Shown here in pieces: positions 1 to 34,988 of a DNA stretch of 34,988 nucleotides; the stretch's first letter is position 1, and every line of letters begins with the position of its first letter. The DNA is from Bacteroidales bacterium. GTDB lineage: Bacteria; Bacteroidota; Bacteroidia; Bacteroidales; UBA932. The notes under the pieces were generated by a model that was not told the DNA's origin, searched no databases, and saw only the letters and a program-made list of their open reading frames with translations. Made by a program: the position numbers and the translations under genes. The stretch lies in NCBI GenBank assembly GCA_017509685.1, contig JAFWPA010000081.1, forward strand, positions 1 through 34,988, in the 5' to 3' direction.

Positions 1-70
1 CCATCCCCTCGAATCGTACCACGAGGGTTTCCGTCTCGGGCGAGACGTAAGTCAGTTTTTCGTTGTTCAT
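1..70 (-). CDS. Small Bacteroidales peptide gene, 5' part only
   Basis: The first 23 codons of a minus-strand gene start at an ATG ending at base 70 and run off the window edge. The visible peptide begins MNNEKLTYVSPETETLVVRF. Bacteroidales genomes carry many very short predicted proteins that open with a 'K-L-x-YVSPExE' stretch like this one; their function is unknown to me. It has a well-formed promoter (233-263), which implies an untranslated leader of about 155 bases. Without the 3' part nothing more can be said about length or export. Confidence 0.55.
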   Translation of the reverse strand, partial: MNNEKLTYVSPETETLVVRFEGM

Positions 71-232
71 AAGCATATAGTTTTAATGATTTGATTGTGA
101 TCGATTGCGGAATCGGCAGCAAAAAAGCCATCCTTAAGTTGACACATAAGGACGCGGTTCGAAACGTAATAATAAAGGCTGTTGGCCATGGTGCTTCAAA
201 AGGTATATTACACTATCCGATTTCTAAGGTGG

Positions 233-263
233 CAAATATACCTTTTCTTTCTTAAGAAAGCAA
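233..263 (-). promoter_or_regulatory. Bacteroidota-type promoter for the partial gene at 1-70
   Basis: On the minus strand a TTG (261-263) lies 20 bases upstream of a perfect -7 box TATATTTG (233-240). This is the TTG-N19/20-TAnnTTTG pattern used by the Bacteroidota primary sigma factor. The next coding start in that direction is at base 70, so the 5' leader would be unusually long. Confidence 0.65.
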
Positions 264-275
264 GAGGAATTACAT

Positions 276-308
276 AAAAAAGTGACTCGTTACAAAAAAC
301 GAGTCACT
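276..308 (-). terminator. Intrinsic terminator of the small exported protein gene
   Basis: An 11-base perfect inverted repeat (281-291 with 298-308, loop of 6) is followed on the minus strand by a run of five T (276-280). It lies 20 bases beyond the stop of the gene at 329-793 and separates it from the promoter at 233-263. Confidence 0.85.
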
Positions 309-328
309 GCTGCTAACGTTAAGTTGTG

Positions 329-793
329 TTAATCCTTGATGTACTTATAAGTGTTTACAGGGATCTTGTCGGCTCCGTCCATTCTCAGCGTTTCTTTTAC
401 TGTAACAAAACCATCGGCTGAGTCAATATACTCGTATGTGCCCGAACCATTATAAGACGTGTCATCATAATTATTCACAAATTGCCATTCAATTTTAATA
501 AGACGTCCTTTGTCATCATAATTGTATTTCTCTGTACGGGTATAATAGTTGGTACGATAATAATCAATATCAAATTCGTATGTAACTGATACCAATTTGT
601 TATATACTTTCCCGTCCGGCCCAAAAGTAAGGCCATCAATGACTTTGAACGGGCTAGTCACAACAGGCGTTGTCCCACCGCCATCGCCTGCCGGATCGGA
701 CTTGGAGTCGTGTTTTGCACATGCGCTGTTAATGGCAAGACCAATGATAAATGCGGCAGCCACTGCGCCCAGATTGATGATGAACTTTTTCAT
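329..793 (-). CDS. Small secreted or lipoprotein-like protein, unknown function
   Basis: A 154-residue protein that begins MKKFIINLGAVAAAFIIGLA, a clear N-terminal export signal (two Lys, then a long hydrophobic run). The sequence NSACAKHD follows; the Cys could be a lipidation site, but Asn at position -3 is a poor lipobox, so signal peptidase I cleavage after ACA is equally possible. A Gly/Pro/Ser/Thr linker (about residues 30-46) leads to a Tyr- and Asp-rich C-terminal domain (about 47-154) with repeated short beta-like stretches such as YEFDIDYY and YNYDDKGRLIKIEW, reminiscent of beta-rich periplasmic or surface domains with RHS/YD-like turns. It is a single-gene unit with its own promoter (814-844) and terminator (276-308). 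I do not recognise the family. Confidence 0.75.
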   Translation of the reverse strand: MKKFIINLGAVAAAFIIGLAINSACAKHDSKSDPAGDGGGTTPVVTSPFKVIDGLTFGPDGKVYNKLVSVTYEFDIDYYRTNYYTRTEKYNYDDKGRLIKIEWQFVNNYDDTSYNGSGTYEYIDSADGFVTVKETLRMDGADKIPVNTYKYIKD

Positions 794-813
794 AACTCGT
801 TAACTTTTAATTC

Positions 814-844
814 CAAATATACCTTCCTCCATTCACATTTCCAA
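814..844 (-). promoter_or_regulatory. Bacteroidota-type promoter for the small exported protein
   Basis: On the minus strand a TTG (842-844) stands 20 bases upstream of TATATTTG (814-821), a perfect TAnnTTTG. The ATG at 793 lies about 20 bases downstream of the -7 box, so the leader is short. Confidence 0.75.
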
Positions 845-880
845 GAATAATTCCATTTTTCTATCAGCTACTTGCAGTTA

Positions 881-969
881 GTAAGGATTCCTTACATACT
901 GATTCCTCTTTTGCCCGCAAGGTAAGCATTCTTATCCGTGTCGCTAGCAGTAGTCAAGGATTCCTTGAC
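881..969. repeat. Pair of related short palindromes sharing AAGGATTCCTT
   Basis: Two inverted repeats centred on the same core lie 72 bases apart. The first (881-895) has 7-base arms, GTAAGGA and TCCTTAC, around one T. The second (953-969) has 8-base arms, GTCAAGGA and TCCTTGAC, around one T. The outer arms differ between copies, but each still pairs perfectly with its partner, which argues that the dyad symmetry itself has been kept. Together with the 53-base repeats at 1031 and 1220 this makes the stretch from 794 to 1290 a repeat-rich patch without a credible protein gene. Confidence 0.7.
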
Positions 970-1030
970 AACTGAATCGGGGGAGTCCGGAGTTCTCGCC
1001 TCGGGCTCCAGTTTTTTTGCTGAAGAGTGC

Positions 1031-1083
1031 TGCAAGCAACAACGCACTATCCCTAGGTTTAGTGCGTTATACGTTGCAACGTG
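1031..1083. repeat. 53-base repeat, copy 1, containing a palindrome
   Basis: This 53-base unit matches 1220-1272 at 46 positions. Its centre (1041-1068) is an inverted repeat with 9-base arms AACGCACTA and TAGTGCGTT around the ten bases TCCCTAGGTT. Compared with copy 2, the arms carry a paired change (TA/TA versus CA/TG at the inner end), so base pairing is retained while sequence changes. It lies directly upstream of the forward promoter at 1112-1142. Confidence 0.8.
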
Positions 1084-1111
1084 AGTGCAGAGGCAGGGAA
1101 GTAAACCTCTT

Positions 1112-1142
1112 TTTGTGTAATAGAAATAATTACGTACATTTG
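1112..1142 (+). promoter_or_regulatory. Forward promoter inside the repeat-rich patch
   Basis: TTTG (1112-1115) lies 19 bases upstream of TACATTTG (1135-1142), a full match to the Bacteroidota promoter consensus. Transcription would begin near 1148-1150, exactly where the foldable segment at 1147-1214 begins. No protein-coding gene follows on this strand until 1652, so the promoter either serves a non-coding RNA or is left over from a decayed element. Confidence 0.5.
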
Positions 1143-1146
1143 CATC

Positions 1147-1214
1147 GTCATCCGGCGGTGACAGCCCTGCCGCCTTAATGAATACCAGGGGGAGCTGAGG
1201 TGGTATCAGATGAC
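1147..1214 (+). ncRNA. Candidate three-way-junction RNA, unknown class
   Basis: The segment folds on paper into a compact three-way junction. A closing stem pairs GTCATC (1147-1152) with GATGAC (1209-1214). A second stem pairs GGCGG (1154-1158) with CCGCC (1170-1174). A third pairs ATACCA (1182-1187) with TGGTAT (1201-1206). All three are perfect Watson-Crick helices, and the two hairpin loops contain CAGC and GCTG, which could touch each other. It sits just behind the promoter at 1112-1142 and is flanked on both sides by the 53-base repeats. It does not match a riboswitch class I can name. Chance folding in a GC-rich stretch remains possible; no conservation evidence is available here. Confidence 0.3.
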
Positions 1215-1219
1215 TCTTT

Positions 1220-1272
1220 TGCAAGCAATAACGCACCATCCCTAGGGTTGGTGCGTTAAACGTTACAAAGTG
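1220..1272. repeat. 53-base repeat, copy 2, containing a near-perfect palindrome
   Basis: Second copy of the unit at 1031-1083, 189 bases downstream in the same orientation. The central 28 bases (1230-1257) form an almost complete palindrome: arms AACGCACCA and TGGTGCGTT are perfect, the inner CCCTAGGG is itself palindromic, and only one T-T pair breaks the symmetry. It ends 18 bases from the stop codon of the truncated Rpn gene at 1291, so it could be part of the downstream end of that mobile gene family. Confidence 0.8.
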
Positions 1273-1290
1273 TGCGGCGGGATGGGGAAG

Positions 1291-1626
1291 CTATTGCGTA
1301 GGCTCCGCCGCCGCAGCAATGGCAATCACGTCCTCAGACACGCCCGCTTCCTTAAGCGCTTTGATTATACGCTCTCTTTCTTTCGCTTCGCCTTCAGCTA
1401 TCCCTTCTGCTCTCCCTTCTGCTCTCCCTTTTGCTTCACCTTCTGCTTTCCCCTCTTTCCGGGCGTAGTTGATTTGTGCGATGCGGTCAATTTCCGTAAA
1501 CATGGCTTTGTCGTATTTTTGTTGTTCCTTAACTGTCATATTGGCCATCTCCGTGGCTTGGTAAAGGCGGTCCAGCATGGAGACAAAGATAATTGTTTTT
1601 TCACCATAACAGATAAAAATCGACAT
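1291..1626 (-). pseudogene. 5'-truncated Rpn-family (PD-(D/E)XK) nuclease remnant
   Basis: The readable 111 residues match only the C-terminal end of Rpn-type recombination-promoting nucleases (PDDEXK_2 putative transposases), which are usually about 280-310 residues. The stretch LYQATEMANM followed by EQQKYDKAM, a coiled KAEGEAKGRAEGRAEG tail and a final helix typify that end. The nuclease core is absent: upstream of about base 1590 the reading frame becomes unrelated and then meets the EamA promoter. The EGxAEG tail is encoded by an imperfect 12-base tandem repeat (about 1378-1463). Rpn genes are repeatedly amplified and decayed in Bacteroidales genomes, so a remnant is a normal find. Any translation product would lack catalytic residues. 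Confidence 0.7.
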
Positions 1627-1635
1627 TTTTTTGAC

Positions 1636-1643
1636 TACCTTTG
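1636..1643 (+). promoter_or_regulatory. -7 box of the EamA gene promoter
   Basis: TACCTTTG is a perfect TAnnTTTG box 8 bases before the ATG at 1652, so the transcript would be nearly leaderless. It shows that the in-frame TTG at 1631 cannot be the start, since it precedes the transcription start. I see no good TTG at the usual -33 distance. Confidence 0.55.
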
Positions 1644-1651
1644 CACTCCCT

Positions 1652-2590
1652 ATGGCAAACGGAAAACTTATTCAATATCATCTTCTTGCGCTGGCAGTGG
1701 TTGCAGTGTGGGGCGTGACGTTCGTCTCCACCAAAGTCCTCATCGGCGCGGGGATGCATCCGGTTGCCATTTTCTTCATCCGGTTTGTGCTGGCCTACGC
1801 CGGCATCTGGCTGTACATCCTTCTCTCCGGCGGTAACCGGCAACTGTGGTTCGGATGGAAAGACGAACTGGTGTTCCTGGTCCTGGGCGTTACCGGCGGA
1901 TCCTTCTACTTCCTCACAGAGAACACCGCCCTGGCCTATACGCAAGCCTGCAACGTGGCCTTCCTCGTGTGCTCGGCGCCCCTGTTCACCGCTATCTTTA
2001 CCCTCATCTACAAGCGGTTCGGAAAAGGACGTTTTGCCGATGGCCTGGAAGACATCCGCCTGGGCTGGCCGCTCATCGGCGGCACCGTCTTGGCGCTCAC
2101 CGGAATGGCCCTCGTGGTCTTCGACGGTGCGCGTCTGGAAGTATCGGCCATGGGAGACCTGCTGGCCATCGGCGCAGCCCTTTGCTGGGCGGCCTACAGC
2201 CTCTTCATGGCCCAGATGACCCGCGAGTACGGCACCGTGACCGCCACCCGGAAAGTCTTCTTCTACGGCCTTCTCACCATCCTTCCCTTTATGGGCGGGT
2301 ACGGGGATTCCTTCTCGCCGATGGTCATCGGCCAGACGGCTGTGTGGAGCAACCTCCTTTTCCTGGGACTGGTCGCTTCCCTTGTCTGTTTTATCCTCTG
2401 GAACCTGGTGATGGAGAAACTGGGGAACGTCACCTCCACCAATTACGTGTACCTGAACCCCGTCTTTACCCTCCTCACCGCCACCGCGCTGCTGGGAGAA
2501 CGCATGACCCTGTGGGCCGCCATCGGCAGCGCCGCCATTCTTGCCGGTGTTATTTGGGCCGGTTCCTCGCGGCCGGGGTGTGACGACTAA
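1652..2590 (+). CDS. DMT-superfamily EamA transporter
   Basis: A 312-residue integral membrane protein with ten hydrophobic segments arranged as two EamA halves (about residues 8-140 and 160-305), the normal size and layout for the drug/metabolite transporter superfamily. The first half shows the typical opening LALAVVAVWGVTFVSTKVLI and the second ends in GLVASLVCFILWNLVMEKLGN and the final ERMTLWAAIGSAAILAGVIW, as in RhaT/YdcZ-like exporters of amino acids or metabolites. It acts in the cytoplasmic membrane; the substrate cannot be told from sequence. Start chosen at the ATG after the -7 box. It is a single-gene unit whose 3' end overlaps the convergent hipA stop by 4 bases. Confidence 0.9.
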   Translation: MANGKLIQYHLLALAVVAVWGVTFVSTKVLIGAGMHPVAIFFIRFVLAYAGIWLYILLSGGNRQLWFGWKDELVFLVLGVTGGSFYFLTENTALAYTQACNVAFLVCSAPLFTAIFTLIYKRFGKGRFADGLEDIRLGWPLIGGTVLALTGMALVVFDGARLEVSAMGDLLAIGAALCWAAYSLFMAQMTREYGTVTATRKVFFYGLLTILPFMGGYGDSFSPMVIGQTAVWSNLLFLGLVASLVCFILWNLVMEKLGNVTSTNYVYLNPVFTLLTATALLGERMTLWAAIGSAAILAGVIWAGSSRPGCDD

Positions 2591-3861
2591 AGAGGCCTCT
2601 CGTTCAGTTCTTTTTGGATGATGTTGATTACGGCATCATTGACTCCGTTGTCCCTAAGATATGAATCAATATGGGATACAATGTCCTGGATATTTTCAAC
2701 AATGCGTTCCGGGCGGCTGATGCTATAGGTGTTGCCTAAAGTAAGAAGGTCTTTTAGCGTAATATCCTGACTCTTACCGTTTATTGTCATAAACTGACCT
2801 TTTTGGGAGCGAATGGTATTCGGGTCAATGCTAAAAACCACATCGTATGCCGGGGCCAGGTTCCACTCGCCCGATTGATTCATTAGGAAAGAGATATTCT
2901 TGTCGTGATCATCGATATTCCCGGCAATCACATTAAAAACCATTCTCCTGAACAGCTGTTCTCTGGAATCATAGTTCATTTTCAATTTGACAATAACGTC
3001 AAAGGCCTCCTCATATGAGGAGGTGGGGCCATTCATTGCGCGAAGTGACTGCATATGAACCTTTTTCCCTTCCGCTCTGTCAAATCGTCTAATTAGAAAA
3101 TGAGTCGCTTTTTCAAAAGTCCGGAGTTCTGTTTCGGGAATAACGATCTTGGCATCCCTACACATTTGGGAATATGCATATTCCAGTCTTGAGTAGGGGA
3201 ATATATCGCTTTCCGTGTCATACTTCAGGACATAGTATTTGTACTCGGGAGGGAGCAAAACCTGTCCCGATTTTATTACTTTTTCTTTTGGATTGATGGC
3301 TATGAGTGCCTTTGGCCGTTTTCCGCCGGGAGAAGTTCCTAATTTGATGAGATCTTGCCATAAAAGTTCCCTGTCTTCCGTGTATTCCACTTCGCTTCGT
3401 TGGTCCAGAACGCTTTTTGCAAAATCATACAAGCGTGTGACGTCAACGTCAAAAGGTATGTCTTCGCCTTCTATTGCCGAAGGAAGATATTCAAGGGCCC
3501 CCATGCCTCTCTTCCCTATAAAAGAAAGGAAATCGACCGGTGAAACGGATGACATGCTTATTCCGTGTTCTCTTGCCCAGGAACGGAACAGGGCGTTACC
3601 CCAGTGGTCTGGCAAAGAATCTGCAAAGACTGCCGGAAGGCCTTTATGTGCGTCTTTAGGGTTACCGCCTCTTATATCTAGTCCTCGTGCGGCAGCGGGA
3701 GAATTCAATGGCATTTGGAGCGGCGATATATCCAGATTGCATGACAAGAAATCCTTGTCGAACTGAAAAATGGAAGTCTCAGTTCTCCAGTTCCTTTTAT
3801 CCCAGGTCAAGTAGCCAACGGTCTTGCCCCAAAGAACTACTTTTACGATATTGCCATTCAT
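2587..3861 (-). CDS. hipA: HipA-type serine/threonine kinase toxin
   Basis: A 424-residue HipA family kinase, full length for the family. Family members phosphorylate a translation component (glutamyl-tRNA synthetase in E. coli) and drive growth arrest. Visible features: the N-terminal couple-domain opening VVLWGKTVGYLTWD; the phosphate-binding loop GTSPGGKRPKALI, whose Ser is the autophosphorylation site in homologues; the catalytic-loop equivalent GNIDDHDKNISF; and the metal-binding LAPAYDVVFS. All key residues appear intact, so the toxin should be active. Its start codon overlaps the hipB stop (ATGA, 3858-3861), the usual coupled order antitoxin-toxin. The gene is clearly AT-richer than its neighbours, which suggests horizontal acquisition. 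Confidence 0.93.
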   Translation of the reverse strand: MNGNIVKVVLWGKTVGYLTWDKRNWRTETSIFQFDKDFLSCNLDISPLQMPLNSPAAARGLDIRGGNPKDAHKGLPAVFADSLPDHWGNALFRSWAREHGISMSSVSPVDFLSFIGKRGMGALEYLPSAIEGEDIPFDVDVTRLYDFAKSVLDQRSEVEYTEDRELLWQDLIKLGTSPGGKRPKALIAINPKEKVIKSGQVLLPPEYKYYVLKYDTESDIFPYSRLEYAYSQMCRDAKIVIPETELRTFEKATHFLIRRFDRAEGKKVHMQSLRAMNGPTSSYEEAFDVIVKLKMNYDSREQLFRRMVFNVIAGNIDDHDKNISFLMNQSGEWNLAPAYDVVFSIDPNTIRSQKGQFMTINGKSQDITLKDLLTLGNTYSISRPERIVENIQDIVSHIDSYLRDNGVNDAVINIIQKELNERPL

Positions 3862-4157
3862 TGTTTTCTTGTCTTATTCTGTTCTTTCCACATCTTGGCG
3901 AAGTTGGTTCTGCTGACAATCGGAATAAGGACCTCATTGTCAATGTCCAAACCCAAAGCATCCAACAGCAGGAAGAAATGATTTAAGGATAGGCCCTGCC
4001 CTTTTCCGTTTTCAAATAGACTTAGAGTAGACAAAGCCACTCCTGTTTTTTTATGAACGTCCTCCTGAGATAAGCCTATGGCCTTTCTATAGGTTTTATA
4101 CAGATTCCCAAGAGAAGCAATCTTGTCAAAAGTAGTTATAGGCGCGTTGTTAAACAT
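3858..4157 (-). CDS. hipB: HipB-type antitoxin, XRE-family DNA-binding protein
   Basis: A 99-residue protein with one XRE-type helix-turn-helix (about residues 26-75), readable as LSQEDVHKKTGVALSTLSLF followed by ENGKG. Family members bind HipA and repress the hipBA promoter. The ATG at 4157 is preferred over an in-frame TTG four codons upstream because the TTG codon lies in the operator/leader. It is directly upstream of and overlaps hipA by 4 bases. Autoregulation is strongly suggested by the 21-base inverted repeat and promoter at 4152-4215. Confidence 0.9.
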   Translation of the reverse strand: MFNNAPITTFDKIASLGNLYKTYRKAIGLSQEDVHKKTGVALSTLSLFENGKGQGLSLNHFFLLLDALGLDIDNEVLIPIVSRTNFAKMWKEQNKTRKQ

Positions 4158-4215
4158 ATGATATTTCAAATATTATTTGCAAAAATAGCAACTTTATATG
4201 AAATATCAAATGTTT
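4152..4215 (-). promoter_or_regulatory. hipBA promoter with 21-base inverted-repeat operator
   Basis: Two 21-base arms (4152-4172 and 4195-4215) are inverted copies of each other with only two differences; both contain TGATATTTCA flanked by AAACAT and ATA. Between them, on the minus strand, TATTTTTG (4180-4187) is a perfect -7 box, with TTG (4207-4209) 19 bases upstream inside the distal arm. HipB bound to the arms would thus cover the -33 element and the start codon. The arms are 43 bases apart centre to centre, about four helical turns, which fits two dimers bound on the same face of DNA. Confidence 0.85.
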
Positions 4216-4226
4216 AGTACGTTTTT

Positions 4227-4320
4227 TTAAAACGATTTCCCTACTTTTTCCAGCGCCTTGGGGAGGCATTCTTTCCAGAACTCCCAGGAGGGCTCCACGG
4301 TGCACGGACGGCTAAGAATC
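4227..4320 (-). other. Short coding-like remnant beyond tRNA-Cys
   Basis: The minus-strand frame ending at the TAA of 4227-4229 reads VEPSWEFWKECLPKALEKVG and then KSF, an amphipathic peptide that looks like the C-terminus of a real protein rather than random translation. Its base composition is GC-rich like the core genome and unlike the adjacent hipBA. There is no start codon context and it lies just behind the tRNA terminator, so it is most likely the tail of a gene removed when DNA was exchanged next to the tRNA. I do not recognise the family. Confidence 0.3.
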
Positions 4321-4322
4321 AC

Positions 4323-4356
4323 AAAAAAAAACGCCCCCGGACCAAAGTCCAGAGGC
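4323..4356 (-). terminator. Intrinsic terminator after tRNA-Cys
   Basis: A 10-base stem (4333-4342 with 4347-4356, two G-U pairs, loop of four) is followed on the minus strand by nine T (4323-4331). It begins 6 bases past the tRNA 3' end. No other terminator lies between the NRPS-like gene and this point, so it probably ends the long operon as well as the tRNA. Confidence 0.9.
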
Positions 4357-4361
4357 ATTTT

Positions 4362-4435
4362 TGGAGGTACCAAGCGGAATCGAACCGCTGTAGCAGGTTT
4401 TGCAGACCTGTGCCTAACCACTCGGCCATAGTACC
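4362..4435 (-). tRNA. tRNA-Cys (GCA)
   Basis: The 74-base segment folds as a full cloverleaf on the minus strand. The acceptor stem pairs GGTACTA with TGGTACC (one G-U), the D arm uses GCC/GGC, the anticodon stem CAGGT/ACCTG holds the loop CTGCAAA with anticodon GCA, and the T arm AGCGG/CCGCT holds TTCGATT. The CCA end is encoded. It has its own promoter at 4448-4478 and a terminator at 4323-4356. Confidence 0.97.
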
Positions 4436-4447
4436 AGAACGGGAATG

Positions 4448-4478
4448 CAAAGATAGCAGGATTTCCCGAAACTACAAA
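4448..4478 (-). promoter_or_regulatory. tRNA-Cys promoter overlapping the upstream gene's 3' end
   Basis: On the minus strand TTTG (4475-4478) lies 19 bases upstream of TATCTTTG (4448-4455), a consensus match. The -33 element falls inside the last codons of the NRPS-like gene and the tRNA begins 13 bases after the -7 box. Confidence 0.8.
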
Positions 4479-6913
4479 ATATTGAGGAAATAATCTACAA
4501 TCGGGTCACGACTCTCCTTGGTAACCAGGTACTCGTTGTGGTTTCCGGGGATGTATCGCACATCGCAGTCAGGGTAGCGGAACTTCCACCGGGCCTCGCT
4601 GGTATTGTGTTCGGCCAGTTCCCGCCGGATGACCTCCGGCGCCTTTTCCGTGCCGGAAACAGGGCTCATACCCGTGTAGTCTTTGGCAATCAGGGCCGTT
4701 ACCGGACCGTTATACGTTTCCGTCGGCATCGTTTCCATCAGGTAGATATCCAGTTCGGCGCGGCGCTTGTTGCGGTCTTCGTTGAAGAACGGGAAGTAGT
4801 AGGAACTGATGGTAAGGCGCTGCAGGCTCATGTCACGGTCCAGTTCGCCGTCCAGTACCACCACGCGGGGCTTATACTCAGAGTCTTGGTACAACCTCCG
4901 GGCCAGTACCAGTCCCTGTTCACCGCCCACGCAGAAACCTACGATGGCCTTGATCTGCCGGGTTTTCACTACATCCTTCACATAATCCATATAATAGGTA
5001 TCCACCAAGGATTCCAGCGTGGTGAGCTTGTCTTCCAGAATGGTATGATAGGACTCGATGGCAAAAATAGCGTACTTTTTGGACACCTTTTCGGCCCATT
5101 CTCCAAAGATGAAGTCGAAACTGGTCATGCCGCTGATGACGATGAGCACCGGTTTAGAAAGATCATCGCCGGAGTCCCCGTACCAGAACGCGTTGGGATG
5201 TTTCTCGGCCGCCATAATCCGGCGGATGGTGCGCAGGGAATAGAAGTCATTCGCGGTGAGATGAACGCCCGACATGCCCATCTGCACGCAAAGCTGAATA
5301 ATGTGCAGGGAAGTGATGCCTACGTCGTTCATGAGGTCGGCTTCTACATTCACGCTGGGCAGGCCGATGAGACTGGCGACGGCCAGCATGAGCAGTTCCT
5401 CGTGCGGTGTGATAGGCGTATCGTTGGTGATGACGGGATCCACCGCCTTATTCACCAGCGTAGTCTTGTCGATTTTGCCGTTGATGTTCAGCTTGAAATC
5501 GTCCACGTGGTTCCAGAAAGTGGGCATCATATAGTCCGGCAGCAGTTTGGCCACATTCTTCCGGATTTCGTTCAGGTTCTCAATGTCGGCGGCAGTGAGC
5601 ACATAGGCCACGATATACTTCTCGTTGCCAATCTCTTCCAGGCGCACATAGGCCCGCAGAACGCCTTCCTGCCGCTCGATGAGCGTGCAGATTTCTCCCA
5701 GCTCAATGCGGTAGCCGTGCAGCTTGATCTGGGAATCCTTCCGGCCGATGTAATTGAAACTGCCGTCCTCGTTCAGTGTTACCATGTCTCCGCTGTGATA
5801 GAGCCGGGACACGTCGATGCCGTCGTGCACCTTCTCGTACGGATTCTCGAAGAACAACTTTTCATTGAGTTCCGGGCGGTTCCAGTACCCGTTGGTGAGC
5901 TGCATGCCGCCGATGAGCAGTTCTCCCTGCTCGCCGGGGGCTACCAGCTTGCCGTTTTCATCGGCCACATAGCATACCACGCCGGGAACGGGCTTGCCGA
6001 TGTTGCGCCAGTCGTCGGGCCCCTCAATCTCGTGCGTGGTGGTCACGATGCTTTCCGTGGGACCGTATCCGTTCACAAAACGGTAGGGATATTTACCGGC
6101 AATCTTGCTGGTAAGGCTGTGCGGGATGGCTTCACCGCCGGCCGACAGTGTATCCATGGCCGGAAAATCGTAATCCGGGAATACCGCCAGCAGGGAAGGG
6201 GGCATAAAGGTGTAGGTGATCCCTTTCTCCTTCATGAGCCGATACACCAGCATCGGGTCATGTTTATCCTCCCGTTGCGCGATGACCAGTGTTCCGCCGT
6301 AATAAAGCGCGGCGAAGATTTCCAGGACGGAAACGTCGAAGTTAATGCTGGCAAACTGGAGGACCACAGACTTCTCGCTGATATTGAAATTGTCTGGCAG
6401 ACAGACCGTTTGCATATAACTGTACAGCGTTCTGTAGGGCTGCGAAACGCCCTTGGGCTGTCCGGTGGTACCCGACGTGTAAATCATGTACGCTTCCGAT
6501 ACCCCGCGGCTCAGCACCGGCAGGACGTCCATCGTGGGCGTGGCCAGGAGCTCGCGGAAATTTTCGGCCGATATGAGCACGCTCAGGCAGGCGTCGCGGC
6601 AGATGAAATCCCGGCGATCGCGGGGCGTTTCCACATCGATGGGAACATAGGAGCAGCCCAGCTTGATGGCCGCCAGGATACAGGGCACGAAATGCTCGTT
6701 CCGGCCCAGGGAGATGCCCACGCGCACGGGGACATCGGCCTTCACTTCTTGCTTTTCCACGATGTGGGCTATTCCGGCCGCGATATGGCAGGCCATATCG
6801 TCCATCTGGGCATAGGTGACCACCTTGTCACCCATGATGTAGGCCGGCTTGTCCGGATGCGCCGCTATGATTGACGCCAATTGCGCGGCCAGTTTCTCAA
6901 AATAGACATCCAT
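4472..6913 (-). CDS. NRPS-like A-T-TE enzyme (adenylation, carrier, thioesterase)
   Basis: An 813-residue three-domain synthetase without a condensation domain. Adenylation domain (about 1-490): YTSGTTGQPKG at 145-155, FDVSVLE with Asp193 in the position that binds the amino group of amino acids, NGYGPTES at 281-288, HSGD at 373-376, YRIELGEI and the catalytic Lys480 in NGKIDK. Carrier domain (about 500-570): GITS with Ser535 for phosphopantetheine. Thioesterase (about 585-813): GFCVGG with Cys661 replacing the usual Ser nucleophile, Asp688 in VVLDGE and His792 in PGNHNEY complete a plausible triad. It should load one amino or keto acid as a thioester and release it by hydrolysis or self-condensation. 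The product is unknown. It is the last gene of the minus-strand operon, 21 bases after the TonB receptor gene. Confidence 0.88.
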   Translation of the reverse strand: MDVYFEKLAAQLASIIAAHPDKPAYIMGDKVVTYAQMDDMACHIAAGIAHIVEKQEVKADVPVRVGISLGRNEHFVPCILAAIKLGCSYVPIDVETPRDRRDFICRDACLSVLISAENFRELLATPTMDVLPVLSRGVSEAYMIYTSGTTGQPKGVSQPYRTLYSYMQTVCLPDNFNISEKSVVLQFASINFDVSVLEIFAALYYGGTLVIAQREDKHDPMLVYRLMKEKGITYTFMPPSLLAVFPDYDFPAMDTLSAGGEAIPHSLTSKIAGKYPYRFVNGYGPTESIVTTTHEIEGPDDWRNIGKPVPGVVCYVADENGKLVAPGEQGELLIGGMQLTNGYWNRPELNEKLFFENPYEKVHDGIDVSRLYHSGDMVTLNEDGSFNYIGRKDSQIKLHGYRIELGEICTLIERQEGVLRAYVRLEEIGNEKYIVAYVLTAADIENLNEIRKNVAKLLPDYMMPTFWNHVDDFKLNINGKIDKTTLVNKAVDPVITNDTPITPHEELLMLAVASLIGLPSVNVEADLMNDVGITSLHIIQLCVQMGMSGVHLTANDFYSLRTIRRIMAAEKHPNAFWYGDSGDDLSKPVLIVISGMTSFDFIFGEWAEKVSKKYAIFAIESYHTILEDKLTTLESLVDTYYMDYVKDVVKTRQIKAIVGFCVGGEQGLVLARRLYQDSEYKPRVVVLDGELDRDMSLQRLTISSYYFPFFNEDRNKRRAELDIYLMETMPTETYNGPVTALIAKDYTGMSPVSGTEKAPEVIRRELAEHNTSEARWKFRYPDCDVRYIPGNHNEYLVTKESRDPIVDYFLNIL

Positions 6914-6934
6914 ATACTCTACTAACTATTTGTT

Positions 6935-9289
6935 TTAGAATTTAATACTCACGTGGCCCAACAGCCAGCGCCCCGCCTGCTGCATGGGGGCAACGCTGGA
7001 ACCGCCCTGCAGATAGGTGGTATTGACAATATTATACACATTGATGCCCACCTCCATCTTCCAGAAGGCATAGCTGGCGCCCATATCCACAATCATGCGG
7101 GCAGGGATGTCGATTACCTGCTCCGGGAATTCCGGCAGGGCGTAGAGTGACTTCTGCTTGGAGAGGAAAAGGCCGTGTGCGTTCACCTTCAGGCCGGAAA
7201 TAATCTCCCAGGCAGCCGTGAGGTTGGCCTGGAAATCCGGAATATTATAGACGCTGTTGCCAATGATGCTGTAGTTCTGGGAGGCCAGCACGCGCTGCCA
7301 GGTAAGGTTGCCTTCCACTTTGACGCGGGTGCCGGAATACCCGGCGGCCAGTTCCACGCCCGCGTTGGTGAGGCTACCGGCGTTGGTGTTGCCCAGTTCG
7401 CTCTGGATGATGAAATTGTCGGCTTTGTTGATAAAACCGTTCACTTCCATCTTTACCCGGGGAATGAGTTTTCCGTCGCTGTAGAAAGCCAGCTGCCAGG
7501 AGTTCAGGTATTCGGGGGAGAGGTTGTCGTCTCCGAAGTTGATGTCCAGGGTGTTGTTCCTGTAGAAGTACGGCGAATCCACGAACGACTTGGAGTAGCT
7601 TAGCTTGGCACTCCACTTGGGATGGGAATAGATGAGGGCGATACGGGGAGACAACACGTGCAACTGCTTGCCGCTGGACCGCGCCTTGAAGTCGTAGCGA
7701 AGGCCGGCGTTCAGGACAAAGTACCGCCAGGTGTGCTTGAGCTGCAAATAGGCATCGGCGCTGGTCTCACGGCCGGTTTTGAGCACTTTGACGTCATTGT
7801 ACGTCTTGAGGATGAGGTCGTAGTTGATGCCCTCCAGATAAGATGCGTCGTCCAGGTTGAAACGGTTGGCTTGGCCGCCAATCATCAAAACGCCCGAATG
7901 GTCCTTCCCAAAGGCATAGTTATAGCTGGCCTGGGCCGATACACCCAGCGTATATTCGTTCCACCGCACGCTTTGGAACACCTTGTCATACAGCTTGAGC
8001 ACAACGTCGTCCAGGCCGTTGGGATACACGTCGTTGCCGCCGGTGCCGCTTTCGGGGATGTCTCCGCAAACCTGATACCGCTGCTGGTCCTGCGAGTCAA
8101 AGTTGGCCGATACCTGCCAGGCAAAGCCGCCGTTGCTGTCGGAATAACCGATTTCGGCGTGCTGCGAGCCAATGGCATAGCCGGGTGCATACCCGTTAAG
8201 CAGCCGGTATTTGTCGTACTCGTAAGTGGTGAAGAAATAACTCAAAGTGAGCGGCGCCACCGTCTTGGCATAACGGCGGTTATACAGCAGATGAAGCTTG
8301 TTCCACTTGAGCGAAAGACCCAGGTCGTAGGACGGCGCCTTGTTGTAGCCGCCAATAATCATGTCGCCTTCGATGGGCATGGCGGCATACGGCTGCGCGT
8401 CATAGTCTCCCGCCAGATGGACCTTCTGTCCGTCGGCCCGATAAATGCTGCCCCACGCCAGAACGTCCAGGGCCAGGTAACGCTTGCCGAAGAGGATGTC
8501 TCCCCGGACCTGTCCGTAGTTACCCGCGCTGCCCTTGACCATGACACCGTCTACGTCGGACCCGTCCTTGGTAATGATGTTCACCACGCCCGTAAGAGCC
8601 ACGCCGCCGTACAGGGACGATGCAGGGCCTCGCAGCACCTCTATCTGCTTCACCTTTTCCAGGCCGATGGAATAATCCGGGCTGGCCGTGTTGGTGGAAT
8701 AGCTGTTGAGCCGGTGGCCGTTGAGCATGATGAGGATTTTCTCCTGGCCGGAGGAATAGATGCCTCGCATAGCCACGTTCATCTCTTCGTTGCAGGCGAT
8801 GTCTGTCATGCCGGGCACATAGGCGATGAGGGCGTCCTTCAGGGTGCGCGCCCCGATGTTGCGGATCATGTCTTCCGTGATGAGGGTCACCGGCACCGGC
8901 GCCTCTTCAATGGATTCGGCCTGCTGGGAGGCCGTGGTGATGGTGGCGGTTTTACCGGCCTTGATCCGGTTCACCATTTCGGCAAAGCGGGGAGCGTCGT
9001 TATAAACGCTGTAGTAGGGATCCACGGCCAGCAGGTCGGATACCCACACCTGAGCCCTCTCCGGCTTGTCCATATTCAGGTTGCACAGGGCCAGCAGGCG
9101 GTATACGCCAATCCGGGTCTCTCCTTTGAAAAGGTTCACCGACCCGCAGAGGAGGGAATCGGCTTTCTGGAACAGGCCCAATTCGTAGGCGTCCAGGGCG
9201 GCCTCATACACACGCGCGGCGTCCTGTGCCTTCAGGGCAGGGGAGATGAGCAGGATGAGGAGCGCGAATATGTATTGCTTACATCTCAT
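6935..9289 (-). CDS. TonB-dependent receptor with N-terminal TPR-like domain
   Basis: A 784-residue outer-membrane receptor. It has a signal peptide (about 1-21, ending LKAQ), then a helical repeat domain (about 24-110) with TPR-like stretches such as ARVYEAALDAYELGLFQKAD, where most Bacteroidota receptors have a carboxypeptidase-like domain. The plug follows (about 125-245: PVPVTLITEDMIRNIGARTL, IEVLRGPASSLYGG, GVVNIITKDG) and then a 22-strand-type barrel ending in Phe. It is nearer to FecA/BtuB-type siderophore or cofactor receptors than to SusC. No SusD partner is present. The start overlaps the preceding kinase stop (ATGA), implying coupled translation. Context suggests it takes up or senses a ligand linked to the adjacent synthetase or sensors; this is inference. 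Confidence 0.9.
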   Translation of the reverse strand: MRCKQYIFALLILLISPALKAQDAARVYEAALDAYELGLFQKADSLLCGSVNLFKGETRIGVYRLLALCNLNMDKPERAQVWVSDLLAVDPYYSVYNDAPRFAEMVNRIKAGKTATITTASQQAESIEEAPVPVTLITEDMIRNIGARTLKDALIAYVPGMTDIACNEEMNVAMRGIYSSGQEKILIMLNGHRLNSYSTNTASPDYSIGLEKVKQIEVLRGPASSLYGGVALTGVVNIITKDGSDVDGVMVKGSAGNYGQVRGDILFGKRYLALDVLAWGSIYRADGQKVHLAGDYDAQPYAAMPIEGDMIIGGYNKAPSYDLGLSLKWNKLHLLYNRRYAKTVAPLTLSYFFTTYEYDKYRLLNGYAPGYAIGSQHAEIGYSDSNGGFAWQVSANFDSQDQQRYQVCGDIPESGTGGNDVYPNGLDDVVLKLYDKVFQSVRWNEYTLGVSAQASYNYAFGKDHSGVLMIGGQANRFNLDDASYLEGINYDLILKTYNDVKVLKTGRETSADAYLQLKHTWRYFVLNAGLRYDFKARSSGKQLHVLSPRIALIYSHPKWSAKLSYSKSFVDSPYFYRNNTLDINFGDDNLSPEYLNSWQLAFYSDGKLIPRVKMEVNGFINKADNFIIQSELGNTNAGSLTNAGVELAAGYSGTRVKVEGNLTWQRVLASQNYSIIGNSVYNIPDFQANLTAAWEIISGLKVNAHGLFLSKQKSLYALPEFPEQVIDIPARMIVDMGASYAFWKMEVGINVYNIVNTTYLQGGSSVAPMQQAGRWLLGHVSIKF

Positions 9290-10146
9290 TTTACAATCTT
9301 TACAGGGATGATGAACGTGAAGGTGCTTCCCACAAGGGGTTCGGATTCTATGAGCAGCTGCCCGTTATGGTTCTTGGTAATAATATCATAGGTAATGCCC
9401 ATTCCCAGGCCGGTTCCCTGTCCGGCGGGCTTGGTGGTGAAGAAGTTCTCGAAGATACGGGCTTTCACCTCGGGCGTCATACCCATTCCGTTGTCCGTGA
9501 TATCAATACGGACCTCGCCTTCGCTTCCATTGGGCGTAAACGCCACTTTTACCTTGATGGTGGGCTTGTATTCCGGCCCTTCCTGGGCGGTTCTTTCCTT
9601 GACTGTATAGCAGGCGTTGTTCATCACGTTCAGGACGGCACGGCTGATGTCCTGCGGAATCACCATCACCTTGGGCATATCGGCCGGAATGTCTTCCTCT
9701 ATAGTAATATTGAAGTTCTTGTCGTTGGCGCGCATGGCGTGATAGCTTAGCCATACGTATTCGTGAACCAGCTGGCCTACGTCGGTGGGGAGCTTTTCTC
9801 CCGCCTTGCCGCGGCTCTGCAGCAGGATGCCCCGGATAATGCTGATGGCACGCTCTCCGTGTTCCTGGATTTTGGCCAGGTTCTCCTTGAGGTCGGCCGA
9901 AATATCCTGGAGATCGGTCTGGTCGTCCTTGTCCAGCTTGTCTCCGTTGGCGTCCACAATGGCCTGCAGGTCGTTCAGGAGTTGGGCCGACATCTTGCTG
10001 AAATTAATCACAAAATTCAGCGGATTCTGTATTTCGTGGGCTATACCGGCGCTCAGAAGGCCCAGGGAGGCCATCTTTTCCTGCTTGTTCAACTGCTCCT
10101 GCAGATACGCTATTTGCTTTTGGACGTCTTCCTTTTCCACTGCCAT
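9286..10146 (-). CDS. Soluble histidine kinase with intact H-box
   Basis: A 286-residue kinase with no sensor or membrane segment. A short coiled coil (about 1-25) leads to the H-box SAGIAHEIQNPLNFV with His37, a long helical dimerisation region to about residue 110, and an HATPase_c domain with N-box VMNNACYTV, G1 DNGMGM and G2 GTGLGMGIT. It should autophosphorylate and pass phosphate to a receiver, most simply the one at 14356-15519. It lies 5 bases after the propeller sensor whose H-box is degenerate, and its H-box region resembles that protein, so the two may be an unequal pair working as a heterodimer. It overlaps the TonB receptor start by 4 bases. Confidence 0.9.
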   Translation of the reverse strand: MAVEKEDVQKQIAYLQEQLNKQEKMASLGLLSAGIAHEIQNPLNFVINFSKMSAQLLNDLQAIVDANGDKLDKDDQTDLQDISADLKENLAKIQEHGERAISIIRGILLQSRGKAGEKLPTDVGQLVHEYVWLSYHAMRANDKNFNITIEEDIPADMPKVMVIPQDISRAVLNVMNNACYTVKERTAQEGPEYKPTIKVKVAFTPNGSEGEVRIDITDNGMGMTPEVKARIFENFFTTKPAGQGTGLGMGITYDIITKNHNGQLLIESEPLVGSTFTFIIPVKIVK

Positions 10147-10151
10147 AATAC

Positions 10152-12698
10152 TTATGTCAAGCTAATTACAAATTCCGTATATTCGTCTTTGACGGAGTTC
10201 ACCGTGATGTTGCCGCCGCAGTCGTGCATGGCCTGCTGGCTAAGATAGAGGCCCACGCCAGGCGCTTCCGCGGTGGGTTTGGTGGTAAAGAAGGGGTCGA
10301 ACACCTTGTTGATGATGTTCTCCTCGATACCGATTCCGTTGTCGTATATCTTGATTAGGGCCTTGCCGCCTTCCTCCAGCGCGGTCACGCGGATGACGGG
10401 GCTGTACTTTCCCTTATCGGCCTTTTTCCTGATGGCGTACACGCTGTTGGCCAGCATGGACAGCAGGGTCTTGCCCATCTGCTCGGCCACCACGTCGCGC
10501 ACAAGAGGTTTGCCAGGCAGGTCGGTCTCTACCTGGATACCCATGGCGGCGATGTCGGCGGCGTAGTAGGCTTTAAGCTTGTCTACTGACTGCTGGCACA
10601 ACTGGCAAAGGTCTGCGGGCTCCAGCTTCTGGGAACGTTCCTTGAGCATTTCCTCCATGGCCTTCAGGGTGCGTGTAGTGGCGGTTCCGTGCTGCTCTAT
10701 CTTTTCCAGGTTGGTCTGAATCATGTTCATCACGTCCTGCGAATCGTCAAAGATGTCGGGCGTAATGTGCTCTTTCTCATCCTCCAGATTCTGCTCCATA
10801 TCCTTGGCAAGGCCCAGCGACAGATGGGCGAAGTTGTTGATATAGTTCATGGGATTGAGGATACGGTCGATGAGGCCCTTGGTCAGTTTACCGATGGCCG
10901 CCTCACGCTCCTGGCGCAGCAGCTGGTCCTGGGCCGACCGCAGCTCCTTGGTTCGCTCGTCCACCAGGGCTTCCAGTCTTTCCTGTTCTTCGGCCATCCG
11001 GCGCGTGCGGTACAGGAACCACAGATAGGCCAGGCCGATGAAGATCATCAGGTACACCAGCAGGGAATACCAGCGGACGAAGAAAGGATAGGGCCTTCTG
11101 AACTCCTGCGGTTCGCTTTCGCTGATCTGGCCGAAGGCGTCCTTGGAACGGATGACTACCTGGTAGGAACCGAAATTAAGGTTGGCGAACACGTATTCTT
11201 TCTGAGTACTCCAGGCCGACCATGCGTCGTCATTCTGCAGACGGTAGCTGTAAAGCGTTTCGCCGATGGGGTCTATCTTGTCGTTGGAGAAACTGAGGGA
11301 GAGGTCATCGTCGCTGAAACGGAAATGGCGGATATACAGCTTGGGCTCATACATCGGGGCCGATGTGCACTGGCCCAGGTTGAAGCGCACCAGCTCCACA
11401 TTGTCTGCAATCCAGGCCAGTCCGTCCTGGACTAGCATGGTATTCACCTTGGACTGGGCGAAGGGCTCCACCCATTTGCGCAGGTCTTCCGGCATGTCGT
11501 CGTAGTACAGGCCGGTGCCGTCTCCGCTGCTGTGCCACACGTGTCCGTCTTTGTCCACGTATTCGAACAGTTTGGAGATGGGGCCGCTCTCCATGGGCTG
11601 GAATTCCTGCTCGCCGTCCTTCATATAATAGTAGTCACCGGCCAGGCTCAGGGCCCACACGCCGTATCCGTCTTTCAGGAAGCTGGTGACAGTGGGAATC
11701 GGGCCGATGGGGCGGACGCCTTCTCCCGGACGGAACCGGCATACCTGCTCCAGTTCACCAATCAGATAAGAGCCGTCTCCCAGGGCGGTGATGGAAAGGG
11801 AGAACCGGGTGGTCAGTTGGCGTACTTTGCCATTGACATATTCATACAGGCCGTCCGAAGTGGCGGCGTAGAGGGTTCCGGGAGCTCCCTGGACCATCTG
11901 CCAGCAGGCGTGGTTGATTTGGTCCACCTGGACAAAGCGTTGTTCTTGCAGGCGGAAAAGGCCCTGGAACGTGCCCACCATGAGGGTGGGGCCGCACATC
12001 TCTATACAGGAAATCTGGCCCCGGAAGCCCTCTTTTTCCGTAAAACGGGTATAGATTTCGGAGACGGAAATGCTGAAGACGCCGTTGTCCGTGGCGCCCC
12101 ACACCGTTCCTTTTCCGTCATAGGCCAGTTTGGTGATACTGTTGGAACAGAGCCCGTCATCTACATTGATGCGCCAGATTTCCTGGCCCTGGGCATCCAC
12201 CGCAATGACACCGTCTGTAGCCGTGGCCAGCAGGGTGCGGTTTTCGTCCAGTTTGAGACGCTGATACACCTCGATGTCTTTCCAGCGGTCCACCACGGTC
12301 TCTTCTCTGCGAACCTTGCCCGACAGGGGAGCGTAGGCCACCTTGATGGAATCACCTTCGAAGGATTCGATCCATCCGGTGAGATTGATGCTGTCGAAGA
12401 GGATGGTGCCGTCCATATCCTTGCTCAGGCTCACCACGCGGGCGATGTCCGGCGTGTGCACGATTTTCCAGTTCACGTGGTCGTAGACCAGCAGACCTTC
12501 AAAGTTGGCGAAGAAGGTGTGGCCGTCTTCGTCGCACAGGACGTCGAAGTTACGGTTGTGGGCGTTGTACTCACCGGCGGAATAGTTCCGGAAGAACGGG
12601 ACGCCCATATAGGCATCGGCCCCGCCCTGGGCGGAAGCCTGCACCGTGCACAGCAGCACGGCGGCCATCAGTGAGATATGATACGCGAACCTTCTCAT
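10152..12698 (-). CDS. Propeller/Y_Y_Y sensor kinase lacking the phosphoacceptor His
   Basis: An 848-residue membrane sensor starting at MRRFAYHISL (an earlier in-frame start would remove the signal peptide from the N-terminus). Order: signal peptide (1-23), large periplasmic beta-propeller of Reg_prop-like repeats (about 25-450, for example GKGTVWGATDNGVFSIS), a Y_Y_Y domain (about 455-535), one membrane helix (about 543-563), a coiled coil, a HisKA-like helix pair and an HATPase_c domain. The H-box reads KGLIDRILNPMNYI: Asp611 stands where His should be and Arg follows where Glu is usual. The ATPase keeps the N-box Asn (LANSVYAI), G1 DNGIGI and a somewhat altered G2 (PGVGLYLS). It may therefore bind ATP and act on a partner, but not autophosphorylate at the normal site. 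It overlaps the preceding gene by 4 bases. Confidence 0.88.
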   Translation of the reverse strand: MRRFAYHISLMAAVLLCTVQASAQGGADAYMGVPFFRNYSAGEYNAHNRNFDVLCDEDGHTFFANFEGLLVYDHVNWKIVHTPDIARVVSLSKDMDGTILFDSINLTGWIESFEGDSIKVAYAPLSGKVRREETVVDRWKDIEVYQRLKLDENRTLLATATDGVIAVDAQGQEIWRINVDDGLCSNSITKLAYDGKGTVWGATDNGVFSISVSEIYTRFTEKEGFRGQISCIEMCGPTLMVGTFQGLFRLQEQRFVQVDQINHACWQMVQGAPGTLYAATSDGLYEYVNGKVRQLTTRFSLSITALGDGSYLIGELEQVCRFRPGEGVRPIGPIPTVTSFLKDGYGVWALSLAGDYYYMKDGEQEFQPMESGPISKLFEYVDKDGHVWHSSGDGTGLYYDDMPEDLRKWVEPFAQSKVNTMLVQDGLAWIADNVELVRFNLGQCTSAPMYEPKLYIRHFRFSDDDLSLSFSNDKIDPIGETLYSYRLQNDDAWSAWSTQKEYVFANLNFGSYQVVIRSKDAFGQISESEPQEFRRPYPFFVRWYSLLVYLMIFIGLAYLWFLYRTRRMAEEQERLEALVDERTKELRSAQDQLLRQEREAAIGKLTKGLIDRILNPMNYINNFAHLSLGLAKDMEQNLEDEKEHITPDIFDDSQDVMNMIQTNLEKIEQHGTATTRTLKAMEEMLKERSQKLEPADLCQLCQQSVDKLKAYYAADIAAMGIQVETDLPGKPLVRDVVAEQMGKTLLSMLANSVYAIRKKADKGKYSPVIRVTALEEGGKALIKIYDNGIGIEENIINKVFDPFFTTKPTAEAPGVGLYLSQQAMHDCGGNITVNSVKDEYTEFVISLT

Positions 12699-14359
12699 TT
12701 GAATGTCATATAGGGGATGGAAGCGCCCACGTAACGGGTCCATTCCTGTTCGGTAAGGTTACGGCCCAGTTTGCCCAGCAGTTCGGCGGCCATGTCGTCG
12801 GCCGATGAATTGAGCGTGAGCACGTAGCTGGAGGATGTTCCAATCCATACGGTCTTGCCGTCGGCGTCGGCGCATACGGCCAGGGTCCATCCGTCGTACG
12901 TGTAATCTACGGGAATCAGCCACTCGGTTGGAATCTTGTTGTCCTGCACGGGTTGTTTGGTGACCACCGTGGACGTTTGCTTCAACTCCTCTTCGAAGGT
13001 TAATCCGCTCTCGTACAGCAGGTTGTCCATACTCCAGATATAGACGGACTTGTCATAGCCGCCCGTGACGATAACGTCTCCCAGCATGGTGATGCTCATG
13101 CAGCGGGACTTATGGGCGGCCAGGGTTTCCATGACACGGTTGTACTTGTTAATAGGGTATACCGTGCCGTCTTCAACGCCAACCAGCAGGCATTGGGTGG
13201 CGCTGTCATAGTGGCTGGCGGTGACTACATACGGTACCAGCGGCTTCTTCTCTTCCATCCGGCCATCGGCATCCATTTCGGCGTAGGAGCCGTCGGCATA
13301 GAACAGGCACAGGGTATCGGCCCTTTTGACAAGGGAGGAGAGGGTCTTATTGAGGGATTTGCTTCCCGTGACCTTTCCGTCCACGTACCAGGTAAGGCTG
13401 TTCCGGCCGGCCAGTATGAGGGCGTTGCCCTGGTCGATGATTTTGAAATAATTCTCGGCGGCCAGCGGCACCTCTCTCATCTTTCCCCGGAAATCCAGGA
13501 TGCACAGCGGGCCCTTGAGCGACAGGGCGAATATTTGCCCGTCCTTCACCAGCACGTCCCGGAAGTCGTAGACGGGATTGAACAGCAGCGTCTGGGCTTC
13601 CAGGGTTTTGTTACCTGCGCTGACGCCGGCGGTAATCCATTCCACCTCGCCGTAGTTGGTGACGGCCACGCACTGCCCCGGGGTTCCGGGAATCTGGGCG
13701 ATGGCGTTCACGGCGCCGTTGTCCTGGACACGGGTGCGGGGGATACCGCCCGTGGCCAGCGCCAGGGACTTGAACGTGTCGGAATAATACTGGTTTCCGC
13801 GGTTGTTTTTCAGGAAATACCAGCTGGCATAGGCCATGATGTCGGCCACTTCGGGCTCTCCAGCTTCCCGTCTTACCTGTGAGCTCACCGCCAGGCTGCG
13901 GGCCTGGGTGCGGCGGTTCAGCGTATCGGCCACGTTCCGGGCGTAGGTGGCTTCGTCTCGCTGTTCCTCGGCTATCATCTGCTGCCGTTGGGCGTTCACG
14001 CGTTCTTTTTCGGCCACTTCGGCGGCGGAATTCGCCTTTTGCTCGGCCTCACGGGCGGCGCGGCTCTCCATTTCGGCCCGGATGGCGTTGCGGGTGGCCA
14101 GGGCAGACTGTTCTTCGGCTCTGTCCCGCTGCTGGTCCGATATGGCTTTCTGCTGATAGGCGATATCCTCCATCTGCTGGCTTACGCGCTTGACGATGGC
14201 GGCATCCTGTTCGGCCTGGGTGAGGCGGTCCACTTCCTCCTGCATGGCGGCCAGCTCCTGCCGGGAATGCCGGCTGCCCAGGCTGTAGGAGACCAGCGCC
14301 ACGCCGGCCAGGACCACCACTGCGGCCGCTACATATAATATGGTAGGACGGAGTTTCAC
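12695..14359 (-). CDS. Membrane-anchored coiled-coil protein with beta-propeller
   Basis: A 554-residue protein with one N-terminal membrane anchor (about 7-27), a long coiled coil (about 33-145) rich in Glu, Gln, Arg and Ala, then a helical linker TQARSLAVSSQVRREAGEPE and a C-terminal WD40-like propeller (about 195-540; for example SITMLGDVIVTGGYDKSVYI). The linker resembles the segment found between the NTPase and WD40 repeats of STAND signalling proteins, yet no NTPase, caspase or TIR domain is present here. It probably sits on the periplasmic or cytoplasmic side of the inner membrane as a scaffold or ligand sensor for the kinase and phosphatase encoded next to it. It overlaps both neighbours by 4 bases. 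Its function is not known to me. Confidence 0.75.
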   Translation of the reverse strand: MKLRPTILYVAAAVVVLAGVALVSYSLGSRHSRQELAAMQEEVDRLTQAEQDAAIVKRVSQQMEDIAYQQKAISDQQRDRAEEQSALATRNAIRAEMESRAAREAEQKANSAAEVAEKERVNAQRQQMIAEEQRDEATYARNVADTLNRRTQARSLAVSSQVRREAGEPEVADIMAYASWYFLKNNRGNQYYSDTFKSLALATGGIPRTRVQDNGAVNAIAQIPGTPGQCVAVTNYGEVEWITAGVSAGNKTLEAQTLLFNPVYDFRDVLVKDGQIFALSLKGPLCILDFRGKMREVPLAAENYFKIIDQGNALILAGRNSLTWYVDGKVTGSKSLNKTLSSLVKRADTLCLFYADGSYAEMDADGRMEEKKPLVPYVVTASHYDSATQCLLVGVEDGTVYPINKYNRVMETLAAHKSRCMSITMLGDVIVTGGYDKSVYIWSMDNLLYESGLTFEEELKQTSTVVTKQPVQDNKIPTEWLIPVDYTYDGWTLAVCADADGKTVWIGTSSSYVLTLNSSADDMAAELLGKLGRNLTEQEWTRYVGASIPYMTFK

Positions 14360-15519
14360 TTTCTGCGGATGACTAACTGGGTGATATCGTCACTCTGGGG
14401 AGCACCGTCAATGAACGCTTTCACCTTTTCATTGATGGTCTCCACAATGTGCTGGCTGTCTTTTTCCTTGCATTCCGCCAGGGTTTCTTCCAGCCGGGCT
14501 TCGCCGAATTGGTCGTGATTTCCGTTCTCGGCCTCGGTGACGCCGTCGGTGAACATGTAGATGGCGTCTCCGGGTTCCAGCTGGACGGTGTCGGAGCTGA
14601 AGGTCATGTCTGAGATGGCTCCCAGAACCAGGTTGCAGGGGGACATCAGGACCTTTACCTGGCCATCGGCCTTCAGGATGTAGGGCGGGTTGTGCCCGGC
14701 GTTGGTGAAGGTGATGAGGCCGGTTTGGATGTCGTAGATGCCGTAAAAGACAGTGACGAACATGGAGCCGACGCTTTCGTCGCACAGGATGTTGTTCACC
14801 GTGCTCATGCATTGGTCGGTGGGCTTGTCCTGCAGGCCCGTGGCCTTGATGAGGGTACGGCTCACGGCCATGAAGATGGCGGCGGGAACGCCTTTTCCGC
14901 TGACGTCGGCAATGGTGAAGCCCATGCGGTGGTCGTCGATGGGGAAGAAGTCGTAGAAGTCTCCGCCCACATCCTTGGCGGCCACCATACTGGCGTAGAT
15001 GTTCACCTTGTCAGCATCCGGGACCTTCAAGTCGAAGGAGCGGGGAAGGATGGCGTGCTGGATCTCCTGGGCCACGGAAAGGTCCGACTGGATATCCACC
15101 AGCTGGGCGTGTTCCTTCTGGGCGCTGCGGATGTATTCAATCTGCTCTTCCGCCTTGTCGATGGTGCGCTGGAGGTCGTCCAGGTCTATGGGCTTGGTGG
15201 CAAAGTCGAAGGCGCCCGCGTTCATGGCCTGCCGGATGTTGTCCATATCCCCATAGGCGCTGACCATAATGCATTTGAGGGACGGGATGCGCATCTCGTT
15301 GATTTTGGCCAGAAGCGTGAGTCCGTCCATCTCGGGCATGTTGATGTCCGAGAGGATGATGGAAATATCCGGATGCTTCAGGAGGACCTGGAGCGCCTCC
15401 AGCCCGTTGTGGGCGAAGAAGAACTCGTATTCCCCATTCCTGATCTTTCTGCGGAAATATTGCGTCAGCAATAATTCAAGATCGTTTTCGTCGTCTACGC
15501 TGAGTATTTTTACGGACAT
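14356..15519 (-). CDS. Response regulator with PP2C/SpoIIE-type serine phosphatase output
   Basis: A 387-residue regulator. Receiver domain (about 1-125): acidic pair VDDEND, phosphoacceptor Asp58 in LSDINMPEMDG, Ser87 and Lys109. A coiled-coil helix (about 125-160) leads to a PP2C phosphatase (about 165-387) with AKDVGGDFYDFF, IADVSGKGVPAA, TFTNAGHNPPY, FTDGVTEAENG and the final SDDITQL, all metal-binding Asp residues kept. There is no DNA-binding domain, so the output is dephosphorylation of a Ser/Thr-phosphoprotein, in known systems a STAS-type anti-anti-sigma factor. No such partner is encoded in the window. It is the first dedicated signalling gene of the set, 30 bases after kbl, and overlaps the following gene by 4 bases. 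Confidence 0.92.
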   Translation of the reverse strand: MSVKILSVDDENDLELLLTQYFRRKIRNGEYEFFFAHNGLEALQVLLKHPDISIILSDINMPEMDGLTLLAKINEMRIPSLKCIMVSAYGDMDNIRQAMNAGAFDFATKPIDLDDLQRTIDKAEEQIEYIRSAQKEHAQLVDIQSDLSVAQEIQHAILPRSFDLKVPDADKVNIYASMVAAKDVGGDFYDFFPIDDHRMGFTIADVSGKGVPAAIFMAVSRTLIKATGLQDKPTDQCMSTVNNILCDESVGSMFVTVFYGIYDIQTGLITFTNAGHNPPYILKADGQVKVLMSPCNLVLGAISDMTFSSDTVQLEPGDAIYMFTDGVTEAENGNHDQFGEARLEETLAECKEKDSQHIVETINEKVKAFIDGAPQSDDITQLVIRRK

Positions 15520-15549
15520 TGGTGAAGCTGTATTGTTTATTATAATTGT

Positions 15550-16740
15550 CTACTTGAGCACGCCCAGTTCCTTACCTACCTTGATGAAGGCCGCGATGGC
15601 CTTGTCCAGGTGCTCCTTGTTGTGGGCGGCGCTCAGCTGCACGCGGATGCGGGCCTGGCCCTTGGGCACCACGGGGTAGTAGAAGCCGGTGACGAAGATG
15701 CCTTCATCGGCCATCTTGGCGGCGAATTTCTGGGAGAGGGGAGCGTCGTACAGCATCACGGCGCAGATGGCGCTCTGGGTGGGCTTGATGTCGAAGCCGG
15801 CGGCCATCATCTTGTCCCGGAAGTAGTTCACGTTCTCTACCAGTTTGTCATGGAGTTCGTCGCTTTCCTTGAGGATGGCGAAGGTCTCCAGGGCAGCCGC
15901 GGCAATCATGGGCGGGATGGAGTTGGAGAACAGGTACGGGCGGGAGCGCTGGCGCAGCATGTCGATGATCTCCTTGCGGCCGGTGGTGAAACCGCCCACG
16001 GCGCCGCCGAAGGCTTTGCCCAGGGTGCCGGTGAAGATGTCGATGCGGCCATAGCAGTTGAACTGTTCGGCCACGCCGTGACCGGTGGGGCCCACGACGC
16101 CTGCGCTGTGGCTTTCGTCCACCATCACCAGGGCGTCGTATTTCTCGGCCAGGTCGCAGATCTTGTCCATGGGGGCTACGTTGCCGTCCATGGAGAACAC
16201 GCCGTCGGTGACGATGATGCGGAAGCGGCAGGCCTGGGCGGCCTGGAGCTGGACTTCCAGATCGGCCATATCGGCATTGGCATAGCGGAAGCGCTGGGCC
16301 TTGCACAGGCGCACGCCGTCAATGATGGAGGCGTGATTGAGGGAGTCCGATATGATGGCGTCCTCCGCGGTGAGCAGGGGCTCAAATACGCCGCCGTTGG
16401 CGTCGAAGCAGGCGGCGTAGAGGATGGCGTCCTCTGTGTGGAAGTATTCGGCGATGGCTTTTTCCAACTGCTTGTGGATATCCTGCGTGCCGCAGATGAA
16501 GCGGACGCTGGACATGCCGTAGCCGCGCAGGTCCATAATCTTCTTGGCGGCTTCTATCAGGCGCGGATTGTCGGCCAGGCCCAGATAGTTGTTGGCACAG
16601 AAGTTCAGGGCCTTGCTACCGTCCTGGAGCGTGATCTCTGCGCTCTGGGGGCTGGCGATATTACGTTCATTCTTGTAGAGTCCCGCATCCTGGATGGCTT
16701 TCAGTTCATCCTGCAGGTGTTGTTGAAATTTTCCGTACAT
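15550..16740 (-). CDS. kbl: 2-amino-3-ketobutyrate CoA ligase (glycine C-acetyltransferase)
   Basis: A 396-residue PLP-dependent alpha-oxoamine synthase, usual length. It splits 2-amino-3-ketobutyrate with CoA into glycine and acetyl-CoA, the second step of threonine breakdown. Visible signatures: NFCANNYLGLADNPRLIEAA, GYGMSSVRFICGTQDIHKQL, the VMVDESHSAGVVGPTGHG aspartate loop and the PLP lysine in TGTLGKAFGGAVGG. It stands back to back with tdh, which makes its substrate. Only 30 bases separate it from the regulator gene downstream and I see no promoter or terminator there, so the signalling operon is probably transcribed from the kbl promoter. Confidence 0.96.
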   Translation of the reverse strand: MYGKFQQHLQDELKAIQDAGLYKNERNIASPQSAEITLQDGSKALNFCANNYLGLADNPRLIEAAKKIMDLRGYGMSSVRFICGTQDIHKQLEKAIAEYFHTEDAILYAACFDANGGVFEPLLTAEDAIISDSLNHASIIDGVRLCKAQRFRYANADMADLEVQLQAAQACRFRIIVTDGVFSMDGNVAPMDKICDLAEKYDALVMVDESHSAGVVGPTGHGVAEQFNCYGRIDIFTGTLGKAFGGAVGGFTTGRKEIIDMLRQRSRPYLFSNSIPPMIAAAALETFAILKESDELHDKLVENVNYFRDKMMAAGFDIKPTQSAICAVMLYDAPLSQKFAAKMADEGIFVTGFYYPVVPKGQARIRVQLSAAHNKEHLDKAIAAFIKVGKELGVLK

Positions 16741-16760
16741 AGGTTTGGTATTAAAACCTT

Positions 16761-16768
16761 CAAATTTA
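16761..16768 (-). promoter_or_regulatory. -7 box of the kbl promoter
   Basis: On the minus strand TAAATTTG matches TAnnTTTG exactly, 20 bases before the kbl ATG. A consensus -33 is not evident. It lies back to back with the tdh promoter, whose -33 begins 12 bases away, so the two promoters share control DNA. By the spacing of downstream genes it may also drive the signalling operon. Confidence 0.6.
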
Positions 16769-16779
16769 CATATTTTATC

Positions 16780-16809
16780 TTGATATCTAATGAAAAAATA
16801 ATAAATTTG
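16780..16809 (+). promoter_or_regulatory. tdh promoter
   Basis: TTG (16780-16782) stands 19 bases upstream of TAAATTTG (16802-16809), a full consensus promoter. The tdh ATG at 16831 is 21 bases past the -7 box. Confidence 0.75.
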
Positions 16810-16830
16810 TACTCCGATTCTTTTAAGCTG

Positions 16831-17787
16831 ATGAAAAACGTACTAGTCATAGGCTCCACTGGCCAGATTGGCTCCGAGCTCACCATGAAAATCCGCCGGG
16901 AAGTGCCTGGCAGCACTGTCGTAGCCGGGTATATCCCCGGTGCAGAACCCAAGGGTGAACTGCTGGAAAGCGGCCCCGCAGAGATTGCCGATGTAAGGGA
17001 TGCCGCCGGCCTGGCCGCCATCGTGGACAAGTATCAGATTGATACGGTGTATAACCTGGCCGCCCTGCTGTCGGCCGTAGCCGAACGCAAGCCCCTTCTG
17101 GCCTGGGATATCCAGATGAACGGCCTCCTGAACATCCTGGAGATTGCCCGCGAAAAGAACTGCGCGGTGTTTACGCCTTCTTCCATCGGCTCTTTCGGCC
17201 CCGAAACCCCGCACGTGGGAACGCCCCAGGACACCATCCAGCGCCCCCGCTCCATGTACGGCGTCACCAAGGTGGCAACGGAGCTTTTAAGTGACTATTA
17301 CCATCATAAATACGGCGTGGATACCCGTTCCGTCCGTTTCCCGGGCCTCATTTCCTACACCACGCTGCCCGGCGGCGGCACCACGGACTACGCCGTGGAA
17401 GTGTATTATTCGGCCGTGAAACGGGAAGAGTTCGTGTGCCCCATCGCCCCCGGCACCTATATGGATATGATGTATATGCCGGACGCCCTGCACGCCGCCA
17501 TCCAGCTGATGGAAGCCGATCCCGCCCGCCTGAAGCACCGCAACTCCTTCAACATTGCTTCCATGAGCTTCGAGCCCGAGGAACTGTTCACCAAGATCCG
17601 GGAATACATTCCTGATTTACGGGTCCGGTATGAGGTTGACCCCGTGCGCCAGGCCATTGCCACCTCCTGGCCGGACTCCATGGACGACTCCTGCGCCCGC
17701 GAAGAATGGGACTGGAAACCCACTTACAATTTGGATTCCATGACCCGCGACATGCTGTTCCATCTGAGAGAAAAGCTTGGTAAATAG
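16831..17787 (+). CDS. tdh: SDR-type L-threonine 3-dehydrogenase
   Basis: A 318-residue extended short-chain dehydrogenase that oxidises threonine to 2-amino-3-ketobutyrate with NAD. N-terminal nucleotide-binding motif VLVIGSTGQIGSEL, the NLAALLSAVAE loop, the catalytic Tyr-Lys in SMYGVTKVATELL, and the substrate region RFPGLISYTTLPGGGTTDYA are typical of the epimerase-like threonine dehydrogenases of Bacteroidota, which differ from the zinc-dependent E. coli enzyme. It is divergent from kbl, completing the two-step threonine to glycine plus acetyl-CoA route. The ATG at 16831 follows a full promoter; longer upstream frames run through the kbl gene and are spurious. An intrinsic terminator follows at 17839. 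Confidence 0.94.
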   Translation: MKNVLVIGSTGQIGSELTMKIRREVPGSTVVAGYIPGAEPKGELLESGPAEIADVRDAAGLAAIVDKYQIDTVYNLAALLSAVAERKPLLAWDIQMNGLLNILEIAREKNCAVFTPSSIGSFGPETPHVGTPQDTIQRPRSMYGVTKVATELLSDYYHHKYGVDTRSVRFPGLISYTTLPGGGTTDYAVEVYYSAVKREEFVCPIAPGTYMDMMYMPDALHAAIQLMEADPARLKHRNSFNIASMSFEPEELFTKIREYIPDLRVRYEVDPVRQAIATSWPDSMDDSCAREEWDWKPTYNLDSMTRDMLFHLREKLGK

Positions 17788-17838
17788 AGTTGGCAAACGT
17801 TTGACCGCTTGTTATTGAAAAATTTTACTAATTTTATC

Positions 17839-17869
17839 AGTGCTGATTATCAATTAGTTAGCACTTTTT
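17839..17869 (+). terminator. Intrinsic terminator of tdh
   Basis: An 11-base stem with two G-U pairs (17839-17849 with 17855-17865, loop TCAAT) runs into five T (17865-17869). It lies 51 bases past the tdh stop. Confidence 0.8.
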
Positions 17870-17902
17870 GCATAAAAAAAGTTAAAAAAGTTTATAAAAA
17901 AA

Positions 17903-17933
17903 TTTGCTAATTTAAAATAAAGCCGTACCTTTG
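17903..17933 (+). promoter_or_regulatory. Promoter of an orphan small RNA
   Basis: TTTG (17903-17906) lies 19 bases upstream of TACCTTTG (17926-17933), a complete consensus match in a very AT-rich context. It is separated from tdh by a terminator and is followed by no protein gene on this strand until 19462. Confidence 0.8.
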
Positions 17934-17939
17934 TATCCG

Positions 17940-18055
17940 GATTGAGGAAGTGAGGTTCTCTCAACGGAATCAGTCTATTGGTTATTAGTTTTAGTGTTAT
18001 TAATTATGTGGTTAGTAAGAGCGTCCGCCTGTGAAGGCCGACACTCTTTTTTTTT
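17940..18055 (+). ncRNA. Candidate small RNA of about 115 nt
   Basis: A strong promoter and a terminator-like hairpin with nine T bracket about 115 bases without an open frame of note. The 3' hairpin (18017-18029 with 18036-18048) has outer AAGAG/CTCTT, then GTC/GAC and GCC/GGC helices separated by single mismatches, loop TGTGAA, and T run at 18047-18055. Near the 5' end TTGAG (17943-17947) can pair with CTCAA. The middle is AT-rich and probably unpaired, as expected for a trans-acting regulator. It is too short for the Bacteroidales 6S-type RNA as I know it and does not match an RNA family I can name. The 397-base gap between tdh and the DUF389 gene otherwise holds only a terminator and one hairpin. 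Confidence 0.6.
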
Positions 18056-18100
18056 GCATTCTACCCATCCGCTAACTCGCTGAATATCAAGCATGTTGTG

Positions 18101-18134
18101 GATTTTCTTTAGGCTCCAGGGGATAAAGAAAATC
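18101..18134. repeat. Stand-alone 11-base hairpin in the tdh/DUF389 gap
   Basis: GATTTTCTTTA (18101-18111) is perfectly repeated in inverted form at 18124-18134 around a 12-base loop. A smaller dyad, TTGAT-A-ATCAA, follows at 18145-18155. Neither strand has a T run after the stem, so this is not a standard terminator, though it lies just past the 3' end of the minus-strand gene at 18185. Confidence 0.5.
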
Positions 18135-18184
18135 TATAACCACATTGATAATCAATCACTTAGCTCGACGGCTCGTACAGGGTG

Positions 18185-19396
18185 CTATTCGGCCAGGGGA
18201 AAGGAGAGGATGTCGCGGGGTGATACGGCGGCGGCAGAGGCGTCGAGCTGCAGTTGTAGGGAGTCGGTGCGGGCACGGAGGAAGTTCACCATGGAGGAGA
18301 GGGAGTCCAGGCTGGTCTGGAGGGACTCCATGAGGGCAGCATTATGGGCAAGTTCTACGTCTGTGCGGCTGTAGACTTCGTCTATCATGTCGTTCATCTG
18401 CTCCTGGCTCATGCCGAAGTAGTGTTCCAGCAGGGTGATGTATTTGCGGTTCACGCCGGCGGCATCGGCCTTGTCCAGGAAGACGTTCTTGAGGCTGTCG
18501 GTGAGGGGTTCGCCGGCGATGGCGATGGTTACGCTGCGGCCGATGATATCATAATCATATACATAGGAGTGCGGTCCCACGATGCGGTTGTTCTCTACAA
18601 AGTCACTGGCGTTGCGCTCGAAGTTGTTTTCTGTAATGAGCCGGAAGGCAGACCAGATGCTGGGGATGAGGAAAAGGATAAAGATGGCCGTGACCACGCG
18701 TTTTCTGCGGCGGGTGATTTCCGGAATGTTGTTCTGTGCCTGTGCGAAACCCAGGTATTTGACCATGAGGTAAGTGGCCAGGGCGATGAACACGCTGTTG
18801 ATGAGGAAGAGATACAGCGCGCCCAGGAAATAGTGCATGTTCAGGTGCGCCAAACCGTAGCCGGCGGTGCACAGGGGCGGCATGAGGGCGGTGGCGATGG
18901 CCACGCCGGAGAACACGGTTCCGCGTTCCTTGCGGCTGTTTTCCAGGATGCCGGCCAGGCCGCCGAAGAAGGCGATGATGACGTCGTAGATGGTAGGGGA
19001 CGTGCGGGCCAGCAGCTCTGTGGGGTTCACCAGCGCCAGGGGAGTAAGGACAAAGTACAGCGTGGAAGCGAAGAGGGAGATGACCACCATCACCAGCAGG
19101 TTCTTGGCGGCCGATTTCAGCAGCTCCACATCGCTGGTGCCGAAGGACAGGCCCACACCGATGATGGGACCCATGAGCGGGGATACCAGCATGGCGCCGA
19201 TGATCACGGCCGTGGAGTTAACATTGAGGCCCACGGAAGCCAGGATGATGGCGAAAGCCAGAATCCAGACGTTGGGACCGCGAAACCAGATGCCGTTTTT
19301 GATGCGGGTGGCGGCACTTTCGGTGTCTATTTCGTCGGCCAGGGATATATACTGCTGGAACACTCTTTTGACGACTGTCAAGAAATCTTTGTCCAT
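18185..19396 (-). CDS. DUF389 family membrane protein
   Basis: A 403-residue integral membrane protein of the DUF389 (TIGR00341-type) family. After a soluble N-terminus come about six membrane helices (about residues 38-245), beginning VWILAFAIILASVGLNVNST and including the hallmark AVIIGAMLVSPLMGPIIGVG and GVAIATALMPPLCTAGYGLA. A large soluble C-terminal region (about 250-403) ends in a coiled-coil (LQTSLDSLSSMVNFLRARTD). The biochemical role of the family is not established. The ATG at 19396 is preferred to an in-frame GTG at 19423, which lies upstream of the likely transcription start. It is a single-gene unit divergent from fprA with promoters that almost touch. Confidence 0.85.
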   Translation of the reverse strand: MDKDFLTVVKRVFQQYISLADEIDTESAATRIKNGIWFRGPNVWILAFAIILASVGLNVNSTAVIIGAMLVSPLMGPIIGVGLSFGTSDVELLKSAAKNLLVMVVISLFASTLYFVLTPLALVNPTELLARTSPTIYDVIIAFFGGLAGILENSRKERGTVFSGVAIATALMPPLCTAGYGLAHLNMHYFLGALYLFLINSVFIALATYLMVKYLGFAQAQNNIPEITRRRKRVVTAIFILFLIPSIWSAFRLITENNFERNASDFVENNRIVGPHSYVYDYDIIGRSVTIAIAGEPLTDSLKNVFLDKADAAGVNRKYITLLEHYFGMSQEQMNDMIDEVYSRTDVELAHNAALMESLQTSLDSLSSMVNFLRARTDSLQLQLDASAAAVSPRDILSFPLAE

Positions 19397-19412
19397 ATCA
19401 AGTAAATTTTTC

Positions 19413-19420
19413 CAAAAATA
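19413..19420 (-). promoter_or_regulatory. -7 box of the DUF389 gene promoter
   Basis: On the minus strand TATTTTTG matches TAnnTTTG, 16 bases before the ATG at 19396. No clear TTG is present at the -33 distance. Only 12 bases separate it from the oppositely directed fprA -7 box, so each polymerase would cover the other's promoter. Confidence 0.55.
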
Positions 19421-19432
19421 CACTTTTTTTCG

Positions 19433-19440
19433 TACATTTG
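19433..19440 (+). promoter_or_regulatory. -7 box of the fprA promoter
   Basis: TACATTTG is a perfect -7 box, 21 bases before the fprA ATG at 19462. Its -33 region would overlap the DUF389 -7 box. The in-frame TTG at 19438 lies within the box and is not a start. Confidence 0.6.
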
Positions 19441-19461
19441 TATAATACTAATAACACTAAA

Positions 19462-20634
19462 ATGAAAGAAATAACCAAAGACATCCGGTATATCGGCGTA
19501 GACGATAATGACCTGGATTTGTTTGAAAGTCAATATATTCTCCCGGATGGTATTTCCTATAACTCCTATGTGATCCTGGACACCAAGGTGGCCGTGATGG
19601 ACAGCGTGGACGCCCGCAAAACACAGGAGTGGCTCCAAAACCTGGAGGAAGCCCTGGAGGGCCGCAAGCCGGACTATCTGGTGGTGCACCATATGGAACC
19701 GGACCATTCCGGCAGTGTGGCGGCTTTCCTGGAGAAGTATCCGCAGGCTACCGTGGTGGCCGGCGCTATGGCCCTCAAATTCCTGGGCCAGTTTAATCCC
19801 GGCAAAGTTTTCCCCAACACGCTAACCGTCAAGGACGGAGACACGCTGCCGCTGGGCGCCCATACCCTCAAGTTCATCGCCGCCCCCATGGTCCATTGGC
19901 CGGAGGTGATGATGAGCGTGGACCAGCAAGACAACGTCCTCTTTTCGGCCGATGCCTTCGGCAAGTTCGGTGCGCTGGGCAAAACCGCCTTCTGGGCCGA
20001 TGAAGATGACGACTGGGCCTGCGAAGCCCGCCGCTACTACTTTAATATTATGGGCAAGTACGGCCCGCAGGTGACCAAGGTGTTGTCGGCCCTGCCCGAC
20101 AAGCCCGTCGTAGCCCCGCTGCACGGTCCCGTGATCCGGGACGTCGCGGAAATCCTGAAGTTGTACAGCACGTGGAGCAGTTACGGCGTAGAGACGCCCG
20201 GCGTGTTCATTGCCTATGCTTCCATCCACGGCAACACCGCCAAGGTAGCGCTGACGCTGGCCGATATCCTGCGCGCCAAAGGCTGCCCCAAGGTGGCCCT
20301 CAACGACCTTACCCGCGACGACCAGGCCGAGGGCGTGGAAGACGCCTTCCGCTACGGCAAGATGGTGATGGCCGCCGCGTCCTACGACGCCGGCCTCTTC
20401 ACTCCGGCCTATGATTTCCTGCACAAGCTGCAGGCCAAGGGCTACCAGAACCGCAAGGTGGCCTTGATTGAAAACGGCACCTGGGCCCCGTCGGCCGGCC
20501 GCGTAATGAAAGAAATGTTCGCCGCCATGAAGAACGTGGAAGTAGTGGGGAACATGGTAACCATAAAAAGTACAATGAATCCGGCCGATCTCCCCGCCCT
20601 CGAGGCTTTGGCCGACGCTATCCTGAACGCTTAA
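19462..20634 (+). CDS. fprA: A-type flavodiiron protein (O2/NO reductase)
   Basis: A 390-residue flavodiiron protein, the standard two-domain A type. The N-terminal metallo-beta-lactamase-like domain (about 1-245) keeps the diiron ligands: HHMEPDHSG (His77, Glu79, Asp81, His82), the later His in PMVHWPEVM, Asp in SADAFGKFG and His in PLHGPVIR. The C-terminal flavodoxin domain (about 250-390) has the FMN phosphate loop YASIHGNTAK and the ENGTWAPSAG loop. These cytoplasmic enzymes reduce oxygen to water or nitric oxide to nitrous oxide and protect anaerobes. No rubredoxin domain is fused. Two lipoprotein genes and the heptose genes follow without a visible terminator, the first only 10 bases later. 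Confidence 0.96.
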   Translation: MKEITKDIRYIGVDDNDLDLFESQYILPDGISYNSYVILDTKVAVMDSVDARKTQEWLQNLEEALEGRKPDYLVVHHMEPDHSGSVAAFLEKYPQATVVAGAMALKFLGQFNPGKVFPNTLTVKDGDTLPLGAHTLKFIAAPMVHWPEVMMSVDQQDNVLFSADAFGKFGALGKTAFWADEDDDWACEARRYYFNIMGKYGPQVTKVLSALPDKPVVAPLHGPVIRDVAEILKLYSTWSSYGVETPGVFIAYASIHGNTAKVALTLADILRAKGCPKVALNDLTRDDQAEGVEDAFRYGKMVMAAASYDAGLFTPAYDFLHKLQAKGYQNRKVALIENGTWAPSAGRVMKEMFAAMKNVEVVGNMVTIKSTMNPADLPALEALADAILNA

Positions 20635-20644
20635 CAAATAACCT

Positions 20645-21013
20645 ATGCGCAAAACAATTCTGCTGGCGGCCTTGGCTGCCGTACTGGCCGGATGCAGCGG
20701 CCGCAATAACAACGAGCCCATTGAAGCATCGGCCAAGGTCCTGGAGGACTTGCCGGGCAGCTACACCTTCAAAACCACGGTGGACGACAGCGTACGCTAT
20801 TCCACTGCCGTGGTAACCCAGACCGCGGCCGGGCTTTATCAGATTTCCCGCATTACCGTGTACGGCACCGTCGTTTATGGCTTCAGCCTGGGCGAACACG
20901 CCGCGGTTGAATCGGCCGAACTGGGCTGCGGGCAGGTTACTTATCAGCCCGGCATCAAGAAAACCACCATCCGATTTGAAAAAGGAGACGCCTTATGCGA
21001 ATTGTCAAAATAG
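20645..21013 (+). CDS. Small lipoprotein of unknown function
   Basis: A 122-residue lipoprotein. The signal MRKTILLAALAAVLAGC ends in a perfect lipobox LAGC, so mature protein begins at Cys17. The rest (about 18-122) is a beta-rich domain with stretches such as DLPGSYTFKTTVDDSVRYST and KKTTIRFEKGDALCEL, compatible with a small beta-barrel or lipocalin-like fold, but I cannot assign a family. It is 10 bases after fprA and overlaps the next lipoprotein gene by 19 bases. Confidence 0.8.
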   Translation: MRKTILLAALAAVLAGCSGRNNNEPIEASAKVLEDLPGSYTFKTTVDDSVRYSTAVVTQTAAGLYQISRITVYGTVVYGFSLGEHAAVESAELGCGQVTYQPGIKKTTIRFEKGDALCELSK

Positions 21014-21756
21014 CCCTTACAGCGGCTCTGACACTGCTTCTGGTTGCTTCCTGCAAGGAGCCCAAGTATGTGTCCAAACAAGAATACGACGCCCTGGTCA
21101 AAGAATATGAAGAACTGCAGGCCGGCTCCAAGGCCATCCGGGAACAGCACGCCGAACAGGCCGCGGCTGTAGACCGTATCCTGCAGCAGCTGTCCCAGAT
21201 CAGCGGCAGCACCGTCACCCTGCGCACCGACGTAGAGCAGGGTACCGCCGAAATGACCCAGGTAGAGCAGATTGAAAGCGGCCTGGTGAACATCAAGGCC
21301 CAGATGGACGAACTGGAAGCCCTGAGCAAGAACAACAAGCAGCTCAAGGGCGTGGTGGCCAGCCTGAAGAAAGTGATTGCGGAAAAAGAGGCCGAAATTG
21401 AGCAGCTGAAGGAGGAAATCCGCCGCAAAGACGAAACCATCACCGCCCAGCACGCTACCATCGAGGAGCAGAGCGGCACCATCGAAAGCCAGAACGCTAC
21501 CATCGCCGGACAGCAGGAAAACCTGCGCGCCCTGCTGGCCGAACAGGCCCAGATGCTGTTCCAGGCCGGTGTTGACTTCGAGAATCTGGGCGACGAAGCC
21601 CCTGAAGTGAGCCTGAAGAAGAACAAGCAGAAGATGGCCAATTTCCAGGACAATATGTACCAGAAGGCCATCGTTTATTACAAGCAGGCACAGGCCGCTG
21701 GTTATCCCGAGGCCGCCTTCCGCATTTCCCAGGTAGAAGAAAAACTGGCGCATTAG
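20995..21756 (+). CDS. Coiled-coil lipoprotein with heptad TIxxQxx repeats
   Basis: A 253-residue lipoprotein: signal MRIVKIALTAALTLLLVASC with lipidated Cys20. Residues about 28-185 form a long coiled coil. Within it, residues 148-175 hold four exact seven-residue units of the form TIxxQxx. The C-terminal part (about 190-253, ending AAGYPEAAFRISQVEEKL) looks like a TPR or Sel1-type helical hairpin. It may be a periplasmic spacer or scaffold anchored to a membrane. It overlaps the previous lipoprotein by 19 bases and the heptose kinase gene starts 1 base after its stop, so they are translated together, but a functional link to heptose synthesis is only contextual. Confidence 0.8.
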   Translation: MRIVKIALTAALTLLLVASCKEPKYVSKQEYDALVKEYEELQAGSKAIREQHAEQAAAVDRILQQLSQISGSTVTLRTDVEQGTAEMTQVEQIESGLVNIKAQMDELEALSKNNKQLKGVVASLKKVIAEKEAEIEQLKEEIRRKDETITAQHATIEEQSGTIESQNATIAGQQENLRALLAEQAQMLFQAGVDFENLGDEAPEVSLKKNKQKMANFQDNMYQKAIVYYKQAQAAGYPEAAFRISQVEEKLAH

Positions 21757-21757
21757 A

Positions 21758-22780
21758 ATGAAAATCAGAAGCAAAGCCCCTCTGCGGCTGGGACTGGCCG
21801 GCGGCGGCACCGATGTGTCGCCCTACAGCGATATGTTTGGCGGCAATGTACTCAACGCCACCATCAACCTGGCTGCGTATTGTACTATCGAGCCGCTTGA
21901 AATCCCTTTCCTGCGTGTGAATTCCCTGGACGCCGGGGTTTCCTGCGAAGTTCCGCTGGGTAGCGGTACCGTGAGTTCCGGCGCCCGGCTTATAGACGGC
22001 GTATACAACCGCATCATCAGGGATTACGGCCCTGTACCGTCACCGGGCTTTGCTATCACCACCTACAACGATGCCCCTGCCGGCAGCGGTCTGGGCACTT
22101 CTTCCACCATGGTGGTGTGCATCCTCAAGTGCTTTGCCGAATGGATGGGACTGCCGCTGGGCGACTACGAACTGGCGCGGCTCTCTTATGAAATCGAGCG
22201 CAAGGACCTGGCCCTGGCCGGCGGCAAGCAGGACCAGTATGCCGCCGCTTTCGGCGGATTCAACTTTATGGAATTCCTGCCCAGCGATCTGGTCATTGTG
22301 AATCCTCTCAATGTAAAGGACTGGATTATCCAGGAGCTGGAAGCCTCTCTGCTACTGTATTTTACCGGTCGCAGCAGGGAAGGGGCGCATATCATTGAAA
22401 AGCAGCAGCAGGCCGCCCGTTCCGGCAATGCCGTGGCTGTGGAAGCCATGCACCGCATCAAGCAAAGCGCCGTGGATATGAAACTGGCCCTTCTGCAAGG
22501 CGACATGCAGGCCTTCGCCGCCATCATGGGCGAAGCCTGGGAAGACAAGAAGAAGATGGCTGATACCATCACCAACCCCATGATCCAGGAAGCCTTCGAC
22601 GTGGCCATGGGCGCCGGTGCCATCTCCGGCAAGGTGTCCGGTGCCGGCGGCGGCGGGTTCATCATGCTCATGGTCCCGCCGGAGAAAAAGTATCTGATTA
22701 CGCAGGCCCTGTCTGCACTCCCCGGCAAGTTGGTTCCCTTCCAGTTCACCGAAAAAGGCGCCATCGCATGGAGGTTATAG
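21758..22780 (+). CDS. hddA: D-glycero-alpha-D-manno-heptose 7-phosphate kinase
   Basis: A 340-residue GHMP-family kinase that phosphorylates heptose 7-phosphate at C1 on the route to GDP-D-glycero-alpha-D-manno-heptose. The N-terminal RSKAPLRLGLAGGGTDVSPY, the ATP-binding motif DAPAGSGLGTSSTMVV and the C-terminal KVSGAGGGGFIMLMVP are typical of HddA-like sugar kinases; the length is normal. The next gene overlaps by 13 bases and supplies the following two steps, which strengthens the assignment over fucose- or galactokinase-type relatives. Product use would be a surface polysaccharide or glycan. The first pathway enzyme, the isomerase GmhA, is not in the window. Confidence 0.9.
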   Translation: MKIRSKAPLRLGLAGGGTDVSPYSDMFGGNVLNATINLAAYCTIEPLEIPFLRVNSLDAGVSCEVPLGSGTVSSGARLIDGVYNRIIRDYGPVPSPGFAITTYNDAPAGSGLGTSSTMVVCILKCFAEWMGLPLGDYELARLSYEIERKDLALAGGKQDQYAAAFGGFNFMEFLPSDLVIVNPLNVKDWIIQELEASLLLYFTGRSREGAHIIEKQQQAARSGNAVAVEAMHRIKQSAVDMKLALLQGDMQAFAAIMGEAWEDKKKMADTITNPMIQEAFDVAMGAGAISGKVSGAGGGGFIMLMVPPEKKYLITQALSALPGKLVPFQFTEKGAIAWRL

Positions 22781-24027
22781 TTCTGGCCGGTGGCCTGGGA
22801 ACACGCCTCCGCTCTGTAGTACACGAAATCCCCAAGTGTCTGGCACCCGTGGCCGGACGCCCTTTCCTGGGGTATCTGCTGGACTGGCTGGCCGCGCAAG
22901 GCGCTGATCACGTGGTATTTTCCGTAGGCTACCTGAAGGAACAGGTAATATCTTATCTTCAAGACAACCCCTGGCCTTTTGCCTATGATTTTGCCGTGGA
23001 AGATACGCCCCTGGGCACCGGCGGCGGCATCCGCCTGGCCCTCAGTCTTTGCCGGGAAAACCACGTCTTCGTAGTCAACGGCGACACTTTCTATCCGGTA
23101 GAGTTAACGGCCATGCCGTTCGACCACCCCATCACCCTTGCCCTCAAGCCCATGAAAGACTTTGACCGGTATGGGACTGTTATAATACAACCGGCATCTG
23201 CTCTTCCAGCGGCATCGGAAAATTATTTTTCGCAAGGCTTTGCGAAAAACCAATTTCCCGAAGCCATCGCCAACCTTACGCACGCAGATGCCGTACAGGT
23301 CGTCGGTTTCCAGGAGAAGAAGCACTGCGAGGAGGGGTTGATCAATGGCGGAGTATATGCCATTGATCGTAGCGGACTGGATTTGGGCAGCCTGCCGGAG
23401 AAGTTCTCGTTTGAGAAAGAGGTGCTGGAGCCGGGGGCGGCTATCCGGGAGATTGGCGGATGGGTGAGCAATGCGTATTTCATTGATATAGGGATTCCGG
23501 AGGATTACGGGAAGGCGCAGTGGGCCCTTCCGGCGTGGAAGGCGGTGAAGGAGGCTTCGGAGGCTGTGCTGAAGGCATCGGCCCAAACCCTTTTCCTGGA
23601 CCGGGACGGGGTGCTGAACCGGCACATCTGCCCGGGGTACGTAACGCGCTGGAGCGAGTGGGAGTGGTTGCCGGGCGTGCTGGAAGAACTGCCGCGGTGG
23701 GCGGCGATATTCCCGCGAATCGTGCTGGTTTCCAATCAGCGCGGGGTGGGGAAGGGCGTAATGACCGACGAAGACCTCTCCCGCGTACACGCGCAGATGA
23801 TGGCCGATATTCTGGAGGCCGGCGGGCGGATAGACCTTGCGCTTTACTGCACGTCGGTTTCCGACGAAGATCCGCGCCGAAAACCCAATACAGGCATGTT
23901 CCGGGAGGCGCAGGCTCTTTTCCCTGAGATTGACGCAAAAAGCAGTGTGATGCTGGGTGACACCCAGACCGACGCTGCCTTTGCCGAAAACTGCGGAATG
24001 CAGTTTATTCTACTGAACTTTTCATAA
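22768..24027 (+). CDS. hddC-gmhB: Fused heptose 1-phosphate guanylyltransferase and heptose bisphosphate phosphatase
   Basis: A 419-residue fusion. Residues about 1-250 are a nucleotidyltransferase of the HddC kind: VIVLAGGLGTRLRSVVHEIP with KCLAPVAGRPFL, TPLGTGGGIRLAL and VNGDTFY, ending in YFIDIGIPEDYGKAQ. Residues about 270-419 are a HAD phosphatase of the GmhB kind: LFLDRDGVLNRH, VSNQRGVGKG, CTSVSDEDPRRKPNTGMF and MLGDTQTD. In GmhB the CxxC/CxH zinc loop is usual; here it is partly lost (CTSVSDEDP). The enzyme would remove the C7 phosphate and add GMP. Between YGTVII and QVVGFQEK the protein carries about 31 extra residues (about 142-175) that coincide with the palindromic element at 23193-23292. 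The 3' end overlaps the convergent flavoprotein gene by 23 bases. Confidence 0.9.
   Translation: MEVIVLAGGLGTRLRSVVHEIPKCLAPVAGRPFLGYLLDWLAAQGADHVVFSVGYLKEQVISYLQDNPWPFAYDFAVEDTPLGTGGGIRLALSLCRENHVFVVNGDTFYPVELTAMPFDHPITLALKPMKDFDRYGTVIIQPASALPAASENYFSQGFAKNQFPEAIANLTHADAVQVVGFQEKKHCEEGLINGGVYAIDRSGLDLGSLPEKFSFEKEVLEPGAAIREIGGWVSNAYFIDIGIPEDYGKAQWALPAWKAVKEASEAVLKASAQTLFLDRDGVLNRHICPGYVTRWSEWEWLPGVLEELPRWAAIFPRIVLVSNQRGVGKGVMTDEDLSRVHAQMMADILEAGGRIDLALYCTSVSDEDPRRKPNTGMFREAQALFPEIDAKSSVMLGDTQTDAAFAENCGMQFILLNFS
23193..23292 (+). repeat. Protein-coding palindromic element, copy 1 (in hddC)
   Basis: A 100-base imperfect palindrome inside hddC. The ends are perfect 9-base inverted repeats, GGCATCTGC (23193-23201) and GCAGATGCC (23284-23292). 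The 55-base core (23211-23265) is a hairpin with TTTTTCGCAA (23226-23235 region) pairing with TTGCGAAAAA across a four-base loop, and outer GGC-TCGG-AAATT pairing with its complement. It is read as ENYFSQGFAKNQFPEAIA. The core is matched by 24794-24848 in the next gene (opposite genomic strand), in the same coding orientation and frame. Confidence 0.85.
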
Positions 24028-25264
24028 TGGACGTGGCACACACGTAGCCCGTACTCCAGGCCGCCTGCAGGTTAAATCCGCCTGTAATGGCGTCGATATC
24101 CAGCACTTCACCCGCAAAGTACAAGCCCGGGTACTGCCTGGCTTCCAGCGTATTCAGCTGGATGTTGGAAAGCGCTACGCCGCCGGCTGTTACAAACTCC
24201 TCCCGGAAACGGCTCTTGCCCGTAAGGGGATAACTGTCTCCGGTAAGGACTGCGGTAAGGCGGTTCAGGCCCTTGCTGCCCAGTTCGGCCCAGCGGAGGT
24301 CTTCTCGCAGCCCTGCTTTGGCCAGCAAGTGATTCCAAAGGCGGCTCGGGAGCAAATGCGTGCTGGAAACCAGCTTCTGCGGGTTCCTGGCCGCCGTTTC
24401 CTGCAAGGCGTCACGCGCGCTTTCCTCACTGCTGTCCAGCCAGTTCACAAGGACCGTTCCCGTATACCCCGTTTCAGCCAGATGCCGCGCTGCATAAGAC
24501 GACAATTTAAGCGTAGCCGGCCCGCTGAGCCCCCAGTCCGTGATGAGTAGCGGCCCCTGCGCCTTAAACGCCGTCCCCGCCAGGCTCACCGACGCCTCCA
24601 CCACCAGCCCCATCAACGCCTTCAGCCCCGCATCATTAATATTAAATGTAAACAATGAAGGAACAGGCGGCACCAACTCCAACCCCAAATCCTCCAAAAA
24701 CGGCAACCCCTTCGGCGCCCCGCCCGTAGTTACTACCACATAGTCGAACTCCTCATCATTAACATAGAAAGAATTGCGCGTCGGCATCGCGATGGCCGAA
24801 GGAATTTGGTTTTTCGCAAAGCGTTGCGAAAAATAAATTCCGTCGGCCGCCGGCCCAATGGAAATGACCGGTGTTTTCAGTCGTACATCGGCCCCTTTCA
24901 TGGCGCGTTGTAGGGCGCGGACTACGTCCATGGCGTCTTGGGACTGGGGAAACCAGCAGTGGTCTTCCTGCAGGACGCAGGGGACGCCGTGGGCGGTGAA
25001 CCAGGCAATGGTGTCTTCCTGGGAGAAGGCCTTGAGGGCGCGTTTCATCACGCGTTCGCCGCGGGGATAGGCTTGTGCCAGGGAACGGATGCCCTGGAAG
25101 TCGTTGGTGAGATTGCAGCGTCCGCCGCCGGTGATGGCCAGTTTGGCCATGGGCCGGTTGCCTCCTTCAAAGACCGTTACGGCCAGTTCCGGCGCGTGTT
25201 CCCGCAGCAACGCGGCGCAAAAGCACCCCGCAGCACCGGCACCTATGATGGCTACGCGTTTCAT
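24005..25264 (-). CDS. HI0933/YhiN-family FAD-dependent oxidoreductase
   Basis: A 419-residue flavoprotein of the HI0933-like (YhiN, aminoacetone-oxidase-like) family, near normal length. The dinucleotide motif VAIIGAGAAGCFCAALL opens the protein at the ATG of 25264; longer upstream frames lack homology. LAITGGGRCNLTND is the family signature, VVVTTGGAPKGLPFLEDLGL is the second FAD contact, and FAGEVLDIDAITGGFNLQAA ends the fold. The physiological substrate is not known. Residues about 139-157 are encoded by the palindromic element at 24794-24848, inserted between a beta strand and the second FAD motif. Its start overlaps the upstream metallopeptidase stop by 4 bases, forming an operon with two genes upstream. 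Confidence 0.92.
   Translation of the reverse strand: MKRVAIIGAGAAGCFCAALLREHAPELAVTVFEGGNRPMAKLAITGGGRCNLTNDFQGIRSLAQAYPRGERVMKRALKAFSQEDTIAWFTAHGVPCVLQEDHCWFPQSQDAMDVVRALQRAMKGADVRLKTPVISIGPAADGIYFSQRFAKNQIPSAIAMPTRNSFYVNDEEFDYVVVTTGGAPKGLPFLEDLGLELVPPVPSLFTFNINDAGLKALMGLVVEASVSLAGTAFKAQGPLLITDWGLSGPATLKLSSYAARHLAETGYTGTVLVNWLDSSEESARDALQETAARNPQKLVSSTHLLPSRLWNHLLAKAGLREDLRWAELGSKGLNRLTAVLTGDSYPLTGKSRFREEFVTAGGVALSNIQLNTLEARQYPGLYFAGEVLDIDAITGGFNLQAAWSTGYVCATSIMKSSVE
24794..24848 (-). repeat. Protein-coding palindromic element, copy 2 (in HI0933 gene)
   Basis: A 55-base hairpin whose arms (24794-24819 and 24824-24848) match with one mismatch and one extra base around the loop AGCG. Read on the minus strand it encodes ADGIYFSQRFAKNQIPSAIA. 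The central 32 bases differ from copy 1 at 23211-23265 by a single base, and identity continues for several bases past the core (GCCATCGC). Both copies are exactly 55 bases long. Confidence 0.85.
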
Positions 25265-25671
25265 CGGATCTTGTATTCCTTCATCCGGCTGGCCAGCTGG
25301 CGGTGCCCCGGGCAAACGGATTCCAGCAGGGCGTGGAATTCCTTGCCGTGGTTCAGGTAACGCAGATGACACAGTTCGTGCAGCATCACATAATCCTGCA
25401 GTTCCTGCGGCAGCGTGACCAGGCGCAGGTTCAAGTTGATGTTTTTGAGGGAAGAACAGCTGCCCCAGTTGGAGACATTGTTCTTGATGAATACCTTATT
25501 ATACGTAAAGCCGTGCTGTGCGGCCAGGGCGGCCAGGCGCGGGGGCAGTTCACGTTTGGCCTGGGCTCGCAATGCTTCTACCCGTGCATCCACAGGCGCC
25601 TTGCGGGGCTTTCTTCTGGCAATCAATTTGAAAAACTGGCCCGTGAAGGGGTTGAAGAAGATCCTATTCAT
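25261..25671 (-). CDS. YgjP-type M48-like metallopeptidase domain protein
   Basis: A 136-residue protein of the YgjP/DUF45 (WLM-like) zinc metallopeptidase group. It has the zinc motif HELCHLRYLNHGKEFHALLE, with HExxH at its start and a third ligand in the following helix, preceded by the family segment NWGSCSSLKNINLNLRLVTL. Full-length YgjP proteins are about 170-240 residues; this one is short at the N-terminus but holds the full core. The ATG at 25671 gives an 8-base overlap with the CNNM gene, and its stop overlaps the flavoprotein start by 4 bases, so the three genes are one coupled operon. Substrate unknown. Confidence 0.88.
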   Translation of the reverse strand: MNRIFFNPFTGQFFKLIARRKPRKAPVDARVEALRAQAKRELPPRLAALAAQHGFTYNKVFIKNNVSNWGSCSSLKNINLNLRLVTLPQELQDYVMLHELCHLRYLNHGKEFHALLESVCPGHRQLASRMKEYKIR

Positions 25672-26725
25672 CGTCTTCTTCGGGCAGTACAATCTGCTTG
25701 TACTGATTCTTGCGCTTGAGCCAGCGTTCCTTGGCGTACTGCTGCATGTCGGTGATGGTATCGTTCTCGTCGATGATCTCCATCCCCAGGATGGTCTCCA
25801 TAATGTCTTCCAGCGTAATGATGCCCTGGAAGCAGCCATAGTCGTCTATGATGAGGGCAATCTGGTCCTTGGTCTTGAGGAGGCTCTCCCAGATGTCGGA
25901 CACCGAAGTTTCCTCGTGGAAGGCCGCAATCTTGCGCTTGATGCTCTTGAGGCGCATGTCGAACTTGTCCTCGGCCAGGTTCTCCAGGGCGTCGTAGCGC
26001 AGGATGTAGCCGGTGATGTATTCCGGGGAGTCTGCGTACACCGGGATGCGGGAGTTGTGGGAGAGGTCCTCCTGTTTGTAGAACTGGCGCAGCGTCATGT
26101 TCTCCGGAGCGATGGCCGCCACAATACGGGGCGTCATGATGTCGTAGGCCTTGATGTCGTCCAGCTTGATGATGTTCTGGATTACCTTGTTCTCGCTGTT
26201 GTCCAGCACGCCTTCTTCCTCGCCGATATTGGCCATGGCGCTCACTTCCTCGCGGGAGATGCCAAGGTCCGGGTCTTCGTCGGAGATGGTATTGTGCAGC
26301 TTGTCGATGACCCACACGATGGGGTAGAGGAGGATGACCAGGAAGCGCATCACCTTGGACAGCCAAAGCAGGTCTTTCCAGTGCGACGTGCCGATGGTCT
26401 TGGGCACAATCTCGGAGAAAACCAGGATGAGGATGGTCATGGCGGCGCTCACGATGCCGAACATGTGGTCTCCGGTGAGGAGAGTGGCCTGGTGGCCCAC
26501 TGCGGCCGCGCCCAGGGTGTTGGCTATGGTATTGAGGGAGAGGATGGCGCTCAGGGGGCGGTCCGGATCCATCTTGTACTTCATGAGCAGGGCTGCGTTC
26601 TTGTCCCCCTCGTCCTCCTTCATGGTGATGTAGGAAATGGGGGTGGACATAAGCACCGATTCCAGCAATGAGCACAGGAAGGAAATGGCCATTGTCAGGA
26701 GCAAATATATGATGAGCAGCGTCAT
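25664..26725 (-). CDS. CNNM/CorC-type transporter with CBS domains
   Basis: A 353-residue member of the CNNM (DUF21-CBS) family, linked in homologues to magnesium and possibly sodium transport in the cytoplasmic membrane. The DUF21 region (about 1-140) has several hydrophobic helices and the signatures SFLCSLLESVLMSTP and LVFSEIVPKTIG. A CBS pair (about 190-320) follows, with YDIMTPR at its start and IIDDYGCFQGIITLEDIMET near its end. The C-terminal CorC_HlyC domain seen in some relatives is missing, which is common in this branch. It is the first gene of a three-gene minus-strand operon and divergent from the DUF4954 gene. Confidence 0.92.
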   Translation of the reverse strand: MTLLIIYLLLTMAISFLCSLLESVLMSTPISYITMKEDEGDKNAALLMKYKMDPDRPLSAILSLNTIANTLGAAAVGHQATLLTGDHMFGIVSAAMTILILVFSEIVPKTIGTSHWKDLLWLSKVMRFLVILLYPIVWVIDKLHNTISDEDPDLGISREEVSAMANIGEEEGVLDNSENKVIQNIIKLDDIKAYDIMTPRIVAAIAPENMTLRQFYKQEDLSHNSRIPVYADSPEYITGYILRYDALENLAEDKFDMRLKSIKRKIAAFHEETSVSDIWESLLKTKDQIALIIDDYGCFQGIITLEDIMETILGMEIIDENDTITDMQQYAKERWLKRKNQYKQIVLPEEDDE

Positions 26726-26742
26726 AATTATCTAATAACCTG

Positions 26743-26750
26743 CAAAAGTA
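26743..26750 (-). promoter_or_regulatory. -7 box of the CNNM operon promoter
   Basis: On the minus strand TACTTTTG matches TAnnTTTG 17 bases before the ATG at 26725. No clear -33 TTG. It is divergent from the DUF4954 promoter. Confidence 0.6.
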
Positions 26751-26783
26751 CAGAAAAATTCCGAACTATCCGTAAAAAATAGC

Positions 26784-26791
26784 TAACTTTG
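26784..26791 (+). promoter_or_regulatory. -7 box of the DUF4954-serB promoter
   Basis: TAACTTTG matches TAnnTTTG, 33 bases before the ATG at 26825. It also shows that the in-frame TTG at 26789 cannot be the start. The -33 region is not clear. Confidence 0.55.
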
Positions 26792-26824
26792 CCACTACTT
26801 TTTGTACCAACTTTTATCCTGGAT

Positions 26825-28807
26825 ATGACATTTAAGCCATTAACCCAAGAACAGATTGACCTGCTGGTAGCTGCAGGCTGCAAGTCTGAGGAATGGGACC
26901 GCGTGAAAACCAGTGCTCCCGAAACCCTGAAATATATCAAGAACGTCCGTTTTTCCGGAGACGTGTGCTTCGGCCGCTTCGACGCCTCCTTCACCCTGCC
27001 CGGCGGGCTCAAGAAGCATTCCGGCCTGCGGGATGTCACCCTGCACAACGTAACGGTGGGGGACAACACCCTGGTGGAGAACATCACGGACTATATCGCC
27101 AACTACAATATCGGCAGTGACTGCTACATCGAGAACGTGGACCTGCTGCTTACGGAGGGCCCCTGCCGCTTCGGCAACGGGGTGGAAGTCTCCGTGCTCA
27201 ACGAGACCGGCGGCCGCGAGGTTGCCATCTATGACCGGCTCAGCGCACAGGTGGCCTACATCCTGGCCATGTACCGCCATCAGCCGGAGGTGACGCAGGC
27301 CCTGAACCGGATGATTGACGAATACGGAAAATCCGTGGAGAGCGATCGCGGTACCATCGGCAACAACGTTACCATCCGCAACGCCAAATACATCAGCGGC
27401 GTGAAGATAGGGGATTGCACCCGCATCAGCGGCACGTCCCGTCTGAGCGACGGCAGCATCAACGGCAACGCCAGCGCGCCGGTGGAAATCGGCCACGGCG
27501 TCATCGCAGACCACTTCATCATTTCCAGCGGCTCCAAGGTGGAGGACAACACCACCCTTACCCGCTGCTTCGTGGGCCAGAGCTGCACGCTGGGACATGG
27601 CTACAGCGCATCGGATTCCCTGTTCTTCTCCAACTGCCAGGGAGAGAACGGCGAGGCCTGCGCCATCTTCGCCGGCCCGTTCACGGTGACCCACCACAAG
27701 AGCACGCTGCTCATCGCCGGCATGTTCTCCTTCATGAACGCCGGTTCCGGTTCCAACCAGAGTAACCATATGTACAAACTGGGCCCCATCCACCAGGGTA
27801 TCCTGGAGCGCGGCGCCAAGACAGCTTCGGATTCCTATATCCTGTGGCCTTCCCGCGTAGGTGCTTTCTCGCTGGTGATGGGCCGTCACGTCACACACTC
27901 GGACACCACCAACCTGCCGTTCTCCTATCTCATTGAGCAGCAGAACAATACTTATCTGGTGCCGGGCGTGAACCTGCGCAGTGTGGGTACCATCCGCGAC
28001 GCCCAGAAATGGCCCCGCCGCGACGCCCGCAAGGACCCCGACCGCCTGGACTGCATCAACTACAACCTCCTGAGCCCCTTCACCATCCAGAAGATGATGA
28101 AAGGTATCAAACTGCTGCACAACCTGCAGTATTCCTCCGGTGAACTTTCCGACGTCTATTCCTACCACAGCGCCAAGATCCGCAACAGCAGCCTGCGCAA
28201 CGGTATCCGTTTTTACCAGACGGCCATTACCAAGTTCCTGGGCAACTCCATCATCAAGAAGCTGGAGAAATTGCCCGCCGGTGCCTCCGACGAGCAGCTG
28301 CGCGCCGCGCTGGCCCCTACCGTGGCCGATGGAAAGGGCTACTGGGTGGATATCAGCGGCATGATTGCCCCGCAGCCGGTCATCGAAGACCTGCTGCAGA
28401 AAGTGGCTTCGGGCCAGGTAAACAGCATCGAGGAAGTGCACAAGGCCTTCGCGAAGATTCACCAGCTCTACTATGATTATGAGTGGACTTGGGCCTACGA
28501 CCATTATCAGGAGTTCTTCGGAGTGGATATGGCCACCATCACCAAGGCCGATGTGATTAACATCGTCAAGCAGTGGAAGGAGGCCGTCATCGGCCTGGAC
28601 AAGCAGCTGTACGAGGACGCCCGCAAGGAATTCAACCTGGCCGCCATGACCGGTTTCGGCGCCGACGGTACCAAGGAGATTAAGGAGCAGGACTTCGAGC
28701 AGGTGCGCGGCGACTTCGAATCCAATTCCTTCGTGACGGCCGTGCTGGACCACATCCGCACCAAGGAAGCCCTGGGCGACGAAATCATCGCCCGTCTCAG
28801 TAACTAG
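26825..28807 (+). CDS. DUF4954 family left-handed beta-helix protein
   Basis: A 660-residue protein of the DUF4954 family, found mainly in Bacteroidota. Residues about 35-340 contain many hexapeptide-like turns (for example GTIGNNVTIRNAKYISGVKI and GHGVIADHFIISSGSKVEDN), as in left-handed beta-helix sugar-nucleotide enzymes and acyltransferases. The last third is helical. A cytoplasmic role in sugar or cell-envelope metabolism is plausible, but no reaction is established to my knowledge. The ATG at 26825 is used because the earlier frame start overlaps the -7 box. serB follows after 3 bases, so the two are co-transcribed. Confidence 0.85.
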   Translation: MTFKPLTQEQIDLLVAAGCKSEEWDRVKTSAPETLKYIKNVRFSGDVCFGRFDASFTLPGGLKKHSGLRDVTLHNVTVGDNTLVENITDYIANYNIGSDCYIENVDLLLTEGPCRFGNGVEVSVLNETGGREVAIYDRLSAQVAYILAMYRHQPEVTQALNRMIDEYGKSVESDRGTIGNNVTIRNAKYISGVKIGDCTRISGTSRLSDGSINGNASAPVEIGHGVIADHFIISSGSKVEDNTTLTRCFVGQSCTLGHGYSASDSLFFSNCQGENGEACAIFAGPFTVTHHKSTLLIAGMFSFMNAGSGSNQSNHMYKLGPIHQGILERGAKTASDSYILWPSRVGAFSLVMGRHVTHSDTTNLPFSYLIEQQNNTYLVPGVNLRSVGTIRDAQKWPRRDARKDPDRLDCINYNLLSPFTIQKMMKGIKLLHNLQYSSGELSDVYSYHSAKIRNSSLRNGIRFYQTAITKFLGNSIIKKLEKLPAGASDEQLRAALAPTVADGKGYWVDISGMIAPQPVIEDLLQKVASGQVNSIEEVHKAFAKIHQLYYDYEWTWAYDHYQEFFGVDMATITKADVINIVKQWKEAVIGLDKQLYEDARKEFNLAAMTGFGADGTKEIKEQDFEQVRGDFESNSFVTAVLDHIRTKEALGDEIIARLSN

Positions 28808-28810
28808 AAT

Positions 28811-30049
28811 ATGAACAAAGAACAGATACTCATCCGCATTTCCGGTGAGGACCGTATAGGCCTCTCGGCAGCCATTATGGCCATCCTGGCCAAGTACGAC
28901 GCCCAAATCCTGGACCTGGGCCAGGCCGTGATCCACAATACCCTTTCCATGGGTATCCTCATCCGGATAGACGAGGAACATTCCGGCCAGGTGATGAAGG
29001 ACCTTCTCTTCAAGACCACGGAGCTGGGAAGCTTGAGCATCGGCTTTGCGCCCGTGCCCGACGACGAATACGAGGCCTGGGCCGGCCGGCAGGGGAGGAA
29101 CCGCTACATCCTCACCATCATCGGCCGCAGCCTGAGCGCCGCGCAAATCCAGGCCGCCACGGACGTCATCAGCCGTCACGGGCTCAATATCGACGCCATC
29201 AAGCGCCTCACGGGCCGCATGAGCATCATGCATCCGGAGCGCAACGTGCGCGCCTGCGTGGAATTTTCCCTGCGGGGCTTCCTGTCGGCCGATGACAAAA
29301 AGGCCATGCAGGAAGACCTGATGCAGATGGGCACCGAGGCCGGCATCGACTTCTCCTTCCAGAAGGACGATATGTACCGCCGTATGCGCCGCCTCATTTG
29401 CTTCGATATGGACTCTACGCTCATTCAGGCCGAGTGCATCGACGAGCTTGCCCGCCGCCACGGCGTGTACGATCAGGTGGCCGCCATCACGGAGAGCGCC
29501 ATGCGCGGAGAGATCGATTTCAAGGAAAGTTTTACCAAAAGAGTTGCTTTACTTAAGGGCCTAGATGTGTCTGTGATGCAGGATATTGCAGAGCATCTTC
29601 CTATTACGGAGGGAACGGACCGCCTGATGTCTGTCCTCAAGACCTGCGGCTACAAGATTGCTATCCTCAGCGGTGGTTTCACCTTCTTCGGCGAGTATCT
29701 GCGTAAGCGCTACGGCATCGATTACGTCTATGCCAACGAACTGGAAGTGGACGAAGACGGCAAGCTCACAGGCCGCTATGTGGGCGAGATTGTGGACGGC
29801 CGCCGCAAGGCCGATCTGCTCAAACTCATCGCCCAGACGGAGCACGTGAACCTGGCGCAGACCATCGCCGTGGGAGACGGTGCCAACGACCTCCCCATGA
29901 TTGGAGAAGCTGGCCTGGGTATCGCTTTCCACGCCAAACCGCGCGTGAAGCAGAGCGCCCGCCAAAGTATCAGCACCATTGGCCTGGACGGCGTGCTGTA
30001 CTTTATCGGCTTCAAAGACAGTCAGTTAGGAGAGCAGGGAAAGCTATAA
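28811..30049 (+). CDS. serB: Phosphoserine phosphatase with N-terminal ACT domains
   Basis: A 412-residue SerB that releases serine from phosphoserine, the last step of serine synthesis. Residues about 1-185 hold two ACT-like regulatory domains (ISGEDRIGLSAAIMAILAKY, then ILTIIGRSLSAAQIQAATDV). The HAD domain (about 190-405) has the nucleophile Asp199 and Asp201 in CFDMDSTLIQAECIDELAR, LSGGFTFF, and the metal site VGDGANDLPMIGEAGLGIAF. The long ACT-containing form is usual in Bacteroidota. A short patch near 29520-29610 is AT-richer than the rest of the gene. Its 3' end overlaps the convergent mutY stop by 6 bases. Confidence 0.96.
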   Translation: MNKEQILIRISGEDRIGLSAAIMAILAKYDAQILDLGQAVIHNTLSMGILIRIDEEHSGQVMKDLLFKTTELGSLSIGFAPVPDDEYEAWAGRQGRNRYILTIIGRSLSAAQIQAATDVISRHGLNIDAIKRLTGRMSIMHPERNVRACVEFSLRGFLSADDKKAMQEDLMQMGTEAGIDFSFQKDDMYRRMRRLICFDMDSTLIQAECIDELARRHGVYDQVAAITESAMRGEIDFKESFTKRVALLKGLDVSVMQDIAEHLPITEGTDRLMSVLKTCGYKIAILSGGFTFFGEYLRKRYGIDYVYANELEVDEDGKLTGRYVGEIVDGRRKADLLKLIAQTEHVNLAQTIAVGDGANDLPMIGEAGLGIAFHAKPRVKQSARQSISTIGLDGVLYFIGFKDSQLGEQGKL

Positions 30050-31024
30050 CGCTTCCAGCAGCAACACGAACAGACGGGGCTTGGCATACTGGTCAAGCTC
30101 CGTTTCTTTTACCCAGAAATAGCCTTCGGGAAGCTCCGGCTTTTCTGCTGGTTCCCATAGGTAGAAGTCGGCAATGAGGAGGCGGTGGGTGAGCTGGTGT
30201 TTTACGCCGGATTTGATCAGATGCCCGGTCAGGCCGGGCATGACGGTATCCACCAGGGGCTCGTAAAGCCCTTGCCAGATGTCTCCGGGACCGCGGCGGC
30301 GGATGGCCGTCTGGCCCTGGAAACGGACGTAGATGTAGTTGAAACGGCGTTCCTGCACGGCCGTGGCGGGTTTTTTCACGGGAAGGAGATCCACGCGGCC
30401 GGTACGGAAGGCGTTGCAGGTAGGCTGCAGAGGGCAACTGAGACAGTCGGGGCGCTGCGGGGTGCATTGCAGCGCCCCGAAATCCATCATCCCCTGATTG
30501 AAGGCGCCGGCCCGGTCTTCCGGCAGCAGGCGTTGGGCCAGGGCGGTGAATTCTTTTTTGGCTTCGGCAGTTCCCACGGGCGTGGACAGGCCGAAGTGCC
30601 GGGCCAGTACGCGATATACGTTGCCGTCTACCACGGCGGCGGGCAGGTCAAAGCAGATGGAGCCGATAGCCGCTGCGGTATAGTCTCCCACGCCTTTTAG
30701 GCTGCGGATGCCCTCTAGAGTGTCCGGGAAAGCCCCCATCGTCATTATTTGTTTTGCGGCGGCGTGCAGGTTCCGGGCGCGGGAATAATAGCCCAGGCCT
30801 TCCCATAGGCGCAGGACTTCGTCTTCGGAAGCATCGGCCAAATCCTGTACGGTGGGGAAGCGCTGCATGAATCTTTCCCAATAGGCTGTGCCCTGTGCGA
30901 TGCGCGTCTGCTGCAGGATGATTTCGCTGAGCCAGACGGCATACGGGTTCCGCGTACGGCGCCAGGGAAGGTCCCGGCCGTATTCCGCGTACCACGCGAG
31001 GATGGTCTGGCTGAAGGGGTCCAT
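30044..31024 (-). CDS. mutY: A/G-specific adenine DNA glycosylase
   Basis: A 326-residue MutY that removes adenine mispaired with 8-oxoguanine. Residues 1-215: catalytic Glu34 in LSEIILQQTRI, the helix-hairpin-helix LKGVGDYTAAAIG, Asp133 in VVDGNVYRVLARHFG, and the iron-sulphur cysteines spaced C-x6-C-x2-C-x5-C in CTPQRPDCLSCPLQPTC. A NUDIX-like C-terminal domain (about 230-326) begins IWQGLYEPLV and ends with HQLTHRLLIADFYLWE. Between them residues 261-269 (VMPGLTGHL) are encoded by a palindromic repeat, replacing the variable loop seen in relatives. It is the last gene of the kdsC-maf-mutY operon, 3 bases after maf. Confidence 0.95.
   Translation of the reverse strand: MDPFSQTILAWYAEYGRDLPWRRTRNPYAVWLSEIILQQTRIAQGTAYWERFMQRFPTVQDLADASEDEVLRLWEGLGYYSRARNLHAAAKQIMTMGAFPDTLEGIRSLKGVGDYTAAAIGSICFDLPAAVVDGNVYRVLARHFGLSTPVGTAEAKKEFTALAQRLLPEDRAGAFNQGMMDFGALQCTPQRPDCLSCPLQPTCNAFRTGRVDLLPVKKPATAVQERRFNYIYVRFQGQTAIRRRGPGDIWQGLYEPLVDTVMPGLTGHLIKSGVKHQLTHRLLIADFYLWEPAEKPELPEGYFWVKETELDQYAKPRLFVLLLEAL
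30218..30244 (-). repeat. REP-like coding palindrome, copy 1 (in mutY)
   Basis: A 27-base unit with perfect 8-base arms ATGCCCGG and CCGGGCAT around CCTGA. Read on the minus strand it encodes VMPGLTGHL. It matches 34340-34366 at 23-24 of 27 positions in the same coding frame. Confidence 0.75.
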
Positions 31025-31027
31025 AGA

Positions 31028-31624
31028 TTAGAGAAAGGCCTGCAGGGCCTCGTATACGCGTTGGACGGGGAAGCCCACCACGTTGAAGTAGGAGCCCTCT
31101 ATGCGGGTGATGCCCACGTGTCCTATCCATTCCTGGATGGCGTAGGCGCCGGCTTTGTCAAAGGGCTTGTAAGTGTCTACGTAATAGGTGATTTCCGCTT
31201 CGGTGAGGGGCTTGAACCACACCTCGGTGGTTACCTGGAAAGTATGCTTGCGATGAGCGTCCTTGATGGTGACGGCGGTGGTCACGTGGTGTTCCCGTCC
31301 GGAGAGGTCCCGCAGCATGCGGCAGGCGTCTTCCCGGTCCTTGGGTTTTCCCAGGATTTCGCCGGGCTTGTCCCCGCTGGCGGGCAGGATTACCATAGTG
31401 TCTGCGGTGATGAGAATTTCGTCCTCTTTCAGGGGCCGATGGAAACCCTCCGACTTGCCTTCGGCCATGAGCCGGGGCACTTGGTCGTAGGGGGTATCCG
31501 GGCTAAAGTGTTCCTCGAAGTTGTTCCCAGTATCTACCTCGAAATCAATGTCCAGGCCTTTGAGCAATTCCCGTCTTCTTGGGGAGTTGCTGCCCAGGAT
31601 GATATGTTTTCCGTGCAGGTCCAT
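31028..31624 (-). CDS. maf: Maf-family nucleoside triphosphate pyrophosphatase
   Basis: A 198-residue Maf protein, normal length, which hydrolyses non-canonical or surplus nucleotides such as dTTP and UTP to monophosphates. The signature IILGSNSPRRRELLKGL opens the protein, ITADTMVI supplies the catalytic Asp, GKPKDREDACRMLRDLSGRE is the second family block, and DKAGAYAIQEWIG the third. The last block with YFNVVGFPVQ matches the YhdE-type (dTTP/UTP) subgroup more than YceF. It is 3 bases from both kdsC upstream and mutY downstream. Confidence 0.95.
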   Translation of the reverse strand: MDLHGKHIILGSNSPRRRELLKGLDIDFEVDTGNNFEEHFSPDTPYDQVPRLMAEGKSEGFHRPLKEDEILITADTMVILPASGDKPGEILGKPKDREDACRMLRDLSGREHHVTTAVTIKDAHRKHTFQVTTEVWFKPLTEAEITYYVDTYKPFDKAGAYAIQEWIGHVGITRIEGSYFNVVGFPVQRVYEALQAFL

Positions 31625-31627
31625 GGG

Positions 31628-32149
31628 CTAGAATTTGGCCTTGTAATCCACGGCGTCGAACACCCACTTTTCCTGCTGGCGCAGGGTGGCTTCGATGGCT
31701 TCCCGCAGGCAGCCGCGGCCGCCGGGATGGGCGGTGACCCAATCGGCCACTTCCTTGACCTCGTCTACGGCATCGGCCGGGCATACGCCGCAGCCGGAGG
31801 CGATGATGAGAGCCATGTCGGGGACGTCGTCTCCGAAGAACATTACGTCTTCAGGCTGCAGGCTGTAACGCTGGCAGAAGAGGGCAAACTGCTCCCGTTT
31901 GTCCCGGCAGTGCAGAAACACGTCTTCGGGCTTTACGCCGCTGGTCATCATACGTTTACGGATGCTTTCGCTGCTGCCGCCGGTGATAACGGCCACGGGA
32001 AAACCGTGCATTACGGCCATTCTGATGGCGAAACCGTCCTTGGCGTCGTAGGTGCGCAGGAGGTCTCCATCGCTGTTGCAGAAAACGCCGCCGTCGGTGG
32101 CCACGCCGTCTATGTCAAAGGCAAATGCTTTAATTTTGCTTAAATCCAT
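31628..32149 (-). CDS. kdsC: 3-deoxy-manno-octulosonate-8-phosphate phosphatase
   Basis: A 173-residue HAD phosphatase, typical length for KdsC, which makes KDO for lipopolysaccharide. Motifs in order: AFDIDGVATDGGVF (nucleophile and acid Asp), AVITGGSSESIRKR, and FFGDDVPDMALIIASGCGVC with the metal-binding Asp pair, followed by CPADAVDEVK. The small C1-type cap fits KdsC tetramers. It is the first gene of kdsC-maf-mutY and divergent from citX. Confidence 0.93.
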   Translation of the reverse strand: MDLSKIKAFAFDIDGVATDGGVFCNSDGDLLRTYDAKDGFAIRMAVMHGFPVAVITGGSSESIRKRMMTSGVKPEDVFLHCRDKREQFALFCQRYSLQPEDVMFFGDDVPDMALIIASGCGVCPADAVDEVKEVADWVTAHPGGRGCLREAIEATLRQQEKWVFDAVDYKAKF

Positions 32150-32171
32150 GGAGAAATAGGGTTTGGGGTTA

Positions 32172-32179
32172 CAAAGTTA
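32172..32179 (-). promoter_or_regulatory. -7 box of the kdsC-maf-mutY promoter
   Basis: On the minus strand TAACTTTG matches TAnnTTTG, 22 bases before the kdsC ATG. No obvious -33 TTG. For the divergent citX I see only a weaker TATTTTTA at 32193-32200. Confidence 0.55.
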
Positions 32180-32208
32180 ATAAGATTTTCGCTATTTTTA
32201 CGTCTGGA

Positions 32209-32721
32209 ATGGTAACCTTGGAACAACTGCTGGCCAGCCGGGACGCCCGGGCCGCCTTTCAGCGGGATTTGCTGGAAGCATATCCGGCGTGTACGCTGGT
32301 GTGCCTTACGGTGCAGCTGCCGGGGCCCGAAAAGCGCAATGCCACCTCGCTGGCCATTGGTGCGGCGGGTCTGGAGGCGCTGCAGCGGTGTTTTGAAGGG
32401 ATGACGGAGCGCTTCGAAGTAAGGGACCTGGAGACGGGATACGAGGCGTATTTCCTGGTAAGGATGGATGCCCTGGAGGCCAAGCGACTGTGCTGTCGCC
32501 TGGAGGAAACCCATCCACTGGGGCGGCTGATGGATATTGACGTTTTTGACGGTACCGTCCCGCTTTCGCCCCTTTCACGGCAGTCCGTGGGCCTTGCGCC
32601 GCGCAAATGCCTGCTGTGCAACCGGGAAGCCCGCTGGTGTATGCGTGCCCGCACGCACGGAACCGAAGAGCTGCTGTTAAAGATTGGTGAGATGGTTGCC
32701 GAATATGAAAAAAGATTGTAA
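32209..32721 (+). CDS. citX: Citrate lyase holo-ACP synthase (CitX)
   Basis: A 170-residue CitX, about family length, which transfers the triphosphoribosyl-dephospho-CoA prosthetic group to the citrate lyase acyl carrier protein CitD. Recognised by LEQLLASRDARAAFQRDLL at the start, LGRLMDIDVFDG in the middle and the cysteine block RKCLLCNREARWCMRARTHG near the end. It precedes the gene for the enzymes that make the prosthetic group and acetylate the lyase, so it is part of a citrate-lyase maturation cluster. The lyase subunits themselves are not in the window. Confidence 0.9.
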   Translation: MVTLEQLLASRDARAAFQRDLLEAYPACTLVCLTVQLPGPEKRNATSLAIGAAGLEALQRCFEGMTERFEVRDLETGYEAYFLVRMDALEAKRLCCRLEETHPLGRLMDIDVFDGTVPLSPLSRQSVGLAPRKCLLCNREARWCMRARTHGTEELLLKIGEMVAEYEKRL

Positions 32722-32751
32722 GTTTCCTATGGGAAATCAGTGATAAATTAT

Positions 32752-32759
32752 TACCTTTG
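32752..32759 (+). promoter_or_regulatory. -7 box upstream of citC-citG
   Basis: TACCTTTG matches TAnnTTTG in the 91-base gap after citX. It supports the ATG at 32813 as the start, since a GTG at 32759 would lie on the last base of the box. No clear -33 TTG, so its strength is uncertain. Confidence 0.5.
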
Positions 32760-32812
32760 TGGATGAATTCCATAGCAGGCGGAACCGGGAGTATTGGAAA
32801 GCTTGCTGCAGG

Positions 32813-34456
32813 ATGAAAACGTACGAGCCAAACCAGGACATACAGGAGATACCACTGAGTTCTCCTTACTTTTGTAATCAAGTAAAGCGGTTCCTCGAAG
32901 CCAACGGGCTTCGAATGGAGTCGCTTGATGCGTACTATGCCATCCAGGACGCTTCCGGAGCCATCATCGCCGGTGCCGGTATTGCCGGTGACGTGATCAA
33001 ATGCCTGGCAGTGGACCAGGAATACCGGTCCGAAGGCCTGCTGGTGCCGCTGATTTCCCGCATCCTGGCGCTTCGGGGCGGTGCCCCTGCCAAGGTATTC
33101 ACCAAGCCGGAATACCAGGCCGTCTTCGAAAGCATGGGCTTCCACCTGCTTGCCAGTTCCTCCCTTGCCATCCTCCTGGAAAACGGCAGGGGACTGCAGA
33201 TGTACTGCGACTATCTCCGCGCACAGGCTCTTCCGGGCCGATGCGGCGTAGTGGTGATGAACGCCAACCCCTTCACCCTGGGGCACCGGTATCTGCTGGA
33301 GCAGGCATCGGCCCAGGTGGATCATCTGTACGTGATTCCCGTGAAGGAAGACGTGTCCGAATTCCCTTATGCCGAACGCCTGGCAATGATTCAGGCCGGC
33401 GCTCCGGACAATGTGCACGTGCTCCAAGGGTCGGAATATGTGATTTCATCGGCCACGTTCCCTACCTATTTCCTGAAAGACCTGTCCAAGGCCGCCGAAA
33501 CGCACATGGCCCTGGACCTTGACTTATACAACCACTGGATTGCACCCGCCCTGGGCGCATCCGTACGCTTCGTGGGTTCCGAACCCTTCGACGCCCTTAC
33601 AAACCACTACAACACACTAATACCCAACGCCGTCATTATTCCCCGATACCAAAACATTTCGGCTTCACGCGTGCGGAAGGCGCTGGCGGGAGGCCATTTT
33701 TCGGAGGCGGCCTCCATGTGCCCGGAGAGCACGTGGCCGTATTTGATGGCGGCACTGGCGCAGCGCGCGCTGCAGCGGGAGCTGGACACGCCCGGAAAGC
33801 CCGGGCTGGTGGGACCGGACGGTCCCGGCGCGCACAAAGACATGGATTACAGCACCATGATGCGGGGCATCCGCGCCCTTCGGCCTTACTGGTCCCGGAT
33901 GGCCACGGCCTTATCGGCCGATGATCTCCGCTCCCTTGGCATCGAGGCCGAAAAGGCCATGCTGGTTGCTACCGGCGGGGTGAACACCCACCGCGGCGCC
34001 ATTTTCGCCCTGGGCCTTGCCCTGAACGCCGTATGGTGTGGCGGGGAAGTGACTGACAATGAGCAATTTATCTCCTCACGGGTGCACCTGCAAGTGCACC
34101 GCATTTTCGGTAATTCATTGAATAATAACGACTTGCGCGCCACGGGCATTAAGAGTGCCAGGAAGATGGCCGAAGGTGGATACAGCGAGCTCTTTGAGGA
34201 TTGGCTGCCTTTTTATGCCGAAAATGGGGAATTGAAGACACTGCTCCATATCATGTCCACGCTGGATGATACTTGTGTGATTAAGCGAGTGGGGCAGGAG
34301 AGGGCGCAGAAGGTCAAACGCGAGGCGGCGGAGGCTTCCGTCATGCCCCACCTGATCGGGCAACTGTGCGAGCGCTATGCGGCTGAGGGGATTTCCCCCG
34401 GCGGCGCGGCGGATATGCTGGCATTGACAATATTTATAGATTCAATCATATCATGA
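32813..34456 (+). CDS. citC-citG: Fused citrate lyase ligase (CitC) and dephospho-CoA triphosphoribosyltransferase (CitG)
   Basis: A 547-residue fusion. Residues about 1-325 are CitC: a GNAT-like domain ([20 protein letters not shown]) and then the nucleotidyltransferase [20 protein letters not shown], with [12 protein letters not shown] near the end. CitC acetylates the lyase prosthetic group. Residues about 335-547 are CitG, which makes the prosthetic group from dephospho-CoA and [52 protein letters not shown] and the end motif [15 protein letters not shown]. Both modules look complete. CitG is more often separate or fused to CitX. Residues 510-518 are encoded by a REP-like palindrome. The stop overlaps the next start (ATGA). 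Confidence 0.92.
34340..34366 (+). repeat. REP-like coding palindrome, copy 2 (in citG)
   Basis: A 27-base unit with arms TGCCC and GGGCA. It matches the mutY copy at 30218-30244 in the pattern GTCATGCCC, two variable bases, CCTGA, one variable base, CGGGCA. It encodes VMPHLIGQL, in the same frame as VMPGLTGHL in mutY. Confidence 0.65.
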
Positions 34457-34988
34457 TTACACTGAACCCGAATGGAGTTTATCTCCTCGATGGAAAAACA
34501 ATCGCTTCCGAGGCCCCGCTGGGAAAAGACGAGGCCCGCGAGAACACCATCACCTATCAGATCCTGCGTGCACACGACGTGAACGGATCCAAGGGCAAGG
34601 CCCTGAATATCCGTTTCGATGCCATGGTATCGCATGACATCACGTATGTGGGCATTATCCAGACGGCACGCGCCAGCGGACTGGAGAAGTTCCCGCTGCC
34701 GTATGCCATGACCAACTGCCACAATTCCCTGTGCGCGGTGGGCGGTACCATCAATGAGGACGACCACGTGTTCGGCCTTTCCGCTGCCAAGAAGTACGGC
34801 GGTATCTATGTGCCGGCCAACCAGGCTGTTATCCACCAGTATGCCCGTGAGGCCCTCACGGCTTGCGGCAACATGATACTGGGCTCCGACTCCCATACCC
34901 GTTATGGCTCCCTGGGCAACATGGGCGTGGGCGAAGGCGGCGGCGAACTGGTGAAGCAGCTGCTGGAGAATACCTGGGACATCAACGC
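34453..34988 (+). CDS. Aconitase-family hydratase, 5' part
   Basis: The first 178 codons of a gene that runs off the window. The sequence [33 protein letters not shown] and [20 protein letters not shown], with GGGELVKQ, is that of the YbhJ-like branch of the aconitase superfamily; the [10 protein letters not shown] and GSDSHTR stretches are the usual substrate and cluster region. In Bacteroidota these hydratases often accompany citrate-lyase genes, which fits its 4-base overlap with citC-citG. It may interconvert citrate and isocitrate or a related acid. Full family length is about 750 residues. Confidence 0.85.

Follow-up and report, generated by a model that had tools for sequence, protein, structure and literature searches.

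Rickettsia palindromic elements (RPEs) are described, in the part of the source available, as palindromes that lie within ORFs with the frame intact and encode solvent-exposed parts of proteins; extended forms occur, insertion hot spots were not excluded, and the R. japonica authors state that an insert present in one gene is matched by an insert at that locus in every rickettsial orthologue (PMC3767692). Intragenic REPs of the GTAG/CGTC type (Di Nocera et al. 2013) are located, in several species, wholly within ORFs that encode known proteins, as single units, as dimers or as clusters coding for up to 82 amino acids, and the available text proposes that they are neutral in linkers or loops (PMC3733652). 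In the E. coli REP, according to the sections available, TnpAREP activity depends on a conserved mismatch bulge (PMC8266576). TnpAREP subclass 2.6, i.e., Y1 HUH proteins with the motif NH[LIV]H that are mostly from Bacteroidetes, is described in the accessible portion of its source as having atypical secondary structures that flank the gene and are copied elsewhere in the genome (PMC6006769).

The window is the whole 34,988-nt stretch of a Bacteroidales contig (JAFWPA010000081.1) that was analysed. An earlier note had proposed that one mobile, in-frame hairpin is shared by two of its genes, which are listed here with the copies they carry and a third gene used for comparison.

22768-24027, plus strand: hddC-like nucleotidyltransferase and HAD phosphatase fusion, host of copy 1 (ORF; Pfam NTP_transf_3, NTP_transferase, Hydrolase_like and PNK3P; nearest solved chain 5xhw)
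23192-23293, plus strand: copy 1, likely full extent, 102 nt, hairpin inside its own outer 10-bp inverted repeat CGGCATCTGC / GCAGATGCCG
23209-23271, plus strand: hairpin core of copy 1, read SENYFSQGFAKNQFPEAIA (covariance model R1, 83.3 bits; 24-bp stem, A/CC bulge, tetraloop)
24005-25264, minus strand: HI0933-family NAD(P)/FAD flavoprotein, host of copy 2 (ORF; Pfam HI0933_like in two stretches; 2gqf); the gene start is taken as 25264, the longer ORF reaching 25372
24788-24850, minus strand: hairpin core of copy 2, read DGIYFSQRFAKNQIPSAIA (covariance model R1, 88.0 bits; none in 29 other orthologues read)
30044-31024, minus strand: mutY (ORF); by alignment with congeners, its EPLV...VKHQLTH loop is the element site in those congeners
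30219-30244, minus strand: a different in-frame palindromic repeat in the mutY loop of the window, GTCATGCCCGGCCTGACCGGGCATCT, peptide VMPGLTGHL

The same hairpin was indeed found in the two unrelated, convergent genes (23211-23265 and 24794-24848). Its centre is near-identical as claimed, the central 31 bases (TTATTTTTCGCAAnGCTTTGCGAAAAACCAA) of the two copies differing at one base, and translation confirmed the shared orientation and frame (peptides NYFSQGFAKNQ and IYFSQRFAKNQ). The hddC copy is wider than first described, with 10-bp inverted repeat arms at 23192-23201 and 23284-23293, 102 nt overall. When the pattern TTTTTCGCAANNNNTTGCGAAAAA was searched with up to three mismatches, it matched two places in the window, i.e., copies 1 and 2, and none in 100 shuffles; in RNA folding of the element-sense strand both copies beat all 200 shuffles (z -3.8 and -4.8).

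For each gene, reading the best-matching loci of the genus turned up orthologues that lack the segment. The element was present in one of 29 other hddC orthologues (L083) and in 0 of 29 other HI0933 orthologues; 27 of the 29 hddC orthologues were without it, having short or other loops, and one (L085) had a different insert of similar length in the loop. Two further hddC carriers were found beyond these 29, and hddC is occupied in four genomes, with tips and boundaries differing and one genome holding two tandem copies. Since carriers are so few among the orthologues read, the window pattern is missing from the shuffles and the same element sequence recurs across many species in genes unrelated to each other, there is almost no chance that the segment is ancestral in these genes and its likeness a matter of chance or convergence.

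The insertion had also been assigned to surface loops. The loop position is supported for hddC by a homologue, where 5xhw has 8 residues against 40 unaligned residues in the window; exposure was not borne out by the low-confidence models, since structure predictions with 3 and 5 sequences as input gave mean pLDDT values of 46 and 43, too poor to judge it. Loops of hddC, mutY, citC and atpB have been entered repeatedly, the element being now present, now absent from one species to the next. The mutY loop holds the forward element at five loci and the reverse element at three, and a citC/citG locus about 91% identical is a site without the element, with a 183-nt in-frame difference that includes other repeats. 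Element-bearing loops also hold other repeats resembling REPs; from recurring sequences and in part from motifs (e.g., CHSERSEE), we take these other in-frame segments to be REPs. The atpB copies have an arm in common that was found in no other copy, and this private arm indicates that they are related at the locus and are not plainly independent insertions. Simple descent was dropped as an explanation of the arm because the copies are scattered on the gene tree, which requires at least three changes; the pattern may reflect descent followed by losses, exchange among species or more than one arrival.

The earlier note had made its reading depend on further occurrences of the core, and these were found: a third copy is present in atpB of the window's own genome, and the covariance model detected the element in 26 of the 200 genomes sampled from the genus (own genome included). 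In a sample of the order comprising 393 genomes it was present in two, which belong to the same genus. The collected set comprises 200 unique copies from 164 loci, nearly all from one group of gut Bacteroidales. One member of the set, L174 (Flavobacteriaceae), looks like a chance match, and L217, with a Clostridia label, looks on reading like a mis-binned contig. Two pattern matches with two mismatches each were set aside, G002 (a different palindrome ahead of an ORF) and G052. Phage carriage was rejected, the exact pattern having 0 matches in viral_contigs, and integron attC-like recombination was dropped on motifs only.

The element forms an imperfect hairpin, about 63 nt long, whose 24-bp stem covaries and keeps the A/CC bulge. 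In nine copies from three genomes, 97.2% of the stem cells are paired (shuffled mean 88.4) and nine pairs are changed on both sides (shuffled mean 3.3), and in each case none of 500 shuffles was as high. Among 119 distinct copies, 94% are paired at mid-stem position 11 via four pair types (38% shuffled) and 88% at stem position 8 (45% shuffled); covariation is not universal along the stem, as mid-stem position 12 is paired in 66% against 60% after shuffling. Around some copies lies a further inverted repeat peculiar to the copy, together with other repeats, and neither target duplication nor fixed ends could be defined. No conserved GTAG/CGTC tag was found at the hairpin foot of 197 copies: within 12 nt of the upstream foot, GTAG is present in 2 copies, CTAC in 9, CGTC in 7 and GACG in 32; the corresponding numbers of copies are 15, 13, 30 and 58 for the 45 nt upstream and 6, 14, 50 and 43 for the 55 nt downstream.

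The covarying stem could mean that the hairpin is kept as a working RNA structure, e.g., for ribosome slowing or message stabilising, with functional in-gene copies. Codons for the same residue are identical in 190 of 194 comparisons within in-gene copies (atpB, mutY, hddC) and in 2930 of 5195 elsewhere in the genes, which points the same way; these pairs are not independent, and the pattern used to choose the copies prescribes a large part of the core and thus inflates the identity. Recent insertion or conversion would explain the identical codons as well, most orthologues read of the same genes are without the element, and other repeats occupy the identical loops. An Rfam scan of eight loci (E up to 1) gave no match, so that a known structured-RNA family was rejected. 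We therefore regard an RNA function as improbable.

Judged by codon usage, 39 of the 200 copies are read in frame through genes, the remaining copies being taken as intergenic; this is an undercount, because repeat-derived flanks score poorly by that measure. Frame +1 is used by 25 of 26 forward in-gene copies, is stop-free in 200 of 200 copies and has the lowest mean hydropathy of the six frames (-1.05). The reverse copies read in frame -1 with a 31-nt core (n=5; L016, L054, L205, L245 and L005, the last assigned by inspection) all carry an ATA/CCAT variant, and the two frame -1 copies without the variant (L070, L173) have a core of 32 nt. The standard 31-nt core would close frame -1, and the paired flip in the variant copies opens it. 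The suggestion that the variant is confined to reverse-read copies was rejected, as it is present in forward-read L019, L233 and L042. These frames bear on the idea of translational bypassing or a self-removing element, with the segment absent from the protein. Elements of those kinds typically appear as stable hairpins within genes, as this one does; the kept frame, the avoidance of stops and the opening flip in the frame -1 copies with a 31-nt core would all be needless in a segment that is skipped, and we consider such removal very improbable.

None of the best 30 PF01797 loci holds an element, and contig coordinates at first suggested no link to RAYTs; neighbour clustering then revealed such a link at other loci. 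At seven loci a divergent RAYT-like ORF is separated from an element by 121-475 nt, three of these loci having an element to either side of the ORF. On reading, such ORFs form the largest neighbour cluster (eight loci) once hosts of the element and their syntenic neighbours are set aside, comparable clusters of four loci also existing. As open frames the proteins are about 300-340 aa. In the eight aligned proteins the N-H-x-H motif and the motif tyrosine (Y...N) are invariant; seven match NCBIfam REP_Tyr_transpos, all under the curated cut-off of 80 bits, and one (L182, 1.1 kb from its element) passes Pfam Y1_Tnp. The element occurred at four of the best 30 A3 loci, at least three of those four having built the profile, and the A3 loci with the element overlap the seven loci within 500 nt. 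Most RAYT-like genes among the matches listed have no element among the matches listed nearby, and the window's own genome has five RAYT-like genes among the matches listed, none on a contig with elements.

This last distribution would also suit a hairpin that has no dedicated transposase and is a passenger of composite repeat arrays, spread by recombination, gene conversion or template switching in replication, with in-gene copies inside larger blocks. Composite inserts with other repeats do enclose several in-gene copies (L019, L233, L044), many G028 copies come after a TCATTCTGAGC repeat, the outer arms on reading often resemble other repeats (GGCATCTGC, ATTCGCCGGTC, GGCGAATCC), and the atpB copies combine a private arm with a scattered position on the gene tree. 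Against a passenger origin, lone hairpins were read in mutY of L017 and L144 with no other repeats, the A/CC bulge is kept amid a paired stem where template switching would tend toward its erasure, and RAYT-like genes stand within 500 nt of the element at seven loci. We judge such an origin unlikely, though less so than an RNA function.

Because RAYT-like genes lie close to elements at seven loci, with elements to either side at three, the palindrome is probably one copy of a REP-type mobile element, short and non-autonomous, and it is best described as REP-like, in a genus rich in RAYT-like genes. Counting against this are the missing GTAG/CGTC tag and the position of most listed RAYT-like genes away from the element. 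The earlier reading of a mobile in-frame palindrome like the Rickettsia elements is supported, and we infer that the element moves by transposition. A divergent REP-associated tyrosine (HUH/Y1) transposase would recognise the folded single strand, including the bulge, and this candidate enzyme would then copy or move the element. A copy landing in a gene would persist only where the loop tolerates it, the frame has no stop and the length of the copy keeps the reading frame, and the survivors would be translated as a spacer peptide with no known benefit to the host protein. More tentatively, and with rather less than even confidence, we propose a wider view in which a RAYT-moved palindrome has been shaped by life in genes, through its stop-free hydrophilic frame and the stem-keeping paired flip that opens a closed frame; the fixed loops of hddC, mutY, citC, atpB and HI0933 might serve as landing sites for different repeat families that come and go across the genus and so turn over protein loops, and an RPE-like system with a candidate transposase might have arisen separately in Bacteroidales.

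To our knowledge no enzyme has been tied to the protein-coding palindromes of Rickettsia, and for that reason their spread is open. In the present genus of more than 200 species, candidate RAYT transposases are found together with a comparable in-frame palindrome, and the same loops are seen empty, singly or doubly occupied, or replaced, so that the mechanism, the frame filter and any cost for host proteins can be tested directly. Caution also follows, as loop insertions in proteins of such genomes may be repeat debris and not functional domains.

As in REP systems, the element is an imperfect palindrome dispersed in many copies, most of them taken to lie outside genes (200 copies, 164 loci), and an HUH-type motif with a catalytic tyrosine was found in the neighbouring protein in eight of eight cases; a GTAG or CGTC tag at the hairpin foot was not found in 197 copies. 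The stem of the tagged REPs is given, in the part available, as 5-13 bp (GTAG) or 8-9 bp (CGTC) (PMC3733652), whereas here it is 24 bp with a kept A/CC bulge and no conserved tag. The E. coli REP, as far as its source was available, is likewise an imperfect palindrome with a conserved bulge and adjoins a transposase gene, as some copies here adjoin a RAYT-like one, but is 29-37 nt with GTAG (PMC8266576); the Bacteroidales element is without GTAG and has part of its copies within genes, in frame. TnpAREP subclass 2.6, compared by description from the portion available, is similar in its HUH-type motif proteins and in the structures flanking the gene, and differs in a table value of 179, taken as length, against about 300-340 aa here (PMC6006769). 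As in the Rickettsia (RPE) and Wolbachia elements, compared by description, a palindromic repeat lies in frame within coding genes and has extended forms; it differs from them in its phylum, in its patchy presence in Bacteroidales and in the RAYT-like genes beside some copies. In-frame REPs and RPEs are already known elsewhere; the Bacteroidales palindrome is a new form among them.

The two hairpins that an earlier note had reported in the convergent genes hddC and HI0933 are both in place in the window, which is contig C86 of a 2.31-Mb genome (91 contigs, 79% complete). As claimed, the copies are near-identical in the core (one base apart over the central 31 bases) and are translated in the same element frame. 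The features concerned are:

22768-24027, + strand: hddC, host of hairpin copy 1
24005-25264, - strand: HI0933 flavoprotein gene, convergent with hddC, host of hairpin copy 2
30219-30244, - strand: another palindromic repeat, peptide VMPGLTGHL, in frame in the window mutY (30044-31024)

No third core match was found in the window at up to 3 mismatches, and none in 100 shuffles of the window at the same threshold. A search of the whole genome, as the earlier note had proposed, detected a third copy in atpB, so that the pattern (≤2 mismatches) occurs three times, each time within a gene; the atpB copy lies behind the signal peptide in the frame of the other two. In the hddC copy a 10-bp outer stem brackets the hairpin, which makes this copy a 102-nt unit.

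Judged from orthologous sequences, the element is an insertion in its host genes and not ancestral sequence. Among the best-matching loci, to which this comparison was confined (30 per search), the element was carried by one of the 29 other hddC orthologues (genome G028); a second held a different insert of comparable length, and the remaining 27 had a short or different loop; it was carried by none of the 29 other HI0933 orthologues, several of which have other repeat-like segments at the site. Orthologues lacking the segment therefore exist for each of the two genes, which favours the mobile-element reading of the earlier note. When the best 30 atpB loci from the genus were compared (one ends before the site), the element was present only in the locus of the window's genome; at this position many of the others have different repeat-like segments and some have none. 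The hddC element is found in four genomes, G000 (the window's own), G028 and those of loci L162 and L239, the last with two tandem copies. A citC/citG locus of genome G149 and one of G208, about 91% identical to each other, differ by a 183-nt in-frame block composed of other repeats and the element. In congeners, the mutY loop that is occupied by the VMPGLTGHL repeat in the window instead contains the YFS element, in forward orientation in L011, L258, L144, L017 and L254 (two copies in L254) and in reverse in L016, L054 and L205. The differing tips and boundaries of the copies suggest repeated arrival or turnover at the same loops.

Other inserts and repeats were observed at several of these genes. 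The hddC of genome G172 (L085) has a different insert of similar length in the same loop, PAGPAASGKGPEVCSAAASAIFFAEAEHTSGPKK. A second hddC insert site, between LAP and RPFL near the nucleotide-binding signature, is filled by other tandem repeats, SRAPEGPFSCSNPSD... / RTPEGADSCP... (L010:746-2299 and L162:2-1108). The citC/citG fusions of L005, L019 and L233 contain several kinds of in-frame repeats in tandem, with the element in both orientations. AtpB after the signal peptide (L327-L356) is strongly variable among congeners, from nearly empty to filled with repeat-like peptides such as VIPSEAEES, VILSESEES, GDTLSSASLRDPVRANAPERVSP and VMPGPDRVSDEIADQVGNDE.

Hosts backed by Pfam include ATP synthase a and gamma chains, MutY, the citrate lyase ligase/CitG fusion, UDP-glucose dehydrogenase, nucleotidyltransferase and RmlD types, indole-3-glycerol phosphate synthase, DAP epimerase, methionine synthase, SpoU methylase, HAD hydrolase, an alanine-racemase-fold protein, a PrmC-type protein and a glycosyltransferase. 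Pattern matching in the loci retrieved at that stage gave 200 unique copies; by codon usage 39 of them are in frame with coding sequence on either side, an undercount that misses the known cases L001, L003, L011, L019 and L233; a stricter cut left 12 of 185, two with an internal stop. The 39 divide into forward frames +1 (25), +0 (1) and +2 (0) and reverse frames -1 (6), -0 (5) and -2 (2). If frames are taken as equal, a single frame holding 25 of the 26 forward copies has P = 2e-11; counted by gene, with grouping by our own judgment, it is 14 of 15 (P = 2e-6). Neither frame +1 nor +2 has a stop codon in any of the 200 copies, and +1 has the lowest mean hydropathy of the six frames (-1.05). 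These properties of frame +1 fit a filter acting after insertion, by which only copies that the protein tolerates would remain. In reverse frame -1 the standard 31-nt core contains TAA, which a flipped, still paired base removes in the five frame -1 copies observed to have a 31-nt core; the same flip is present in four further copies.

A hand-written structure, counted on a first alignment of nine copies out of three genomes (G000, G005 and G028), consists of a 24-bp stem with A opposite CC inside and the tetraloop NGCT. Pairing holds in 97.2% of cells vs a shuffled mean of 88.4, and both-side pair changes number 9 vs a shuffled mean of 3.3 (0 of 500 shuffles as high). The pattern used to collect the 200 copies fixes the T run, A, CC and A run, so constancy there is by construction, and leaves the stem free. 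At mid-stem position 11, 94% of 119 distinct copies are paired, via GC, CG, TA and AT, against 38% with partners shuffled; for position 8 the figures are 88% and 45%, and the signal elsewhere in the mid-stem is weaker, as at position 12 (66% vs 60%). The CC is kept in all 80 listed matches of R1, a covariance model of the element that permits change at A/CC but was trained on pattern-type copies, and the A, by inspection, in all but one (L059). Further out, 54 of 197 copies are enclosed by a perfect outer stem at least 8 bp long, compared with 3.1% when partners are swapped; the 54 stems comprise 42 different sequences, several of which resemble fragments of other repeats found in the genus.

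Within in-gene copies, same-residue codons are identical in 190 of 194 cases in the element vs 2930 of 5195 in the rest of atpB, mutY and hddC, a comparison of non-independent pairs that leaves four mutY pairs involving L011 unscored. The atpB copies of L001, L152, L181, L189 and L257 have a private CTTCGAC arm seen in no other copy of the 200, and are therefore related; yet when they are placed on a tree built from 35 AtpB proteins, L181 not among them, their label requires at least 3 changes. This could be explained by recent arrival, by gene conversion, by transfer from one species to another or by selection acting on the hairpin, each by itself.

With the R1 model, family members were detected in 26 of the 200 genomes that represent the genus (the window's own among them); in a sample of the order only 2 of 393 genomes were positive, both of the same genus. 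An exact-pattern scan over 84,980 species matched at least 120 stretches. Among the 80 matches listed, 78 bear the label Bacteroidales or Bacteroidia, many being from ruminants by title; of the two outside the group, one looks like a chance match and the other like a contig binned wrongly. The Clostridia-labelled contig L217 has the element pattern near its end and encodes Bacteroidales-looking proteins, on which ground it is probably mis-binned. The exact pattern gave no match in viral contigs, nor did Rfam match any of 8 element loci.

Clustering of 589 ORFs within 2.5 kb of elements (164 loci) produced, besides hosts and syntenic neighbours, one larger recurrent family, eight divergent proteins resembling REP-associated tyrosine transposases (RAYT); the next such clusters comprise 4 loci, synteny being judged by us. 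All eight share an N-H-x-H plus tyrosine motif, and seven match the REP-associated tyrosine transposase model, all below its cut-off. Seven of the genes lie 121-475 nt from an element, and in L043, L078 and L238 elements flank the gene on both sides. RAYT-like genes are abundant, with up to 17 matches each in 25 of the 26 carrier genomes, and among the matches listed only five are within 500 nt of an element by coordinates. The best 30 loci for PF01797 (Y1_Tnp) have no element; Y1_Tnp is matched in 24 of 26 carrier genomes, but also in 119 of 174 others. Some RAYT-like genes have their own flanking repeats, as does the divergent gene of L308 (CACAACGTCCGAAAAACCCGGACG). The link to the element is incomplete, and a RAYT may be considered a candidate mover.

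Among the entries listed by our search of the open-access literature, none described this element or reported in-frame REPs for Bacteroidales. Protein-coding palindromes are on record for Rickettsia as well as Wolbachia (PMC3767692), REPs inside genes for several species (PMC3733652), and TnpAREP with atypical flanking structures for Bacteroidetes (PMC6006769); activity on the E. coli REP requires a conserved bulge (PMC8266576). The Rickettsia-like reading of the earlier note holds in that the element of this genus works like Rickettsia palindromic elements, part of its copies being in frame inside genes. It looks like a REP/RAYT element but does not have the GTAG/CGTC tag of known families. 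We have filed it as a variant without that tag, Rickettsia-like in its working and REP/RAYT-like in its look.
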